A stretch of 64,000 bases of DNA from Sphaerochaeta associata (GTDB lineage: Bacteria > Spirochaetota > Spirochaetia > Sphaerochaetales > Sphaerochaetaceae): NCBI RefSeq assembly GCF_022869165.1, contig NZ_CP094929.1:186001-250000 (forward strand), read 5' to 3'. The position numbers and the translations under genes were made by a program. Position 1 is the stretch's first letter; each line of letters begins with the position of its first letter. Of the stretch, positions 1 to 64,000 are shown one piece after another. Under the pieces are notes generated by a model, which did no database searches, was not told where the DNA came from, and saw nothing but the letters and a program-made list of their open reading frames with translations.

Positions 1-2
1 TT

Positions 3-359
3 CTCTACTACGACCAGACAAAGCTTCCGACCAATACCCAGATCGGTATCGGCTTCTCTTACAGCAATACAGGTAATGTGAACCTTTCCGGCTTGAAGGC
101 TGTGCTCTCTACACAAAGTGATTATGTTCGGATTCTAAGGGATGAACTGCAGTTGGGAAGATTGTCCGCAGGACTGTCCAGTACGAACAACAGTCGCTTT
201 GCAACGAAGAGCAAGCAACAGGTACGTGGTGAAGCCAATACCTTCCGCTTCATTGTAAGCGATTCGGCTCCAGCAGGTTCTGTTATTCCGTTCACCCTGA
301 CGATCACCAACGACAAGGGTGACAGTTGGTCCCATTCCTTTGAGGTGACGGTGCGTTAG
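3..359 (+). CDS. C-terminal part of a probable surface or secreted protein (5' end outside window)
   Basis: The frame is open from base 3 to the TAG at 357-359, so only the last 118 residues are visible. They are rich in Ser, Thr, Asn and Gly with alternating hydrophobic residues, including a SYSNTGNVNLSGL stretch and a final PFTLTITNDKGDSW segment. This looks like an Ig-like or CARDB-like beta-sandwich, as at the end of cell-surface proteins. No catalytic motif is visible. It converges with the acetyltransferase gene on the other strand, only 3 bp away. The function of the full protein cannot be judged from this fragment. Confidence 0.6.
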   Translation, partial: LYYDQTKLPTNTQIGIGFSYSNTGNVNLSGLKAVLSTQSDYVRILRDELQLGRLSAGLSSTNNSRFATKSKQQVRGEANTFRFIVSDSAPAGSVIPFTLTITNDKGDSWSHSFEVTVR

Positions 360-362
360 CAA

Positions 363-1139
363 TCAGTATTGTTCAGCAATGTAGACGCCCTGCATTGATG
401 TGTCAGTGCTCATCCCCATCGGGATGGGCACTGCTTTCTTCCTGTCCAGCAGACGGGTCAGGAAGGAGTTTTCCAGGGTGTGCACCTCTGTAACAGCATT
501 GGATGCAAGCAAAGCCAGCAGCTCTTTGGCTGCGGTTTCGTCACTGGCACAGGTTTCAACGGCTTTGCCTCCACTGATGAACGCATAACCGTTTTGAACA
601 CAGAGCGTTTGATAGCCTTCGGTCAGGAAGTCCCAGGCTTTCCTGTCACGAAGCAGGCATCCATGAAGAGCGTGTTCGGTTCGGTAGAGGCTGTCCAAGT
701 GCTCGATATCCATGGGAATCGAAGCAGCTGATGAGGCCTCAATACCCTCCAAGGGGAAGGCGAGTACCGAGGAGGTGGTGTAGTATCCGTTTGCTTCGTA
801 GAAGGGGCGTACCGCTGGAAAGAGCGTGATGGGGTGGTTGTATGCCTGCTTAACGGCGGCAAGCAAGGCTCCCATGATGCCCTGCTTGCGATGAGAAGCA
901 TAGGTTGCTGCACCTACGATGAAGGAACATTCCTTGATGGTCCCCCCTTGTAGATACTGAGCAGGCAGTGCGTGCAGGGCGCTTACGATGATCCCATCCT
1001 TGCGGGCGACAAAGATGTGTTCGCTGGCAAACCGAACAGTAAAGAAGTGTTCAAGGAAGACCGGGTCTTCAGAAAATACTTCCGACCAAAGGCTCTTCAA
1101 TGAAGAGAAATCTTCTTGGTTTGCCCGTTCGATGATCAC
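363..1139 (-). CDS. GNAT-family N-acetyltransferase
   Basis: A 258-residue protein starting with GTG. The N-terminal half is a GNAT fold: it opens IIERANQEDF, has a beta-strand HIFVARKDG, and carries the acetyl-CoA loop SHRKQGIMGALL near residues 80-92. FPAVRPFYEANGY is the usual beta5/alpha4 region. The C-terminal half is less conserved and resembles the Eis/sterol-carrier-like extension of some GNAT proteins. The GTG start overlaps the TGA of the upstream DUF2156-like gene, so the two are translationally coupled. The acceptor substrate is unknown. Confidence 0.75.
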   Translation of the reverse strand: MIIERANQEDFSSLKSLWSEVFSEDPVFLEHFFTVRFASEHIFVARKDGIIVSALHALPAQYLQGGTIKECSFIVGAATYASHRKQGIMGALLAAVKQAYNHPITLFPAVRPFYEANGYYTTSSVLAFPLEGIEASSAASIPMDIEHLDSLYRTEHALHGCLLRDRKAWDFLTEGYQTLCVQNGYAFISGGKAVETCASDETAAKELLALLASNAVTEVHTLENSFLTRLLDRKKAVPIPMGMSTDTSMQGVYIAEQY

Positions 1140-1999
1140 TGCTTGGTAACCCTGTACTTTTCGACCATGAGGTCGGGTTTGTAGGAGAGTTTGGCTTTTC
1201 TCAGGCCTTCAACTCCCGCGTCTTCCTGCCTGTTTACGTATTTGACATCGGAGAGGTACTGGGAACAGAAAAGCTGGTTGATAACCGAATAGATGCCGAT
1301 GTAGGAGGTGTCACCCTTCTCAAAGTGAACGATGGCCAGTTGGTCGTCGATGATTTCTCCTACCGTAAAGGCTGTCAGGTGATGGTCCACACAGACCAGC
1401 ATTCCCACGAGGCCGAGGGTGTCCCAGTTGTCGAAAGCAAGGCGCAACGCCCTCAACTCGTCCTGGATTTCCTTCGTGTCGCAATCCTTGGTTTCCAGCC
1501 AGGTGGTGGAGGCCATTTTATAGCACTCGTCACGCATCTCCTTGGTGGAGAGCGAGCGGACTGAGTAGGTGTAGTTCCGCTCGAATTGGGAGATGTGGTT
1601 TCGTTTGGCCTGCAGCTTCCTTCCACTGAGGTGGATCAGTTTCTGGCTTTCATAGATGTAGTCATCCAGCGCACGCACATGCTCGATGGTGTAGCCGAGT
1701 TTCTGTAGTTCCAAGGCTTGTTCGGAGGGGACGCATTCCAGATGGAAGCGTTGTCCGCTTTCGTTGCAGTGGGCCTCTAGCTCTGCCATGGCTTTGGGCA
1801 GATCGTCGGTGATGGGCAGCAAAAAGCAGTCATCCACATCCAGATGCATGTACAGAGCCGTATCTGTTTTACAAATGGTCAATCCGATGGCTTCTTTCCA
1901 GAGAACCGAATAGGAAAAAAAATACTCGTAGGCAAAGTACTTGCTGTACGAGGGGAATAGGGCTTTGTCCGCAAAGGACGGTGTATAAAAATGTAACAT
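1136..1999 (-). CDS. DUF2156 / phosphatidylglycerol lysyltransferase C-terminal-like protein
   Basis: A 287-residue soluble protein. Features such as GRKLQAKRNHISQFE (about residue 125), HFEKGDTSYIGIYSVINQLFCSQYL and NRQEDAGVEGLRKAKLSYKPD match the double-GNAT fold of the aminoacyl-phosphatidylglycerol synthase C-terminal domain, known as DUF2156. Members transfer an aminoacyl or acyl group, but this stand-alone version has no membrane flippase domain, so its acceptor is uncertain. An SD sequence GAGGT lies 5 nt before ATG. It is the first gene of a two-gene operon with the GNAT acetyltransferase, overlapping it by 4 bp. Confidence 0.72.
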   Translation of the reverse strand: MLHFYTPSFADKALFPSYSKYFAYEYFFSYSVLWKEAIGLTICKTDTALYMHLDVDDCFLLPITDDLPKAMAELEAHCNESGQRFHLECVPSEQALELQKLGYTIEHVRALDDYIYESQKLIHLSGRKLQAKRNHISQFERNYTYSVRSLSTKEMRDECYKMASTTWLETKDCDTKEIQDELRALRLAFDNWDTLGLVGMLVCVDHHLTAFTVGEIIDDQLAIVHFEKGDTSYIGIYSVINQLFCSQYLSDVKYVNRQEDAGVEGLRKAKLSYKPDLMVEKYRVTKQ

Positions 2000-2219
2000 G
2001 ACACCTCAAATATTTATATGTACGCATGTATTGATACGTCGTTTCGCACCAATAGTCAAGGCAAGGAGAGCCCGACAGACGTAAGATACTACTTTGAGTG
2101 TGGAGGGGCAAGGAAGAAAGACAGGTTTGTACTATGGTTGAATAAAGAAAAGGAGGGCGGTGGAGCTGATGACAATTCCCTAAACCCATAGGAGACTATA
2201 GGTGGCAGGAGGGTCTGCT

Positions 2220-2687
2220 ATGAAGAGAATACTGACTGTGTGCTTTCTGGTTGTACTGGTATTCTTGGTGGTTGGGTGTGAGGAGTCGGTTAGCTATGAG
2301 CAAGAGCCCAACGATATTCGTGAACAAGCAACTGTTCTCTTGCGGAAAATCGGAAATGGAGCGATTAGTTCAGATTCAGACGAGGATTATTGGGTTGTTA
2401 CTGTACCTGATGATGGAGAAACCCACTCATTTAGAATTAAAAATCTTACAGGCAATCTGCAGTTGATGCTGTATGCATATGATACCGAAAATTCGATGAT
2501 TGATGCGTCTGCTGCGTATGAGACAAGTATGCATGAAAATCCGTTACGTTCAGATAATCCTGATCTCTGGTCAGAAGAAATCCACATAACAGTACGTGAT
2601 CGACTTGTTCTTTATTTGTTGGTACAAGTCCAGGCAGATGGGGGAAGTTCAGGCTCGTATACCATAGAGCATGTGATAATTGACTGA
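2220..2687 (+). CDS. Lipoprotein with a PPC-like beta domain
   Basis: The ATG at 2220 is preferred over a GTG at 2202 because AGGAGGG sits at about 2208-2213. The 155-residue product starts with Lys and Arg, a hydrophobic run and a lipobox ending VVGC, so it is an exported lipoprotein anchored at the cysteine. The mature part opens EQEPNDIREQAT and continues with GAISSDSDEDYW, the signature of pre-peptidase C-terminal (PPC) domains. These are non-catalytic beta-sandwiches usually attached to secreted enzymes. Here the domain stands alone. Its role is unknown. Confidence 0.7.
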   Translation: MKRILTVCFLVVLVFLVVGCEESVSYEQEPNDIREQATVLLRKIGNGAISSDSDEDYWVVTVPDDGETHSFRIKNLTGNLQLMLYAYDTENSMIDASAAYETSMHENPLRSDNPDLWSEEIHITVRDRLVLYLLVQVQADGGSSGSYTIEHVIID

Positions 2688-2812
2688 TTGCAACACATCC
2701 TCCTGCTTTTGTTGCAAAAATTCATATTGGCGTTTCTTGTTGTTGCAGAGGATGGAATCTGGGCGTTTGTGTATATATAACTATATATAATATAAGTAAT
2801 AATAGACAAACC

Positions 2813-2842
2813 TTGACACTTGATAACCTATGCCTGTATCTT
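2813..2842 (+). promoter_or_regulatory. Promoter giving a probable leaderless KamA transcript
   Basis: TTGACA (2813-2818), an 18-bp spacer and TATCTT (2837-2842). A start about 7 bp downstream falls on the ATG at 2849, and no SD sequence precedes that ATG. The mRNA may therefore be leaderless. Confidence 0.5.
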
Positions 2843-2848
2843 TAGAGT

Positions 2849-4981
2849 ATGAATACACAATATGAACGCATTACTGAACTTGTAGAGAGGATGAAGCAGG
2901 ACAATCCTGAGGTTGTCGCATTATTCCTTGACCGAAAGCTTGATGATGCGGCCCTCGTTGCACACCTGCGTGAGCATTTTTCTGCCGTCATGCAACAACA
3001 CTACCCGAAAGCTTGGGCCTATTATACCGGAGAGGAGCAGACCGAACAGGACTATTACAAACTCATGAGTATTTCCATGGCGCATCTAAGGATGATGGAT
3101 TACCTGGACCATGAGGGAGAGGCCTTCGAGGATGGGAACCTCCACGGTCGGAAAGTCGTTTCCCAGCCGATTACCCTGCTTCGCAAGGTGCTGCTGGGTC
3201 AAGATTGCTCCTGCTCGGTAGATTTTGTCGAGGACATGGCCCATCTGCTGGCCCAGCTCAGCGGAGTGGAAGACCGCGATATTCCACCAAGAAGCAAAGT
3301 CTTGGAGTGGATGGAACGCCATCCCAGCGGGCTTGACCAACCGGTCATCGCCTGGAGAGCCAAGAACAAGGAACGCATTGTCGAGCTCTTGGTGGAGAGA
3401 ATTGAGAACCAGACCAAGGCGGGATCATTCTATCACTTCAAGCAAGGGATGACAAAAATCGAGAAACGCAAGCAGGTGCTGCTCTGGTGGAAGGAGGATA
3501 GGTTCCATCTCCACTTTGCCATTCGGTCGGCCGATGACTTGAATCGCTACCTCGATTACAGCATGGATGAGAAGACCCTCGGCATCATGCACGAAGCAGA
3601 GCAGAAGGGGATACCCATCTTCGCCACTCCGTACTTCCTCTCCCTCATCGACACCCGTCCTCTTGAACAGCAGGAGCGGGCGCATAGCGACGAAGCGATA
3701 CGCAGCTACCTCTTCTACAGCCGCGACCTTGTCGAGGAGTTCGGCTCGATCGTTGCATGGGAGAAAGAGGACATAGCTAAGCCCGGCGAGCCGAATGCCG
3801 CAGGTTGGCTGCTTCCCTCGCACAACGTCCACCGCCGCTATCCCAATGTTGCCATCTTCATCCCCGATACCATGGGAAGAGCCTGCGGGGGCCTGTGTTC
3901 CTACTGCCAGCGCATGTATGACTTCCAGGGGGGACGTTTCAACTTCGAATTGGAGAAACTGCGCCCGAAGAAAAGCTGGAAGGAACAGCTTGCGCTGAAC
4001 ATGGAGTACTTCAGGAACGACCCATACCTGTGGGACATCCTCATCACCGGAGGCGATGCCTTCATGAGCTCGGTCAAGTCCCTGAAAACCATTTTGGATG
4101 CCGTGCTCACCATGGCCGCTCAGAAGATCGAGGATAATAAGGCTCGAAGTCTTGAAGAGCAGTATGCTCCCATGAGAAGGGTCCGCTTAGGAACCAAGAT
4201 ACCTGTCTACCTTCCCCAGCGTGTAACAACTGAACTTGCCCAGGTCCTTGCTGATTTTAAAAAGAAAGCTGCAATGGTGGGAATCGACCAGTGCGTGGTA
4301 CAAACCCATGTCTCCTCGGCGATGGAGGTCACACCCGAAACCAAGAAGGCGGTACGCAGGTTGCTCGATGCCGGCTGGGCTGTCACCAACCAGGAAGTAT
4401 TCACGGTTGCCGCCAGTCGCAGGGGTCACTCGGCCAAGCTGCGCAAGGTCCTCAATGACATCGGGGTGCTTCCTTACTACAACTTCAGTGTCAAGGGCTT
4501 TAAGGAGAACCGCGAGCTCTTCTCCACCAACGCCCGCAGCACGCAGGAGCAGGTTGAGGAAAGTTCCATCGGACAGATCGCCCAACGCTATCACGCTACC
4601 ATCCGCACCTTCATGAAGGATGCACAGAACATGGTCGAACAAATCGATTCAATCCGTCAGGGCGATGAGATACCCTTCATCTCCCCCGACCGAAATACGC
4701 TCAACCTTCCCGGAGTCGGCAAGAGCAATACCTACCGAACCATCGGAATCACCGAGGATGGAAGACGTATTCTGCGCTTTGAATTCGACCATACCCGGCC
4801 GCACAGCAAGGTGATCGAGGATATGGGGTTTGTCATTGTCATAGAATCCAAATCGATAGCCCGTTATCTCAATCAGCTATCTGAAATGGGTGAGAATGTC
4901 AGTGAATACGATACCATTTGGGGCTATTCTGCAGGAAGCCTTGAACCAAGGAGTCCGGTGTTCGAAGGAACAACCAAGTAA
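2849..4981 (+). CDS. KamA-family radical SAM protein (lysine 2,3-aminomutase-like), long form
   Basis: A 710-residue protein. The radical SAM motif C346-x3-C350-x2-C353 is clear (ACGGLCSYCQRMYDF). It is followed by the KamA-typical LWDILITGGDAFM, RVRLGTKIPVYLPQRVT and QTHVSSAMEVTPETKKAVR segments. These place it in the PLP-dependent aminomutase branch that moves an amino group on lysine, glutamate or a relative. Canonical lysine 2,3-aminomutases are about 420 residues. This one has about 330 extra residues before the cluster motif that I do not recognise. The long form may act on another substrate. It is monocistronic, with its own promoter upstream and a strong terminator downstream. Confidence 0.8.
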   Translation: MNTQYERITELVERMKQDNPEVVALFLDRKLDDAALVAHLREHFSAVMQQHYPKAWAYYTGEEQTEQDYYKLMSISMAHLRMMDYLDHEGEAFEDGNLHGRKVVSQPITLLRKVLLGQDCSCSVDFVEDMAHLLAQLSGVEDRDIPPRSKVLEWMERHPSGLDQPVIAWRAKNKERIVELLVERIENQTKAGSFYHFKQGMTKIEKRKQVLLWWKEDRFHLHFAIRSADDLNRYLDYSMDEKTLGIMHEAEQKGIPIFATPYFLSLIDTRPLEQQERAHSDEAIRSYLFYSRDLVEEFGSIVAWEKEDIAKPGEPNAAGWLLPSHNVHRRYPNVAIFIPDTMGRACGGLCSYCQRMYDFQGGRFNFELEKLRPKKSWKEQLALNMEYFRNDPYLWDILITGGDAFMSSVKSLKTILDAVLTMAAQKIEDNKARSLEEQYAPMRRVRLGTKIPVYLPQRVTTELAQVLADFKKKAAMVGIDQCVVQTHVSSAMEVTPETKKAVRRLLDAGWAVTNQEVFTVAASRRGHSAKLRKVLNDIGVLPYYNFSVKGFKENRELFSTNARSTQEQVEESSIGQIAQRYHATIRTFMKDAQNMVEQIDSIRQGDEIPFISPDRNTLNLPGVGKSNTYRTIGITEDGRRILRFEFDHTRPHSKVIEDMGFVIVIESKSIARYLNQLSEMGENVSEYDTIWGYSAGSLEPRSPVFEGTTK

Positions 4982-4989
4982 TATTCAAT

Positions 4990-5019
4990 GCCCCTTTCTT
5001 TTACGAGAGGGGCTTTTTT
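4990..5019 (+). terminator. Rho-independent terminator of the KamA gene
   Basis: A 9-bp stem (GCCCCTTTC / GAGAGGGGC) with loop TTTTAC, followed by six T on the + strand. It overlaps the 3' end of the convergent exporter gene. Confidence 0.85.
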
Positions 5020-5492
5020 GCAAGCAACCTCTCTCCATACTGGAACGAGAGGGTTAGTGCCAAACCCACCAGGCAACCCAGCAGGACTGCAGCAATGCGC
5101 TGCAGGGCGTAGGACCACATGGGCTTGCCCATCTCCTGCAGAAGGACGATGACCAAGGCGGCCAATGCGCTTCGCGTGGAGGTGGGAATCCTCAGGATCG
5201 TACAGACAGCGATGGTCAGCACAACCCCGATGCACAGCTGTGTGAGTTGACTCAGTGGCAAGGTGAAACAGAACAACCCTAATAAAGCCCCGGTGATGTT
5301 TGCCTTGATTCTTGCGATAGGCAGTGTGATCGAGTTGTCCCAGTCGGGGGCCAAGACCAACAGCAGGCTCACGATCGACCACGAGAGATAGTATTGGGGA
5401 AATGCCTTGTAAAACCCATGGCAAATGATGGTTCCGATGAGGCATTTGATGATATAGAGCAAAAAAATGGGGTTGAAAAGCTGTCGTTTCAT
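5001..5492 (-). CDS. Small FUSC / aromatic acid exporter-like membrane protein
   Basis: A 163-residue protein with about five or six hydrophobic segments. It resembles the N-terminal membrane domain of ArAE/FUSC efflux proteins, for example SWSIVSLLLVLAPDWDNSI, IKANITGALLGLF and STRSALAALVIVLLQE. Conserved features are the Arg-Ile-x-Ala-Asn segment after TM3 and the polar region before the last helices. Such proteins export aromatic or other weak acids. This is the short form without a cytoplasmic domain. It is convergent with the KamA gene. Confidence 0.65.
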   Translation of the reverse strand: MKRQLFNPIFLLYIIKCLIGTIICHGFYKAFPQYYLSWSIVSLLLVLAPDWDNSITLPIARIKANITGALLGLFCFTLPLSQLTQLCIGVVLTIAVCTILRIPTSTRSALAALVIVLLQEMGKPMWSYALQRIAAVLLGCLVGLALTLSFQYGERLLAKKPLS

Positions 5493-5555
5493 GAAGGCAA
5501 GTATGAAGAGCCCCGCTTTGGTCTGTCAAGGAAAAGCGGAGAGGTCTGATGTTCA

Positions 5556-7724
5556 TTGCAAAATACATCCATCCTCGAACCAAATCTGAGCTATACTGCA
5601 GAAACTATGGGAAGCACAGTTCCAAAACGAATCGGGTTTCTTGCAACCCAATTCGATGAGTATTATCAGAATCTCGTCTTTCATGGTGCCTTGGAGGAAG
5701 CAAGGCGATATCCTGTGCAGCTCATCTTCTATGAAGGGAGCAACTCCGACACCTTGAACAAGGCCGGTGCGTTGGACGACACCGCCTTCAGCCTGGCGGC
5801 GAAAACCCAGCTCGACGGTCTTATCGTCATGACCAATACCATGGGTTCTTCCTTCTCCCGAGAACGAATCGCAGGGTACCTCGCTTCCTTCTCCCACATA
5901 CCCATCGTCTCGATCGGTCTGTCTTTTGACAATGTCTATACGCTCAGCCCCCATGCCAGCGGCGGTATGAGTCAATTGACCAGCCATCTGGTCGAGGTGC
6001 ACAAGCGTCGGCACTTTTTATTCCTTGCGGGGCCACAGGGGCATCCTGAGAGCGAGGCTCGCAAGCGTGAATTTTTGGATACGCTGTCTGAACTGCTTCC
6101 CGAAGCAAAACCGACTGTCGTGTATGCGGATTTTCTGGAAGAGAAAGCGTATGAACGTACGCTTTCGGCCATTGAGGGGACGTGGGACTTCGATGCGGTT
6201 GTGGCCGCCAACGACCAAATGGCCTTCGGTTCGATTCGGGCTTTGGAGGAGTATGGCCTCCATGTACCTTCCAGGGTTTCGGTGACCGGTTTTGATGACA
6301 TACCCTACAGTGTTCTTTCCATTCCCGCTCTTACGACCATCCACCAACCTACGACCGAACTCGGCAGAAGAGCCATCGAGTACCTGGCATCCGAGCTGGA
6401 GCTGGGCACTGCCGATGAAGTCAGCAGGTTTACCGACCTTACTACCTCATTCGTCATACGCCAGAGCTGCGGATGTATGAACGGCGGGGCCGAATATGCC
6501 GAATCCACCGTCGATCAACTTCAGGGTCGTCTGAGGAACCTTTTCTCCCTGCAGGTGAGCGAACGCTCTCGCTCTGGCTTTCTCAGGCGTATCGAAGCTG
6601 CGGTTGTCAGGACGTTCAAGCTTGAGGAACTTCTTTATGAGTTGGCCAATGGCCTGAAACGGCTGGGAATTCGTTTTGCCGCTGTGGTTATGGTCGATAT
6701 GCATAAGAAGAACACCAGCCAGGCAAGTCTTTTCATGCGCCTCGATGGGGATGCCGTACACATTCAAACACCCAACGGGCAACAGTTCTCCACCAGAGCC
6801 CTGCTTCCCCAAGGACTTCCCGGGGACTTCCAGGCATATGTATGCGAGCCGCTGCAATTCGGCTCGGAGCAGATGGGATACTTCATCTGCACCCCCGATG
6901 CCAAGGACATGCATGTCTACGCTACGCTGCGCGACCTTATCACCACCTCGGTGAAGGGTGCCTTGATCATGTCCTTGGAGAAGGATCGTGAACTTACCTT
7001 ACAGCGGGAAGTGAACAAGCGTACCATGGAGCTTATGGCAGCCAATAAGCAACTGAAGAAGTAAATCTCCCAACGCAAGGAGCTTGAACACGAGCTGCTG
7101 GAGATCTCGAACAACATCATGACCCGCATCGGTCAGGATATTCACGATGATTTGTGTCAGGATTTGGCGGCTCTTGGGATGCTTGCAGCCACGCTGGAAT
7201 CGACACTCAAGAAAACCGAGTTGACCGGGGCCCAGCAGCTTGCCAGACACATCAGTGAGTCGGCACTCAAGAGTGCTTATACAGCCAAGCAGATTGCACG
7301 TGACCTGTTCCCCTCCGACCTGCAGGATAATGGCTTGACGGCTTCGGTGATGCAGCTGGTGAAATCGAAGAACATCACCGATGGAGGGAGGATCGCTCTT
7401 GAGATTCAGCCCCATTTTCAGGTTGATGATACGCAGATGGCGATACAGCTCTACCGTATTATCCAAGAGGCGTTGAACAATGCCATCAAGCATGCACATG
7501 CCAACCATATCACTGTACGTCTGCAATCTGACAAGCAGTCGATAACCGTTGAGGTTGCCGACGACGGGGTGGGTTTTGAAGTGAGGAAAGGCAAGGCGGC
7601 AAGCGGTATGGGAATGAAGATCCTTACCTACCGAGCCAACCTGATCGGAGGAAGCCTGAACGTTTCATCGTCGCCAGAGGGGACGGTGGTCAGCTGTACT
7701 GTTACCCTGCAGGAGGGTGTATGA
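5556..7724 (+). pseudogene. LacI-type sensor histidine kinase, interrupted by an in-frame TAA
   Basis: Residues 1-310 are a LacI/PBP1-like sugar-binding domain (RIGFLATQFDEYYQ, AANDQMAFGSIRALEEYG, VTGFDDIPYS) without an N-terminal helix-turn-helix. A GAF-like region and coiled coil follow. At 7062-7064 a TAA stops translation after NKQLKK. The same frame then runs on through ISQRKELEHELLEI into a HisKA_3 domain (His in QDIHDDLCQD, codon at 7143) and HATPase_c (EALNNAIKHA, DDGVGFEV, GMGMKILTYR). One base change such as GAA to TAA explains the break. A GTG or ATG restart (ATG at 7119) could still produce a soluble kinase fragment. The start is uncertain: TTG 5556, or ATG 5607 just after a TATACT box. 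It overlaps the response regulator by 4 bp. Confidence 0.75.
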
Positions 7725-8146
7725 AACAGAAAACATGTATCATCATTGATGACCATCCGCTTTATCGAAGCGGTATAAGCGCGTTGGTGCGTGAAGGGTT
7801 GGGTTTGGAATGCATCGGTGAAGCAGGCTCGCTGCAAGAGGGAAGGCAACTGCTTGATACCATCGACCCAACACTTGCAATCGTCGATATCTCCCTGCTC
7901 GGTGAGAGCGGACTGACACTCGTCAATGAGTGCAGACTCCGCCATCCCCAGCTTAAAATCCTGGTCGTATCCATGCATGATGAAAACCTCTATGGCGAAC
8001 GCGCCCTCTCAAGCGGTGCGAACGGATACATCATGAAGCATGAAAGCCCCGATGTCCTGCTTGATGCAATCAAGCGTATTCTTCATGGAAAGATAGGGAT
8101 CAGTGAGAATCTGAAGCAGCGGATTGCCGATAAGAATCTCTCGTAG
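7721..8146 (+). CDS. NarL-type response regulator receiver domain, no DNA-binding domain
   Basis: A 141-residue protein overlapping the kinase gene by ATGA. The receiver domain is complete: acidic pair D10-D11 (IIIDDHPLY), phospho-acceptor D56 (AIVDISLL), S84 and K106 (YIMKHES). NarL/FixJ regulators are about 210 residues with a LuxR-type helix-turn-helix after the receiver. Here the frame ends at KNLS with no such domain, and I see no GerE motif in the next 190 bp in any frame. The partner may have lost its output domain, in keeping with the broken kinase, or it may act by protein contact. Confidence 0.8.
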   Translation: MKQKTCIIIDDHPLYRSGISALVREGLGLECIGEAGSLQEGRQLLDTIDPTLAIVDISLLGESGLTLVNECRLRHPQLKILVVSMHDENLYGERALSSGANGYIMKHESPDVLLDAIKRILHGKIGISENLKQRIADKNLS

Positions 8147-8212
8147 TCAATACATCAACGTACTTCCAGGTTCTTCCGCAGGAATGTAGGCCCTCTGAGA
8201 CTGAAACCTCCC

Positions 8213-8241
8213 TTGACGCTTCTACATAAGAACAATATCAT
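8213..8241 (+). promoter_or_regulatory. Promoter of the ROK-GntR-PMI operon
   Basis: TTGACG (8213-8218), 17-bp spacer, TATCAT (8236-8241). It directs transcription toward 8339. The 192 bp between 8147 and 8338 hold this promoter and the palindrome next to it, with no gene. Confidence 0.6.
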
Positions 8242-8255
8242 AATGTCATGACATT
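8242..8255. promoter_or_regulatory. Predicted GntR operator palindrome
   Basis: AATGTCATGACATT is a perfect 14-bp palindrome directly after the -10 box, where a bound repressor would block transcription. The operon encodes its own GntR/UTRA regulator, the likely ligand-responsive repressor. The assignment is inference. Confidence 0.45.
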
Positions 8256-8338
8256 TAACACCAAAGGCTTTCCTTCATCTTGAAACCTGGGAGTCTTGAA
8301 GGTGCGAGGCAATCGAGCTGCAGGCTTGGGAGGCAGGT

Positions 8339-9226
8339 ATGACCAGATATATTGTTCTCGATGTAGGTGGCACAACCATAAAAGGGAATGTAGTTACCCA
8401 GGAGAACGAACTGTTTTTTCCTGAAGAAAAAGTCTTTGATGCATGCGCCGATGGAACCAGGGAGGAATTGTTGCTCAATTTCCTGTCCATTCTCAACCAG
8501 TTGAATCCCCGGGGAGATTGTGTCCAAAGCATCTGTTTTGCTTTTCCAGGTCCCTTCGACTATGCACGGGGCATAAGCTACATGAAGGGGTTATCCAAGT
8601 ATGAGGCACTCTATGGCCTTGAAATGCAGAAAACCTTGCAGGACTTGGATGAAACAGGCTGGATTAAAACAGCAAGTTTTCATTTTGTGCACGATATCGA
8701 GGCTTTTGCCTATGGAATCTGTCGCCGATATCCCTATTTGGCAGACAAGCGCGTGTTCTGTCTCTGCTTGGGAACCGGTGCCGGGTCGGCATTTCTCGCC
8801 AACGGGACTGTAGTGAAAGGCACAGAGGGTGTTCCGGAGAATGGCTGGATCTACAATGTTCCGTACAAGGAGTCCATCATCGATGACTATATTTCAGCCC
8901 GGGGCTTGGCACGATTGTCCAAGGAGAAGCTGGGAACCGAACTGGATGGATACCATCTGAAAGTAATGGCTGATGACGGTGATGAGAGAGCCGTTGAAGT
9001 ATTTTTGAGATTCGGAGAAGAAATCGGCTCTGCCATTCAAGGCTTTCTGAATGGATTTCACCCGCAGGTCTTGGTTTTGGGTGGGAACCTGGCCAAAGCC
9101 TATCCCAATTTTCAGGATGGCCTGCATACGACGGCAAGCCTTGAAGGTATTGAGGTACTGGTGGAGCATGAAACGTCTGTCAGGATTTTTGAAGGCCTTC
9201 TTGCCAACTGCATGAGGAGGAAATGA
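8339..9226 (+). CDS. ROK-family sugar kinase
   Basis: A 295-residue protein with an SD sequence (GGGAGG) before the ATG. The ROK/ASKHA fold is shown by the N-terminal phosphate loop DVGGTTIKG (residues 8-16), the substrate loop CFAFPGPFD, the HDIEAFAYG segment, the second phosphate loop CLGTGAGSA and VLGGNLAKA near the C-terminus. The zinc motif of ROK fructokinases (HxxxCxCG) is absent. ROK kinases phosphorylate hexoses such as glucose, mannose or fructose with ATP. The isomerase two genes downstream suggests mannose or a related sugar. It overlaps the regulator gene by 4 bp. Confidence 0.8.
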   Translation: MTRYIVLDVGGTTIKGNVVTQENELFFPEEKVFDACADGTREELLLNFLSILNQLNPRGDCVQSICFAFPGPFDYARGISYMKGLSKYEALYGLEMQKTLQDLDETGWIKTASFHFVHDIEAFAYGICRRYPYLADKRVFCLCLGTGAGSAFLANGTVVKGTEGVPENGWIYNVPYKESIIDDYISARGLARLSKEKLGTELDGYHLKVMADDGDERAVEVFLRFGEEIGSAIQGFLNGFHPQVLVLGGNLAKAYPNFQDGLHTTASLEGIEVLVEHETSVRIFEGLLANCMRRK

Positions 9227-9228
9227 AC

Positions 9229-9963
9229 ATGTTTGAGGCATGCCATTTGGACAAGTCAAAGGGGGCTGCTCCTCTGTATCATCAACTTAAGCAGATCCTT
9301 AAGAAAGAGATAGAAGAGGGGAATTTCATCAAAGGCTCGCTTTTTCCTTGCGAGAAAGACTTGATGAACACATTCGGAGTAAGCAGGACCACTGTAAGAC
9401 AGGCACTTGGGGACTTGTCGAACCTCGGCTACCTTCGAGGAGAGCGGGGGATCGGCACGATGGTTACGTTCAGCAAGATCAATGAGCGCATGCAATCGGT
9501 GATCAGCTTTTCCGAGGAGATGCAAAGGCATGGAGTCATCATGTCCACGAGTCATTGCTCAATTGGATCAGAGGCCGCCTCCAAGTACATCGCCCAACAC
9601 CTGGACGTCATGGAAGGAGAGCGGGTCTTTCATCTGATTCGCGTCCGTTGTGCAGACGGCGTTCCCTTGGTGTATTCAGATACGTATCTGCCCGGATGTC
9701 TGGATCTTCCCCTGAATGAGGCAACATACAATGCATCGTTGTATGCTTTCCTCAGGAAAGAGAGGGATATCGTCGTGGCATCGGCCCAAGACACCCTGGA
9801 GGCGATGCTTGCCGATGGTCAGATGGCTGCATTTCTGAAAATACCGCTCTATACCGCGGTTTTCAAGAGGACGAGAAAAGGCTTCGACCAGGATGGAAGA
9901 CAGGTGGAATTCTCCGTGAGCTGTTATCCGGGTGAAAAATATAAATACACGATAGAACTATAG
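9229..9963 (+). CDS. GntR/HutC-family transcriptional regulator with UTRA domain
   Basis: The N-terminal winged helix (PLYHQLKQILKKEIEEG, FGVSRTTVRQALGDL, GIGTMV) is followed by a UTRA ligand-binding domain (ERVFHLIRVRCADGVPLVYSDTYLP). The ATG at 9229 is preferred because GAGGAGG (9214-9220) lies 8 nt before it. An ATG at 9223 overlapping the kinase stop is only 2 nt from the SD. HutC-type regulators bind a sugar phosphate or amino acid and release the operator. This one sits between the kinase and the isomerase, so it probably autoregulates the operon through the palindrome at 8242-8255. Confidence 0.85.
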   Translation: MFEACHLDKSKGAAPLYHQLKQILKKEIEEGNFIKGSLFPCEKDLMNTFGVSRTTVRQALGDLSNLGYLRGERGIGTMVTFSKINERMQSVISFSEEMQRHGVIMSTSHCSIGSEAASKYIAQHLDVMEGERVFHLIRVRCADGVPLVYSDTYLPGCLDLPLNEATYNASLYAFLRKERDIVVASAQDTLEAMLADGQMAAFLKIPLYTAVFKRTRKGFDQDGRQVEFSVSCYPGEKYKYTIEL

Positions 9964-9976
9964 TACGGAGGCCGAT

Positions 9977-11695
9977 ATGCGCAAGCCAGGGTATGAGTTG
10001 CACCCGGTGATTGAAATCAGCGGGTGTGATGATGCCGTTATCGTTGGATATGAAAAGATGGTAGAAACAATCAGGGAGACGAAGCATCGGATTGTGGTTT
10101 GTGATGTCTACCCCGGCGTTGATACGAAGCAGGTGGTCCATGCATTATCGGCCTTGCATCCGGTGGTGGTTGTCGATACCAGCGACTTGCTCAAGCCCCT
10201 TCCAATCCTGGAAACACAATTCAGTCGGAACATCACTGATGACCGGGTGTTCGGGTTCATGTCCCACCATGTCATCGAGTCATGTTTTGACGAAGCAAAG
10301 CTCAACAGCGCCCGAGAACTTGTTGCGTCCACTGATTCAGCAGTTGTTCTCATCGTAGGCGTCGGTGCCAGTTTGGTCAGTTGTTCAGGCTTGTTGCTCT
10401 ACTTCGACCTTACACGCTGGGAGATACAGAAGCGCTATGCACAGGACCTGCCTAATTGGTTGGCTGATAATCCAAAGGCGGACGCTCTGGAAAAATTCAA
10501 ACGCGGGTATTTCCTTGAGTGGAGAATTGCAGACAGGCATAAGATTTCGCTCTTTGACTCTGTTGCGTGGTTCATCGATACCCATGAGAACGATCACCCG
10601 AAAATGATTGCAGGTGATGTTCTCAGGGATGCGATCGCTGCAGTTGCAACCCGGCCTTTCCGGATGGAGCCTTACTTCAACCCGGGAGTCTGGGGAGGTC
10701 AGTGGATGAAGCAGCATTTCGGTCTTCCGAACGAAGCACCTAATTATGCATGGTGTTTCGATGGGATTGTTGAAGAGAATTGCATCAATCTCGAATTTGG
10801 CGGTGAGATCATCAAAATTCCAGCCAATAATGTGGTCTTTTCAAAACCGCATGAACTTCTTGGGGAAAAGGTCCATGGACGATATGGCTTGGAGTTCCCG
10901 ATACGATTCGACTTGCTTGACACCATAGGGGGAGGGAACCTGTCGCTTCAGGTACATCCCTTGACTGAGTACATCCAACAGGAATTCGGCATGCATTATA
11001 CACAGGATGAGAGCTACTACATACTGGATGCAGGAGATGATTCTGTCGTGTATCTGGGAGTGAAAAACGATTGTGACAAAGAAACGATGCTAGCCGATCT
11101 CGATGCTGCAGAACATGCAGGTGCTTCGTTCCCTGTTCAAGCATACGTCAATGCATTCCCTGTACAAAAGCATGACCATATCCTGATCCCGGCAGGCACC
11201 ATTCATTGTTCAGGCAAGGATACGATGGTTTTGGAAATCAGTGCCACCCCATACATTTTCACCTTCAAGCTCTGGGACTGGGGGCGATTGGGACTCGATG
11301 GACAACCCCGGCCGGTGCATCTGGCCCATGGGAAGAGAAACATCCAATGGGATCGAGATACCGATTGGGTGAAAGCCCAACTTCTCGAACAAGCACACAC
11401 TGTGAGCAGAAACCCCGATTACGAGATTGAACAGACCGGCTTGCATATTCGCGAACCTATCATCACGTTCCGTTATACCGTGAGGACGGCATGTCCTGTA
11501 ATCATGGATGACAGTGTTCAAGTGTTGAACTTGGTTGAGGGGGAACGTGCTCTCATCACAAGTCCAAGCAACGCTTTTGCGCCGTTTGAAGTGCACTATG
11601 CACAAACGTTCATCATACCCGCTTCAGTCCGCGAGTATTGTATTATCGCTCCTGATGATGATCCTGTAATCCTGATATGCGCTCAAATACGATGA
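9977..11695 (+). CDS. Class I mannose-6-phosphate isomerase fused to an N-terminal domain
   Basis: A 572-residue protein with SD GGAGG 6 nt before the ATG. The C-terminal part (from about residue 220) is a type I phosphomannose isomerase cupin: NLSLQVHPL (zinc Gln and His), DESYYILDAG (zinc Glu) and PAGTIHCSG (zinc His). It interconverts mannose-6-P and fructose-6-P. The N-terminal 200 residues (HRIVVCDVYPGVDTKQVV, FSRNITDDRVFGFMSHHV, YFDLTRWEIQKRYAQ) resemble a uridine-kinase-like alpha/beta domain in spacing, but I see no intact Walker A. Canonical isomerases are 320-390 residues. It is the last gene of the ROK operon, and no clear terminator follows. Confidence 0.78.
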   Translation: MRKPGYELHPVIEISGCDDAVIVGYEKMVETIRETKHRIVVCDVYPGVDTKQVVHALSALHPVVVVDTSDLLKPLPILETQFSRNITDDRVFGFMSHHVIESCFDEAKLNSARELVASTDSAVVLIVGVGASLVSCSGLLLYFDLTRWEIQKRYAQDLPNWLADNPKADALEKFKRGYFLEWRIADRHKISLFDSVAWFIDTHENDHPKMIAGDVLRDAIAAVATRPFRMEPYFNPGVWGGQWMKQHFGLPNEAPNYAWCFDGIVEENCINLEFGGEIIKIPANNVVFSKPHELLGEKVHGRYGLEFPIRFDLLDTIGGGNLSLQVHPLTEYIQQEFGMHYTQDESYYILDAGDDSVVYLGVKNDCDKETMLADLDAAEHAGASFPVQAYVNAFPVQKHDHILIPAGTIHCSGKDTMVLEISATPYIFTFKLWDWGRLGLDGQPRPVHLAHGKRNIQWDRDTDWVKAQLLEQAHTVSRNPDYEIEQTGLHIREPIITFRYTVRTACPVIMDDSVQVLNLVEGERALITSPSNAFAPFEVHYAQTFIIPASVREYCIIAPDDDPVILICAQIR

Positions 11696-11808
11696 CTGTA
11701 TGGAAAAGTGGGCCATCGTTTATTGCGTACACTTGATTGGATGCGTGAGGATACCAAATTTCTGATTTTATTGTATGCTACGATATGAAAACTTTTGAAG
11801 GAGCATCC

Positions 11809-12765
11809 ATGCAGCACACCATTGTCATTCTTGATGGCTACACAGAAAACCCCGGAGACCTGAGTTGGGACGGTTTTGCCGGGCTCGGATCCTTGACTGT
11901 CTACGATCGCACCAAGGAAGAGGATATTCTCTCACGTATCGGTGATGCCGATATCGTCATCACTAATAAGACGCCGCTTGGCAGGGAGATCATTGAGAAG
12001 GCTCCCAACATCAAGTACATCGGCGTTCTTGCCACCGGCTACAACGTAGTCGATACCCAGGCGGCGAAAGAGAAGGGTATTCCTGTTTGCAACATTCCCA
12101 CCTACGGCACCGATGCAGTCGCCCAATTCGCCTTCGCCCTGTTGTTGGAGATAGCCCACCACGTCCAGCATCACAGTGATGCGGTGAAACAGGGACGCTG
12201 GACAAGCTGCCCGGATTTCTGCTTCTGGGACTATCCGCTCATTGAGCTTGCAGGAAAGACCATGGGCCTCATCGGCTACGGCAGGATCGGGCAGGCGGTG
12301 GCCAGAATCGCGCGTGCATTCGGCATGGTGGTCATTGCCTATGACTCCTATCAGGACCCGAAGCATCAGGATGTCTATGTATCGCTGGACGAATTGCTGC
12401 AGAGAAGCGATGTTGTCTCTCTGCACTGCCCGCTCTTTGAGGCGACCAAGGGAATCATCAACAAAGAGACCATTGCACAGATGAAGGACGGGGTCATCAT
12501 CCTCAACAACAGCCGCGGTCCCCTCATCGTCGAGCAGGACCTGGCCGATGCCTTGAACAGCGGCAAGGTGTATGCAGCGGGCTTGGATGTGGTATCGACC
12601 GAGCCGATCAAAGAGGACAATCCCCTGCTCACTGCAAAGAACTGCCTGATTACCCCCCACATAAGCTGGGCGCCGAAGGAGAGTCGTCAGCGTCTGATGG
12701 ACATAGCCGTCGAGAACCTGAAGGCATTCCTTGCAGGCAAGAGTCAGAATGTGGTCAATGCATAA
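11809..12765 (+). CDS. D-2-hydroxyacid dehydrogenase (glycerate/hydroxypyruvate type)
   Basis: The ATG at 11809 has SD GAAGGAG 5 nt upstream, so it is preferred over ATG 11785. The 318-residue protein has the NAD-binding GYGRIGQAVARIARAFG motif near residue 145, the catalytic Arg in [10 protein letters not shown], Glu in [10 protein letters not shown] and His in TPHISWAP, so it should be active. It reduces 2-keto acids such as hydroxypyruvate or glyoxylate with NAD(P)H. Its last 287 bp (12479-12765) are repeated at 14398-14684 beyond an AbiE toxin-antitoxin pair, so the present 3' end or the downstream copy came in with inserted DNA. Confidence 0.88.
   Translation: MQHTIVILDGYTENPGDLSWDGFAGLGSLTVYDRTKEEDILSRIGDADIVITNKTPLGREIIEKAPNIKYIGVLATGYNVVDTQAAKEKGIPVCNIPTYGTDAVAQFAFALLLEIAHHVQHHSDAVKQGRWTSCPDFCFWDYPLIELAGKTMGLIGYGRIGQAVARIARAFGMVVIAYDSYQDPKHQDVYVSLDELLQRSDVVSLHCPLFEATKGIINKETIAQMKDGVIILNNSRGPLIVEQDLADALNSGKVYAAGLDVVSTEPIKEDNPLLTAKNCLITPHISWAPKESRQRLMDIAVENLKAFLAGKSQNVVNA
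12479..12765 (+). repeat. Direct repeat 1, copy A (3' end of the dehydrogenase gene)
   Basis: 287 bp, matched by 14398-14684 with three differences, all synonymous. Identity ends exactly at the TAA stop codon in both copies. Confidence 0.95.
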
Positions 12766-12866
12766 CCTGCAAAGAATCAGTGCGAATGTGTGGCTTGTTG
12801 TTAACCCATCATTCTTCTCCTACACTATTGAAGCTTAGCTTGTGTCCCTGATACGGAATACTTTTG

Positions 12867-12903
12867 TTGCACTTACACGGAACATGTGATACTATGTCCG
12901 TGT
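12867..12903 (+). promoter_or_regulatory. Promoter and inverted-repeat operator of the AbiE pair
   Basis: TTGCAC (12867-12872), 17-bp spacer and TACTAT (12890-12895). An inverted repeat ACACGGA (12875-12881) / TCCGTGT (12897-12903) covers the spacer and the -10 box. AbiEi antitoxins are known to repress their own promoter by binding inverted repeats, so this is the likely operator. Confidence 0.6.
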
Positions 12904-12926
12904 GGATGCAACAAAAGAAAAGGTAT

Positions 12927-13520
12927 ATGGATTATAAAAAGCACATAGAGCAGTATCTGGAGAACTCAGGTGGAATAATCACGGCATCATACTGTCGTAG
13001 CAAAAAGATCCCAACGATCTATCTTAGCAGGCTCGTTCGAGAAGGGATTCTGCAAAGAGCGGCAGAGGGTCTCTATATTTCGGAAGCAGGAATGTATGAT
13101 GCCTATTATTACTTTCAATATCGCTTTAAAAAAGCAGTGTTTTCTTATGAGACAGCACTGCATCTGCTTGGGGCAACAGACAAGATTCCCCAAGACATGG
13201 ATGTCACGGTTTACTATAGCTATAAGTTCAATAAAGCCCCCCTCGGCGTGAACATCCATTATGTGAATAAGAAGATTCACAATCTGGGAGTGGTGGAAAC
13301 GAGAACCATGTTCAATAACCCTGTCCGAGTGTATTCATATGAACGAACACTTTGCGATTTCATCGCCCACGAAGATGCAATGGATAGGGAGGTGTATATC
13401 AAGCTTGTCCGTTCTTATGCACACTATGCCAAAAGAGATATCCACACTCTCTATGAAATAGCAACAAGCATGGGACTTGATGCAAAGGTGAAGACACTTA
13501 TGGAACTGGTCTATGAATAA
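12927..13520 (+). CDS. abiEi: AbiEi-type antitoxin / transcriptional regulator
   Basis: The ATG at 12927 is chosen because the promoter ends at about 12902, which rules out upstream starts. The 197-residue protein has an N-terminal winged helix (HIEQYLENSGGIITASYCRSKKIPTIYLSRLVREGILQRAAEGLY, read over residues 5-50) typical of AbiEi_4. The C-terminal domain carries FSYETALHLLG and YSYERTLCDFI. AbiEi is the antitoxin of type IV toxin-antitoxin systems giving phage abortive infection. It overlaps the toxin gene by 8 bp. Codon use and AT content differ from the dehydrogenase upstream, in keeping with acquisition. Confidence 0.85.
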   Translation: MDYKKHIEQYLENSGGIITASYCRSKKIPTIYLSRLVREGILQRAAEGLYISEAGMYDAYYYFQYRFKKAVFSYETALHLLGATDKIPQDMDVTVYYSYKFNKAPLGVNIHYVNKKIHNLGVVETRTMFNNPVRVYSYERTLCDFIAHEDAMDREVYIKLVRSYAHYAKRDIHTLYEIATSMGLDAKVKTLMELVYE

Positions 13521-14346
13521 AGCCGGATTGACAGCACTTTGCCATACGATCAGCAAAGATACCGGATTAACCTTCAACTCAGTCATGCTCTACTATTTTC
13601 TCGAGAACATATTGAGAAAGCTTGTGCAAGGAAAGTATGGGGAGACTCTTGTTTTCAAAGGTGGCTTTCTCCTTTCCAACGTCGTGGGAATAGAATCTCG
13701 CAGCACAATGGATATAGATATTCTTGTACGAAACATGCAGATATCGGAAGAAAATGTTTTGGCGATGCTTACTGAATCATTGAAAGAGAATGAAGGCGAT
13801 GAAATACAATATGAAATTATGGGCATCTCACCAATCAAAGAACAAGATCAATACGGAGGGTATCGAGCAAGTATTCTTTGCAGATTTGAAAATATTAGAC
13901 AAGTCATTCCACTTGATATTGCAACGGGAGATGTTATAACACCGAATCCAATACAGTATTCATTTTCCAGTGTCTTTGGGGATGACGAAATCCCCATCAA
14001 GGCATATCCGATTGAAACAATGCTTGCAGAGAAATTGCAGACAATTTACGCAAGGGGATTCTTGAATAGCCGGAACAAGGACTATTATGATCTCCATATC
14101 CTTTACAAACTGAAAAGCAAAGCGATAGACATGCCAACATTGGTAAGGGCTTGTGAGCAAACATTCCAGTATCGAAAAACAGAATTTGATCTAGTAAAAA
14201 TACAGGAGTTGCTCGAAAGATTAAAGGTGGATGACTCTTTTCAGAAGCGTTGGAATGCTTATGCAAAGAAGAACAACTATGTTCATGGTCTCAGTTTTGA
14301 AGCTGTCATCCTTGATGCTATAAGACTCATTAACAAAATGAGCTGA
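13513..14346 (+). CDS. abiEii: AbiEii-type nucleotidyltransferase toxin
   Basis: A 277-residue protein. It has the DUF1814/AbiEii nucleotidyltransferase core: LVFKGGFLLSNV (GG/S-like motif) followed by RSTMDIDILVR (the D-x-D acidic pair), then PIETMLAEKLQTI and SRNKDYYDLHILY. Such toxins transfer nucleotides to an RNA target (tRNA in the MenT relatives) and stop growth. All motifs are intact. It is co-transcribed with the antitoxin. The pair forms the whole gene content of the segment between the two dehydrogenase 3' copies. Confidence 0.87.
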   Translation: MNKAGLTALCHTISKDTGLTFNSVMLYYFLENILRKLVQGKYGETLVFKGGFLLSNVVGIESRSTMDIDILVRNMQISEENVLAMLTESLKENEGDEIQYEIMGISPIKEQDQYGGYRASILCRFENIRQVIPLDIATGDVITPNPIQYSFSSVFGDDEIPIKAYPIETMLAEKLQTIYARGFLNSRNKDYYDLHILYKLKSKAIDMPTLVRACEQTFQYRKTEFDLVKIQELLERLKVDDSFQKRWNAYAKKNNYVHGLSFEAVILDAIRLINKMS

Positions 14347-14397
14347 GTACTGAGAAACCAGGAAGCAAGATGTGACAATGAAGAATTCCATCATCAA

Positions 14398-14684
14398 AGA
14401 TGAAGGACGGGGTCATCATCCTCAACAACAGCCGCGGTCCCCTCATCGTCGAGCAGGACCTGGCCGATGCCTTGAACAGCGGCAAGGTGTATGCTGCGGG
14501 CTTGGATGTGGTATCGACCGAGCCGATCAAGGAGGACAATCCCCTGCTCACTGCAAAGAACTGCCTGATTACCCCCCACATAAGCTGGGCGCCGAAGGAG
14601 AGTCGTCAGCGTCTGATGGACATAGCCGTCGAGAACCTGAAGGCATTCCTTGCAGGCAAGAGTCAGAATGTGGTGAATGCATAA
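14398..14684 (+). repeat. Direct repeat 1, copy B
   Basis: Second copy of 12479-12765. Upstream of 14398 the sequence is unrelated to the dehydrogenase gene. Confidence 0.95.
14400..14684 (+). pseudogene. 5'-truncated remnant of the D-2-hydroxyacid dehydrogenase gene
   Basis: Only the last 94 codons remain, from [13 protein letters not shown] to the stop. The NAD-binding fold and most of the catalytic domain are missing. There is no SD sequence before the ATG at 14400, so it is unlikely to be translated. This is the displaced or imported gene end from the AbiE insertion. Confidence 0.9.
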
Positions 14685-14741
14685 ATGATTGATGTGGTCG
14701 TATGGTTGACATAAGGAACTCGAAATTACATATTCAGCCGT

Positions 14742-15847
14742 ATGAACATAACTGAAATAATGTCTTAGGAACGGTGGCAACGGGTACTGGAACATTCCCA
14801 AGGCCGCGAGACACCGTTCCAATTGATTCTCTCCGATGTGATCGAAGAGAAATACCAGGAGCTTCGTCAAGCACTTCCGTTTGCGAAGGTATATTATGCG
14901 GTGAAAGCCAATCCCGCACCCGATGTATTGCGCCTGCTCGACCGTCTGGGGTCGAATTTCGATGTGGCATCGGTATATGAGCTGCGTCGGCTGCAGGAGC
15001 TGGGGATCAGTGCCGACCGCATGAGTTGCGGCAATACCATCAAGAAGTTCGAGCACATCAAGGAGTTCTATGCCGCTGGCATTCGACTGTTCGTCACCGA
15101 CAGCGAAGGGGACTTGAGAAATATTGCAATGGCCGCCCCCGGTTCAAAGGTCATGGTACGCCTGATGGCCGAGGGAGCCCAAACCGCCGACTGGCCCCTC
15201 TCCAGAAAGTTCGGCTGCAGCCCTGGGGCCTCTCGTTTCATGTGGGATCGCAGCAGCGCGATATCACCGCCTGGGATAGTGCTCTCTCGAAGGTCAGCTA
15301 CCTATTCACCTGGCTTAAGGAGAATGAGGATCTAACCCTTTCCTGCATCAATATGGGCGGGGGGTTCCCTGCCACCTATCGCGAACGGACACATCCAGTG
15401 CAGACCTATGCCGATGAAATCAAGCGGTACTTGGAAGAAGACTATGGGGACGTGCTGCCTGAGATAATCATCGAACCCGGACGCTCGCTTGTCGGCGACA
15501 GCGGGGTGCTTGTCTCAGAGATCGTACTCATCTCCCGTAAATCCCGAACCGCGCTTGAACGGTGGATATACCAGGACTGCGGCCGCTTCGGCGGGCTTAT
15601 GGAAACCCTTGGAAAAGCCATCCATTATCCGATTGTCTGTGAACGCAACGGGCCGCAGGAGCAGGTCATCCTTGCAGGTCCGACCTGTGACTCCATGGAC
15701 ACCCTCTATGAGGACTACCGCTATGAACTTCCCTTGAGCCTTGCTGTCGGAGACAGGCTGTATTGGCTTTCTACCGGAGCCTATACCAGCAGTTACTCCG
15801 CCATAGAAATCAACGGGTTTCCGCCTTTGCAAACGGTGGTGATCTGA
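14742..15847 (+). pseudogene. Fold-type III PLP decarboxylase (ornithine/lysine/DAP type), broken
   Basis: From the ATG at 14742 the frame reads MNITEIMS, then an in-frame TAG (14766-14768), then ERWQRVLEHSQGRETPF and the normal N-terminal half with the PLP lysine in YYAVKANP. Near 15224, after SRKFGC, the frame shifts. The next frame continues WGLSFHVGSQQRDI, NMGGGFPATY and EPGRSLVGDSGVL through CDSMDTL to the stop at 15847. Related enzymes have about 18-20 residues between KFGC and GLSFHVGSQ, so some 50-60 bases are missing. A short GCAGCC-type microhomology could have caused the deletion. The native enzyme would decarboxylate a diamino acid to a polyamine precursor. Two independent lesions make it non-functional. 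Confidence 0.85.
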
Positions 15848-15869
15848 GAAAAATCCCTGCCAGTCTTTT

Positions 15870-15893
15870 TTCCTGCCTTCGGGTGGGTTTTTT
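15870..15893 (+). terminator. Rho-independent terminator after the decarboxylase pseudogene
   Basis: Stem CCTGCC / GGTGGG with a TTCG tetraloop, followed by six T. Confidence 0.8.
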
Positions 15894-15982
15894 GTGGAAA
15901 AAGATATGAATATAATGCAATTTGAAAATTATAATAAGAAATATAAAAAATATAATAGAATCTATTGAATTTATAATTTTAG

Positions 15983-16011
15983 TTGACAATCGCTCACTCT
16001 GCTCGTACTCT
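15983..16011 (+). promoter_or_regulatory. Promoter of the GarR operon with AT-rich upstream inverted repeat
   Basis: TTGACA (15983-15988), 17 bp, TACTCT (16006-16011). Just upstream, AAAATTATAA (15925-15934) and TTATAATTTT (15971-15980) form a 10-bp inverted repeat. The layout resembles the gudD and tctC promoters and may include the IclR site. Confidence 0.6.
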
Positions 16012-16099
16012 ATATATGTGGGCAGTTCCGTCCGTATGCACTCTGTGATACGAACGTGCCTGTTGTTTGAGACGCATTATAATTCTGAGGAGTGAAGAT

Positions 16100-16984
16100 A
16101 TGAAGATTGGATTCATCGGACTAGGCATCATGGGCAAGCCCATGGCAAAGAACCTGCTGAAGGCGGGCCACGAGGTGGTGTGCTTCGATGTGAACAAGGA
16201 TAACGTGGAGAACGTGGTGGCGGCCGGGGCGAAGGCGGCGGCGAGCGCGGCCGACGTAGCCTCCCAGGTCCCCCTGGTGATCACGATGCTGCCCAACAGC
16301 CCCCACGTCAAGAGCGTGGTCATGGGCGAGGGCGGGGTGCTGGAGGGGGCGGCCGAGGGCCTGATCCTCATCGACATGTCCTCCATCGCCCCGCTTGCGA
16401 GCCAGGAGGTGGAGAAGGCCTGCGCGCAGAAGAAGGTGCGCATGCTGGACGCCCCCGTTTCCGGGGGTGAGCCGAAGGCGGTGGACGGGACGCTTGCGAT
16501 CATGGTGGGCGGAGAGAAGGCCCTCTTCGAAGAGGTGAGGGAGATCCTGCTGGTGATGGGCTCCAGTGCTGTGCATTGCGGGCCGATCGGGGCGGGGAAC
16601 ACGACCAAGCTGGCCAACCAGGTCATCGTGGCGCTGAACATAGCGGCGGTGGCGGAGGCTTTCACGCTGGTGCGCAAGGCGGGTGTGGACCCGCACCTGG
16701 TGTTCGAGGCGATCAAGGGGGGTCTTGCGGGCAGCACGGTGATGAACGCCAAGGCGCCGATGATGATGGATTCAAACTTCAAGCCCGGCTTCAAGATCGA
16801 CCTGCACATCAAGGACCTTGCCAACGCGCTGGACACGGGCCACGGGGTGGGCTCCCCGCTTCCCTTGACGGCCCTTGCACGCGAGATGATGGAGACCCTG
16901 CACGCCGACGGCTTCGGCGGTGACGACCACAGCGCCCTGGCACGCTACTATGCGAAGCTGTCCGGCACCGCAATCGGGGAGTGA
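16100..16984 (+). CDS. garR: 2-hydroxy-3-oxopropionate (tartronate semialdehyde) reductase
   Basis: The ATG at 16100 follows GAGGAGTG at 16087-16094. The 294-residue protein belongs to the beta-hydroxyacid dehydrogenase family: N-terminal GLGIMGKPMAKNLLKAG (NAD(P)-binding), substrate loop DAPVSGGEPKA, and catalytic Lys in GNTTKLANQV. It would reduce tartronate semialdehyde to D-glycerate, the last step of glucarate/galactarate breakdown, and the neighbours GudD and GarD support that. Codon use is strikingly GC-rich compared with all neighbours except the next gene. It is followed 2 bp later by the DHDPS-family gene. Confidence 0.88.
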   Translation: MKIGFIGLGIMGKPMAKNLLKAGHEVVCFDVNKDNVENVVAAGAKAAASAADVASQVPLVITMLPNSPHVKSVVMGEGGVLEGAAEGLILIDMSSIAPLASQEVEKACAQKKVRMLDAPVSGGEPKAVDGTLAIMVGGEKALFEEVREILLVMGSSAVHCGPIGAGNTTKLANQVIVALNIAAVAEAFTLVRKAGVDPHLVFEAIKGGLAGSTVMNAKAPMMMDSNFKPGFKIDLHIKDLANALDTGHGVGSPLPLTALAREMMETLHADGFGGDDHSALARYYAKLSGTAIGE

Positions 16985-16986
16985 GC

Positions 16987-17892
16987 ATGGATACTTCCTT
17001 CATCAAGGGGATCATCCCCCCGATCGTGACCCCGATCAAAGAGGACGAGACGCTGGACGAGGCGGCGCTTCGCAGGCTCATCGACTTCGTCATAGAAGGC
17101 GGGTGCTCGGGCATCCTGGCCTTCGGCTCCAACGGGGAGTTCTACATGATGGAGGAGGATGAGATGGAAAGGGCCCTGTCGGTCATGATGGACCAGGCGG
17201 CCGGCCGGGTGCCGGTGTACATGGGCGTGGGAAACATCCGCACCACCAAGTGCATCCGCCTCGCCCGGATGGGCGCCTCGATGGGAGCGAAGGCCGTCTC
17301 GATCCTGCAGCCGATGTTCATCAAGCCCACCGACGAGGAGCTGAAGGGCCACATCAGAAGCATAGCCGCATCGGTGCCCGATACGGCGGTGCTCTTGTAC
17401 AACAACCCCGGGCGCTGCGGCTACGCGATGAGCCAGGAGCTGGTAGAGGAGCTTGCACACTCGGTGCCCAACCTGGTGGGCATGAAGGACTCCAGCGGGG
17501 ACCTGACGCAGACCATCGAGTTCATCAGGCGCAACGCCGACGTGGGCTTCAAGGTGATGTGCGGCAAGGACACGCTGATCTACTCGGGCCTGTGCGTCGG
17601 GGCCGTGGGGGCTGTGTGCTCTACGGCCAACTACCTGCCCAAGCTTGTCTGTTCCATCTACGACAAGTACGTGAGCGGGGACCTGAAGGGTTCTTTGGAG
17701 GCGCAGTGGGAGCTGAACCCGATCAGGCTGGCAACCGACAAGTCGAGCTTCCCTGTTGCGACCAAGGACCTGGCGAACCTGGTGGGCATGCAGGTGGGAA
17801 GCCCGTTTTTGCCCAACCTGAGTTCGCCGCCCAAGCAGATCGAGCACCTGAAGAGGCAGCTGGTCGACGGCGGCTTCGAGGTGGTCGGCTGA
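16987..17892 (+). CDS. DHDPS-family sugar-acid dehydratase/aldolase
   Basis: The ATG at 16987 is preferred over a GTG at 16981 because of GGGGAGTG upstream. The 301-residue TIM barrel has GSNGEFYMM (the G-S-x-G-E loop), the catalytic Tyr in LLYNNPG and the Schiff-base Lys in GMKDSSGD. Members include dihydrodipicolinate synthase, KDG aldolase and 5-keto-4-deoxyglucarate dehydratase. In this sugar-diacid cluster it most likely acts on 5-keto-4-deoxyglucarate made by GudD or GarD. Whether it cleaves it (giving tartronate semialdehyde for GarR) or dehydrates it cannot be told from sequence. GC-rich like garR. Confidence 0.8.
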   Translation: MDTSFIKGIIPPIVTPIKEDETLDEAALRRLIDFVIEGGCSGILAFGSNGEFYMMEEDEMERALSVMMDQAAGRVPVYMGVGNIRTTKCIRLARMGASMGAKAVSILQPMFIKPTDEELKGHIRSIAASVPDTAVLLYNNPGRCGYAMSQELVEELAHSVPNLVGMKDSSGDLTQTIEFIRRNADVGFKVMCGKDTLIYSGLCVGAVGAVCSTANYLPKLVCSIYDKYVSGDLKGSLEAQWELNPIRLATDKSSFPVATKDLANLVGMQVGSPFLPNLSSPPKQIEHLKRQLVDGGFEVVG

Positions 17893-17920
17893 ACACCTGA
17901 AAAGCAAGGCAAACGAAGTC

Positions 17921-17944
17921 GAGGCTGTCCGAAAGGGCAGCCTC
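17921..17944 (+). terminator. Probable terminator of the garR operon
   Basis: A 10-bp stem (GAGGCTGTCC / GGGCAGCCTC, one G-T pair) with a GAAA loop. The T tail is weak (TTATAG). Confidence 0.55.
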
Positions 17945-18097
17945 TTATAGTCAGGATGAAGTACAAAGACATGATTTACTAAAATATGTTTTACTAAAAC
18001 GTAATTGAGTGATGGGCTACATCCATGAATGAACACCTATCCATCGGAAGAGAAGCAAAGCCGGCCACCTTGGTTGGCGTAGAGCATATGGTGCCGA

Positions 18098-18889
18098 TCA
18101 CATAACCGGTTGTGTAGTATAGCCCATCATGTAGGAGATCTTGGAAGCGGTGTCCTTCAGCCTTGGGATGGCTGCCTCGATCTCCTCGACGGCCATATTG
18201 GAGGTGAGGGCGCTTACGCTGATGCCAGCGATGATTCTTCCATCACGGCCTCGTACGGGAACCGCCGAGCAGTTGTCGCCTTCGATGAACTCATTGCGGT
18301 CGCGAGCGACCCCTTCTTTGCGGGCCTTAGCCAGCTCTTCCTTCAAGGCCTTGGGGTCGGTGATGGTCTTTTCCGTATACCGATTCAAACCCTTGTCATG
18401 AATGATCTTGTCCAACTCTGCCTCAGGTAGTTCACAGGTGAGGACCTTGCCAAGGGCCGAGCAGTGGAACGGAAGCTGGCGGCCGGGGGTGAAGTACGTT
18501 CTGGGAGTCGATTGGGTATCGATTCGGTCGAGCATCAGCACCTCGCCGTTGTAAAAGACCGCCATGTTCACATTTGCTTTGGGGAACTGGTTCCACAGCA
18601 GTTCAAGGTACGGCATCGTCACCTTGCGAATCTCCTGTGACTGGAGGGCGCTTCTGCTGAGCTTCAGGGTTTTCAGGGAGATGGCATAGAGGCCTGTATA
18701 GGGGTCTTTTGTCATATAGCCTGAATTCTGCAGGCTCGCAAGCAGGCGAAATGCCATATTGCTGTTGGTATCGAGGGCTGCACATACATCCTGGATGGAG
18801 ATGGGACCGCTCTGCTCGGAGGCGTAATCCAGAATTTGAAAACAACGGGCAACAGTCTTAATATTATACTTGTCGGTGTCTATGGGCAT
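18098..18889 (-). CDS. IclR-family transcriptional regulator of the sugar-diacid regulon
   Basis: A 263-residue protein with an N-terminal winged helix (VARCFQILDYASEQSGPISIQDVC, MAFRLLASLQNSGYM) and a C-terminal GAF-like effector domain (GRQLPFHCSALGKVL, RDRNEFIEGDNCSAVPVRG, IAGISVSA). This is the standard IclR/KdgR architecture. It is divergent from gudD, with a shared 308-bp intergenic region, and sits between the two halves of the sugar-acid cluster. It is therefore the likely regulator of garR, gudD and tctCBA-garD, through a sugar-acid intermediate. Confidence 0.87.
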   Translation of the reverse strand: MPIDTDKYNIKTVARCFQILDYASEQSGPISIQDVCAALDTNSNMAFRLLASLQNSGYMTKDPYTGLYAISLKTLKLSRSALQSQEIRKVTMPYLELLWNQFPKANVNMAVFYNGEVLMLDRIDTQSTPRTYFTPGRQLPFHCSALGKVLTCELPEAELDKIIHDKGLNRYTEKTITDPKALKEELAKARKEGVARDRNEFIEGDNCSAVPVRGRDGRIIAGISVSALTSNMAVEEIEAAIPRLKDTASKISYMMGYTTQPVM

Positions 18890-19074
18890 GATGGTTCCTC
18901 GATTTGCATTAGAAAGTATGGCTGATTTATATAATGTTGTTATAGTATTGCACGTTTGGATTGGAAAATCAAAATAATTGTGCAGATTTCCTCTAGGAAT
19001 CTTGGATGCACTCTTCGCAGTCTATGCCAAGGTGTGGGTTTATACCATGCTTTTTTACTAATTGGTCAAATAGT

Positions 19075-19106
19075 ATTATAAAAAATTGCTAAGGTATTAT
19101 AAAAAT
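19075..19106. promoter_or_regulatory. Tandem AT-rich motif, possible IclR sites
   Basis: ATTATAAAAAAT (19075-19086) and ATTATAAAAAT (19096-19106), 21 bp apart, i.e. two helical turns on the same DNA face. The 12-mer recurs exactly at 21736-21747 upstream of tctC. AT-richness makes chance matches possible. Confidence 0.35.
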
Positions 19107-19117
19107 ACAACAATAAA

Positions 19118-19146
19118 TTGACAATTAGGGAAAACCGTTATAGCCT
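19118..19146 (+). promoter_or_regulatory. gudD promoter
   Basis: TTGACA (19118-19123), 17 bp, TAGCCT (19141-19146). Confidence 0.5.
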
Positions 19147-19197
19147 TGAATGTAAGCGTAGTCTGAATACCATGTTTCCCTATCAGGAGGAGAACTC

Positions 19198-20523
19198 ATG
19201 ACACCGTATATCCAGAAGATGGAAGTCTATCCCGTAGCAGGCAAGGACAGCATGCTGCTGAACCTCAGCGGAGCCCATGCCCCCTATTTTACCCGTAATA
19301 TTGTCATCCTCACCGACAGCCAGGGAAACTCCGGCGTAGGAGAGGTTCCCGGCGGACAGAAGATTACAAAGGCTCTTGAGCAGGTAAAGCCTGTTGTCGA
19401 GGGCTCCAAGCTCAGCGAATACAAGCAGACGCTGTTGAAGGTCAAGGCTGCATTGGGCAACGATGAAAGCGATGTGCGCGGCCTTCAGACCTTCGACCTG
19501 AGGACCGGTATCCATGTGATCACCGCCGTCGAGGCTCCGCTTTTAGACCTGCTCGGCCAGTACCTGGAAGTTCCGGTGGCCTCCCTCTTGGGTGATGGCA
19601 TGATGCGTGACCGGGTGAAGGTGCTGAGCTACCTATTCTTCATTGCCGACCGAAAGAAGACCGACCTGCCGTACTACAGTGACGAGAACAATGCAACCGA
19701 CTGGTACCGCCTGCGCCATGAGGAGGCCCTGGATGCCGATGCCGTTGTTGAACTTGCCCGTGCCAGCGAGAAACTCTACGGCTTCAAGGATTTCAAGCTC
19801 AAGGGCGGTGTCCTGGAAGGCAGAGCGGAGATCGAGGTGATCAAGGCGTTGAAGAAAGCATATCCCGAATCCCGTATGACACTCGATCCCAACGGCGGTT
19901 GGTCGCTGAAGGAAGCCATTTCGCTGTGCAAGGATATGCACGGCATTCTTTCCTATTGCGAAGATCCCTGTGGAGCTGAGAAGGGTTACAGCGGACGCGA
20001 GGTGCTCAGCGAGTTCCGTCGTGCCACCGGGCTTCCGACCGCCACCAATATGATCGCCACCGACTGGCGAGAGTTCGGCCATTCACTTGAACTACAGAGC
20101 GTGGATATTCCTCTTGCCGACTGCCACTTCTGGACCATGAGCGGCGCGGTCAGGGTCGGTCAGATGTGTGATGAGTTCGGCTTGACCTGGGGATCGCACT
20201 CCAACAATCACTTCGACATCTCCCTGGCCATGATCGCCCATGTCGGGGCGGCTGTTCCGGGCAATCCCACCGCGATCGACACCCACTGGATCTGGCAGGA
20301 AGGCATTGAACGACTGACCGTCGATCCTCCCAGGATCGAGGACGGTCATATCGCCATCCCCGCTAAGCCCGGCTTGGGCATCGAGGTGGACCGCGACCAG
20401 ATCATGAAAGCCCACAAGGTGTATGAAGAGAACTGCCTTGGAGCGCGTGATGATGCAATCGGCATGCAGTATCTGATCCCCGGCTGGAAGTTCGACCCCA
20501 AGCGTCCTGCACTGGTACGATGA
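19198..20523 (+). CDS. gudD: Glucarate dehydratase
   Basis: A 441-residue enolase-superfamily enzyme, close to the usual 440-450. The capping domain N-terminus is followed by the barrel motifs KDFKLKGG (catalytic Lys pair), LDPNGGWSL (metal Asp and Asn), [11 protein letters not shown] (metal Glu), [14 protein letters not shown] and [12 protein letters not shown] (catalytic His). It dehydrates D-glucarate (and L-idarate) to 5-keto-4-deoxyglucarate. An SD sequence AGGAGGAG precedes the ATG. It is divergent from the IclR gene and followed by an AEC permease. Confidence 0.92.
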
Positions 20524-20534
20524 TGGAGAACATG

Positions 20535-20559
20535 CAGGCAGAGCCGTGTGCTCTGCCTG
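20535..20559 (+). promoter_or_regulatory. Intercistronic hairpin before the AEC permease
   Basis: A 10-bp stem (CAGGCAGAGC / GCTCTGCCTG) with loop CGTGT. No T tail; it ends at the SD of the next gene. It could stabilise the gudD mRNA or limit permease translation. Confidence 0.5.
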
Positions 20560-20572
20560 GAGGGGGCGTTTG

Positions 20573-21487
20573 ATGGATTTTTCCAGTCTTTGGAACCTGC
20601 AGGGCCAACTGTTCGCTTTGCTTGCAGTCGGCCTGTTGCTGCGAAAGGTCGGTCTCTTTAACGAGACCGCCAAGACGCTGCTCACCGACCTGGTCCTCTA
20701 TGTCACCCTGCCGTGCAGCATTATTCTCTCCTTCCAGATAGATATCAAGGCCGAGCTGCTTGGTTCCTTGTCCATCATTTTCCTTATTTCGGTAGGGGTC
20801 CAGGTAATCTGCTACCTACTGACCCGCATCACGTTTCTCAAGGTGGATCCTGCCAAGCGAAGCGTGCTCCACTATGGCATTCTTGTTTCCAATGCAGGGT
20901 TTCTTGGACTTCCGATAGCAGGGGAGCTCTTCGGTGCAACCGGCCTGATGTACGCTTCCATCTACCTCATCCCCCAGCGGGTGGTGATGTGGACGGCGGG
21001 CCTATCGATTTTCAGCCCTGCGGCTGTCAACAAGAAGCAGGCAGCGAGAAAAGTCATCCTGCATCCTTGCATGGTTGCAGTCTATGTCGGTCTTGTTCTG
21101 ATGGTGATACGTCTGTCGATTCCCGCCTTCGCCCGTATGACCCTTTCAAGTCTGGGAGGTTGCACCACGGCCCTCTCCATGCTGCTCATCGGTTCGCTGT
21201 TCGGGGAGATGAAGCGGGAGCACCTGCACATCGATAGGAATCTCGTGCAGTTCTCCTTTCTTCGGCTTGTCCTGATTCCTTTGGTCTCCTTGGTGATCGG
21301 GCAGCTGCTGGGTATCGACAGCCTACTCATCGGAGTGGGGGTGATTCTTGCCGCGATGCCCGGCGGCTCTTCTACGGTCATCCTGGCATCCAAGTACGGC
21401 AGGGATACCACCTATGCATCCAAACTGGTGATCATCAGCACGATGCTTTCGTTGGTTTCCATCCCATTCTGGGGGATGATTCTGTAG
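20573..21487 (+). CDS. AEC-family transporter (auxin efflux carrier family)
   Basis: The ATG at 20573 has SD GGAGGGGG at 20559-20566. The 304-residue protein has about ten hydrophobic segments and the family hallmark around LLTDLVLYVTLPCSIILSF in the first half. The second half has the repeat IDSLLIGVGVILAAMPGGSST. AEC carriers move organic anions such as malate, and in this place sugar acids or their breakdown products. It is co-transcribed with gudD through a 50-bp gap holding a hairpin. Confidence 0.8.
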   Translation: MDFSSLWNLQGQLFALLAVGLLLRKVGLFNETAKTLLTDLVLYVTLPCSIILSFQIDIKAELLGSLSIIFLISVGVQVICYLLTRITFLKVDPAKRSVLHYGILVSNAGFLGLPIAGELFGATGLMYASIYLIPQRVVMWTAGLSIFSPAAVNKKQAARKVILHPCMVAVYVGLVLMVIRLSIPAFARMTLSSLGGCTTALSMLLIGSLFGEMKREHLHIDRNLVQFSFLRLVLIPLVSLVIGQLLGIDSLLIGVGVILAAMPGGSSTVILASKYGRDTTYASKLVIISTMLSLVSIPFWGMIL

Positions 21488-21924
21488 GTTTCTTTTTTTG
21501 TTTTTCATTTTGAAAAATCAAATAGAATTATAGAAAATTTATCATTATTTGAATTTTTATGCACTTTTAATCCGGTATGTGGTGTTGATGAATTTTATGA
21601 TTATGAAGGTAAAAATAATATAAATCTTTTAATGGTAATATTATAAACTCAATTCTAATGGTTATGGTTTTAGTAGGAGATAAATACAAATACAGCAATT
21701 TTACTTCATTAATTAGTTGATAAATCGATGTTTTCATTATAAAAAATCAAAAGGATTTTGAAAAATAACATTTTTTCGTTGACAGATGAAGAATCCAAGC
21801 GTACGCTATCAATACAGGGTTGGCTGCTAGTGCAACCATCTATGTGGATATGGACCTGCGTGCAGGTGTATGACATATCGCCGCTTCTTTTAGGGGCGGT
21901 TACGATCCAGAAGGAGAACGTTCC
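21488..21924. other. AT-rich intergenic region upstream of the tripartite transporter
   Basis: About 437 bp without a gene. It is strongly AT-rich and holds ATTATAGAAAAT (21527-21538), ATTATAAAAAAT (21736-21747) and the promoter at 21779-21807. The transcript would have a leader of about 115 nt. I see no riboswitch I recognise. Confidence 0.6.
21779..21807 (+). promoter_or_regulatory. tctC operon promoter
   Basis: TTGACA (21779-21784), 17 bp, TACGCT (21802-21807). Same geometry as the garR and gudD promoters. Confidence 0.6.
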
Positions 21925-22956
21925 ATGAAAAAATTGTTGATTCTCTCTCTTTGCTTGATGCTTGCAGGAGGTATGCTGTTTGCTGCCGGAGCTACCGAAA
22001 CTGCAGCTCCGACCTTCAAGGGCCAGAATGTCCGTGTTGTTATCGGATCCACCGCCACCGGTGGTGACTCGTATTTGATCGCCGAGACGGTAAGCCGCTA
22101 CCTCGGCAAGGAACTGGGTGCAAACCTCAAAGTCGATGCCGTCGGTGCTGCCAAGGCCCTCGATGCCATGCAGACATCCAAGGCCGATGGCGCCACCATC
22201 ATGATGTTCCATGACATGACGTACCTGGGCATCTCCTTTGGTGCTTATGACGACATGTACAGTCTTGAGAACATGACCGTCGGTCCCCGCATCGCCCAGA
22301 ACCCCGGTTCGGCTTGGGGTGCCAAGGCCGATGCTCCGTACAAGGACATGGCCGACATTCCTGTATACCTGCAGAAGAACCCCGGCGCAATCGTGCGCAT
22401 GGCTTGTGAAGCAGGTGGCGTCTCCCACATCGGTTTCATCGTGTACTACCAGTGGGTGGTCGATACCTACGGCAAAGAGATTGCCGACCGCATCAAGGTC
22501 GTAATCGGTGGATCCACCGGTGACAAGCTGCAGATGCTCTGGGATGGCAATGCCGACGTAATTTTTGCCGACTACACCAGCCTGCTCCAGTACACCCAGA
22601 CGACCGACAAGAAGCTTGCCATGAAGTTTGTAGGCCTTTTGGACAACATCGATGGCGTGGATGCGACCAGCTATGCTGACCAGGGCATCACCCTTGACGG
22701 CAAGGAATTCCGCTTCTCCAAGGACTTCCTGATCTACCTGCCCAAAAATTTCCCCGCCGCTTTGGTTGCCGAACTTGATGCTGCCATGAAGCGTGCCAAT
22801 GCAGATCCCGGCTTGATCGCCGACCTTGGCAAGATGACCTACCGCCCCGGCAAGTACCTCACCGCCGCCGAAAGCAAGGACTTCATCTATGCAAAGCGCG
22901 ACAGTCTTCAGGGCTTGATCGACAGGGCTCCTTCCTTGGACGACCTGGTACTGTAG
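21925..22956 (+). CDS. Tripartite tricarboxylate transporter substrate-binding protein (TctC family)
   Basis: A 343-residue protein with a signal peptide (KKLLILSLCLMLAGGMLFAA, cleaved near residue 21) and SD AGAAGGAG. The mature part follows the TctC/Bug fold, with VRVVIGSTATGGDSYLIA near its start and an IGGSTGDKLQMLWDGNADV segment in lobe II. It binds a carboxylate outside the cytoplasmic membrane and delivers it to TctA/B. The gene order C-B-A followed by galactarate dehydratase suggests a sugar diacid as the substrate. Confidence 0.85.
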   Translation: MKKLLILSLCLMLAGGMLFAAGATETAAPTFKGQNVRVVIGSTATGGDSYLIAETVSRYLGKELGANLKVDAVGAAKALDAMQTSKADGATIMMFHDMTYLGISFGAYDDMYSLENMTVGPRIAQNPGSAWGAKADAPYKDMADIPVYLQKNPGAIVRMACEAGGVSHIGFIVYYQWVVDTYGKEIADRIKVVIGGSTGDKLQMLWDGNADVIFADYTSLLQYTQTTDKKLAMKFVGLLDNIDGVDATSYADQGITLDGKEFRFSKDFLIYLPKNFPAALVAELDAAMKRANADPGLIADLGKMTYRPGKYLTAAESKDFIYAKRDSLQGLIDRAPSLDDLVL

Positions 22957-22979
22957 ATTCTTGATTGTTTGTATCAACA

Positions 22980-23007
22980 TGACTGCAGACCTCTAGGTCT
23001 GCAGTCA
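22980..23007 (+). promoter_or_regulatory. Intercistronic hairpin between tctC and tctB
   Basis: A 12-bp perfect stem (TGACTGCAGACC / GGTCTGCAGTCA) with loop TCTA and no T tail. Such structures after a binding-protein gene commonly stabilise the upstream mRNA so that the binding protein is made in excess. Confidence 0.65.
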
Positions 23008-23026
23008 CTCTGTAAGGAGAGATCCC

Positions 23027-23482
23027 ATGCCGCGTATCAGTTATAAACCATCCACCTCCCACTGGCTGTTTCCGCCGATGATCATGGGGATTTTGGTGTT
23101 CTTGATGGTCATCATGCTTATTCAACGTGCAATCAAATGCAAGAAGCAGGGCAAGCCCTTCTTCAATTTCAAGAATTATCACTTCTTTGTGGCCAATTGG
23201 GACAAAGTCAGGTTGCCAGGCTCTCTGTTGCTCCTCTTGCTGTACATCCCGGCTATGAACTTTATGGGGTTCCTTCCTGCCTCGATTATTTTCATTTTCC
23301 TGTTCAATGTCCTGTATGTAGGAATCGAGCAGCTTGCTTCAATACCCGTGGCTTTCAAGACCAAAAAGTTCTGGTCGAACCCTGACTTCAGATCGCTCTT
23401 GATTTCCCTGATCATCTCAGTCGTTTCCTCGACCTTGATCTGGTTTCTGTTCGGAACGGTCTTCAAGATTACCCTGCCCTAA
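23027..23482 (+). CDS. Tripartite tricarboxylate transporter small membrane subunit (TctB family)
   Basis: A 151-residue protein with four predicted membrane segments: SHWLFPPMIMGILVFLMVIM, GSLLLLLLYIPAMNF, LPASIIFIFLFNVLYV and SLLISLIISVVSSTLIWFLFG. Size and topology match TctB, the poorly conserved small subunit. It lies 70 bp after tctC and 11 bp before tctA, so it is part of the transporter operon. Confidence 0.8.
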   Translation: MPRISYKPSTSHWLFPPMIMGILVFLMVIMLIQRAIKCKKQGKPFFNFKNYHFFVANWDKVRLPGSLLLLLLYIPAMNFMGFLPASIIFIFLFNVLYVGIEQLASIPVAFKTKKFWSNPDFRSLLISLIISVVSSTLIWFLFGTVFKITLP

Positions 23483-23493
23483 GGAGTGAAGCA

Positions 23494-24984
23494 ATGGAAG
23501 TATTTACCTTTGGAATTACCCAGCTTGTCATGTCGTTCATCGGAGTGGTGATCGGAATTGTGTTCGGCGCACTTCCCGGCATGACGGCCACCATGGCCAT
23601 AGCCATTTTCCTGCCCCTTACCTATGCCTATGACCTGACGACCAGCTTGTTCCTCCTTCTGGGGCTCTACGTCGGTGGCATCTCCGGCGGACTCATCCCT
23701 GCCATCCTGATCAACATCCCCGGCACTCCCTCCTCCATCTGCACAGGCTTTGACGGTTTCCCGATGGCCAAGCGGGGGGAAGGTCTCAGGGCTTTGAGGA
23801 TCGGCATCACCGCCAGCCTTTTCGGTGGTTTGATCAGCCTTGCATGCTTGTGGTTCTTCACCCCGCCGCTTGCAAAGGTTGCGATCAACTTCTCGGCTAT
23901 CGAGAAGTTCCTCATCATTTTGTTTGCGCTCACCATTATTGCCGCCCTCAGCAAGGGTGCGATGATCAAGGGAATCTTTGCAGGCTTTTTGGGTGTTCTC
24001 ATCGCCCTCATCGGCCAGTTCGCCGACAACAACAAGATGCGCATGGTTCCCGACCTCTTGAAGGTCGACCTGCGCATGGGCTTTCAGCTGCTGCCGGTCC
24101 TCATCGGACTGTTTGCCCTGGTCCAGATCTTCCAGGAAGCAGAGACAGGCATGAAGGAGGAGCATCAGAAGATGGACCTCAACCACGAAACCCGTGGCTT
24201 TTCCTTCAAGGACTTCAATGGTCAGTGGTTCAACGTCCTTCGTTCCGGCTTGATCGGAACCTTCGTAGGCGTCCTTCCCGGTGTCGGCGGCTCTGCTGCC
24301 TCCCTGCTTTCCTACTCTCAGGCAAAGAGCATGAGCAAGCACCCCGAGAAGTTCGGAACCGGAATTGTCGACGGGCTTGTAGCAAGTGAAGGCTCGAACA
24401 ACGGACTTACCGGTGGAGCCCTTATTCCGCTTCTCTCCCTGGGTATTCCCGGTGACAGTACGACAGCGGTGCTCATCGGAGCCTTCATGCTCCAGGGTAT
24501 CCAGGTAGGACCGCTGTTCATTATGAACAACCCTGAAATCTGGAGGGCGATCCTGATTGCCTTGGGTCTTGCGAACATCCTGATGTTTGTGGTTATGTTC
24601 TACCCGATCAAGCATGTGGTGAAGATCATCAACTTCCCCAAGACCAGGATCTATCCGGTGATCATCCTGCTCTGTACGGTGGGCAGCTACGCCACGCAAA
24701 ACGGCAATATGTTCGATGTCTGGGCGATGATTTTCTTCGGCCTGGTCGGCTATGTATTGTGGAAATTCGGTTTCAGTATCCCCTCATTTTTGATCGGCTT
24801 CATCCTCGGAGACGACCTTGAGAAGTACTTTGTCGACTCCATCAAGGGAGCCGGCGGAAACCTTGGAACGTTCTTCAGCCGCCCGATCGGCAATGTCATC
24901 TGGGTTTTGATTCTCATCTCCTTGGTCTATGCGTTCTACGATGAGTACAAGACCAAGAAGAAGACAAGGAAGGAGAAGGCATGA
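23494..24984 (+). CDS. Tripartite tricarboxylate transporter large membrane subunit (TctA family)
   Basis: A 496-residue protein with about twelve membrane segments. It has the TctA signatures GALPGMTATMAIAIFLPLTY near residue 30, the INIPGTPSSICTGFDGFPMA loop and the second-half repeat GVLPGVGGSAASLLSYSQAK with SLGIPGDSTTAVLIGAFM. This is the ion-coupled permease of the system. Its stop overlaps the galactarate dehydratase start (ATGA), so transporter and enzyme are coupled. Confidence 0.92.
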   Translation: MEVFTFGITQLVMSFIGVVIGIVFGALPGMTATMAIAIFLPLTYAYDLTTSLFLLLGLYVGGISGGLIPAILINIPGTPSSICTGFDGFPMAKRGEGLRALRIGITASLFGGLISLACLWFFTPPLAKVAINFSAIEKFLIILFALTIIAALSKGAMIKGIFAGFLGVLIALIGQFADNNKMRMVPDLLKVDLRMGFQLLPVLIGLFALVQIFQEAETGMKEEHQKMDLNHETRGFSFKDFNGQWFNVLRSGLIGTFVGVLPGVGGSAASLLSYSQAKSMSKHPEKFGTGIVDGLVASEGSNNGLTGGALIPLLSLGIPGDSTTAVLIGAFMLQGIQVGPLFIMNNPEIWRAILIALGLANILMFVVMFYPIKHVVKIINFPKTRIYPVIILLCTVGSYATQNGNMFDVWAMIFFGLVGYVLWKFGFSIPSFLIGFILGDDLEKYFVDSIKGAGGNLGTFFSRPIGNVIWVLILISLVYAFYDEYKTKKKTRKEKA

Positions 24985-26489
24985 GAGCACGCCTGATTCA
25001 GATCGATCCCGCCGACAATGTTGCCATCGTAACCGAGGCTGCAAGCAAGGGTGAAACGGTGTCCGGTCTCACCCTGCTTTCCGACATCCCCCAGGGCCAC
25101 AAGGTGGCCCTCAGGGATTTGAAGAAGGGAGAGGCCGTCCTGCGCTACGCTGTGGTGCTCGGCTACCTGCTTGAGGATGTAAAGAAAGGGATGTGGATCA
25201 ACGAGCATATGCTTGAGCTTCCGCTGCAGCCTTCGCTTGACGAGTTGCAGTTCAGCCAGCCTGATGATGTGCTTCTTCCAAAGCCTGGTCGGACTACCTT
25301 CGAAGGGTATGAAAACCCTGACGGCGGGTACGCTGGAACGCGAAATATTCTTGCCATTACCACCACGGTCCAGTGTGTCAGCGGGGTGGTCGACCAGCTG
25401 GTCAGGCGCATTAAAAGTGAATTGCTGCCGAAGTATCCGAATGTCGATTCGGTGGTCGCAATCAACCACGCCTACGGCTGCGGGGTTGCGATCAACGCCC
25501 CCGATGCCGTCATTCCCATCCGTTCGATACGAAATACCATCAAGAATCCCAACTTCGGCGGCCAGGTGATGGTCGTAGGTCTTGGGTGTGAGAAGCTCAC
25601 CGTCGACAAGCTGCTGAACGAGGAAGAGATCAATGTTGAGAATGTAATCATGCTGCAGGACCATTCAGGCTTTGTTGCGATGATGGATGCGCTGATGCAG
25701 ATGGCCGACTCGAAGCTGAAGAAGCTGAATGAGCGCAAGCGAACGACCCTTCCTCTCTCCAAGCTCTGCATTGGCATGCAGTGCGGGGGCAGTGATGCTT
25801 TCAGTGGCATTACCGCCAATCCTGCTGCAGGCCATGCCAGTGATTTGCTTGTATCAGGTGGGGCTACGGTGATGTTCAGCGAGGTGACCGAGGTACGCGA
25901 CGGTGTACACCTGCTTGCCAAACGCTGTACGAGCAAGGAAGCTGTCGACAAATTGGTTGCCGAGATCGGTTGGTACGATCAGTATCTTGCAAAGGGTAGT
26001 GTCGACCGCAGTGCCAACCCGACTCCAGGCAATAAGAAAGGAGGCCTTTCAAACATTGTCGAGAAGGCGATGGGATCGATTGTGAAGAGCGGCAAGGCTC
26101 CCATTGTCGAGGTCATCGGACCCGGAGAGCTGCCGACCAAGCGCGGTCTACTATTTGCAGCGACGCCGGCCAGCGATATTGTCTGCGGTCCTTCCCAGCT
26201 TGCCAGTGGTATTACCCTGCAGGTCTTTATGACCGGTCGTGGTACGCCCTACGGCCTGGCCGAGGCTCCGGTGATCAAGGTCTGCTCACGCAATGTCATG
26301 AAACAGATGTGGCAGGACCTCATCGACCTCGATGCAGGCGGTATTGCCACCGGTGAAGAGACGGTGCAAGAGGTGGGTGAACGCTTGTTCAATCTCATCC
26401 TCGATGTGGCAAGCGGCCAAAAGCCGTATGCAGAGCAGTTCGGTCTGAACAACTTCCTCTGCTACTTCAATCCGGCTCCTATCACATGA
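24981..26489 (+). CDS. garD: Galactarate dehydratase (UxaA/GarD family)
   Basis: A 502-residue protein (E. coli GarD is 523). The N-terminal SAF-like domain (about 1-95) is followed by the large domain beginning FEGYENPDGGYAGTRNILAI. AINHAYGCGVAI, VVGLGCEKL and GMQCGGSDAFSG contain the conserved cysteines and histidine of the iron-binding site. It dehydrates galactarate (or a related diacid) to 5-keto-4-deoxyglucarate, converging with GudD. Altronate dehydratase is the main alternative within the family, but the cluster context favours galactarate. Confidence 0.85.
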   Translation: MRARLIQIDPADNVAIVTEAASKGETVSGLTLLSDIPQGHKVALRDLKKGEAVLRYAVVLGYLLEDVKKGMWINEHMLELPLQPSLDELQFSQPDDVLLPKPGRTTFEGYENPDGGYAGTRNILAITTTVQCVSGVVDQLVRRIKSELLPKYPNVDSVVAINHAYGCGVAINAPDAVIPIRSIRNTIKNPNFGGQVMVVGLGCEKLTVDKLLNEEEINVENVIMLQDHSGFVAMMDALMQMADSKLKKLNERKRTTLPLSKLCIGMQCGGSDAFSGITANPAAGHASDLLVSGGATVMFSEVTEVRDGVHLLAKRCTSKEAVDKLVAEIGWYDQYLAKGSVDRSANPTPGNKKGGLSNIVEKAMGSIVKSGKAPIVEVIGPGELPTKRGLLFAATPASDIVCGPSQLASGITLQVFMTGRGTPYGLAEAPVIKVCSRNVMKQMWQDLIDLDAGGIATGEETVQEVGERLFNLILDVASGQKPYAEQFGLNNFLCYFNPAPIT

Positions 26490-26517
26490 GAAGCAGGAAC
26501 ACTCGATGCAACGACAG

Positions 26518-26546
26518 AAGGGACACTTTTAAGGAGGTGTCCTTTC
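26518..26546 (+). terminator. Terminator of the tctCBA-garD operon
   Basis: Stem GGACAC (26521-26526) / GTGTCC (26537-26542), extended by weaker pairs, followed by TTTCATTCATT. Confidence 0.6.
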
Positions 26547-26558
26547 ATTCATTACGAT

Positions 26559-26575
26559 TGTTCAATAATTGAACA
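26559..26575. promoter_or_regulatory. 17-bp operator-like palindrome, site 1
   Basis: TGTTCAATAATTGAACA: 7-bp arms around a 3-bp centre. Nearly the same as 27005-27021. Confidence 0.4.
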
Positions 26576-27004
26576 GGAACAGGCGTCTTATCACTATACG
26601 ATTTATACATTTCTTACCGCTTGTTCATACTTTCTTCATCAATACCGTGTTTACTATAGCCAAGAAACCAAGGAAGCAGGGCAATGCCACAAGCGATACC
26701 TTGGACGGAAGAGATAGGTTGCCAGACAACCTGCCTGCGGCACAGCAGGGGAGCAAGGAGACTCGATCCCTTGTCCTGTTGGAAGGCCGCAAGGCCAGAA
26801 TCGGAACCCCTTCCAAGAAGCCGACTGTGAAGTCGGTCTTTCTGTATTATTGGAGTTCTTGCAGTACCAGAAATGTTGGTGTCACTGACTAACAACTGCG
26901 GCATTGCTGTCTCTCATATAACGACTACGATAAAACTCCATAACAGATTGGCCAAGCAACTCTGCTGCCTTTGCCTCTTCATTTGTTCCTGCCTCATAGC
27001 AGTA

Positions 27005-27021
27005 TGTTCAAAATATGAACA
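27005..27021. promoter_or_regulatory. 17-bp operator-like palindrome, site 2
   Basis: TGTTCAAAATATGAACA: 6-bp arms, same length and ends as the site at 26559-26575. It lies about 130 bp upstream of the next promoter. The regulator is unknown. Confidence 0.4.
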
Positions 27022-27148
27022 AGCTTTTCTCTGATGAACTCTACACTAGTAAAAGTATTTTATATGGGCACAATAAACTACAAATCACAAAAAACCTGCA
27101 TAAAGTGTGATAAAACTCACATAATCTGCTGGAATTATGTGATTAATT

Positions 27149-27177
27149 TTGACTGCTTTTCGATTTCGTTCTATACT
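27149..27177 (+). promoter_or_regulatory. Strong sigma70 promoter of the DUF4143 ATPase gene
   Basis: TTGACT (27149-27154), 17 bp, TATACT (27172-27177). Confidence 0.75.
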
Positions 27178-27201
27178 TAACCAGAAGAGAGGAAAGGGTG
27201 A

Positions 27202-28539
27202 ATGGAAAGAAATGCAATGCAGGATTTGGTTGCTTGGAAAGAGTCACCGTACCGAAAACCACTACTTCTCCAAGGCATTCGCCAAGTAGGAAAAACTTGG
27301 CTGCTCAAGGAATTTGGTAGGAGATACTATGAGCGGGTGGCCCTTTTCAACTTTGATGAACATCCAGAATATCGACAATTCTTTTCATCGACCAAGGATA
27401 TAACGAGGATTTTAAGCAATCTCCAGTTTGCCATCGGCTTTCCAATTACAGAAGGCTCGACGCTCATAGTGTTTGACGAAATCCAGGATGCTCCTGAAGT
27501 ATTGAACTCGTTGAAATACTTTCATGAAAATGGAAAGGGATATCATGTTGCCTGTGCTGGGTCGTTGCTGGGAGTGGCTTTGGCAAAACCCTCTTCCTTC
27601 CCCGTCGGCCAGGTTGATTTTTTACGAATCCTGCCTCTTACGTTTAGGGAAATGCTGGTTGCAGAGGATGAGAAGAATTTGATTGCATATCTGGATGCGA
27701 AAGTTGATTTGGATCCAATTCCCGATGCTTTCTTCAATCCTTTGGTTGAGAACTTAAAGAAATATTTTCTGATTGGTGGGATGCCTGAAGCCATGGCTCG
27801 ATGGGTGAACGAGAAACATAGTGGACAGATAGACGGTATCTTATGGTCGATCATCCAAGCCTACGAACGGGATTTTGCAAAACACCCCGAGCCGAGGGAG
27901 TATCCGAAACTGATGCATATCTGGCATTCGCTTCCTTCCCAACTAGCAAGAGAAAACAAGAAATTCTTGTACCAACTCGTGAAACAAGGAGCGAGAGCAA
28001 GAGAGTATGAGGATGCACTTCACTGGTTGGTTTCTGCTGAAGTTGTTACAAAGGTGCCTCGCTGTACCAAACCTGCTTTACCCTTGTCGGCATATGAGGA
28101 TCTGTCTGCTTTTAAAGTCTATGCAGCCGATGTTGCTTTACTGAGGAGACTGGCTCAACTGGATATCTCATCATTCCTCCATCCTACACAATTGTTTACC
28201 GAGTTCAAGGGAGCATTTGTAGAGAATTATATTCTGCAAGCATTGACTGCAGCGTTTCCTGTCCCTTTACGGTACTGGACCAGTAGTGATAACCGATATG
28301 AGGTTGACTTCCTTCTCCAACATAAGAATCATATCATCCCTATCGAGGTAAAGGCAGACACCAATATCTCCAGCTCTTCGTTGAAAGCCATCAAACGCCT
28401 GCATGACAATGATTTTGGTTTGAGAATTCGGTATTCCTTACAGAATCTCAAACTCGATGGTGATGTACTCAATATCCCTTTCTTTATGGCTGATTGGACT
28501 GAGAAACTCATAACCCTGGCATTGCAGCGTAGCGTTTGA
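27202..28539 (+). CDS. AAA_14 / DUF4143 ATP-binding protein
   Basis: A 445-residue protein. The N-terminal AAA_14 domain has Walker A GIRQVGKTW (about residues 25-33) and Walker B TLIVFDEIQDAPE. The C-terminal DUF4143 domain has a PD-(D/E)XK-like core: ENYILQAL, EVDFLLQHKNHIIPIEVKAD. The family is very common in accessory regions of bacteria and archaea and its role is unproven; some authors suspect a toxin or transposon-linked function. AT-rich codon use relative to the sugar-acid genes suggests acquisition. It has its own promoter and SD (GAGGAAAGG). Confidence 0.87.
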   Translation: MERNAMQDLVAWKESPYRKPLLLQGIRQVGKTWLLKEFGRRYYERVALFNFDEHPEYRQFFSSTKDITRILSNLQFAIGFPITEGSTLIVFDEIQDAPEVLNSLKYFHENGKGYHVACAGSLLGVALAKPSSFPVGQVDFLRILPLTFREMLVAEDEKNLIAYLDAKVDLDPIPDAFFNPLVENLKKYFLIGGMPEAMARWVNEKHSGQIDGILWSIIQAYERDFAKHPEPREYPKLMHIWHSLPSQLARENKKFLYQLVKQGARAREYEDALHWLVSAEVVTKVPRCTKPALPLSAYEDLSAFKVYAADVALLRRLAQLDISSFLHPTQLFTEFKGAFVENYILQALTAAFPVPLRYWTSSDNRYEVDFLLQHKNHIIPIEVKADTNISSSSLKAIKRLHDNDFGLRIRYSLQNLKLDGDVLNIPFFMADWTEKLITLALQRSV

Positions 28540-28589
28540 GAAGCAATCCGAGCCTGCTTCTTCCTTAGGACATACCGGATTACCCTATA

Positions 28590-28605
28590 GGACCAATGTT
28601 GGTCC
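28590..28605. promoter_or_regulatory. Palindrome upstream of the AlbA-type gene
   Basis: GGACCAATGTTGGTCC: 7-bp arms, 2-bp centre. The adjacent TACCCTATAGG (28581-28591) matches most of the HipB-type site at 29889-29902, so the HipB regulator might also act here. Inference only. Confidence 0.3.
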
Positions 28606-28653
28606 GATAATAGTGTAATCGGCTCATTCTGTCATAGGCTAAGGAGAAATGAG

Positions 28654-29858
28654 GTGATTGAAGTGCCGCAAAGCAGAGATTGCGAGTATACGGTTGTATA
28701 CACACCCTCTTGTTTGAAAACAGTATCGGCCTTTGCCAACTATCTTGATGGCCGACTTATCTTCGGCATCAAGGATGACCGTACCGTTCTTGGTGTTGAG
28801 AATGTCCAGCAGTTGATGCTGCAGATCGAGCATGCCATCAATGACGGAATTTCTCCACGCCCGTCGTATAAGCTTTCCACGTGTACACGAGAAGGCCGCC
28901 AATTAGTTGTCCTCTCAGTCTGCAAAGGAATGAATCCACCGTATTATTATCAGCATCGTGCCTATGTGCGTTTCGATGCCTCTACTGCACCTGTTGATGC
29001 CGCACAATTGAGACAGTTGGTTCTCCAAGGTAGTGCCCTCGCATACGAAGAGCTGCCGGCAAGCAAACAGGATCTGAGCTTCAAACAATTAGAGGCAGAG
29101 TTTCAGAAGGTTCTGGGCATCGAGACCCTGAGCAACGATCTTCTCAAAACTCTGGGACTGGTCGATCGGCAAGGGTATACCTATGCCGGTCAGCTTCTCA
29201 GTGATAGTCCCGGGCCTTTTCACGCTTCACTGGACATTGCCAGGTTTGGAGAGAGTTCTTCCATATTTCTGCATCGGGAGAGTCTGGAGGAATGCTCGGT
29301 ATTGTATCAATACCATCGTGTTCTTGAGCTTTTGGATGCATGGTATGGTCAGTATGAGCAAGTCAGTGGATTCTACCGGGAAAAGCGTATCCAGATTCCA
29401 CGAGAAGCTTGCCGGGAGGTCTGCCGTCAGGCCTTTCTCTTGCTGAATATCTTGGCGGCCGAATTTCAGTTCCGAGAAATGTAATATTGGCCCAAGTATT
29501 CCATCGGCTTGCAATCATGGAACGCTTTGCCACCGGAGTACGAAGGATTCAGGAGTCCTATATGGACTTTCTGCAAAAACCATCCTTTCTGGTTGCTGAG
29601 AACACCGTAACCGTTGTACTTCCGAAGGTCAGCTATGGTGAGGTTCATGAGAGAAAACTGTATGCACCCGATATGAAGGCTGTACACCAGCGTGTACTTG
29701 CTCTGTTTTTTACATCGGAGACGATCACCCGATCCGATGTCGAGCACCAGCTGGGTGTCAGCGCCACCAGTGCCAAGCGAGTCCTTGCCGGGATGATGCA
29801 GTCGTATTTGGTGAAAAAGGAAGGCGATGGTCCGGCTACTCGGTATAGGAGGTTGTAG
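28654..29858 (+). pseudogene. AlbA_2-domain ATP-binding/transcriptional regulator, internal deletion and frameshift
   Basis: The GTG at 28654 has SD AAGGAG 7 nt upstream. The first frame encodes an AlbA_2 (divergent AAA_4) domain: ANYLDGRLIFGIKDDRTVLG, and RAYVRFDASTAPVDAAQLRQL. It runs to IPREA near 29410 and then reads out of frame. The second frame picks up at PGGLPSGLSLAEYLGGRISVPRN and continues with ATGVRRI and a C-terminal winged helix to the stop at 29858. In intact relatives about 30 residues lie between IPREA and SPGGLP, so roughly 80-100 bases are deleted with loss of frame. Such proteins are regulators or defence-associated factors. This copy is inactive. Confidence 0.82.
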
Positions 29859-29902
29859 ATATACCTTGTAAGGTATATATACAAAAACTACCCTATAGGG
29901 TA
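29853..29902 (+). promoter_or_regulatory. hipBA promoter with two operator palindromes
   Basis: TTGTAG (29853-29858), 17 bp, TATATA (29876-29881). Two related palindromes overlap and follow the promoter: TACCTTGTAAGGTA (29862-29875) and TACCCTATAGGGTA (29889-29902). HipB is known to repress its own operon through such repeated palindromes. Confidence 0.7.
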
Positions 29903-29926
29903 TGCTGATACAGCATAGGAGGATGT

Positions 29927-30172
29927 ATGCAATACCCTATCCAGACACCGGTCCAATTAGGTTCTTACCTCAGGACACGCAGGAAGGCTTTGGGCTTGAC
30001 GCAGAAGGAAGCCGCTTTGAGAATCGGTCTGCTTCCTAAAACCATCTCTGCGTTGGAGAACGATCCTCTTCATTGCTCGATCGAGAGTCTGTTGCGGCTG
30101 CTTTCAGCTCTGAATTTGGAATTCCTCTTGCAAGGCAAGGAGGATGCTCCTCAAGGGAATATGTGGGAATGA
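29927..30172 (+). CDS. hipB: HipB-type antitoxin (XRE family)
   Basis: An 81-residue protein with an XRE helix-turn-helix: LGSYLRTRRKALGLTQKEAA, IGLLPKTISALEN and SLLRLLSALNLEFLLQ. SD AGGAGG lies before the ATG. It neutralises HipA and represses the operon. The TGA overlaps the hipA ATG (ATGA). Confidence 0.87.
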   Translation: MQYPIQTPVQLGSYLRTRRKALGLTQKEAALRIGLLPKTISALENDPLHCSIESLLRLLSALNLEFLLQGKEDAPQGNMWE

Positions 30173-31473
30173 GAACACAGACGACACTTGATGTATGGAT
30201 GAATGGAACATTTGTGGGCCGTTGGTCGAGAGACAAGGGTGTCCATACGTTTGAGTATGATGTTTCCTATGTACAAAACCCAAACGCCTGCCCGCTTTCT
30301 CTCTCTTTACCCTTGTACCAAACTTCTGTTGGTACGTTTGTTGAATCATTTTTTGATAATCTCCTTCCCGATAGCTTTGAGATCAGGCGAAGACTTGCTC
30401 GACGGTTTGGATGTGCATCGGATTCTGCCTTCGATATTCTCGCTGAGACCGGGCGTGATTGTGTCGGAGCTCTACAGATACTGAAAAAGGATAGTCCGAT
30501 ACCTTCAGTACGCACTGTTGAGAAGCAAGCTCTTACTGAACATGAGATTGAACTGCTTCTTCTGGATGCTGTCTCCAATAATCCAATATCGGTGAACAAT
30601 GACGATTTCTTTCGTATTTCCCTTGCTGGAGCACAGGAAAAAACAGCATTGCTGTTTCATGATGGTTCGTGGTGCATGAGCCTTGGTGCAACTCCCAGCA
30701 CCCATATTATTAAATTACCAATACGTGCAATGAATTCACTTAGCCTCGATTTGCATAACTCAGTCGAGAATGAGTGGCTTTGCCTGCAGATTCTTCAAGC
30801 TTTCGGTCTGCCTGTTGCTCAAGCGGATATGCATGATTTCGGCAACCAGCGTGTGCTGGTGGTAAAGCGTTTTGATAGAAAGCTTTCCGGTGATGGCTCT
30901 TGGTATGTTCGAATCCCTCAGGAGGATTTTTGCCAAGCTCATGGACTTCCTTCAAGCCGGAAGTATGAAGTTGATAAGGGAGTGGGAATACAAGCGTGTA
31001 TGGATTTGCTCCAAGCTTCCAGCCAGGCGTATGGAGACAGGAAGACCTTTCTTAGTGCACATTTCCTCTATTGGCTCATGGCCGCACCTGATGCTCATGC
31101 CAAGAATTTCAGCCTGTATCTTGAACAACAGGGACGCTTTCGGATGACACCGCTCTATGACGTGCTTTCTTTGCATCCGGTGATTGAACAGGGCAAAGGA
31201 CAGATATTTGATCGGAAAGTAACGCTGGCAATGGGGTTGGAGCGCAGAGCTCATCGATATGGTTGGTCGACTATGCAAAGGCAGCATTGGTTGGATACTG
31301 CAAAACTTTGCGGTGCCGAACACATAATGCAGACTATCATGGATGAAACGTTGCATGACCTGCCACAAGTCCTTGAGCGCTTGGAGAGTCAATTGCCGCA
31401 GGATTTTCCACAAGACGTAGCACAGCCGATATTCAATGGAATGCGAAAGGCCGCTTTACGATTGCAATCCTAG
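30169..31473 (+). CDS. hipA: HipA-type serine/threonine kinase toxin
   Basis: The ATG at 30169 is chosen for its overlap with hipB; longer in-frame starts run through the antitoxin gene. The 434-residue protein (E. coli HipA is 440) has the N-terminal HipA_N domain (WMNGTFVGRW, FFDNLLPDSFEIR). The kinase core includes SLAGAQEKTALLF (151-163), VVKRFDRK, catalytic DAHAKNFSL (D308, N313) and the metal-binding TPLYDVLS. HipA phosphorylates glutamyl-tRNA synthetase and induces growth arrest and persistence. All key residues are present. It is convergent with and overlaps the helicase gene by 4 bp. Confidence 0.9.
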   Translation: MRTQTTLDVWMNGTFVGRWSRDKGVHTFEYDVSYVQNPNACPLSLSLPLYQTSVGTFVESFFDNLLPDSFEIRRRLARRFGCASDSAFDILAETGRDCVGALQILKKDSPIPSVRTVEKQALTEHEIELLLLDAVSNNPISVNNDDFFRISLAGAQEKTALLFHDGSWCMSLGATPSTHIIKLPIRAMNSLSLDLHNSVENEWLCLQILQAFGLPVAQADMHDFGNQRVLVVKRFDRKLSGDGSWYVRIPQEDFCQAHGLPSSRKYEVDKGVGIQACMDLLQASSQAYGDRKTFLSAHFLYWLMAAPDAHAKNFSLYLEQQGRFRMTPLYDVLSLHPVIEQGKGQIFDRKVTLAMGLERRAHRYGWSTMQRQHWLDTAKLCGAEHIMQTIMDETLHDLPQVLERLESQLPQDFPQDVAQPIFNGMRKAALRLQS

Positions 31474-33017
31474 CAATTGGATTTCTCCCTCAAGAGGGCG
31501 AGGGTCCGCATGCAGCTGTAATAACGCTTCTTCACAGGGCTCGTCGCTTGCCTATGCCATGTCTGAAGCACCTCAGGCTCCTCGTACCAGTCGTTTCGCA
31601 CCCTCCCTTGGTCAAGCAGTGTCTGTAGGCCCGGGATGGGTTTCTTGCTCTTTAGGACTGCTTCAGTCAATGCATCGGCAAGCTCGTCATAGGAAGGATG
31701 GATGAATCGATCGGTGTAGGAAAGATACCCCTCCTGCACCATCTCAATGCCCTCCTCCAGTAGATTGGCATCTTCTACCGTGTCTGCCAGGGAAAGGTAG
31801 AAGAGACTTGCCTTGTGCTTGCCCTCCTGGCGTCTGAGCACCCTTCCCATGCGCTGCACACGCTGGCGTTGTTCACTGGTGGAGGAGAGGATGATCCCCA
31901 CATCGGCAGACGGTATGTCCAACCCTTCGTCGAGAGCCTTGCAGGAGACAAGGATTCGGGCCTCCCCGCTTCGATAGTTCTCCAGTGCAATGGTCCGCTC
32001 GACATCGCCCATCTCACTATGGTAGTGCACCACTTCCTTGGGGTAGCGACGTTTGAGTCTCTCATACAACTCCTCGCTTTGGGTTATCCGCTCGCCGAAG
32101 ATGATGATCTTGCTTGTATGGTCAAGAAGAGCGATGAGGTCGAAGGTACAATCGAGGCGCTGGGGTGCCAGGTTGATGAGGGCCCTGCGTTGCTGATAGA
32201 GACCTAGGAGCAGTCTGGCAAGTTCAGCGATGGTTTCATCCTTGCTGGAGCAAAGATCCTCAAGGGCGTAGAAGAATGCAAGCCCTTTGAGTTTGTCCAG
32301 GTAGGGAGCAAGTTTTTTCAATCGTTTTGACGTGTTGCTGATTCTTCCTGAGAGCTCAGAATAGGTAAGTTTCTGCATCTCCGTCATGGTAATTTCGATG
32401 TTGTGGATCACCGCTTGGTTGATCACCCCTTGCTGCATCGCTTCATTGAACCCGTAGGTATAAAAGAGCGGGCCAAGGGCTGGTACCAGATGGGCGGCGA
32501 ATCCATTGGTCTGGGGTGTGGCCGACAACCCAAGGGCGTGATAGCACTTGTTCTCTTCTTCAGACAACCCATCGAGGAAGGAGAATATCTTTCGGTTCTC
32601 CGCACTGGCATAGTGATGGCACTCATCGGCGATGAGCAGCACCGGTTCCTTGTTCTTGATCTTCTGCAGCAGGATGTTTGCTAGTGTGTACCGCGCTGAG
32701 TTGACTACATAGATCATCACCGGCTTGTCATGCGCCTGGTGGTGATTTCCATGGACCCAGCCGATATCATCACGTCTAAGGCCCAGATCGTGCTGGTGCG
32801 AGAGGATGCTCGCCTTCCACTGACCGACGAGGAAAGTCTTTGGGACGACGATGACGATATGAAGTCTCTTTGCAAGGTGCAGTTGCAGCTGTCTGGCGGC
32901 GTAGAGTGCCAGGATGGTTTTCCCGGCTCCGGTGACCACTTGCACAATACCACGGCCTTTGTTTTGCAGCCAGGATTCAATGCATGCGCTCTGCCATGCA
33001 TATAGTGAGAAGCTCAT
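31470..33017 (-). CDS. Superfamily II DEAD/DEAH-box helicase (SSL2/XPB-like)
   Basis: A 515-residue protein. Q-like motif LYAWQSACI, Walker A VTGAGKT (28-34), DECHH (131-135) as motif II and GLSATP (163-168) as motif III form the first RecA domain. In the second RecA domain KIIIFGERITQSEEL, ILVSCKALDEGLDIP and QRVQRMGRVLRR (motif VI) are all intact. It is a double-strand translocase or helicase of the type found in restriction and defence loci. It is transcribed away from the adjacent operon at 33151-36384; such a helicase next to BREX-type ATPases suggests one system. Confidence 0.85.
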   Translation of the reverse strand: MSFSLYAWQSACIESWLQNKGRGIVQVVTGAGKTILALYAARQLQLHLAKRLHIVIVVPKTFLVGQWKASILSHQHDLGLRRDDIGWVHGNHHQAHDKPVMIYVVNSARYTLANILLQKIKNKEPVLLIADECHHYASAENRKIFSFLDGLSEEENKCYHALGLSATPQTNGFAAHLVPALGPLFYTYGFNEAMQQGVINQAVIHNIEITMTEMQKLTYSELSGRISNTSKRLKKLAPYLDKLKGLAFFYALEDLCSSKDETIAELARLLLGLYQQRRALINLAPQRLDCTFDLIALLDHTSKIIIFGERITQSEELYERLKRRYPKEVVHYHSEMGDVERTIALENYRSGEARILVSCKALDEGLDIPSADVGIILSSTSEQRQRVQRMGRVLRRQEGKHKASLFYLSLADTVEDANLLEEGIEMVQEGYLSYTDRFIHPSYDELADALTEAVLKSKKPIPGLQTLLDQGRVRNDWYEEPEVLQTWHRQATSPVKKRYYSCMRTLALLREKSNC

Positions 33018-33150
33018 CGCGTAGGTACACTCCTTCAGTCACCCTAACATAGCAACCTTTGTATGGCAATGTATTGTTTTGTTCCTTTTAGGATTGAACA
33101 GCTTCTGCACATACTCTATGATTTTACCGATGTACAGTGAAGGAGAAGTC

Positions 33151-33915
33151 ATGGATTACGATACCTTGTATGGTGAGTATTTGGTCTTTGAGAAGTCTTT
33201 GAAGGAGAAGCTCAAGACGTTGACCAAGTTGCAGAAATCAGTTGCGAAGCAGATGGAGAGCGGCGATGTGTTCCGCTGTGTTTCCGATACCGCCTCTCTG
33301 AATCAAGTCGGCGGGGAAGTCGAGTCCATTGCCGGTGAAATGCATGCCTTGTTGGAAGGCTTCGATGCAAGAGAGTACCTGGAAAGCGGCTTGTTCACCG
33401 AACAGTTGCTCGCCGAATGTGCAAAGAAGGGTGTCGACGTAATCGGGTCCTTCCCTGTATTTGAGATGTTTCCCTACACCGTACGCATCGATGTGGAAAA
33501 CCAGGAGGTTTTTGTCGACCGCAAGAAGGTTTCGTGTCTGAGGCCTTCGGCTTTGGTGAGCACCATCAAGGGCGGGCAGGAGAAACTCTACAAGGCGAGT
33601 TTCAATGCAACCCAGTTCGCCAACGAGTTGGCTGTTGCCTATGACCTTGCTCTCTTGAGCTTGAACAAGCCAGCCGGATCGGATCTGTATCTGACAACGC
33701 TGTATAAGTATCTGGTACCGATGAGCCGGTTCCGCAAGGACTACGACCAGCAAAGCTATGCCTTCGATATCGCCCGCCTGTTCGATAATGAGATGGTGGA
33801 GGTCAAGGGAGGGAGAAGCTATCAGTTCGGCCCGAGCCGCAACAGCAACAAGACGCTTCGCATTCTCGACCGAAGCGGAGCAGAACATTTCCTGGCCACA
33901 ATCAGGTTCTTTTAG
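33151..33915 (+). CDS. Uncharacterised protein of the helicase/BREX-type ATPase locus
   Basis: The ATG at 33151 follows SD AAGGAG (33140-33145). A longer frame from 33079 lacks one. The 254-residue soluble protein has a Lys/Glu-rich N-terminal helix likely to form a coiled coil (LVFEKSLKEKLKTLTKLQKS). The middle is mixed alpha/beta (FEMFPYTVRIDVENQEVFVDRKKV) and the end is basic (FGPSRNSNKTLRILDRSGAEH). I recognise no catalytic motif or family. It is the first gene of a tight operon with two P-loop ATPases (11 bp, then a 17-bp overlap), so it probably works with them, for example as a DNA-binding or sensor subunit. Confidence 0.7.
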   Translation: MDYDTLYGEYLVFEKSLKEKLKTLTKLQKSVAKQMESGDVFRCVSDTASLNQVGGEVESIAGEMHALLEGFDAREYLESGLFTEQLLAECAKKGVDVIGSFPVFEMFPYTVRIDVENQEVFVDRKKVSCLRPSALVSTIKGGQEKLYKASFNATQFANELAVAYDLALLSLNKPAGSDLYLTTLYKYLVPMSRFRKDYDQQSYAFDIARLFDNEMVEVKGGRSYQFGPSRNSNKTLRILDRSGAEHFLATIRFF

Positions 33916-33926
33916 TGAGGTAGCAG

Positions 33927-35186
33927 ATGGAGACAGAGACACGGATCAGCGCAACCATCGCCCAGCTTTCCCAGGGCGAGGTTCCTGAAAGCGAGGAGTT
34001 GCTCGACCAGCTTACGGTTGGTTTGCAATTCCTTACCGACTTTTGGCGCGAGAAGTACCTGCAGCAGTTCATCCTGCAAGGCGGCAGCAAGATCAAATTC
34101 CTGACCGGCGGCAAGGGCAGTGGGAAGACGCACTGCCTGCACCTGTTCCAATCGGTTGCCAAACAGGAGGGATATTTGACGGTTTCCCTCTCTGCGCGGT
34201 CGCTCTGGCTCCACGATTTTCGTGAGTTCTATCTGGAGGTGCTCAAGCAAGCTGATGTGATGGGCTTGCTCGGGCGTTGCAGTGAACGAATCGTTGAGGC
34301 TATGGGATTCTCTGCCGATGATATCGAACCTGGTTCTACGTTCTTGGACCGCCTTGCCATCGAAGGCTTGGCCGACGGCCTTACCCGCCGCGAGATCCGC
34401 AACCAGCTGAAGCAGATGTTTCTGGACAACCGTCGGATGGACAACAACTTCAGCCTTGCCTGCAGTCTGCTCTGCGGCTCCTTGCTCGGCCATCCTGCTC
34501 TTGAGCAGGCAAACAAGGATCTTGTCCTTGGATGGATGCATGGTGATAAGAAGATCCGCATGACCAGCCTCAGGCCTTTGGGGATGGCTCCAAGCAGAAT
34601 CACCAAGTACAATGCCCGCAACCTCTTGCGCTCGCTTGCAGAGCTGGTGCACCTTGCAGGCTACAACGGCCTGGTGGTCACCGTCGATGACCTGGATGTG
34701 ATGGTGGACAATTCGGGCATGAATCCGTTCCACTACACGAAGATGAAGCGTGAGGATACCTATGAGAGCATCCGCCAGCTCATCGACGACATCGATACAT
34801 TCAGCCACTTCCTTGTTGTGTTCGGTTTTGGCCGCGAGCTTATCGACAATGAGAATGCGGGTCTGAAGGCGTATCAGGCACTGTGGATGCGCATCCAGAA
34901 CGAGGTGGTCTCCGATAGGATCAACACGTTCACCGACATCATCGATCTCGATGCCGTAGCCATGCAGGTGTATACACCAGAAATGCTGGTGCAGATGAGC
35001 CAGAAACTGGCCGCGATCGTACAGCATATCAATGTAGAGACACGGCCCATCGATGAGCAGATCGCCCAGCACTTGATCAAACAGGCAAAGTTGGGCGGGG
35101 TTTCGATCCCGCGTTTGGTGAATCAGGCGACATTGGGGTTGCTCAAGGCCGATACAGAGGAGGGTCAGTATGAGCTGGGGGTATGA
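33927..35186 (+). CDS. BREX-type P-loop ATPase 1 (BrxC/BrxD-like)
   Basis: A 419-residue AAA+-like ATPase with Walker A TGGKGSGKTH (60-69) and Walker B VVTVDDLDVM (about 249-258). The domain after Walker A and the FLVVFGFGRELIDNENAGL sensor region recall the DUF2791 ATPases annotated in BREX loci, but similarity is weaker than for the next gene. Two diverged ATPases side by side suggest a heteromeric ring or a pair with separate roles. It overlaps ATPase 2 by 17 bp. Confidence 0.68.
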   Translation: METETRISATIAQLSQGEVPESEELLDQLTVGLQFLTDFWREKYLQQFILQGGSKIKFLTGGKGSGKTHCLHLFQSVAKQEGYLTVSLSARSLWLHDFREFYLEVLKQADVMGLLGRCSERIVEAMGFSADDIEPGSTFLDRLAIEGLADGLTRREIRNQLKQMFLDNRRMDNNFSLACSLLCGSLLGHPALEQANKDLVLGWMHGDKKIRMTSLRPLGMAPSRITKYNARNLLRSLAELVHLAGYNGLVVTVDDLDVMVDNSGMNPFHYTKMKREDTYESIRQLIDDIDTFSHFLVVFGFGRELIDNENAGLKAYQALWMRIQNEVVSDRINTFTDIIDLDAVAMQVYTPEMLVQMSQKLAAIVQHINVETRPIDEQIAQHLIKQAKLGGVSIPRLVNQATLGLLKADTEEGQYELGV

Positions 35187-36384
35187 AGAGAGACATATGA
35201 TCGAGGCCCTGCGCTCGGGGATCCCTTCGAAGGCGATCGGGCATCATTTTTGCGAGGCGCGTGCCGACTTGTTGAGCAGCATCATCGAACAGCTCGATCA
35301 AGTATGTGAAGAAGGCACCAGCGATGCCATGATTTTCAGCGGCAAGTATGGCGAGGGCAAGACCCACCTGCTCAATACCGTCTATACGCTCGCCCATGCA
35401 CGCAACATGGTGGTTTCGGTGGTATCATTGAGCAAGGAGACTCCGCTGGACAAGCCGTATCTGGTCTATCCGAAGTTGATCAGCAATACGTACCTGCCCG
35501 GGCATCTGCAGCCGGGGTTCATCCAGGAGCTGGATAAGCTTACTCCCAATGTCCCGCTCACCAATGACCTGCTTCTGTATGCAGCTACGCAGCTTGAGAC
35601 CGATAGGCTCTACTATCTCTTGCGTTCCTATGTACATACCGACGACCAGGAGGAGCAGTTCCTTCTGCGTACCGATATGGAAGGGGATTTTGTTCCCAAC
35701 CCCATGATCAAGAAGATGTACCGCAGGATTTTCAATGAAAAGGTGTCGTTCAATCAGAACTTTGTGAAGTCACGGCATACCAAGGACTATATCGCTTTTG
35801 TCAGCCACTTGTTCCGGCAGCTGGGCTATCGGGGTTGGGTGGTGCTCTTCGATGAGTCCGAGTTGATCGGTCGCTTGAGCAAGAAGGCTCGCTCCAAGGC
35901 TTACCAGACGATTGCTTCCTTCCTGTTTCCTCCCAAGCAGCTGGAGGCAACGTTCAGTCTGTTTGCGTTCAGCTCCTCCTATACCGAGGATGTGATCGAA
36001 GCCAAGGCGGAGTACCAGAATCTGGAGGAGTTGTACCCTGAGGACCAGATGCCGATGAAGGCTGTTCTGGATGCGATTGTGAATGCTCCCCAGCTCAAGC
36101 CGCTGACACCACGTGAAATCCAGCAGATTTTGGAGAAGATCGTGGATTTCCACGGCAAGGCGTATGACTGGAAGCCCGATGTCGACTTGAAGGCGATGCT
36201 TTCACAAGTTGACCGCAGCGGCTATCTCCTGCGTTCCAAGATCAGAAGTGCCATCGAGTACCTCGACCAACTTTATCTCTACCACTCGGTGGGCAATAGT
36301 ACGGTCAGGGCGTTGGAGGAGGAGAAGTACGAAGAGGATGCGGTCGACAACACTCCCACCTTCGAGGAGTTGTTCGAGGAGTAG
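35170..36384 (+). CDS. BREX-type P-loop ATPase 2 (DUF2791, BrxD-like)
   Basis: A 404-residue protein. The N-terminus EALRSGIPSKAIGHHF is the typical opening of the DUF2791 / BREX ATP-binding family. Walker A is SGKYGEGKTHLL (57-68), Walker B WVVLFDESELIG (about 222-233), and SSSYTEDVIEAK and PLTPREIQQILEKI follow. In BREX type 2 and 4 loci this ATPase (BrxD) accompanies other factors, but no BREX methylase (PglX) or phosphatase (PglZ) is present here. The operon is therefore not canonical BREX. It resembles loci that pair this ATPase with an SF2 helicase. Confidence 0.8.
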   Translation: MSWGYEERHMIEALRSGIPSKAIGHHFCEARADLLSSIIEQLDQVCEEGTSDAMIFSGKYGEGKTHLLNTVYTLAHARNMVVSVVSLSKETPLDKPYLVYPKLISNTYLPGHLQPGFIQELDKLTPNVPLTNDLLLYAATQLETDRLYYLLRSYVHTDDQEEQFLLRTDMEGDFVPNPMIKKMYRRIFNEKVSFNQNFVKSRHTKDYIAFVSHLFRQLGYRGWVVLFDESELIGRLSKKARSKAYQTIASFLFPPKQLEATFSLFAFSSSYTEDVIEAKAEYQNLEELYPEDQMPMKAVLDAIVNAPQLKPLTPREIQQILEKIVDFHGKAYDWKPDVDLKAMLSQVDRSGYLLRSKIRSAIEYLDQLYLYHSVGNSTVRALEEEKYEEDAVDNTPTFEELFEE

Positions 36385-36391
36385 ATGGATG

Positions 36392-36411
36392 GGCCCTCCG
36401 GGAGGAGGGCC
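36392..36411 (+). terminator. Hairpin at the end of the ATPase operon
   Basis: An 8-bp GC-rich stem (GGCCCTCC / GGAGGGCC) with loop GGGA, without a clear T tail. Confidence 0.5.
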
Positions 36412-36453
36412 TGGTACGCTAGAAACATGGTTCCCTTGTTTTAGTAAACATTT

Positions 36454-37722
36454 TTACAATCCCAGACATCCAATAGGTACTACATGGACACCATCCTTTC
36501 TAGTATATGCATACTTTGTTCCTGTAAGTATCATGAGAAAAGAGGGGTGTTTCATTCTGTTTGTATCTAGCCGCTCCTGAAGTTTTAGAAGATTTCCGGC
36601 TGCCGTATCGATAGCACTGCCTCCAAGCTTTACCTCAACCAATCCAAAAGAACCATTTCTAAGATGAATAACTGCGTCACACTCGAGATCGGTTTTATCT
36701 CTGTAATGGTAAACATTCCCATCAAGAGCTTCTGCAAAGACTCGTAGGTCACGTATGCAGAGATTTTCAAAGAAAAGTCCCATGGTCTGTAAATCGTCTA
36801 ACAAATCTTGTGGCCCTATTCCCAATGATGCAGTAGCAATAGATGGATCGGTAAAATGCCGTGTATCAGTCGTTCTGATTGCGGTTTTTGAACGAAGCTT
36901 TGGGTTCCAAGCTGGAAGGTCTTCTACAACAAAAATCTTTTTTAATGCAGAAATATATGTATAGACAGTGTTATAATCAAGAGTATCAACATCATTCGCT
37001 ACCATATCATCACGAATTGTGGTTATTTTTGCATCTGAAGCTATAAATCTAGAATACGAATGCAATAAGTTTTTCATGCGTTGTGGATCTTTCGCGATTC
37101 CATCAACTCTAGATGCATCTTTATTAACAATCGAGTCTACATAATCAAATGCTTGTTGCAAGGCAACTCTTTGTGACTGGCCGATGGCTTTGGGCCATCC
37201 ACCTCTACAAATAAGGAATGCTAATTCCTCAATGGAAATGTTGCTATCTGCTGAGATTTCATTTTTTGAGCCAAATAGGGACCGTAAGGAGACCGACCCA
37301 TCAGAATCTTTACTCTCAAAAAGTGACATAGGCCGCATAGTCATTCTTGTTATGCGACCCGTCCCCGAGTGTGAATTTGACATATCGTCAGCTGGGACAA
37401 AGGATCCGGTGAGAATGAATTGATTGAATTCATCCCGCTTATCAACATCAAAACGGATGGCATCCCATAGTTTTGGTGCAAGTTGCCATTCATCGATAAG
37501 CCTGGGAGTTTTTCCTTTAAGTAGTTGCAATGGATTCAACTCTGCTAAAGCGAGATTTTGTTCTTTGTCCAAGGGATCTTGCATATACACAACGCTTTTC
37601 GCTTTTTGCAATGCTGTAGTTGTTTTTCCACACCATTTTGGCCCTTCAATAAGTACGGCACCTTTGGCTTCAAGCCCATCGCTTAATACTATATCTGCAA
37701 TTCTAGGAAGATACTCTTTCAT
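36454..37722 (-). CDS. AAA_14 / DUF4143 ATP-binding protein (second, distinct subfamily)
   Basis: A 422-residue protein with Walker A EGPKWCGKTTTA (about 26-37) and Walker B-like PRLIDEWQLAP. QFILTGSF and the central helical region follow. The C-terminal DUF4143 nuclease-like core is KTDLECDAVIHL ... FGLVEVKLGG. It shares family, but little sequence, with the gene at 27202. Codon use is AT-rich compared with the operon next to it, suggesting lateral acquisition. Its upstream side holds a tandem repeat array. Confidence 0.85.
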   Translation of the reverse strand: MKEYLPRIADIVLSDGLEAKGAVLIEGPKWCGKTTTALQKAKSVVYMQDPLDKEQNLALAELNPLQLLKGKTPRLIDEWQLAPKLWDAIRFDVDKRDEFNQFILTGSFVPADDMSNSHSGTGRITRMTMRPMSLFESKDSDGSVSLRSLFGSKNEISADSNISIEELAFLICRGGWPKAIGQSQRVALQQAFDYVDSIVNKDASRVDGIAKDPQRMKNLLHSYSRFIASDAKITTIRDDMVANDVDTLDYNTVYTYISALKKIFVVEDLPAWNPKLRSKTAIRTTDTRHFTDPSIATASLGIGPQDLLDDLQTMGLFFENLCIRDLRVFAEALDGNVYHYRDKTDLECDAVIHLRNGSFGLVEVKLGGSAIDTAAGNLLKLQERLDTNRMKHPSFLMILTGTKYAYTRKDGVHVVPIGCLGL

Positions 37723-37776
37723 ATGGATTTCTCCTTCAAGAATAAATTATTATAAAAAAATGAAATAGTCAACCAA

Positions 37777-37975
37777 ATTCAGTAGAATGGACCGTTTTCA
37801 TTCAGTAGAATGGACCGTTTTCATTCAGTAGAATGGACCGTTTTCATTCAGTAGAATGGACCGTTTTCATTCAGTAGAATGGACCGTTTTCATTCAGTAG
37901 AATGGACCGTTTTCATTCAGTAGAATGGACCGTTTTCATTCAGTAGAATGGACCGTTTTCATTCAGTAGAATGGA
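37777..37975. repeat. Perfect 23-bp tandem repeat array (8 full units plus 15 bp)
   Basis: Units start at 37777, 37800, 37823, 37846, 37869, 37892, 37915 and 37938, with a partial unit at 37961-37975. Each contains the core AGTAGAATGGACCG. Units are identical and contiguous with no spacers, so this is not CRISPR. The ATGGACCGTTTT part recalls the repeated terminal sequences of IS21-family elements, but no transposase is nearby. Confidence 0.97.
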
Positions 37976-38373
37976 TTAGAATCCATACCTCGATCCGGTT
38001 CCTCTCACACTGCGATACGCTTGAAATAATCCTTTGCTTCTTTTCTATTGGGGAATTTTTCCTTTGAGCTCTTTTACGAGTATGCGAACTGTTGTACATG
38101 GGCACATCTTGGAAGGAAGGGTGATGCACTGGTTTTTGTATTCTGCATATTTTGTCTCAACGATTGAAATTGCTGAATTGGTGAGAAGGTGCTTTATCAA
38201 AGGAAAATGACCATATAAATGAGATAAAACCTCACTAAGATGTATATTTCTCGATAACTATCCGGACTTACTCATTGAGCTCTCTTGTCTAGTCTGCTCG
38301 ATGCCTGTTTAGACCGACAACGATTCTTGTCGGTCCGTCTCAGTACAGAGAGACAATTGCTTGAACACTGAGA
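37976..38373. other. Intergenic region without a recognisable gene
   Basis: About 400 bp between the repeat array and the terminator of the glycoside operon. No open frame with an SD or a known family is seen on either strand. It may hold remnants of the element that brought in the DUF4143 gene. Confidence 0.5.
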
Positions 38374-38411
38374 GTAATAAAGCAGGCCGGCCTCCTATGA
38401 AGCCGACCTGC
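38374..38411 (-). terminator. Terminator of the glycoside-use operon (minus strand)
   Basis: Stem GCAGG-C-CGGC (38382-38391) / GCCG-A-CCTGC (38402-38411) with one mismatch. On the minus strand it is followed by TTTATTAC. Confidence 0.6.
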
Positions 38412-38453
38412 AAAGGGTGTTATGAAGAACTCAGAAGTAGGGCCTACCCCGTA

Positions 38454-39326
38454 TCAACCTTTGACGCCTCCGAGCATGAGGCCTGAAACGAAATGTTTCT
38501 GCACGAACGGGTAGATGATCAGAACCGGAAGCATGCCCAGTACCATGACTGCCATCTTCAGGTTGTTGTAGACATACTGACCACCGCCGAGCGACTCGTC
38601 GGATTCGAACATCAATGAGCGCAAGACCACCTGCAGGGTGTACTTGCGGCTGTCGTTGATGAACATGATAACCTCGAAATACCTGTTCCAGTAACTTACA
38701 AAGTAAAACAACGTAACAGCGGCAATGATGGAGACCGAAAGAGGCAGGACGATTTTCAGCAGGATGGTAACGTCGTTGCAGCCGTCGAGGGTGGCGCTCT
38801 CAATCAGCGAGACCGGGATGCTGGTCATATAGTTCTTGATGATGACCAAATTGAACGTCGAGATGGCAACCGGGAATATGATCGCCCCCATGCTGTTGAT
38901 GAGCCCAAGCGACCGTACAACGATGTAGAAGGGCATAATGCCCGCATCGAAGACCATCGTGAACACAATCGCCTTCATGATGATTGACCTGCCCACCAGA
39001 TGCTTCTGCGCCAAGGCGAAGCCCATCGGAACGGTGATCAGCATCGAAAGCGCGGTGCCCAAGAAGGCTACGAACAGCGAGTTCTTGAAGGCTCCCATGT
39101 AGCCGCTGTTGAGCACGCGCCAGTAGTTCTGCAGCGTGAACGAACGGGGCATGAGCAGGTAGTCGGCACCCATGACATCAATGTCTTTGGCAACGGAGGT
39201 GATGAGGACGTTCCAGATGGGAATGATGAAGATCAGGCAGATGAATGCCAAAAGCAGGGTGTTGATCACCCGAAAGAGCTTGCGGCTCCCGCTTTCGCGG
39301 ATTGTGGTCGGTGTGGTTTGCTTCAT
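38454..39326 (-). CDS. Carbohydrate ABC transporter permease, LplC/YtcP type
   Basis: A 290-residue CUT1 permease with six membrane segments. The N-terminal helix LLLAFICLIFIIPIWNVLITS and the loop DYLLMPRSFTLQNYWRV are typical of the LplC branch. The EAA contact loop to the ATPase is ESATLDGCNDVTILLKIVLPLS. It pairs with the LplB-type permease 10 bp upstream. No ATPase gene is in the operon, so a shared MsmK-like ATPase elsewhere is expected. Confidence 0.9.
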   Translation of the reverse strand: MKQTTPTTIRESGSRKLFRVINTLLLAFICLIFIIPIWNVLITSVAKDIDVMGADYLLMPRSFTLQNYWRVLNSGYMGAFKNSLFVAFLGTALSMLITVPMGFALAQKHLVGRSIIMKAIVFTMVFDAGIMPFYIVVRSLGLINSMGAIIFPVAISTFNLVIIKNYMTSIPVSLIESATLDGCNDVTILLKIVLPLSVSIIAAVTLFYFVSYWNRYFEVIMFINDSRKYTLQVVLRSLMFESDESLGGGQYVYNNLKMAVMVLGMLPVLIIYPFVQKHFVSGLMLGGVKG

Positions 39327-39336
39327 GCTCTATCTC

Positions 39337-40260
39337 CTACAGAATCGGTTCGTCCAGGAACCGGGCGCTGAGCTTGTTGGTGGAGAGCACCAACGTCAAG
39401 CTGACAATGGACGTGAACATACCCACTGCGATCGAATATCCCAAATCACCTGCAAGCACCCCTTCGCGGAATACATAGGTCTGCAGTACATCGGCCACGT
39501 CGTAGACGGCGGCGTTATACATGACCAGCACCTGCTCGAATATCAGCAGCACATGGCTGAGGTTGAGAAGCAGCATGGTCACAATCGTGGAACGGATGCC
39601 CGGAATCGTCACATGCCACAGCCGTCCCCAGTGGCCGGCCCCGTCGATGGTCGCAGCCTCGTAGAGCTCGGGCTGGACCGTCGTCAGGCTCGCCACATAG
39701 ATGACCGCCCCGTAGCCCATCTGACGCCAGATGTAGGAGCTGACCAGAACAGGACGGAAGAATTTCGCACTCGCCATGAAATAGACCGGCTCGCCACCGA
39801 ATTTGGTGATGATGTTGTTCACCAAGCCGGTGGAAGGGGAGAGCAAGTTAACGAAAATACTGCCCACCACAACCCAGCTGAAGAAGTAGGGAATGTAGAT
39901 GAGAAACTGAATGAACCGCTTGGACTTCACGCTCTTCAGCTCATTGATCATCAGGGCGACGATGAGCGGGGCGGGGAAGTAGAAGACAATGTTCGCCAGG
40001 CTGATAACCAACGTATTACGGAACGCATTCCAGAAAATCGTCGAGGAGAGCAGGCGCTGGAAATTCTCCAGTCCTACAAACGAAACCTTCGAGCGGAATC
40101 CATAGTCGGTGAATCCCAGGCTCAACCCCAAGAGGGGAAGGTATTTGAACAAGAGGTACCAAACCACGCCCGGCAGGAGCATCAGAAGCAGGAACTTCTG
40201 GCTCTTCAGCCGAGTCAAGAGCGGTGGTTTTGTACGAATAACTAATGGTTTGTCTGCCAT
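39337..40260 (-). CDS. Carbohydrate ABC transporter permease, LplB type
   Basis: The ATG at 40260 has SD AAGGAG 7 nt upstream, so the longer frame from 40284 is not used. The 307-residue protein has six membrane segments, with the MLLPGVVWYLLFKYLPLLGL first helix and the EAA loop EAATIDGAGHWGRLWHVTIP. It forms the channel with LplC. Together with the damaged binding protein upstream they make a CUT1 oligosaccharide importer. The neighbouring GH3 enzyme suggests a beta-linked oligosaccharide. Confidence 0.9.
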   Translation of the reverse strand: MADKPLVIRTKPPLLTRLKSQKFLLLMLLPGVVWYLLFKYLPLLGLSLGFTDYGFRSKVSFVGLENFQRLLSSTIFWNAFRNTLVISLANIVFYFPAPLIVALMINELKSVKSKRFIQFLIYIPYFFSWVVVGSIFVNLLSPSTGLVNNIITKFGGEPVYFMASAKFFRPVLVSSYIWRQMGYGAVIYVASLTTVQPELYEAATIDGAGHWGRLWHVTIPGIRSTIVTMLLLNLSHVLLIFEQVLVMYNAAVYDVADVLQTYVFREGVLAGDLGYSIAVGMFTSIVSLTLVLSTNKLSARFLDEPIL

Positions 40261-40271
40261 CGCATGACTCC

Positions 40272-42368
40272 TTATCGAATACAACGTAATACTGCGGGTT
40301 TGTCCGCGCCAAGCATCAAGCTTTTCTCATCCGGCTGGCTCGAGCCTGCATACAGGGTATAGGGACCGCTCACTGTATGGCGGATTCCCTCTGTGTCAAC
40401 GGCAGTGAAGCGCCGCTTTTCAATGCGTAAGTGTACCAGTTTTTCCTCGTCCCCTTGAAGCAGCACACTGCTCATGCCGCAAAGCACAGGATGAGGTGGA
40501 AGATCGGGTCCTTCCATCTTCAAGTAGAGCTGCACCACCGTTCTCGATGCAATAGAGGAGGTATTGCGAACCGAAACCGCAACCTCTACATCACCCTCAT
40601 CGGTCTCTTTTGCCTGCAACCCGTCAAAAGAGAAGGATGCATAGGACAGGCCGAAACCGAAGGGGTAGAGCACATCGCAATGGTCACAGTAACGGTAGGT
40701 TCGACGATTCAGCGAATAGTCGGTGAAGGCGGGCAGCACCGCCTCGGCCTTGTAGAACGTGACCGGAAGCTTTCCCGACGGACTGAAGGCGCCGAACAAG
40801 AGGTGTGCGATCGCCCTTCCTCCCTCCTGGCCTGGATACCAGCCCTGGATGAGGGCCCTCACATTGGAATACTGCTCGATTTCGGGGTCGAGGCTGCCTC
40901 CGGACAACAGGACCACGATGATCGGCTTGCCCGTCCGGGCTACTGCCTTGAGCAGCTTTCTTTGGCACAATGGAAGTCGCAAGTCATCCTTGTCTCCCGC
41001 CCAGCCGCCGTTGCCGTCGTCGTGCATCTCACCTTCGACCGTCTCGTTCAGTCCCAGACAGAGTACCACCACATCACTGGCCTTGGCCATGAACACAGCC
41101 TCGGAGAGCCTGTCGTCCTCCTTGGCAAGTCGTTCCACCTTGTTCTTTGTCAGACCCGAGCCTTCGCTGTACAAGATTCTTGCATACTCTTGGGTATACT
41201 CCCGCAGACCTTCAAGAATCGTGACATACCTGCTTGAGGTGCCATGGTAGTTGCCCCAGAGGGCCTGGGTGCTGTCGGCATTCGGTCCGATGACCGCAAT
41301 GGAGCCGACATCCTTCTTCCTCAAGGGAAGCAGGCCATCGTTCTTCAGCAGAACCAACGAGCGGCAGGAAGCCTCATAGGAGAGAAGGGCATGTTCTTCG
41401 CTGTCCAGGCTCTCAAGGCCCAGATTGTCGTACACGGTAGCCCGGTCGAACTGGCCCAGCTTGAAGCGGGTGGTCATCACCCGAACTGCGGCCTGCTTGA
41501 TCTCTTCTCGGCTTATCAGGCCTTTCTGAAAGGCCTTGTCCAGGCTCTGGTACTCGCAGCCGCAGGCAAGGTCGCACCCCCGCTTCAAAGCCAGGGCCGC
41601 CGACTCCTCCTCGCCCTTGGTGACCTTGTGGTTGAGGTGGAAATCGCGAATAGCCCAGCAGTCGGAGATGTACATGCCTTCAAAGCCCCACTCGCCTCTG
41701 AGCTTGTGCTCCATCAAAAAGGAGCTGGCGCAACACGGTTCGCCGTTGAGGGCACTGTATGCGCCCATCACAGCATCGACCATTGCTTCCTTCACAGCCG
41801 CCTCGAAAGCGGGCAGGTAGGTCTCCTCCAAGTCTTTCTTGCTTACTACAGCATTAAAGCCGTGCCTAAGAGGCTCAGGGCCGCTATGGGCGGCAAAGTG
41901 CTTGACGCAGGAGGCCGTCTTGAGCACCGACTCTTCACCCTGCAGTCCCTTGATGAAGGCTACCGCAAGACGTTCAGTCAAATACGGGTCCTCTCCAAAG
42001 GTCTCTTGGCCGCGTCCCCAGCGGGGGTCGCGGAAGATGTTCACATTCGGCGACCAGACGGTAAGGCCCTTGTAGATGTCCCGGTCTCCCTCGGCTTTGT
42101 AGAGATTGTATTTGGCCCGCTGCTCGGTTGAGACTACAGAAGCGATCGATGAGATGAACTCGGGATCGAAGAGGGAAGCCAAACCGATGGCCTGGGGGAA
42201 CACGGTGGCGGTTCCGCTGCGTGCGGCTCCATGCAATCCCTCGTTCCACCAGTTGTAGGCAGGGATGCCCAGGCTCTCGATGGCAGGGGCGTCGTGGCGG
42301 AGCTGACTCATCATCTGAGGCAGGTTCATGCGTTCTACCAGCTCTTGCGCTCTCTGTCGTGCGTTCAT
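40272..42368 (-). CDS. Glycoside hydrolase family 3 (beta-glucosidase/beta-xylosidase)
   Basis: A 698-residue protein without a signal peptide, so cytoplasmic. The N-terminal barrel has YNWWNEGLHGAARSG, NIFRDPRWGRGQETFGEDP, KHFAAHSGPEP and the nucleophile Asp in EGMYISDCWAI. The C-terminal alpha/beta domain (VIGPNADSTQALWGNYHG, LNETVEGEMHDD) and a fibronectin III-like domain (VRNTSSIASRTVVQLYLK) follow. The sequence pattern is closest to the xylosidase/plant-type branch. It cleaves sugars imported by the adjacent ABC transporter. Confidence 0.9.
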   Translation of the reverse strand: MNARQRAQELVERMNLPQMMSQLRHDAPAIESLGIPAYNWWNEGLHGAARSGTATVFPQAIGLASLFDPEFISSIASVVSTEQRAKYNLYKAEGDRDIYKGLTVWSPNVNIFRDPRWGRGQETFGEDPYLTERLAVAFIKGLQGEESVLKTASCVKHFAAHSGPEPLRHGFNAVVSKKDLEETYLPAFEAAVKEAMVDAVMGAYSALNGEPCCASSFLMEHKLRGEWGFEGMYISDCWAIRDFHLNHKVTKGEEESAALALKRGCDLACGCEYQSLDKAFQKGLISREEIKQAAVRVMTTRFKLGQFDRATVYDNLGLESLDSEEHALLSYEASCRSLVLLKNDGLLPLRKKDVGSIAVIGPNADSTQALWGNYHGTSSRYVTILEGLREYTQEYARILYSEGSGLTKNKVERLAKEDDRLSEAVFMAKASDVVVLCLGLNETVEGEMHDDGNGGWAGDKDDLRLPLCQRKLLKAVARTGKPIIVVLLSGGSLDPEIEQYSNVRALIQGWYPGQEGGRAIAHLLFGAFSPSGKLPVTFYKAEAVLPAFTDYSLNRRTYRYCDHCDVLYPFGFGLSYASFSFDGLQAKETDEGDVEVAVSVRNTSSIASRTVVQLYLKMEGPDLPPHPVLCGMSSVLLQGDEEKLVHLRIEKRRFTAVDTEGIRHTVSGPYTLYAGSSQPDEKSLMLGADKPAVLRCIR

Positions 42369-42451
42369 TGCATCCTCTTCATGGTCAATCTAAAGAATCG
42401 GTTTCCAGGGGACCCCGGAAACCGATAACCAGTCGTTGTTCGCTTCTTCTC

Positions 42452-43930
42452 TTAGCGGGCTGCGTTCAGTTCCTCGAGGATCTTCGGTCCGTTGATCGAT
42501 TTCCAGAAGTTCTCGTACTCGGCCAGGCCCTGCTCCAGGGAGACGGTTCCGACGATGATCTTCGTAGCGATCGACTCACGGGTGCTCTTGATCGAAGGAG
42601 CGACGCGGTCGTAGGCAACCGATACTCCGACAGGGACATCGGCGGCATGGTTCGGACCGAGGTTGGCCGACATTGCCTTGATGTGCTCTATCTGCTTGGG
42701 CAGACCCTGCTTGAGAGCCGGGGTGAGCGCGAAAGCGAGGTTGTTGATATCGATGTCGATGAACGAGTCGCTGAGGTAGTTGAGCGTGTACTTGTACCCG
42801 CTGTTCGCTGCCTTGGCGCTGGGGACAATGGCCTTGTTCGCATCGAGGGTGTAGTGCTTGCCTTCAAGCCCGATCCCGAAGAATGCCGGGTAGACCTCTG
42901 GATCGGTGACGATGGTCTCGAGGACCTTCACAGCAGCATCGGGATTCTTGGTCTTGGATGAGACGACGAATGCGGTCTGGGTCGCCTCGTTGAGGCTTCC
43001 TCCGAATCCCTCGGGTCCAACAATCTTATAGACCAGGTGCATCTCGGTGTACTTGTTCGCGGCCGTGGTGTTCTGCACGTAGTTGATGTAGTTGGTGACA
43101 TAGTCTATGGAGGAAGCGGCCTGGCCGGTATAGGTCTTCTCACGCATGCCGCTGTTCTCGGTGGTGATGAACTCCTGGTTCAAGACGCCGTCCACATACA
43201 GCTGGCGCAGGTAGGCAAGAGCATTCTTCATCTCAGGAGTCTGGAACCCGTCGACAAAGACGCCGTCCTGAAGATAGACCCCACCCCACGCTCCAAAGGA
43301 GTTGTAGAAGAACTGGAAGTTGTCGACTCACTTGGGGAAGTTGAAGGGAATGATTCCCTTGCCGACGAACTTCGCCATCTCGGTGCGGAACTCTTCGGTG
43401 GTCGGGGTGCTGGAAAGCTTGACGCCATACTGCTCCATCAGGTCCTTGCGGATGAAGATGGCCTTGCTCTTGGGGTAGTTGTAGGGAACAAAATAGGTCT
43501 TGCCGTCGATCTGCAGGTCCTTGAACAGGTTGGGGTCGAGCTTGGATAGGGCGGGACTGTTCTTGATGTAATCGGTCAAGTCAAGAATCTGCTCACGGGC
43601 GACCATGGTCGGAATCTTGGTCATTGCCTGGGCTACGACGAACAAGTCGGGGATGTCCCCGCTGTTTACCAGCGTGGCAAGCTTGTCGGTGTAGGAGGCA
43701 AGCGGGGGGATGATGGGGTTGATCTTGGTCCCCGTCTTCGATTCGATCAGGGCGGTAATGGCACCCTGAAGTTCCGGGTCGGTACTCAGACCGTAGGTGT
43801 TGTCGGCGGTGGCGAGTGTAAGGGTCGGGGTCTGGGCAACACTTGCATCTTTCTGTCCTGCGGCCACAACGGCGGTCAGACAGAGCAGCAGGGTTGCAAA
43901 GGTAAGCAGTAAGCGCTTGGTGTTCAACAT
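42452..43930 (-). pseudogene. Extracellular sugar-binding lipoprotein (LplA-like), interrupted by an in-frame TGA
   Basis: The ATG at 43930 has SD GAGGAGG. The signal peptide is LNTKRLLLTFATLLLCLTAV ending VAAG. After residue 200 (IPFNFPK) a TGA at 43328-43330 interrupts the frame. The same frame continues VDNFQFFYNSFGAWGGVYLQ and runs to AAR at 42452, giving the 490-residue length normal for LplA-type CUT1 binding proteins. No insertion or deletion is involved. A CGA or TGG to TGA change would explain it. If real, the transporter lacks a working binding protein. The protein would recognise the oligosaccharide for the permeases downstream. Confidence 0.82.
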
Positions 43931-43974
43931 AGGATTCCTCCTCTCTAGTTTACTCACATTGAGCAGTTGTAGGT

Positions 43975-44041
43975 AGTATAGGGGCCCTTTTTTCTCCAGT
44001 CGTTAGCAGAAAGGGAGAAATAGTTATACTTTTTCGTAGAT
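43975..44041 (-). promoter_or_regulatory. AraC-activated promoter of the glycoside operon
   Basis: On the minus strand: ATCTACGAAAAAGTATAAC (44041-44023), then TTCTGCTAACGAC 11 bp further, then TATACT (43980-43975), 42 bp after the first element. The same three elements with the same spacing occur at 44942-45008. No good -35 box is present, as expected for an activated promoter. Confidence 0.65.
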
Positions 44042-44105
44042 ACGGTATTGTTCTTGTCCGGCCATCTTTTATAGGATGTCTGCAGCAAAGCAAGGAGTAT
44101 GGGCC

Positions 44106-44942
44106 ATGTACGTACGCATTACCTCGTCAGGAAGGTTTTATTACAAGGAAGGGGAAGGCAAGAGCGAGCACCACCACCAGGACGACTATCAGATCCAGCT
44201 CGTCTATGCCGGCAAGGCACGCAACTATTTCGACGGCCAACCCTATGACCTGGAGAGCGGGGACATTGTCTTCTGCCGCAAGGGCCGCTACCACGCCTTC
44301 AGTGCAACCAGCAAGGAAGGGGTGAAAATGCTGGAGGTGAAGTTCACCTCAGCCGATGAGAGTGTACAGGAGGTACTGGGTGGCATCGACACCAAGTTCG
44401 CCGATCGTGAGAACCAGATCTATACACTGCTGTCCCGCATTGTCCTGGAGGGACAGCGTAAAGCCTTGCACTACCGTTCGATGTCCTCGGCCCTCTTGAT
44501 GGAGTGCCTGCTCTCCATGAACCGCCTGTGCCTTGAACACTCGCTGCCCCTGTATGAATCGAATCCGATTCACCAGCTGCGCCGATCCTCGTTGGCAACC
44601 AAGAGCGAAGTACTGGACAGTGTCGATGCCTATATCAACAGCCATATCGGCACATCCTTCAGCCTCTCCCAGATGGCTGATGAGTGTGGATACAACCAGG
44701 ACTACCTGTACCGGGTGATCAAGAAGCAGACAGGATTGTCGGCGATCAAGTACATCAACCTGGTCAAGTTCGAGCGCTCGCTCTCTCTCATCCAGAACAC
44801 CGAGCTGTCGCTCAGCGAGATCGGGTGGAACCTTGGTTTTGAGAACCTTCAGTACTTCTCGCGCTTCTTCAAACAGCACGGCGGCATCGCCCCATCGGAG
44901 TATATCGAGAAGGTGAGGCGCACTACTCGTACCGACTACTAA
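44106..44942 (+). CDS. AraC-family transcriptional regulator with cupin sensor domain
   Basis: The ATG at 44106 has SD AAGGAG 8 nt upstream. The 278-residue protein has an N-terminal cupin (HHHQDDYQIQLVYAGKA, DLESGDIVFCRKGRYHAF) that binds the sugar. The C-terminal double helix-turn-helix is FSLSQMADECGYNQDYLYRVIKKQTG and LSEIGWNLGFENLQYFSRFFKQHGG, the AraC signature. It lies between two operons that carry the same bipartite site, so it most likely activates both. Confidence 0.9.
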   Translation: MYVRITSSGRFYYKEGEGKSEHHHQDDYQIQLVYAGKARNYFDGQPYDLESGDIVFCRKGRYHAFSATSKEGVKMLEVKFTSADESVQEVLGGIDTKFADRENQIYTLLSRIVLEGQRKALHYRSMSSALLMECLLSMNRLCLEHSLPLYESNPIHQLRRSSLATKSEVLDSVDAYINSHIGTSFSLSQMADECGYNQDYLYRVIKKQTGLSAIKYINLVKFERSLSLIQNTELSLSEIGWNLGFENLQYFSRFFKQHGGIAPSEYIEKVRRTTRTDY

Positions 44943-45008
44943 TCTACGAAAAAGGATAACTTCTGCCGGCATTCTGCCAACGACAAACGCTCTTTGAGGA
45001 CGTATACT
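44942..45008 (+). promoter_or_regulatory. AraC-activated promoter of the oxidoreductase operon
   Basis: ATCTACGAAAAAGGATAAC (44942-44960), TTCTGCCAACGAC (44972-44984), TATACT (45003-45008). Identical layout to the promoter at 43975-44041 on the other strand. Confidence 0.65.
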
Positions 45009-45042
45009 TTTGGGCAAACAGAGTATGAACGGGAGGAGCGGC

Positions 45043-46332
45043 ATGGAAAAAAAGCGATATGCCCAAGTCGGGACCGGAGGTCGGGCCCGTATGTTCTACG
45101 AAGCAATCGCCACACGGTACCAGGACAGCAGTGCCTTGGTGGCCTTTTGTGATATGAGTCAGGTGCGGATGGACTTTTCCAATAAGATCCTGGTTGAGAA
45201 ATGCAACCACAGTCCGGTTCCCACCTATAAGCATACCGAGTTCGACCGCATGATCGACGAGCAGAAGCCCGATGTAATCATCGTCACCACCGTAGACCGC
45301 ACCCACGATCAGTACATCATCCGTGCGATGGAGAAGGGCTGCGACGTCATATGCGAGAAGCCCATCACCACCGACAACGAGAAGGGACAGGCGATTCTCG
45401 ATGCCCAGAAGCGATACGGCAAATCCATCCGCGTCACCTTCAACTACCGCTACGCCCCCCACCACTCCAAGGTCCGCGAGCTTATCGCAAGCGGAGTAAT
45501 CGGAGAGGTGTACTCCGTTCACTTCGAATGGCTGCTCAACACCGAGCATGGGGCCGACTACTACCGCCGCTGGCACCGAAACAAGGTCAACAGCGGAGGG
45601 CTTCTGGTCCACAAGTCCACCCACCACTTCGACCTGGTCAACTTCTGGCTGGGCACCCAGCCCAAGACCGTCTTCGCTTTCGGCGCCTTGAACTTCTATG
45701 GTCAGGCTGCCGCCCAGAAGCGGGGTGTTGAGAGTTTCTATGCACGTTGCCATGGCAGCGAGGCCGCCAAGGGCGACCCGTTTGCCATTGATATGGAGAA
45801 CAATCCCACTCTCAAGGGGCTCTACCTCGATGCCGAGGCTGAGAGCGGCTACATCCGCGACCGCTCCGTCTTTTCCGACGATATCAGCATCGAAGACACC
45901 ATGGCCGTCCTGGTCAAGTACAAGAGCGGGGCCATGCTCTCCTACTCGCTGAACTCCTACCTTCCTTGGGAAGGGTTCAACGTGGCCATAAACGGCAGCA
46001 AGGGCCGTATCGAGTATACCGCCCTCGAACGGCCGTATATCAACGCCGGCGGCAAGCAGTGCGATGAGGGGGCGACGGTCTTTCACAAGGTACGGGTCTG
46101 CCCCCTGCTCGACACCCCCTATGAGGTGGAGGTCCAGATCAAGGAAGGCGGCCATGGCGGGGGAGACCCGACCATGCTTGACGACATCTTCCTTGAGAAC
46201 CCTCCCTTCGATCCTCTGCATAGAAGTGCCGATCATACCGACGGTCTGCGTTCGATCCTCACCGGTATCGCCGCCAACAAGAGCATTGCCAGCGGCCTTC
46301 CCGTAGATGTTGACACCCTCCTGCATTGGTAA
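45043..46332 (+). CDS. Gfo/Idh/MocA-family oxidoreductase
   Basis: The ATG at 45043 has SD GGGAGGAG (45031-45038). The 429-residue protein opens AQVGTGGRARMF (Rossmann G-x-G-x-x-A variant) and has VICEKPIT, the family EKP motif with its catalytic Lys. GGLLVHKSTHHFDLVNFWLG contributes the usual His pair. C-terminal beta-sheet domain residues include GSKGRIEYT. The family oxidises or isomerises sugars, and many members work through 3-keto glycoside intermediates. It is part of the AraC regulon and is followed by the FG-GAP-like gene. Confidence 0.87.
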   Translation: MEKKRYAQVGTGGRARMFYEAIATRYQDSSALVAFCDMSQVRMDFSNKILVEKCNHSPVPTYKHTEFDRMIDEQKPDVIIVTTVDRTHDQYIIRAMEKGCDVICEKPITTDNEKGQAILDAQKRYGKSIRVTFNYRYAPHHSKVRELIASGVIGEVYSVHFEWLLNTEHGADYYRRWHRNKVNSGGLLVHKSTHHFDLVNFWLGTQPKTVFAFGALNFYGQAAAQKRGVESFYARCHGSEAAKGDPFAIDMENNPTLKGLYLDAEAESGYIRDRSVFSDDISIEDTMAVLVKYKSGAMLSYSLNSYLPWEGFNVAINGSKGRIEYTALERPYINAGGKQCDEGATVFHKVRVCPLLDTPYEVEVQIKEGGHGGGDPTMLDDIFLENPPFDPLHRSADHTDGLRSILTGIAANKSIASGLPVDVDTLLHW

Positions 46333-46351
46333 GGGTATAAGGAGCTTATTC

Positions 46352-48361
46352 GTGTACGACGTCCTGTTATTCTCAGAAGACTTCTCCTCCTTTCCCCTCG
46401 GACCCTTTCCCTTCGACAGTGAACATTCGGCGATGGGCGAGTACCACTACTATCCCGAAACCGGCTACAAGGGGCAGTGGCACGACCCGATCGCCAACTA
46501 CAACTACAAAGGCCCGTCCTGGGTGGTGACCAACCCCCTGATGGACGGGACTCATATGATGGAGCTTTCGCGCATTCAGGAGCCGGTTGAGAAGGGAACG
46601 CTTCCCACGCTGGTTTCAGGTGACACACGATGGCGGGACTGCCAACTGACCGTGCATCTGCGTCCGCTCTCAAAGGATCTTTTCAGCGGGGTGTTGGTGC
46701 GCTATCAGACGAGCCTGAGGCATTACGGCGTATTTTTCACCAAGGAAGGTCTTGAGGTGCAGAAGGTCGACCTCACCGAGCGCACCATCCTCAAGACGGC
46801 GGCGATTGATTGGTCGACCCAGGAGTTTCAGAATCTTGTGGTAACCACAACAGGTACTGTGATAACCGTCTGCTTGAACGGCCGGGAAGTGATGAGTGTT
46901 GAGGACGACCGCTATTCCCATGGGGCCATCGCCCTGTGCGGCTGCATGCCCACCCAATATGCAACCCTTGAGGTGAAAGCCACCCAGGCTGAACAGGACA
47001 GACTAACCGAACAGAAAGCAAACGAACAGAAGCGTATCCATGAGAAGCGAACGCTGTATCCTCAGCTGAAGGCCGATAGGAAAATCGACCTCAAAAACTA
47101 TGGCGCCGGTCGGCAGATTCGCTTCGGTCACCTCACCGGAACCGATGAGCTCTTCTTTGTCATGGCCCAACACCAGAGGAGGGTCTACAAAGACCGTTAT
47201 CCGGTCATCAGCTGCCTGACGGCGGTGAGTCTGGCTACTGGTACGATCTTGTGGCAGCTCGGTGAACCGAGACAGGACGATGATGTGGCTCAGCTTACCA
47301 CCGACCTTCCCTTCCAGGTCTATGACATCGACAACGACGGTGTTGACGAAGTCATCGCCTCGTGGGATTTCAAGCTCTTCATCCTCGATGGCAGGACCGG
47401 GGAGGTGAAGAAACAGATGGACACTCCGCCCAACGAGGAGCCTGCTGATGACCTGTGCGGCGTTGAGTTCGGTCATCATGCTTTCGAGCATCTGAATATA
47501 GATGCGATCAGGATTGTGAATGTGACGGGCAAGAGCCGGCCGACAGACCTGTTGATCAAGGATCGGTATGCACGGCTTTGGATCTACGACGACCGGTTCA
47601 ATCTGGTCTGGAAGTTCACCCACAACAATACCGGTCACTTCCCTTACGCCTACGACTTCAACGGCGACGGCAAGGATGAGATCTTCAGCTGCTACAATAT
47701 GATCGACTGTGAAGGAAATCTTCAGTGGGAGCTGCCGATCGCCATCGACCATACCGATGAGATTGTCATCGGCCCGATCGATCCCGACCATGGAGAGCTC
47801 ATCGCCATTGTCTCCGGCTGGGAGGGCTTCATGCTCCTCAAGCCGGACGGGACCATCCTCAAGCGCACAATCAACGGACATGGGCAGAGGATCAGCGTAG
47901 GCAACTACCTGCCTGACAACAAAGGTCTTGAGATTCTTACCACCACCTACTGGGGCAGCCAAGGCATCCTCTATATGCACAACTGCAAGGGCGAGGAGCT
48001 CTGGTCCAGGGAACTGCGGTGCAATGGGGCTGTCATCGCACCGGTGAACTGGGATGGGTCAGGGCAGGACCTGGTGCTGCTCAGTGCCAGTACGGAGCAT
48101 GGCGGCTTGATGGATGGAGAAGGGGATACGGTAGTCCCATTCCCCGACGACGGCCATCCCGAGCTTTGCTGTGAGGTGTTGGACATCACCGGCGATGAGC
48201 GTGATGAGATTGTGGTCTGGGACCTGAAGAGCCTGTGGGTCTACACCCAGGACCGGGCAAAACCCGAGAGCGGGAAGACCTACCTTCCGATCAAATACCC
48301 GCACTACAATGCTTCCAACTACCGCGGAGAGTTCTGTTTCCCAAGGTGGATTGAAAGCTGA
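46352..48361 (+). CDS. Large beta-propeller-like protein with FG-GAP-type repeats
   Basis: The GTG at 46352 is chosen because AAGGAG (46339-46344) lies 7 nt upstream. The 669-residue protein has no signal peptide. The first 220 residues look like a concanavalin-like domain of the DUF1080/LamG type (WRDCQLTVHLRPLSKDLFSG, YGVFFTKEGLEV). From about residue 250 come repeats with acidic calcium-loop-like motifs: YDIDNDGVDEVIAS, YDFNGDGKDEIFS and LDITGDERDEIVV. Such repeats occur in PL11 rhamnogalacturonan lyases and related polysaccharide enzymes. I see no proven catalytic residue. It may process or bind the glycoside imported by this locus. Confidence 0.65.
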   Translation: MYDVLLFSEDFSSFPLGPFPFDSEHSAMGEYHYYPETGYKGQWHDPIANYNYKGPSWVVTNPLMDGTHMMELSRIQEPVEKGTLPTLVSGDTRWRDCQLTVHLRPLSKDLFSGVLVRYQTSLRHYGVFFTKEGLEVQKVDLTERTILKTAAIDWSTQEFQNLVVTTTGTVITVCLNGREVMSVEDDRYSHGAIALCGCMPTQYATLEVKATQAEQDRLTEQKANEQKRIHEKRTLYPQLKADRKIDLKNYGAGRQIRFGHLTGTDELFFVMAQHQRRVYKDRYPVISCLTAVSLATGTILWQLGEPRQDDDVAQLTTDLPFQVYDIDNDGVDEVIASWDFKLFILDGRTGEVKKQMDTPPNEEPADDLCGVEFGHHAFEHLNIDAIRIVNVTGKSRPTDLLIKDRYARLWIYDDRFNLVWKFTHNNTGHFPYAYDFNGDGKDEIFSCYNMIDCEGNLQWELPIAIDHTDEIVIGPIDPDHGELIAIVSGWEGFMLLKPDGTILKRTINGHGQRISVGNYLPDNKGLEILTTTYWGSQGILYMHNCKGEELWSRELRCNGAVIAPVNWDGSGQDLVLLSASTEHGGLMDGEGDTVVPFPDDGHPELCCEVLDITGDERDEIVVWDLKSLWVYTQDRAKPESGKTYLPIKYPHYNASNYRGEFCFPRWIES

Positions 48362-48397
48362 GGCTCTTGTTATGAACCAAATCAGATAACATTGCTT

Positions 48398-48973
48398 ATG
48401 ACACGCGACTATGTTATGTACGAGCTGCGTTCATACGCCTCACCAAAATCCAAACTTACACAGATGATCAAGAAAGGTGAGATCATTCAGATAGTTCGTA
48501 CTGTGTATGCCGACTCGTTGTCGGACCCAAAGCTTGCGGCAGCTTCCATGATTCACAGCCCCTGCTATATCTCATTCGAGACGGCACTGGCATATCATCA
48601 GATGATACCCGAGCGTGTGTTTGAAGTAAAAAGCGCAGGGTTTCAACTGAAGAAGGAGAAGCACTTCGATACACCACTGGGCCGCTACAGTTTCTTATAT
48701 ATACCCGAAGCAGTGTTTCCTTGGGCTGTACAGCCGGCAATGGAACAAGGCCATGGTTTTCGTCTGGCTACCAAGGAGAAGGCATTGCTGGATACACTCT
48801 ATAAGATACGGTCGGTTACAAGCAGGAAAGATCTACAAGAGCTGTTGTTCGATGATCTTCGATTGGAAGAAGAAGCCATCATGCAATTGGATTGGCCCCT
48901 CATCCAATCCTTGGTGCCACTGTACCACAGTACAACGCTGAATACACTGCTTCGATGGAGAAATGCTCAATAG
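48398..48973 (+). CDS. AbiEi-type antitoxin-like protein (left copy)
   Basis: The ATG at 48398 is used; SD is weak. The 191-residue protein has an N-terminal DNA-binding region (YVMYELRSYASPKSKLTQMIKKGEI) and the AbiEi C-terminal pattern CYISFETALAYHQMIPE ... RLATKEKALLDTLYKI. It would be the antitoxin and repressor of an AbiEii toxin. The expected toxin does not follow; instead an ATPase module does. A second copy of codons 126-191 appears at 50855, fused to a decayed abiEii, so the original operon was split here. Confidence 0.8.
   Translation: MTRDYVMYELRSYASPKSKLTQMIKKGEIIQIVRTVYADSLSDPKLAAASMIHSPCYISFETALAYHQMIPERVFEVKSAGFQLKKEKHFDTPLGRYSFLYIPEAVFPWAVQPAMEQGHGFRLATKEKALLDTLYKIRSVTSRKDLQELLFDDLRLEEEAIMQLDWPLIQSLVPLYHSTTLNTLLRWRNAQ
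48773..48970 (+). repeat. Direct repeat 2, copy A (3' end of abiEi)
   Basis: 198 bp matching 50855-51052 without gaps, with about 13 differences (roughly 93% identity). Differences cluster at the ends and at one DWPL/DWNV position. Confidence 0.9.
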
Positions 48974-49175
48974 AAGTGATTTGTAGTAGGATCCTCATTC
49001 TCCTAAGGAGAGCTGTTTTTCCGGATAGGTATGGAAATGTCTTCCATTGTGAAGTTGTTCGAGCCTTGAAAACATATGTCTTATTTAGGTTTTTAGACAA
49101 AAATGACAATAAATTACGTTAAGACTTGCGTTTTATGGTTTCTTGACATATTCTCTATACTGCAGAGGAGAATCT

Positions 49176-50330
49176 ATGATGTTGATTTCATTTGGTGCAA
49201 GAAACTATCTGAGCTTCAAAGAAGGATTTGAAGTGTCATTGGAGCTGAGTCCTGGTTGTCCACCTGCTATTTCGGCAGGGAAGGGTGTCTCAAATGTATT
49301 GTGTATCATAGGGCCGAATGCTTCTGGAAAAACGAATGTTATTAGAGCTCTCACCTTCGTTTCGGATTTTTGTTGCAATTCATTCTCCAATAAACCCGAA
49401 GAACGTCTATCGGTCACCTCATTTGGATTTAGTACTGAAGCATCTTCCTTTTTTATGGAGTTCAGCATTGGTGATGTACGATACTATTATGAAGTTGAGC
49501 TCACGAATGCAGAAGTACTCAGCGAAACGCTGGAGAGAAAAGCATCGAGGAAAATCAAGGTGTTTTCTCGAAAGAGGCAGGAACTTGAGTACTGTATCAA
49601 AGAGCTCCAAGAATTGAAGACGATGAAACTTAGAAAAAATGTATCCGTGCTTAGTGCTGCCCATCAGTATGAAATCAGAGGGTTAGAAGAGGTATATGCA
49701 TTTTTTTCTCATATTGTTTCCAATATTGATCCTTTTGCCGGTGAAGTTAAATACAATGAACAAACAGCCAATGTTTTTTCCATCTCAAAGACGTACTACG
49801 AATCCTCAGAGACGCTGGATTTCGTTCGAGAAAAACTAGCTTTATTTGATACAGGAATTAATGGAGTATCAATCGAAAAGTTGAAAGGTCCAACAGACGA
49901 TGATTATTTCTTCCCATTTTTTAACCATACTACCAAGCAGGGTGATGTCACTGTACCATACTATTTAGAATCAAATGGAACACGCTCACTTTTCTCTCAA
50001 CTTTCAATTTATAAGCAGGTTCTAGATTGCGGTGGGGTGCTCCTCATTGATGAATTCGACAATAACCTCCATCCGGATATTCTTGGGAAACTTGTGAACC
50101 TTTTTCTTGATCCTGAAAACAATACCAATAATGCTCAGCTGGTTTTCTGCACTCATAATACAGGAGTAATGGATACGCTGGGTAAATACAGAATTGTTTT
50201 GGTCAATAAAGAAGAAAATGAGAGCTTTCTGTATCGCATTGATGAGCTTCCAGGAAACATTGTGAGAAATGATCGTTCATTGGAAACTATTTACAAGACT
50301 GGGAAACTCGGGGGGACTCCAAATCTATGA
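49176..50330 (+). CDS. AAA_21 family ATPase (RloA/OLD-like)
   Basis: The ATG at 49176 has SD AGAGGAG. The 384-residue SMC-type ATPase has an N-terminal FGARNYLSFKEG, Walker A IIGPNASGKTNVIRAL (about 42-57), a signature-like LESNGTRSLFSQL, Walker B GGVLLIDEFDNNLHPDIL and the D-loop/H-loop LVFCTHNTGVMD. The ending VRNDRSLETIYKTGKLGGTP is typical of RloA-like proteins. RloA, AriA and OLD relatives sense phage and act with an effector. Here the only partner is the next gene, overlapping by 4 bp. AT-rich. Confidence 0.85.
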   Translation: MMLISFGARNYLSFKEGFEVSLELSPGCPPAISAGKGVSNVLCIIGPNASGKTNVIRALTFVSDFCCNSFSNKPEERLSVTSFGFSTEASSFFMEFSIGDVRYYYEVELTNAEVLSETLERKASRKIKVFSRKRQELEYCIKELQELKTMKLRKNVSVLSAAHQYEIRGLEEVYAFFSHIVSNIDPFAGEVKYNEQTANVFSISKTYYESSETLDFVREKLALFDTGINGVSIEKLKGPTDDDYFFPFFNHTTKQGDVTVPYYLESNGTRSLFSQLSIYKQVLDCGGVLLIDEFDNNLHPDILGKLVNLFLDPENNTNNAQLVFCTHNTGVMDTLGKYRIVLVNKEENESFLYRIDELPGNIVRNDRSLETIYKTGKLGGTPNL

Positions 50331-50809
50331 AGAAAGGAGAGAACAGTAGAAAAGACAAGTTTCTTCGAAACTTCCCTCAACTCACTCTTGGAGATGCTGA
50401 TTCAGATATTGCCTTGCGATGTAAGTTCAATTTTTCATATTTTGACAATAATCAAGAATGTGCTACAGATATTGCTGTGTGGGATGAGCAAAACCTTCGA
50501 GAATTGTTTACGAAGCTTAAAGCATTTTCTGCGAAGCCATTACAGTATTGGCAACAGCAATGTGTCGGTTCTGGTTCTCATAGACAGCATATGCTTGAAA
50601 TCTATGGAGCTTTTCCTCGAAAATCAGGGTTCAGTCACCCTCCACATGTCCCGTCGGATGTTGACTGGGCAAGATTCCGTTTAGATGGAAAGAAACGGCT
50701 TATTGGTTTCACAATACCAAAGAGCTATTGCAGGCAGGATTCTCGGTTGGATGATAATACCTTTTATATTGTCTTTCTCGATTTGGAACACAATTTTTAT
50801 CAGAGGTAG
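50327..50809 (+). CDS. Small uncharacterised partner of the RloA-like ATPase
   Basis: A 160-residue protein overlapping the ATPase gene (ATGA). It has CKFNFSYFDNNQ, a central helix LRELFTKLKAFSAKPLQYWQ, HPPHVPSDVDWARFRLDGKKRLIGF and a C-terminal NTFYIVFLDLEHNFYQ. The last part resembles the closing strands of small RelE-fold-like proteins, a weak likeness only. There is no Toprim (RloB/AriB) or HNH (PtuB) motif, so it is not a standard partner of this ATPase class. It is the likely effector or its regulator in a two-gene defence module. Confidence 0.6.
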   Translation: MKKGENSRKDKFLRNFPQLTLGDADSDIALRCKFNFSYFDNNQECATDIAVWDEQNLRELFTKLKAFSAKPLQYWQQQCVGSGSHRQHMLEIYGAFPRKSGFSHPPHVPSDVDWARFRLDGKKRLIGFTIPKSYCRQDSRLDDNTFYIVFLDLEHNFYQR

Positions 50810-50842
50810 CTTGAAGTTTGAGTTTCTCATTGTAGCGCAGTA

Positions 50843-51055
50843 ATGCTGTTTTTTAAGGAGAATGCATTACTGGACACACTCTATAAGATACGGTCGGTTA
50901 CAAGCAGGAAAAATCTACAAGAGCTGTTGTTCGATGATCTTCGATTGGAAGAAGAAGCCATCATGCAATTGGATTGGAATGTCATCCAATCCTTGGTGCC
51001 ACTGTACCACAGTACAACGCTGAATACACTGCTTCGATGGAGGGACGCAAAATGA
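50843..51055 (+). pseudogene. 5'-truncated abiEi remnant (right copy)
   Basis: Codons from ENALLDTLYKI to RWRDAK followed by TGA, preceded by unrelated sequence. The DNA-binding half is missing. Its stop overlaps the ATG of the decayed abiEii, the arrangement expected of an original abiEi-abiEii operon. Confidence 0.87.
50855..51052 (+). repeat. Direct repeat 2, copy B
   Basis: Second copy of 48773-48970; it still adjoins the toxin gene. Confidence 0.9.
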
Positions 51056-51924
51056 ATGCAGAAATTGAGAGGATGCTTGGGAAGTACGATATTAAATCCG
51101 TGGATAAGGCAATTCATGCATTGAAAGAGGTGAGCCAGGAAGTTGTTCTTCAGATTCTCTCGCAGACAGATTTTTTTCAACATGCAGCCTTTTATGGTGG
51201 TACAGCACTACGCATTTTTTATGGGTTGAATCGATTTTCTGAAGATATGGATTTTTCTTTACAGTCTCTTGAGCCAGACTTTTCTTTGTAGAAGCATCTC
51301 CCTGTCTTGGAACAAGGATTACATTCGTTTGGCTTTACCATGCAAGCCCAGGAGAAACAAAAACAACAGGGGGCACCGGTACAATCTGCATTTCCAAAAG
51401 GAAACACGAGGATGCACTTGTTGCATATTGCAGCATTACCGTTCCCCTATTCAGGAGTTCCGAGCAATGCGTTGCTATCAATCAAGGTTGAGATTGATAC
51501 CAACCCACCTCCAGGTGCACAGTATGAAACAAAGTTCAGGCTTCTTCCTCAGCCTTACTCCGTAGTATTATATGACAAGCCCTCTCTCTTTGCTGGCAAG
51601 TTGCATGCCTTGCTATGCTGAAATTGGAAGCACCGGGAAAAAGGGAGGGATTTCTATGATTATGTTTGGTATTTGCAGGAACATATTCCTGTTAATCTGG
51701 AACATTTGCAGGCACGTATGCATCAGTCAGGCCACTGGGATTCTGAGCGTTCCCTAAGTCTACCGATAGTCATTGACCTCTTGGAACAGAGGTTTACTGA
51801 AGTTGACTATGAGTCGGTTAAAGCTGATGTTCTTCCATTTATTCCAAATGCGAATGTTCTGGATATTTGGAGCAAAGAATTTTTCATAGCAATTACAAAG
51901 GATCTTTTGACAGCCAATGCGTAG
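51052..51924 (+). pseudogene. AbiEii-type nucleotidyltransferase toxin with two in-frame stops
   Basis: One continuous frame of 290 codons reads AAFYGGTALRIFYGLNRFSE with DMDFSL (the GG-T-x-x-R ... D-x-D core), then TAG at 51289-51291. It continues KHLPVLEQGLHSFGF to KLHALLC, then TGA at 51619-51621, and NWKHREKGRDFYDYVWYLQ to the end. Related toxins have RxWKxRxKGRDFYD, so CGA to TGA is likely for the second stop. No indels are present. The toxin is inactive while its motifs survive, which points to recent loss after the antitoxin was split. Confidence 0.87.
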
Positions 51925-52359
51925 CTTGAGTAATGCAATGATTTATTAGTAAGAGCCTATATATCTTTATTGTAAGGAAATAGTATTCATCCAGTTCGCA
52001 AGATTATGGATGCTGGCCCGATACATAGCACAAGGGAGAGATTTATAGTCCCTCCCTTGGTCGTCTGATGGTTACCAACACACCAACCGGATTTTAAGTC
52101 CTGTCTGCTGAGGAATCGTTGGTTCCTCTTGCCTTATACTATAAGCCATCATTTCCGAGCGTTCAAGGATTATTTTCTTGGAAAATTTCACTAACTGGCC
52201 CGAATATGAATTCTCCCAATCATTCCTCAAATGATATATTCCTGTCAGTTTGAGACAGGTGATGTAAATCAAGAAAACTTCCACCCATCCTTGAGTTGGA
52301 AGCATATTCTTGAACACCGATGCTTGACCACACCCGCATCTGCCTGCAGTATAGCTTGT
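51925..52359. other. Intergenic region with one hairpin
   Basis: 435 bp without a supported gene. A hairpin at 52031-52059 (CAAGGGAG / CTCCCTTG) may end transcription of the AbiE locus. A minus-strand frame (52072-52437) has no SD or family and overlaps the next gene. Confidence 0.45.
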
Positions 52360-53178
52360 ATGAAGAAGTGGAAGCGACCAGTCAAGAAAACCCTCAAACA
52401 GATGATCGTCCAGCGCGACAGCGCCCGTCTTGTACACTACCTGCTTCGCCTCGTGGTCATCCTCATCCTCATCGCCCAGGTGCTCAACAAGAACTATGAG
52501 AACGTCTTCTTGTGTATATTGACACTCATGCTCTTTGCCGTCCCTTCATTGATCGAAACCAACACCCGCATCGACATCCCCGACACTTTGGAGAACATCA
52601 TTCTCTTCTTCATCTTCAGTGCAGAGATATTGGGGGAGATGCGCTCCTACTATGTGACCTATCCCTTCTGGGACACCGCCCTGCATACAGCCAACGGCTT
52701 TTTGGCGGCGGCCATCGGTTTTTCCCTGGTGGACATCCTCAACCAGAACGAACGTTTCTCCTTCCGCCTCTCCCCGATCTTCGTGGCCATCGTCGCCTTC
52801 TGCTTTTCCATGACCATCGGCGTGATTTGGGAGTTTTTCGAGTTCACCATGGACATGGTCTTCGGCATGGATATGCAGAAGGATACGGTGGTGACCACCA
52901 TCCGCTCGGTCATGCTCGACCCGACTAAGAGTCAGAAGATTGTAGCGATCAAGGGCATCGAGGAAGTGGTCGTCAACGGCAAGGAACTGGGATTGGGAGG
53001 CTATCTGGACATCGGGCTCATCGACACGATGAAGGACCTTTTCGTCAATTTCATCGGCGCGGTGGTTTTCTGTATTGCCGGTTATTTTTATCTCAAGTAC
53101 CGCTCCAAGAAAGCCGCCTTCATCAAGCGCTTCATTCCCACCTTGACCGATGAGAAGCCGGAGAAGGATGAGTCATAG
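52360..53178 (+). CDS. Polytopic membrane protein, DUF2238-like
   Basis: The ATG at 52360 is used; a longer frame begins at 52231 but that extra part looks non-coding. The 272-residue protein has about six hydrophobic helices, with polar motifs between them: TLENIILFFIFSAEILGEM, PFWDTALHTANGFLAAAIGF and MTIGVIWEFFEFTMD. These match the DUF2238/YjdF-type family, whose function is unknown. The C-terminus is charged. It precedes the selenium operon by 58 bp on the same strand. Confidence 0.65.
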   Translation: MKKWKRPVKKTLKQMIVQRDSARLVHYLLRLVVILILIAQVLNKNYENVFLCILTLMLFAVPSLIETNTRIDIPDTLENIILFFIFSAEILGEMRSYYVTYPFWDTALHTANGFLAAAIGFSLVDILNQNERFSFRLSPIFVAIVAFCFSMTIGVIWEFFEFTMDMVFGMDMQKDTVVTTIRSVMLDPTKSQKIVAIKGIEEVVVNGKELGLGGYLDIGLIDTMKDLFVNFIGAVVFCIAGYFYLKYRSKKAAFIKRFIPTLTDEKPEKDES

Positions 53179-53236
53179 AAATTTTCCATTGCATTATCAA
53201 ACAAATAATGGTTTACTACTCTTTGTGGAGTAGTAT

Positions 53237-54292
53237 ATGCAGGAAAAACGGAATTTAATCATTGCAGGAAGCATTTTCGGCGTTCTTGCGGTAGGCCTTG
53301 TCGCCTTGGGAAACCCCGCCAACATGGGATTTTGCATCGCGTGTTTCTATCGTGACCTTGCAGGCTCGCTGGGCTTGCATTCGGCCGGGGTGGTCCAGTA
53401 TGCGCGCCCTGAGATCATGGGCCTCATTCTCGGATCGTTTGTGATCAGCCTCATCAAGGGGGAGTTCAAGAGCAGGGGTGGTTCTTCTCCCGTTCTGCGT
53501 TTCATCATCGCCTTCTTCGTCATGATCGGGGCCCTGGTATTCCTTGGCTGTCCCTTCCGCATGATTTTGCGCCTTGCAGGTGGTGATCTCAATGCACTGG
53601 TGGCCCTCTTTGGGTTTGCCTCAGGTATCGGGGTAGGGGGAATTCTTTTGAACAAGGGATTCAGCCTTGGCCGCAGCTATCCCCAGGCAAGAGCCGAGGG
53701 AACAGCCTTCAGTGCCGCCGCACTTGTAATGGTCGTCATCGCCGTCTTCCTTCCAATGCTTCTGAAGGCAAGCACCTCGGGACCGGGCAGTCAGCACGCC
53801 CCTATCCTCATCTCCCTGGCCGCCGGCCTTATCGTCGGCTCGCTCGCCCAACGCACCAGATTGTGTATGGCAGGAGGAATTCGCGACCTCTTTCTCTTCA
53901 AGGACCCAACGTTGTTGCTCGGTTCGGCAGCAGTCCTGGTCGTTGCCCTTATTCTGAACCTGGCAACAGGATCCTTCAAGCTTGGCTTTACCGGCCAGCC
54001 GATTGCCCACACCCAGTGGCTGTGGAACTTCCTGGGCATGGGTCTTGTCGGATACGGCTCGGTACTGCTCGGCGGCTGTCCCTTGCGCCAGACTATTCTG
54101 GCAGGGGAAGGCAACAGCGACAGTGCCGTCACCGTACTGGGCTTTCTTGCAGGTGCTGCAGTGAGCCACAACTTCGGACTTGCCTCCTCGGGCCAGGGAG
54201 CCACCACCGCGGGCAAGATCGCAACCCTCGTCGGCTTTGCCGTCATTACCCTCATTGCTTTGGCAGTGATGAAGAAACAAGCAAGGAGCTAA
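53237..54292 (+). CDS. yedE: Selenium-metabolism membrane protein YedE/FdhT type
   Basis: A 351-residue protein with about ten membrane segments arranged as two repeats. The repeats carry the YeeE/YedE cysteine motifs: GFCIACFYRDL, FLGCPFRMI, TRLCMAGGIRDLF and LLGGCPLRQ. The family moves thiosulfate or, in the selenium-linked branch, selenium compounds. The TusA-like, DUF3343 and SelD genes downstream support the selenium role. Codons 204-351 are repeated at 62676-63122. Confidence 0.87.
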   Translation: MQEKRNLIIAGSIFGVLAVGLVALGNPANMGFCIACFYRDLAGSLGLHSAGVVQYARPEIMGLILGSFVISLIKGEFKSRGGSSPVLRFIIAFFVMIGALVFLGCPFRMILRLAGGDLNALVALFGFASGIGVGGILLNKGFSLGRSYPQARAEGTAFSAAALVMVVIAVFLPMLLKASTSGPGSQHAPILISLAAGLIVGSLAQRTRLCMAGGIRDLFLFKDPTLLLGSAAVLVVALILNLATGSFKLGFTGQPIAHTQWLWNFLGMGLVGYGSVLLGGCPLRQTILAGEGNSDSAVTVLGFLAGAAVSHNFGLASSGQGATTAGKIATLVGFAVITLIALAVMKKQARS

Positions 54293-54296
54293 CACC

Positions 54297-54506
54297 ATGC
54301 AGATAGTAGACACCCGCGGGCTTTCCTGCCCTCAGCCGGTCATAGAGACCAAGAAAGCAATCGATGCCAAGGCAGTCGAGTTGCAGGTACTTGTAGACAC
54401 CATTGCCGCAAAGGAGAACGTCAGCCGGTATGCAAAGGCGGCCAAGTTCTCTGTCAGCACTGCCGAGACCGAGTACGGTTGGACCCTGGAGCTGAAAAAG
54501 CTGTGA
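54297..54506 (+). CDS. TusA/SirA-like sulfur or selenium carrier (YedF N-terminal type)
   Basis: A 69-residue protein with the family motif DTRGLSCPQPVIETKKA, containing the CPxP persulfide cysteine at position 11. The rest is the two-layer alpha/beta fold with VDTIAAKENVSRYA. It carries sulfur or selenium as a persulfide/perselenide, and next to YedE and SelD probably selenium. It overlaps the DUF3343 gene (GTGA). Confidence 0.87.
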   Translation: MQIVDTRGLSCPQPVIETKKAIDAKAVELQVLVDTIAAKENVSRYAKAAKFSVSTAETEYGWTLELKKL

Positions 54507-54733
54507 AACAGTACATCGCCACCTTCTTCGACCATTGGGGAGCGGTGCAGTTCCGCAATCATGCCAAGGCCCGTCAGGTGGCGTGCACCCTCAAGCCCGT
54601 CCCCCGCTCCCTCTCCTCATCCTGCGGCACGTGTGCCTGGTATGAGAGCGAGGGCTGGGATATCGGATACAAGATTGAAGAACTTGAAGCCGTCTACCGT
54701 CATGAAGGTGCGCAGTTCGTCAAGGAGATATAG
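54503..54733 (+). CDS. DUF3343 putative Se/S carrier-like protein
   Basis: The GTG at 54503 overlaps the TusA-like stop. The 76-residue protein ends in the DUF3343 pattern: [26 protein letters not shown], seen over residues 22-47, with the conserved SCGTC cysteine pair. DUF3343 proteins accompany SelD and YedF in many anaerobes, where they are proposed to pass selenium or sulfur. It lies 2 bp before selD. Confidence 0.8.
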   Translation: MKQYIATFFDHWGAVQFRNHAKARQVACTLKPVPRSLSSSCGTCAWYESEGWDIGYKIEELEAVYRHEGAQFVKEI

Positions 54734-54735
54734 GT

Positions 54736-55761
54736 ATGGATTCGGTGAAACTCACCCAGATGGTGAAGACCAGCGGTTGTGCGGCCAAGTTGCCTCCCAA
54801 GCAGCTTCATGAGGTGCTGGACAGCATAGGCTGGATGCACAGCCCCGATCTTGTCGAAGGCTTTGAGGGCAGTGACGATGCCTGTGTGTACCGCCTTCCG
54901 GTCGGAGGCGGTCAAGTAATGTTGCAGACCGTCGACTTCTTTCCTCCCATGGTCGACGATCCCTACCTGTTCGGACAGGTTGCAGCGGCGAATGCCTTAA
55001 GCGACATCTACGCCATGGGAGGGGAGCCTAAGGTTGCCCTGAACTTGGTCTGCTTTCCGTCCTGCCTGGACCTGGAAGTGCTCCGACAAATTCTCCTTGG
55101 TGGTCAGAGCAAGGTCGCCGAGAGCGGCTCTGTGATAGCCGGCGGGCATACGATCAGCGACGCGACTCCCAAGTACGGCCTCTGTGTCACCGGCTTTGCA
55201 CCGGAACACAAGGTCTGGGCCAACCATGGCAGCAAGTCAGGTGATGTGCTCATTCTCACCAAGGCCTTGGGAGTGGGAATCATCAACACGGCAGTGAAGG
55301 CAGGCCTTGCAAGCAAGGAAGCCCAACAGAAAGCCATCTTGAGCATGACTACACTGAACAAGGCCGCCTATGAGGCAGCAAGGGACAAGGACGTGCATGC
55401 CGCAACCGACATCACCGGCTTTTCCCTGCTCGGTCATGCTCATGAGATGGCAACTGCCAGCAATGTCTCCTTCATCCTCAATGCGCAAAACATCCCGGTG
55501 ATCGAGGAAGCGCTGGAGTATGCGTCCATGGGGCTCAATCCCGAGGGGCTGTACAACAACCGTGAGTATCTGGAGGGTTCTGTTCAGTTCAGAGGCGGGA
55601 TGGAGCAATCACGCATGGACATCCTCTATGATCCACAGACTTCCGGAGGACTGCTTTTGAGCATGAGCAAAGCCGATGGGCTTCTCTACAGCCAAGAAAC
55701 AGGCTTTTCAATCATAGGCGAGGTTGTTGAGAAGGCAGAAGCTCCGTTGCTGGTTGTATAA
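54736..55761 (+). CDS. selD: Selenide, water dikinase (selenophosphate synthetase)
   Basis: A 341-residue protein of the AIR-synthase fold. The catalytic residue is cysteine (SGCAAKLPP near residue 15, TGT codon), not selenocysteine. Metal and ATP residues are in [46 protein letters not shown] and ATDITGFSLLGHAHEM. It makes selenophosphate from selenide and ATP, the donor for selenocysteine or selenouridine. Terminal gene of the operon, ended by a good terminator. Confidence 0.93.
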   Translation: MDSVKLTQMVKTSGCAAKLPPKQLHEVLDSIGWMHSPDLVEGFEGSDDACVYRLPVGGGQVMLQTVDFFPPMVDDPYLFGQVAAANALSDIYAMGGEPKVALNLVCFPSCLDLEVLRQILLGGQSKVAESGSVIAGGHTISDATPKYGLCVTGFAPEHKVWANHGSKSGDVLILTKALGVGIINTAVKAGLASKEAQQKAILSMTTLNKAAYEAARDKDVHAATDITGFSLLGHAHEMATASNVSFILNAQNIPVIEEALEYASMGLNPEGLYNNREYLEGSVQFRGGMEQSRMDILYDPQTSGGLLLSMSKADGLLYSQETGFSIIGEVVEKAEAPLLVV

Positions 55762-55795
55762 GCATTAAAACTGCTGAAGAGGTAGTTGTGCGAAG

Positions 55796-55824
55796 AAGGG
55801 CTTGCATACGTCGAGCCCTTTTTT
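55796..55824 (+). terminator. Terminator of the yedE-selD operon
   Basis: Stem AAGGGCT / AGCCCTT, loop of 11 nt, then TTTTTT within 55819-55824. Confidence 0.8.
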
Positions 55825-55834
55825 GTTTAAAATT

Positions 55835-55915
55835 CTTGAATTCGTGATTATAAAGGGGTATGAAATGCTTGAAAACGTGATTATTTGGATACTGGATTCC
55901 TTGAATCCGTGATTG
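55835..55915. repeat. Three spaced 16-bp direct repeats
   Basis: CTTGAATTCGTGATTA (55835), CTTGAAAACGTGATTA (55868) and CTTGAATCCGTGATTG (55900), at 33- and 32-bp periods. They could be regulator sites or a small intergenic repeat element. No gene is encoded. Confidence 0.8.
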
Positions 55916-56002
55916 CAAGGATGGTGTCCTCTAAAAGTCTCCGTGGATTACTGGACGGTTGTTCCTGTTGGATGTCTGAGTGTTTAGCTCCATCGGAAAG
56001 AT

Positions 56003-57214
56003 TCATTTACTTGATTGGATTGTTCCCCCAGTGATGTTTCTGTAAATAGCGATAAGTTTCACCAAGAATGCTTCTTGAAATCCCTGCATCGGATTAATGC
56101 TTGTGATTTGAGCAAGTCTGTTGAGGCGGCTTAGGACAGTATTCCTATGTACTTGGAGTATCTGTGCTGTCTTTGCGATATTGAACTCAGTGTCCATAAA
56201 CACCTCAGCACAATCAAGGAGCGAAGTGTAGCCGGAAGGATCCGCTTCACGTAGTTTTTGTAAAGCGGGTTCGAGCAGTTTGTTTATGATTTGTGGTTGT
56301 AGATTATGGCAGATAGATTCCAGCAGGACGGACTCAAGATTGTAAAACTGTGATTTCTGTTTGGAGATTTTTCCGATATGCAATGTATCAATTGCTTCTT
56401 GCAGACTTTTTGCAACCGATTTGGGCCCATAATGGAGGTTCCCATATGCAATTTGGAATGAGAATGCAGGTTGTTTCTTCAAAGCTTCAACATAGCTTTG
56501 GCAGATGACATCCAGTGATAAGTAAATCCTCGATAAATCTTTCACTGGTATAAAACTTTTAATAACCACAATCGAATTGTTGGTATGATTGATTACCAAA
56601 TCTTCAGCATTCAGGAATTGGTTGTTTTTTACAATATCTAAAATTTCTTGGCGGATTTTCTCTATGGATGACTGATATCCCAGGTTTAGATTGATACTGA
56701 AATACTTAGTTTGATGAAACTCCATTTCGATATAAATGACACAACGTAAGAGAGATGGATCAAGTTCCAAGCGATTCATCGTGGATAAAAGTTTATCAGG
56801 ATCAGAATTCTGCTGGAGGAGTAGTTTCGCGAGGAGTGTTCGTTCATTCAATGCAGAAAAATCCTGTTGAGTATGCCGCTCGTACTCAAGAGCTGTCTCT
56901 AAAGAATACTTGATGGTGTTACCTAATATTGTAATCTGCTGTTCGGGCCCTTTTACGACTACGCTTCCCTGTAAGACCTCGTCAACAAAAACCGGAGTAC
57001 AGTATGACTGGTTGTTGCCGGTCTCCGGTTGAGAATCGATGACGGTGGGTCTGCCAATTTGGATAACGTACATGGCTGTTTTGCTGGGGGTCCCTACTCG
57101 ATAGTGTTGAGAGGAGACCATAATCCGTGCTTCTGCATCTGTGATATGTATCGTGCAATGAGGTGTCTCGTGACGCTTGAGTACCATTTCCAAGAATTCG
57201 ACTGCAATATTCAT
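56003..57214 (-). CDS. CdaR-type transcriptional regulator (sugar diacid family)
   Basis: A 403-residue protein with SD GGAGG before the ATG. The N-terminal part is the diacid-recognition domain (VVKGPEQQITILGNTIKYSLETALEYE over residues 85-111). The C-terminal helix-turn-helix of the PucR/HTH_30 type has DTEFNIAKTAQILQVHRNTVLSRLNRL. CdaR in E. coli activates glucarate, galactarate and glycerate genes. This one is divergent from a GntP permease, so it presumably activates the adjacent cluster in response to its substrate acid. Confidence 0.87.
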   Translation of the reverse strand: MNIAVEFLEMVLKRHETPHCTIHITDAEARIMVSSQHYRVGTPSKTAMYVIQIGRPTVIDSQPETGNNQSYCTPVFVDEVLQGSVVVKGPEQQITILGNTIKYSLETALEYERHTQQDFSALNERTLLAKLLLQQNSDPDKLLSTMNRLELDPSLLRCVIYIEMEFHQTKYFSINLNLGYQSSIEKIRQEILDIVKNNQFLNAEDLVINHTNNSIVVIKSFIPVKDLSRIYLSLDVICQSYVEALKKQPAFSFQIAYGNLHYGPKSVAKSLQEAIDTLHIGKISKQKSQFYNLESVLLESICHNLQPQIINKLLEPALQKLREADPSGYTSLLDCAEVFMDTEFNIAKTAQILQVHRNTVLSRLNRLAQITSINPMQGFQEAFLVKLIAIYRNITGGTIQSSK

Positions 57215-57387
57215 GGTTCCTCCGAATATATAAAATGTACACTATAGTAAATATAATATGAAAAATAATGTGCAAAAAATATAAATTATCATATCAATTT
57301 TTATAAGGTGGTTACTTAGTATGGTCATTATGCATGAGTTATTTTGATTTTTAAAGAATAATATAAGAAATGCACATCCGAAATAAT

Positions 57388-57416
57388 TTGTGGAATCACA
57401 GCAATCCTCTGATACT
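57388..57416 (+). promoter_or_regulatory. Promoter of the GntP-kinase-enolase cluster
   Basis: TTGTGG (57388-57393), 17 bp, GATACT (57411-57416). The 231-bp region between the divergent genes is very AT-rich. Confidence 0.5.
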
Positions 57417-57445
57417 GTACAAAATGAAATGGTTAGGAGGTTGTC

Positions 57446-58780
57446 ATGTATCCAGTTGTGCTCTTGGTTGTCAGCGTTGTGTTGTTGCTCGTGCTGATCT
57501 CAAAATTGCATTTGCATGCTTTTTTGTCATTGTTGCTTGTTTCTTTGCTCCTAGGGGTGGCGTCAGGTCTTTCGCTGGTTGATGTTGCCAATTTGGTAGC
57601 AGCGGGTTTTGGTGGAACGATGCAGAATATCGGTATCGTGATTGTTTGCGGTGTCATCATGGGAGAGGTGCTCGAACAAACTGGTGCCGCACAGAAAATT
57701 GCTAATTCCATCTTGCGCCTAGTCGGCATCAAACGGGCTCCCCTTGCAACGGCGATAACCGGTGGAGTTGTTTCTATTCCTACATTTTGTGATTCAGGTT
57801 TTGTAATTCTGAATCCAGTTATCAAGGAGCTCTCTCGAGTTGGAAAAATCCCCTACATGGTATTGGTCTCCGCTCTAATGGCAGGCCTCTTGACTACCCA
57901 CTCCCTCGTACCCCCGACTCCGGGTCCGATAGCTGCAGCGGGCATACTGGGAGCTGATGTTGGAAAAGTCATGCTTTACGGCTTGATTATCTCGATTCCG
58001 GTAATCGTGGGTACTGCGTTGTTTAGTAACTCCAAGTTTATACGCTCCCGCTATCCTGAATTTGCCGAAGAGGATGCAACCAGTCAACAAGAAAGTGCAG
58101 CCTACAAGGCTACCGTCAAACACGCACCGAGCACCTTCATGTCTTATATGCCTATCGTTGTTCCTATCATCCTCATTGTTGTTCGTTCGTTTGTCACTCT
58201 CTACGGAGATCCCAAAGCGGCTTTGAGCATTTTCCTGACCTTTATTGGAACTCCTTACATTGCATTGCTGATAGGTACGTTCATTTCCTTCCTGCTTCCC
58301 AAGAAATTGACAGGTGAAGTCACCGATACTTGGGTATCTACAGCAATTCAGAAGAGTGCTGAGATAGTTCTCATCACCGGTATTGCAGGTTGTTTCGGCA
58401 AAATCCTTCAAGCTACTGGAGTAGGTCCTATTCTTGCTGATGCAATGGTGAAAACCGGAATGCCCTCAGTTGTTCTTCCGTTCCTGATTTCTGCGATTGT
58501 GTTGATCGCCCAAGGATCTGCAACGGTTGCACTGACAACAACTGCTGCAATTATTCTTCCGATGCTTGGCGGACTTGGAATTTCTCCCGAGCTTGCAGTT
58601 ATAGCAATTGCCGGTGGATCCTTCTGTGGTGTATTCCCCCAGGGTTCCTATTTCTGGTGTGTCTCAAAACTCGCTGGGTATGATATCAAGAAAGGCTATA
58701 TTGCGGTTACCCTTACTTCGTTTGTAATGGGTGGTATAGCGTTTGTCTCCATCCTGCTCATGTCTCTTGTGGTTGCATAA
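57446..58780 (+). CDS. GntP-family gluconate/organic acid permease
   Basis: A 444-residue protein with SD TAGGAGG and about twelve membrane segments. Family motifs are GFGGTMQNIGIVIVCGVIMG, SIPTFCDSGFVIL, HSLVPPTPGPIAAAGIL and GGSFCGVFPQGSYFW. GntP carriers import gluconate, glycerate or related hydroxy acids with protons. As the first gene under a CdaR-type regulator it should import the substrate of the downstream kinase. It is followed by an intercistronic hairpin. Confidence 0.9.
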   Translation: MYPVVLLVVSVVLLLVLISKLHLHAFLSLLLVSLLLGVASGLSLVDVANLVAAGFGGTMQNIGIVIVCGVIMGEVLEQTGAAQKIANSILRLVGIKRAPLATAITGGVVSIPTFCDSGFVILNPVIKELSRVGKIPYMVLVSALMAGLLTTHSLVPPTPGPIAAAGILGADVGKVMLYGLIISIPVIVGTALFSNSKFIRSRYPEFAEEDATSQQESAAYKATVKHAPSTFMSYMPIVVPIILIVVRSFVTLYGDPKAALSIFLTFIGTPYIALLIGTFISFLLPKKLTGEVTDTWVSTAIQKSAEIVLITGIAGCFGKILQATGVGPILADAMVKTGMPSVVLPFLISAIVLIAQGSATVALTTTAAIILPMLGGLGISPELAVIAIAGGSFCGVFPQGSYFWCVSKLAGYDIKKGYIAVTLTSFVMGGIAFVSILLMSLVVA

Positions 58781-58806
58781 GGTTTTGCAGCTGTTTTGAT
58801 AATACT

Positions 58807-58832
58807 CACCGGCTTGAAGCATCAAGCCGGTG
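58807..58832 (+). promoter_or_regulatory. Intercistronic hairpin between permease and kinase
   Basis: An 11-bp perfect stem (CACCGGCTTGA / TCAAGCCGGTG), loop AGCA, no T tail. Partial terminator or mRNA-stabilising element. Confidence 0.55.
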
Positions 58833-58866
58833 GCTTCACACACACATTATTCTATGGAGAGGACTC

Positions 58867-59874
58867 ATGATTGATATAGCTGAAAAAAACCAGTTGGAAT
58901 CGTATTTACTTGCAAAAAAGTTGATTGATCCGGCGGATGGATACTCCATTACCTATTGCTCCGGGGGTGTTTCAGGTACTGTTGCATTTGTAATGGCGGG
59001 AAATTCACCAATGATCATCAAACAAGCGTTAGCCCAGTTAAAAGTTAAGGAAACTTGGCTTTGTGATCCCAATAGGATGAATATTGAGCAATTGAGTAAT
59101 CAAGTGTATTACAAATATGTGCCGACAGCAGTTCCTAAAGTCTATTTTTATGATGAAGATAACTATATATATGGCCGTGAAGCTGCTCCGGAGTCCTGCA
59201 CTATGTGGAAATCGGACTTGTTGTCCGGGCTGCTTGATTTTGAAGTGGCTCGTAAATCAATTGAAGCTTTGGCAATAGTGCATGATGCATGTTCAAGGGA
59301 CATTGAAGTAGCAAAGACCTTTGAGGATAAGGATGTATTCTATAATCTGAGGATTTCACCATATATTGAATTTACTGTAGCAAAATATCCACAACTCCAA
59401 GCGTATGCACAGCCGATTATCGATGAGTTGATGCAGAGTAGTATTACTTTGGTTCACGGTGATTTCAGTCCAAAGAATATTCTGGTTCAGGATCGAGAGA
59501 TTTTCATTCTTGACTTTGAAGTAGCGCATTATGGACATCCTTGCTTTGATCTTGCTTTTTTTGCCAACCATTTCATATTAAAAGCAGTTAAGACCAAAGC
59601 CTATTGTGCAGCGTATCTTAATATGCTCGAGTACATGCTGACGATTTACTTCTCCAGATGCACCTTCATGGACAAGAAGACCTTGGAAGTGTCTTTCATA
59701 AAACTGCTGGCTCTTATGCAATTGGCAAGAGTTGATGGAAAATCTCCGGCTGAGTATATAACCAGTAATGAAGATAAGGACATCGTTCGTACGATAGCCT
59801 TTTCACTTATTGAAGAACAACCGGATTGTTTTACGAATGCATTGATGATGATCCAGAACATAATACAAAAGTAG
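58867..59874 (+). CDS. APH/choline-kinase-fold small-molecule kinase
   Basis: A 335-residue protein. The kinase fold is shown by the ATP lysine in PMIIKQALAQL, the catalytic Brenner motif LVHGDFSPKNIL (His-Gly-Asp ... Asn) and the metal-binding IFILDFEVAHYGHPCFDLAF. The family phosphorylates hydroxyl groups of small molecules, including aminoglycosides, choline, homoserine and 5-methylthioribose. The substrate here is probably the acid imported by the GntP permease. If that were glycerate-like, phosphorylation would make a substrate for the following enolase paralogue. The substrate is inference. Confidence 0.8.
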   Translation: MIDIAEKNQLESYLLAKKLIDPADGYSITYCSGGVSGTVAFVMAGNSPMIIKQALAQLKVKETWLCDPNRMNIEQLSNQVYYKYVPTAVPKVYFYDEDNYIYGREAAPESCTMWKSDLLSGLLDFEVARKSIEALAIVHDACSRDIEVAKTFEDKDVFYNLRISPYIEFTVAKYPQLQAYAQPIIDELMQSSITLVHGDFSPKNILVQDREIFILDFEVAHYGHPCFDLAFFANHFILKAVKTKAYCAAYLNMLEYMLTIYFSRCTFMDKKTLEVSFIKLLALMQLARVDGKSPAEYITSNEDKDIVRTIAFSLIEEQPDCFTNALMMIQNIIQK

Positions 59875-59884
59875 GGAGTGATAT

Positions 59885-61189
59885 ATGTCAATTTTTACTA
59901 TACAAAAAGTAATCGCAAGACAGGTCTTTGATTCTCGTGCCAATCCAACGGTTGAGGTTGATATCGTGCTGGAAGGTGGGGCAATAGGAAGAGGCACAGT
60001 ACCTTCCGGTGCCTCAAAGGGTTTATATGAGGCTCTTGAATTACGTGATGGAGATACCTCCAATTTGGGTGGAAAGAGTGTTCACAAGGCGATTCAGAAT
60101 ATCCAGACTATTCTGGCTCCAGCACTTATTGGTAAGGATGCCACCAAGCAAAGTGAAATCGATGAGCTGATGGTTTCTCTCGATGGAACCGAAAATAAAA
60201 GCAGACTTGGAGCGAATGCCATCCTTGGATGCTCGATGGCAGTTGCCAGGGCGGCCGCACAGCAGATGGGATTGCCGTTGTTTCGATACTTGGGAGGCGC
60301 CAATGCCAAAATCATCCCGGTCCCCATGGTCCAAATCATCGGCGGTGGTGCGCATGCAGCAAACTCTATTGATGTGCAGGACTTCCTGGTAATACCTATG
60401 CAAGCCGCTTCATTTGAAGATGGTTTTGCACAGGTAGTGAATGTTTACAACGCAACTAAACGAGTTTTTGAAAGGCATGGGAAGCCTCTGGCGATAGCGG
60501 ATGAAGGTGGCTTTTGGCCGACAGCCTTTAAAACCAATGAAGAGGGTCTTCAGTTGCTTACCGAAGGTATTCTCGAAGCTGGTTATACTCCAGGGAAGGA
60601 GATTTGTATTGCTCTTGATATTGCCTCAAGTGAATTTTATGACAAAGAGCGAGGGACTTATCGATTTGAGCTGGAAGACAGGGAGTTCACCAGAGAGGCC
60701 TTTGTTGATTTGATTTGTTCATGGGTTGAAAACTATTCAATTATTTCGATTGAGGATGGTTGCTCGGAATTGGATTGGGAAGGCTCAGCTTTACTTACAA
60801 AGCGATTGGGAACAAAAATTCAGCTTATCGGAGATGACCTGTTTACAACACGCATTGACAGGATAGCAAAAGGTATTGAATTACATGCATGTAACTCAGT
60901 ACTTATAAAAATGAATCAGATAGGTACGATTACTGAAACCCTCGATGCAATTGAGTTTACGAAGAATCATGGATACCTTCCTGTTGTTTCAGCGCGATCC
61001 GGTGAAACAGAAGATGATACTATCGTCCATTTAGCGATTGCTTCCAACGCTGGACAGTTGAAAGTCGGTTCTGTGGCACGAACCGAACGACTGGTAAAAT
61101 GGAATGAATGCATTCGCATGGAACAACAGCTTGGCGATGGGGCAGTGTATCCCTCAGGAGCTCTCTTTTCTCGTGTGATCCATCAGTAG
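59885..61189 (+). CDS. Enolase paralogue with altered active site
   Basis: A 434-residue protein with a full enolase fold: RQVFDSRANPTVEV, SGASKGLYEALELRDGD, GGGAHAANSIDVQDF, ALDIASSEFYD, SIEDGCSELDW, LIGDDLF, LIKMNQIGTITE and GETEDDTIVHLAI. Metal ligands and the catalytic lysine (LIKMNQ) are kept. Three active-site positions differ from canonical enolase. GASTG is GASKG in the mobile loop, Glu of the LQEF motif is Asp (VQDF), and the histidine of SHRSGETED is Ala (A370). It may dehydrate a different phospho-acid, or be a weak enolase. It lies 10 bp after the kinase, with SD GGGAGTG. Confidence 0.85.
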   Translation: MSIFTIQKVIARQVFDSRANPTVEVDIVLEGGAIGRGTVPSGASKGLYEALELRDGDTSNLGGKSVHKAIQNIQTILAPALIGKDATKQSEIDELMVSLDGTENKSRLGANAILGCSMAVARAAAQQMGLPLFRYLGGANAKIIPVPMVQIIGGGAHAANSIDVQDFLVIPMQAASFEDGFAQVVNVYNATKRVFERHGKPLAIADEGGFWPTAFKTNEEGLQLLTEGILEAGYTPGKEICIALDIASSEFYDKERGTYRFELEDREFTREAFVDLICSWVENYSIISIEDGCSELDWEGSALLTKRLGTKIQLIGDDLFTTRIDRIAKGIELHACNSVLIKMNQIGTITETLDAIEFTKNHGYLPVVSARSGETEDDTIVHLAIASNAGQLKVGSVARTERLVKWNECIRMEQQLGDGAVYPSGALFSRVIHQ

Positions 61190-61204
61190 AATTAGTCAGC
61201 ACGG

Positions 61205-61230
61205 CCAGGAAAGATTTTTGTCTTTCCTGG
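61205..61230 (+). terminator. Hairpin after the enolase paralogue
   Basis: A 10-bp stem (CCAGGAAAGA / TCTTTCCTGG) with loop TTTTTG and a weak tail (TTGTGTG). It may partly terminate before the last gene. Confidence 0.6.
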
Positions 61231-61266
61231 TTGTGTGATACTATTGAGATTAGGGAGTCTTCTTGC

Positions 61267-62292
61267 ATGAACAGTAGGGAACGAGTATTTGCAGCAATCA
61301 AGGGAAAAGACTTTGATGTTTATCCAGCCATAACCCCCACTTCGGTAGCAACCTTGGAAGGAATGAAGGCTTCAAATGCATATTTTCCTGCAGCACATAC
61401 ACATCCCATGCAGATGGCGGATTTGGCGGCTGTGGGATACGAGGTGTTTGGCTTTGACTCCATTGCCCCGTATTTTTCGGTGCATTTGGAAGCTGCAGCA
61501 TTAGGTGCCAAGGTGGATTTTTCAGATCCCAATACTACGCCGTTTGTTACACAACGTCCCATGAATAAAATAGACGACTTCTCTCTACCCCCCAATTTTC
61601 TTGCCAAACAAGAGTTTCAGGCTCTTCTGAAAACCATCAGCATCCTGAAGTCTCGGTACAAGCAGAGCGTTCCAATTATCGGAAAGGTTATCGGTCCCTG
61701 GACGCTGGCGTATAATTTGTATGGGGTGGAGAATCTGATACTCGACACTATACTGGAACCCGCGAAAACACAGGCACTTATTACTGAGTTGTCAAGCATC
61801 CCTCTAGCATTCGCTCTTGCTCAGTTCGATGCCGGTGCCGATATGATAACTTGGGCAGAGCATGCTACATCTGATTTGGTCAGTCCCCAGATTTATGAAC
61901 GCTTCCTTTTTCCTGTCCACAAGAAAGCAGCAAATATCATACAGGTTCATGGTCCTCTGATTCTTCATATTTGCGGTAATGTCATGGACAGACTCAGTCT
62001 CATAGCCAATACTGGTATTAAGCTGTTTCACATTGATTCTCGGAATCCTTTGAAGGAAGCACTCAAGATTGCCGGTAGCTCTCTCATTCTTACCGGAGCC
62101 ATCAATAATCCTGTATCTCTTGTTCAAGGCACTCCCTACTCAATTACCCAGGAAGTGATTCGAACCTTTCGTGAAGGGATCAGTCTTGTCAGCCCGGAAT
62201 GTGCTCTTCCAACGAATGTCCCAACACAGAACCTGCGTGCCATTACAGAAACCGCTCACCATATGAATCCTCATACGCTTCCACCAATGTAA
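61267..62292 (+). CDS. MtaA/UroD-family methyltransferase-like protein
   Basis: The ATG at 61267 gives 341 residues; longer frames run through the enolase gene. It opens NSRERVFAAIKGKDFDVYPA, the start of the uroporphyrinogen decarboxylase superfamily, and has the barrel segments GKVIGPWTLAYNLYGVE and DAGADMITWAEHATSD. H234-x-C236 (LILHICGN) and C312 (SPECALPTN) form the zinc site of methylcobamide methyltransferases such as MtaA, not found in heme UroD. It probably transfers a methyl group from a corrinoid protein to a thiol or folate-type acceptor. No corrinoid protein gene is in the window. Confidence 0.8.
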   Translation: MNSRERVFAAIKGKDFDVYPAITPTSVATLEGMKASNAYFPAAHTHPMQMADLAAVGYEVFGFDSIAPYFSVHLEAAALGAKVDFSDPNTTPFVTQRPMNKIDDFSLPPNFLAKQEFQALLKTISILKSRYKQSVPIIGKVIGPWTLAYNLYGVENLILDTILEPAKTQALITELSSIPLAFALAQFDAGADMITWAEHATSDLVSPQIYERFLFPVHKKAANIIQVHGPLILHICGNVMDRLSLIANTGIKLFHIDSRNPLKEALKIAGSSLILTGAINNPVSLVQGTPYSITQEVIRTFREGISLVSPECALPTNVPTQNLRAITETAHHMNPHTLPPM

Positions 62293-62456
62293 TATCAAGA
62301 AGTTATCATTCCACTTGATTTGTGGCGTGATTGGTTGTTAGTGGGGGGTATTTCCCTTTTCATTGATGCTTTGCATCCTCCACTTAGGCTAGTCACAAAG
62401 ATTTTGGGACAAGTCGCCGTGGAAGTCTCCATGGATTACAGCAAGTAAACCTGGGG
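62293..62456. other. Junction region right of the catabolic cargo
   Basis: 164 bp without a complete gene. It contains AAGTCTCCATGGATTAC (62423-62439), which matches 55935-55951 at 16 of 17 positions on the left side of the cluster. Confidence 0.4.
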
Positions 62457-63122
62457 ATGATCGTGGAGAACATTGTGGCACAGATGTTGGTTGCAAGCGG
62501 GCACAAGCTGTATTTCTATTCCAACTCATCACGAGACGATGCTTTATCGCGTATAGAAATAGATTTTCTCATTGCCAAAAGCAAGGTCAGCAATAAACAC
62601 AACATCTCACCTATAGAAGTGAAGTCCAGCAAAAATTACACCCTGACGTCCCTTCAGAAGTTCAGGGCAAAGTTTGCCCAACGCACAAGACTATGCATGG
62701 CAGGAGGAATTCGCGACATCTTTCTCTTCAAGGACCCAACGTTGCTGCTCGGTTCGGCAGCAGTCCTGGTCGTTGCCCTTATTCTGAACCTGGCAACAGG
62801 ATCCTTCAAGCTTGGCTTTACCGGCCAGCCGATTGCCCACACCCAGTGGCTGTGGAACTTCCTGGGCATGGGTCTTGTCGGATACGGCTCGGTGCTGCTC
62901 GGCGGCTGTCCCCTGCGCCAGACTATTTTGGCAGGGGAAGGCAACAGCGACAGTGCCGTCACCGTACTGGGCTTTCTTGCAGGTGCTGCAGTGAGCCACA
63001 ACTTCGGACTTGCCTCCTCGGGCCAGGGAGCCACCACCGCGGGCAAGATTGCAACCCTCGTCGGCTTTGCCGTCATTACCCTCATTGCTTTGGCAGTGAT
63101 GAAGAAACAAGCAAGGAGCTAA
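62457..63122 (+). pseudogene. Chimeric remnant: DUF4143 C-terminus fused in frame to the YedE C-terminal half
   Basis: Codons 1-73 read VENIVAQMLVASGHKLYFY, RIEIDFLIAKSKV and SPIEVKSSKN, the end of a DUF4143 nuclease-like domain. At 62676 the sequence switches to yedE codon 204 and continues in frame to the yedE stop. The first five membrane segments of YedE and the ATPase part of the DUF4143 protein are absent. It is not expected to work as either protein. It marks a recombination joint. Confidence 0.85.
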
Positions 63123-63126
63123 CACC

Positions 63127-63336
63127 ATGCAGATAGTAGACACCCGCGGGCTTTCCTGCCCTCAGCCGGTCATAGAGACCAAGAAAGCAATCGATGCCAA
63201 GGCAGTCGAGTTGCAGGTACTTGTAGACACCATTGCCGCAAAGGAGAACGTCAGCCGGTATGCAAAGGCGGCCAAGTTCTCTGTCAGCACTGCCGAGACC
63301 GAGTACGGTTGGACCCTGGAGCTGAAAAAGCTGTGA
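63127..63336 (+). CDS. TusA/SirA-like carrier, second copy
   Basis: A 69-residue protein identical in sequence to the one at 54297-54506, including the CPxP cysteine. It lacks an intact upstream yedE here, so its expression depends on a promoter in or before the chimeric remnant. Confidence 0.85.
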   Translation: MQIVDTRGLSCPQPVIETKKAIDAKAVELQVLVDTIAAKENVSRYAKAAKFSVSTAETEYGWTLELKKL

Positions 63337-63563
63337 AACAGTACATCGCCACCTTCTTCGACCATTGGGGAGCGGTGCAGTTCCGCAATCATGCCAAGGC
63401 CCGTCAGGTGGCGTGCACCCTCAAGCCCGTCCCCCGCTCCCTCTCCTCATCCTGCGGCACCTGTGCCTGGTATGAGAGCGAGGGCTGGGATATCGGATAC
63501 AAGATTGAAGAACTTGAAGCCGTCTACCGTCATGAAGGTGCGCAGTTCGTCAAGGAGATATAG
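63333..63563 (+). CDS. DUF3343 putative Se/S carrier-like protein, second copy
   Basis: 76 residues, GTG start overlapping the previous stop. The protein is the same as the copy at 54503; one synonymous change lies in the SCGTC codons. Confidence 0.8.
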
Positions 63564-63565
63564 GT

Positions 63566-64000
63566 ATGGATTCGGTGAAACTCACCCAGATGGTGAAGAC
63601 CAGCGGTTGTGCGGCCAAGTTGCCTCCCAAGCAGCTTCATGAGGTGCTGGACAGTATAGGCTGGATGCACAGCCCCGATCTTGTAGAAGGCTTTGAGGGC
63701 AGTGACGATGCCTGTGTGTACCGCCTTCCGGTCGGAGGCGGTCAAGTAATGTTGCAGACCGTCGACTTCTTTCCTCCCATGGTCGACGATCCCTACCTGT
63801 TCGGCCAAGTTGCTGCTGCAAACGCCTTAAGTGACATCTACGCCATGGGAGGGGAGCCGAAGGTGGCATTGAACCTGGTCTGCTTTCCGTCCTGCCTGGA
63901 CCTGGAAGTGCTCCGACAAATTCTCCTTGGTGGTCAGAGCAAGGTCGCCGAGAGCGGCTCTGTGATAGCCGGCGGGCATACGATCAGCGACGCGACTCCC
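63566..64000 (+). CDS. selD: Selenide, water dikinase, second copy (3' end outside window)
   Basis: The first 145 codons of a second selD, with catalytic Cys in [19 protein letters not shown] and [10 protein letters not shown]. Protein sequence matches copy 1 throughout the visible part although about a dozen codons around 63805-63882 differ. It looks intact as far as seen. Confidence 0.88.

Follow-up and report, generated by a model that had tools for sequence, protein, structure and literature searches.

Why is a BrxD-like ATPase so frequently found paired with a helicase in defence systems? Loading has been proposed only for type 2 BREX, in which BrxD was suggested to act as a loader or activator of BrxHI (PMC12839542). 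We address this puzzle through a locus of Sphaerochaeta associata, located in a window of 64,000 nucleotides (contig NZ_CP094929.1, positions 186,001 to 250,000), in which a DEAH helicase gene diverges from the genes for an undescribed protein and two P-loop ATPases. The gene content given in the original prediction was confirmed, and all four open reading frames have the coordinates proposed there:

31470..33017, minus strand: SF2 DEAH helicase, 515 residues, ResIII and Helicase_C domains (Pfam)
33018..33150: 133-bp intergenic region separating the divergent helicase and p254 genes
33151..33915, plus strand: p254, undescribed protein of 254 residues, no Pfam match
33927..35186, plus strand: atp1, BrxC/D-class (PF10923) P-loop ATPase, 419 residues
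35170..36384, plus strand: atp2, BrxC/D-class (PF10923) P-loop ATPase, 404 residues

The last 17 bp of atp1 are shared with the start of atp2, and p254 begins with the ATG at 33151, preceded by AAGGAGAAG. The intergenic region contains a weak sigma-70-like site (33094-33122, plus strand), which is at most suggestive as a promoter signal. No Rfam RNA was found between positions 24000 and 40000, and the repeat scan revealed no CRISPR array in the window.

The four proteins and their relation to known systems

The PF10923 (BrxC_BrxD) profile matches atp1 with 110.6 bits and atp2 with 93.4 bits, against a Pfam gathering cut-off of 22.2. The first ATPase is thus as BrxD-like as the second, and the original prediction, which had assigned this likeness to the second, was correct for that protein and too narrow in its restriction. 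The BrxD equivalog NF033438 (NCBIfam) gives 82.3 and 46.4 bits, below its curated cut-off of 350, and the SngB profile (PADLOC) matches both proteins weakly (64 and 61 bits), as compared to 547 bits for a bona fide SngB. By profile, both ATPases belong to the BrxD/SngB class and to no housekeeping family, as anticipated. The Walker A motif of atp1 is GGKGSGKT, and its Walker-B-like motif, VDD, lacks the glutamate. In atp2, the motifs are GKYGEGKT and FDE; the former is kept in 97 of 97 aligned copies, and the D-E pair of the latter in all 95 copies with this region present. With both motifs, atp2 can be placed on its sequence among the ORC/Cdc6-class AAA+ ATPases. In contrast to this retention, atp1 has lost its P-loop in one lineage, that of the CRISPR-linked genomes described below; the loss is also found at loci L199 and L213. 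Literature searches found no paper on DUF2791 and nothing on this topic for PF10923.

p254 matched nothing in Pfam, PADLOC or NCBIfam, PDB sequence searches returned nothing useful, and no description of the family was found in the literature searched. Its structural model consists of a coiled-coil hairpin (residues 1-71) followed by an alpha/beta middle, and the C-terminal residues ~152-254 may tentatively be regarded as a winged-helix-like domain. The best VIA match of this domain is Orc1 of 8s0e (Z 7.1, 3.2 Å over 76 residues), and below it stand other winged-helix proteins; a Z of 7 is near the VIA background level. With whole p254, Foldseek and VIA gave generic coiled-coil matches only, for residues 1-71. 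Residues 72-254 alone had no Foldseek match at E <= 0.001, a result that is not evidence for a new fold.

The helicase is nearest to PbeA and the TIGR04095 helicases (PADLOC and NCBIfam profiles). The PbeA profile matches its helicase part with E 2.9e-61, in an alignment beginning at profile position 251, and the XPB/RAD25 matches are weaker. The cassette thereby resembles the PbeABCD and CxC-DndE systems, in that its helicase core is related to PbeA. However, the published PbeA carries a PLD/HKD nuclease domain (PMC6459918, PMC10853773), while Pfam and PADLOC gave no PLD match on the window helicase, and no nuclease domain was found on it or in the window's cassette. In addition, PADLOC matched none of PbeB, PbeC and PbeD on the other three genes; the PbeC ABC ATPase and PbeD/DndE are missing.

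The BrxD-BrxHI dyad of type 2 BREX (Pgl) likewise joins a PF10923 ORC/Cdc6-class AAA+ ATPase to an SF2 helicase. The cassette differs from it in its two paralogous ATPases, in p254, and in a helicase that is DEAH/PbeA-like and not BrxHI, and from type 2 BREX as a whole in that the four genes lack PglX, PglZ, BrxC and PglW. Pfam, PADLOC and NCBIfam detected no PglZ, PglX/BrxX or BrxC in the four genes or the scanned flanks (27202-37722), and the earlier statement that the locus is not BREX therefore holds. In SspB-SspC and HerA/ORC neighbourhoods, an ORC/Cdc6-class ATPase accompanies a winged-helix protein, and some of them include another ATPase whose Walker motif is disrupted (PMC10853773). 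Given the tentative winged-helix-like domain of p254, these features may recall the cassette; the partner there is HerA/FtsK or a restriction endonuclease (PMC10853773).

Is the cassette a variant of Shango (SngA with TerB, the SngB ATPase and the SngC helicase), with TerB lost or replaced by p254? The original prediction had noted a partial resemblance, which holds as a likeness: both combine a PF10923 ATPase with an SF2 helicase, and the SngB profile does reach both ATPases, albeit weakly. It does not extend to membership. By sequence, the cassette has no detectable TerB-bearing SngA, nor the SngB-grade ATPase and SngC helicase by which Shango is recognized; it carries two ATPases and an unrelated third protein. 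The predicted absence of TerB was borne out by sequence comparison, with no TerB or SngA match on p254 at E up to 1 (Pfam, PADLOC) and an hhalign probability of 0.07 %. True SngB scores far higher than either ATPase, and SngC is absent among the 25 PADLOC matches listed for the helicase. Moreover, one Desulfosporosinus genome carries both a true Shango locus (L123) and a p254 cassette. A Shango variant is accordingly very improbable.

Conservation of the trio and exchange of its partner motor

Of 67 homologous loci in Sphaerochaetaceae, Lachnospiraceae and Desulfosporosinus, 60 carry the helicase, p254, atp1 and atp2 side by side, many of them without other shared flanking genes, and the arrangement is therefore not due to chance. 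The predicted four-gene unit thus recurs and withstands the refutation that the original prediction had set for it, a lack of co-occurrence elsewhere, but it is not the smallest one. In profile searches, p254-atp1-atp2 was conserved as a unit across every lineage found, also with other helicases and with CRISPR-Cas; judged from these sequences, this trio is the true core, and the DEAH helicase is its partner motor in the window's lineage. The p254 surveys covered 1804 genome scans, mostly of Bacillota and Spirochaetota. A weak p254 match in G784 was retained, since it is followed by two PF10923 ATPases and a DEAD helicase; another, in G713, sits in a different gene cluster and was taken as chance.

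Which motors accompany the trio elsewhere? Outside the window's lineage, we found an SF1 helicase (15 loci), SNF2 helicases, BrxL and a DEAD helicase, so that at least five motor families are represented: DEAH SF2, SF1 (AAA_11/AAA_12), SNF2, BrxL and DEAD/Helicase_C. Among 66 trio sites at which two or more ORFs were called on either side, 56 have a helicase or translocase within two ORFs of the trio, a count for which the motor reference set was partly chosen from the same neighbourhoods and in which 54 of the motor-adjacent places belong to one lineage; the background rate, taken from more distant flanking ORFs, is 4 of 463. The partner class tracks the clades of the trio tree (FastTree); the single exception lies in the CRISPR clade. 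No helicase adjoins three HTH-linked trios, L250 or L115, and one distant trio adjoins a BREX-like set of DUF6079, a DNA methylase, an SNF2 helicase and PglZ. Repair, too, makes common use of helicases from these superfamilies, which we count against a role in defence.

In the window, the cassette is flanked by HipBA, an AlbA/Schlafen-like gene and two DUF4143 ATPases, and a single perfect 23-bp tandem repeat of 8.7 copies lies at 37777-37975; HipBA, the DUF4143 ATPases and a tandem repeat had been described correctly. The defence-island setting deduced from them is supported in the window's genus in so far as the cassette occupies a chromosomal interval of variable content (HipBA, DUF4143, AbiEii, RloB/AAA_21), where another genome has the RloB/AAA_21 pair. 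It does not hold in Lachnospiraceae, where the flanks are mostly ordinary genes with no recurrent defence family. p254 had no match in the phage and plasmid collections, and a single pattern scan across viral contigs yielded no relative that could be confirmed; thus, these searches provide no direct sign of mobility.

These observations bear on two other readings. The trio could be a host module for DNA repair or replication restart, loading an XPB/RecG-like helicase where forks are damaged or stalled, with the CRISPR and BREX links reflecting general usefulness. The ordinary neighbours in Lachnospiraceae, the XPB/RAD25 matches and the missing phage, plasmid and viral matches are consistent with such a module. 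Nevertheless, the cassette is patchily distributed: of the 26 genomes of the window's genus (G000-G025), 16 have it, and the complete or near-complete genomes G016-G019 lack it. This pattern, the variable interval, the class of the ATPases and the trios at cas operons of three subtypes all argue against a repair module, which we consider unlikely. Alternatively, the locus could derive from a mobile element, now decayed, and have served its replication or transfer and not defence, as a helicase, ORC-like ATPases and a winged-helix-like protein resemble a replication initiator set and a perfect repeat lies nearby. However, no integrase, relaxase or origin was noticed beside the cassette, which stands alone at many chromosomal sites, and trios are found at cas operons as well; this origin is highly improbable.

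Trios at CRISPR-Cas operons

No cas genes were found beside the window's cassette. Homologous trios stand within or at the border of type I-A, I-B or I-D CRISPR-Cas operons in six genomes:

G137, type I-D: trio next to the cas1/cas4 end, cas3 also adjoining; CRISPR array found
G513, type I-D: trio directly adjoins cas1, gap of a few bp
G282, type I-B: trio next to the cas1/cas4 end, cas3 also adjoining
G515, type I-B: trio directly adjoins cas1, gap of a few bp; CRISPR array found
G431, type I-A: no cas1 seen in the stretch examined
G473: trio adjoins cas6, which follows it

Does the trio at these operons act in spacer acquisition and not in interference? The position of cas1 in G513 and G515 and of the cas1/cas4 end in G137 and G282 would fit, as would the close relationship of the Cas1 and Cas4 proteins among loci whose effector genes vary (I-A, I-B, I-D). 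On the other hand, cas3 also adjoins the trio in G137 and G282, cas6 follows it in G473, no cas1 was seen in the G431 stretch examined, and other lineages keep the trio and a helicase without cas1. We regard a role confined to adaptation as quite improbable. Main-text passages of a 2023 CRISPR discovery paper contain no such module.

Proposed role of the trio

Since relatives of the trio stand beside several unrelated helicases and at CRISPR-Cas operons, bacteria probably employ it as a reusable part for deploying DNA helicases against invading DNA. Specifically, the trio may be a self-contained ORC/Cdc6-like (BrxD/SngB) helicase loader or activator module for anti-invader defence, serving the divergent DEAH helicase here, a reading to which we give an even chance. 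First, atp1 and atp2 would assemble into a hetero-oligomer, with atp2 as the hydrolysing and atp1 as the regulatory subunit. Second, the coiled-coil arm of p254 would bind partners, and its winged-helix-like domain would contact DNA. ATP turnover would then place or activate the partner motor on foreign or replicating DNA: the DEAH helicase in the window, and SF1, SNF2, DEAD, BrxL or Cas3 in the relatives. Finally, the motor would unwind or clear this DNA. As no nuclease domain was found in the window's cassette, it would act by unwinding or displacement, or together with a host nuclease; the targets, we infer, would be phages or plasmids, which would thereby be excluded.

A broader proposal, which we advance more tentatively and would not yet favour, is that prokaryotic immunity employs the trio as an interchangeable cassette for loading motors, one not previously described. 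It would have been joined to helicases or translocases of five or more kinds and to type I CRISPR-Cas of three subtypes, and would give CRISPR-Cas a dedicated ATP-driven loader or activator for Cas3 or adaptation. The CRISPR-linked copies would then mean that an additional ATPase module operates in some type I systems, one not described in the literature searched. Because the compact trio keeps its identity while its motor changes, it offers a clean test of the loading idea.

The four-gene cassette and its surroundings

The four genes behind the original prediction of a possible non-canonical defence system are all present in the window:

31470-33017, minus strand: DEAH helicase with ResIII/Helicase_C domains (Pfam); top PADLOC match PbeA, top NCBIfam match TIGR04095
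33151-33915: p254, a 254-residue protein with no Pfam match
33927-35186: ATPase atp1, matching PF10923 (BrxC_BrxD) in Pfam; top PADLOC matches BrxD/SngB
35170-36384: ATPase atp2, with the same Pfam and PADLOC matches

The helicase and p254 genes are divergent, with 133 bp between their starts, and the ATG start codon of p254 at 33151 has a Shine-Dalgarno-like AAGGAGAAG upstream. Among 67 loci retrieved by searching the window's relatives and genome contigs with p254 (partly overlapping sets), tblastn detected the complete set in 60, and most of the others end at a contig edge. In nearly all, the helicase diverges from p254, which is followed by atp1 and atp2; in the exception (L048), the helicase lies downstream of atp2 on the same strand, and in L057 it is reduced to about 45 residues. 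According to the records, the hosts are Sphaerochaetaceae/Spirochaetales, Lachnospiraceae and other Clostridia, and Desulfosporosinus. The commonest non-cassette family occurs in only 9 of 47 loci. Because the four genes recur together while their flanks have few genes in common, the cassette is a unit.

In the window's genus, the cassette interval is bracketed by the genes at window 24981-26489, which we take to be altronate-dehydratase-like, and 38454-39326, presumably an ABC permease. It spans about 12 kb in genome G000, 17 kb in G018, 18 kb in G016, 27 kb in G017, and 40-44 kb in G001, G011, and G019. The cassette lies inside it in G000, G001, and G011, and the p254 search found p254 nowhere in G016-G019. 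In G001, the cassette has the permease on one side and a 480/500-residue gene pair on the other; the equivalent place in G019 holds two transposases and an RloB/AAA_21 pair. The G011 interval contains AbiEii with DUF6088. Since transport and metabolic genes make up much of the interval, it is a variable region rather than a pure defence island. Features of these surroundings are as follows:

Window 27202-28539 and 36454-37722: a pair of DUF4143 ATPases, each with a match to PADLOC candidate family PDC-S01
Window 28654-29858: AlbA/Schlafen-type gene, seemingly split, as by a frameshift, into two overlapping ORFs at 28654-29484 and 29409-29858
Window 37777-37975: 23-bp perfect tandem repeat ATTCAGTAGAATGGACCGTTTTC of 8.7 copies, matching at 100 %, with a DUF4143 ATPase gene on one side and the ABC-permease operon on the other
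Locus L222, 12720-15016: AAA_21 ATPase and RloB-like gene, at the position that the cassette occupies in a sister genome (G001), with two transposase genes alongside

The trio and its partners

A profile from p254 alignment A1 retrieved remote homologues (20-30 % identity) from other Bacillota, and the broader alignment A2 recovered further ones. Wherever the sequence is long enough, p254 is followed by two PF10923-class ATPases, while the DEAH helicase is usually absent beside the remote homologues. The core is the trio p254-atp1-atp2, and this trio with its changing partners is the more interesting finding.

In 15 loci, the partner is an SF1 helicase that carries AAA_11/AAA_12 as well as a topoisomerase-type zinc ribbon. 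SNF2 helicases adjoin the trio in L199, L213, L251, and L252, BrxL does so in L113 and L211, and a DEAD/Helicase_C pair of ORFs lies beside it in L254, from a distant spirochaete. In one lineage (L110, L116, and L117), the trio comes after an HTH protein of 350-420 residues; no helicase was seen nearby in L116 and L117, and the L110 trio adjoins a BREX-like set of DUF6079, DNA methylase, SNF2-type helicase, and PglZ. Type I cas genes form a further class of neighbour. Two or more ORFs were called on each side of the trio in 66 places; 56 of these have a helicase or translocase at most two ORFs from the trio, versus 4 of 463 ORFs farther off. Of the motor-adjacent places, 54 belong to the DEAH lineage; in addition, part of the motor reference set was drawn from these same loci, and some motors escaped the ORF caller (L253 and L035 do carry the DEAH helicase).

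Several arrangements stand apart. In L192-L212 (the class of genome G473), a ~865-residue SF1 helicase and the trio make up a second free-standing set of four genes, seen in about 15 loci. A ~190-residue protein, whose L213 copy has no Pfam match, separates the trio from the SNF2 helicase in L251, L252, and L213. Downstream of the trio in L115 (3901-8577) come an unknown protein of 437 residues, one that is Hsp70-like, and another unknown gene.

The two ATPases differ in their motifs. The Walker A motif (a glycine-rich loop ending in G-K-[TS]) is kept in 97 of 97 aligned atp2 sequences, and all 95 covering the Walker B region have D-E. In atp1, Walker A is kept in most lineages, the P-loop is lost in the CRISPR-linked genomes, L199, and L213, and mostly D-D or D-N stands where atp2 has D-E. 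This motif pattern is consistent with a catalytic subunit paired with a regulatory one, and atp1 and atp2 may form a physical complex.

The AlphaFold model of whole p254 has a mean pLDDT of 89.5 (87.7 for residues 72-254 modelled separately), and its N-terminal 71 residues form a predicted helical hairpin. Among structures re-aligned with VIA, winged-helix domains match the last ~100 residues of p254. The best is Orc1 in 8s0e (Z 7.1, rmsd 3.2 A, 76 residues); further ORC, Cdt1, MCM, and other proteins come next. Because these Z values are near the background level of the tool, the putative winged helix is only a lead.

CRISPR-linked trios

The G137 trio is flanked by cas1 and a Cas3-type helicase in an I-D operon (Csc1, Csc2, Cas10d) with an adjacent CRISPR array; the G513 trio has cas1 on one side and, on the other, a second I-D set, whose Cas10d-type protein scores 1262 bits. 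The trio stands beside I-B Cas3, Cas5b, Cas7b, and Cas8b in G282 and G515 (with a CRISPR array found at G515), and beside I-A Cas5a, Cas7, and Cas8a in G431; in G473, cas6 comes after it at the edge of the contig. G520 has a p254 reading frame flanked by cas3 and a cas4/csa1-like gene, with no recognisable ATPases beside it. In the tree, the CRISPR-linked trios form a single clade with L199, a 5.4-kb contig showing only an SNF2 helicase besides the trio. As cas1 is the immediate neighbour of the trio in G513 and G515, the trio may act in adaptation just as well as with Cas3. A small membrane-like protein, presumably DUF4282, also adjoins CRISPR-linked trios (L140 9889-10248 and 13509-13769; L190 9270-9674; L111 7780-8148).

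Known systems and a possible role

The cassette had been judged not to be BREX, and this holds: PglZ, PglX, and BrxC were not found, and both ATPases score far under the curated NCBIfam cut-off for BrxD. The helicase resembles PbeA but is without the PLD nuclease part with which PbeA is described (PMC6459918; PMC10853773). Identity with Shango is rejected by sequence, as p254 has no SngA match; the ATPases reach 61-64 bits with SngB, versus 547 for true SngB. A true Shango (L123) lies elsewhere in a Desulfosporosinus genome that also has the p254 cassette. Our search of a partial literature collection turned up no account of the trio.

The observation behind the original prediction is confirmed, and its interpretation was partly right. 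In general terms, the trio and its cassette probably serve defence. For BrxD, loading or activation of BrxHI has been proposed (PMC12839542); by analogy, the trio would load or activate its partner motor, a full mechanism to which we give even weight for and against.
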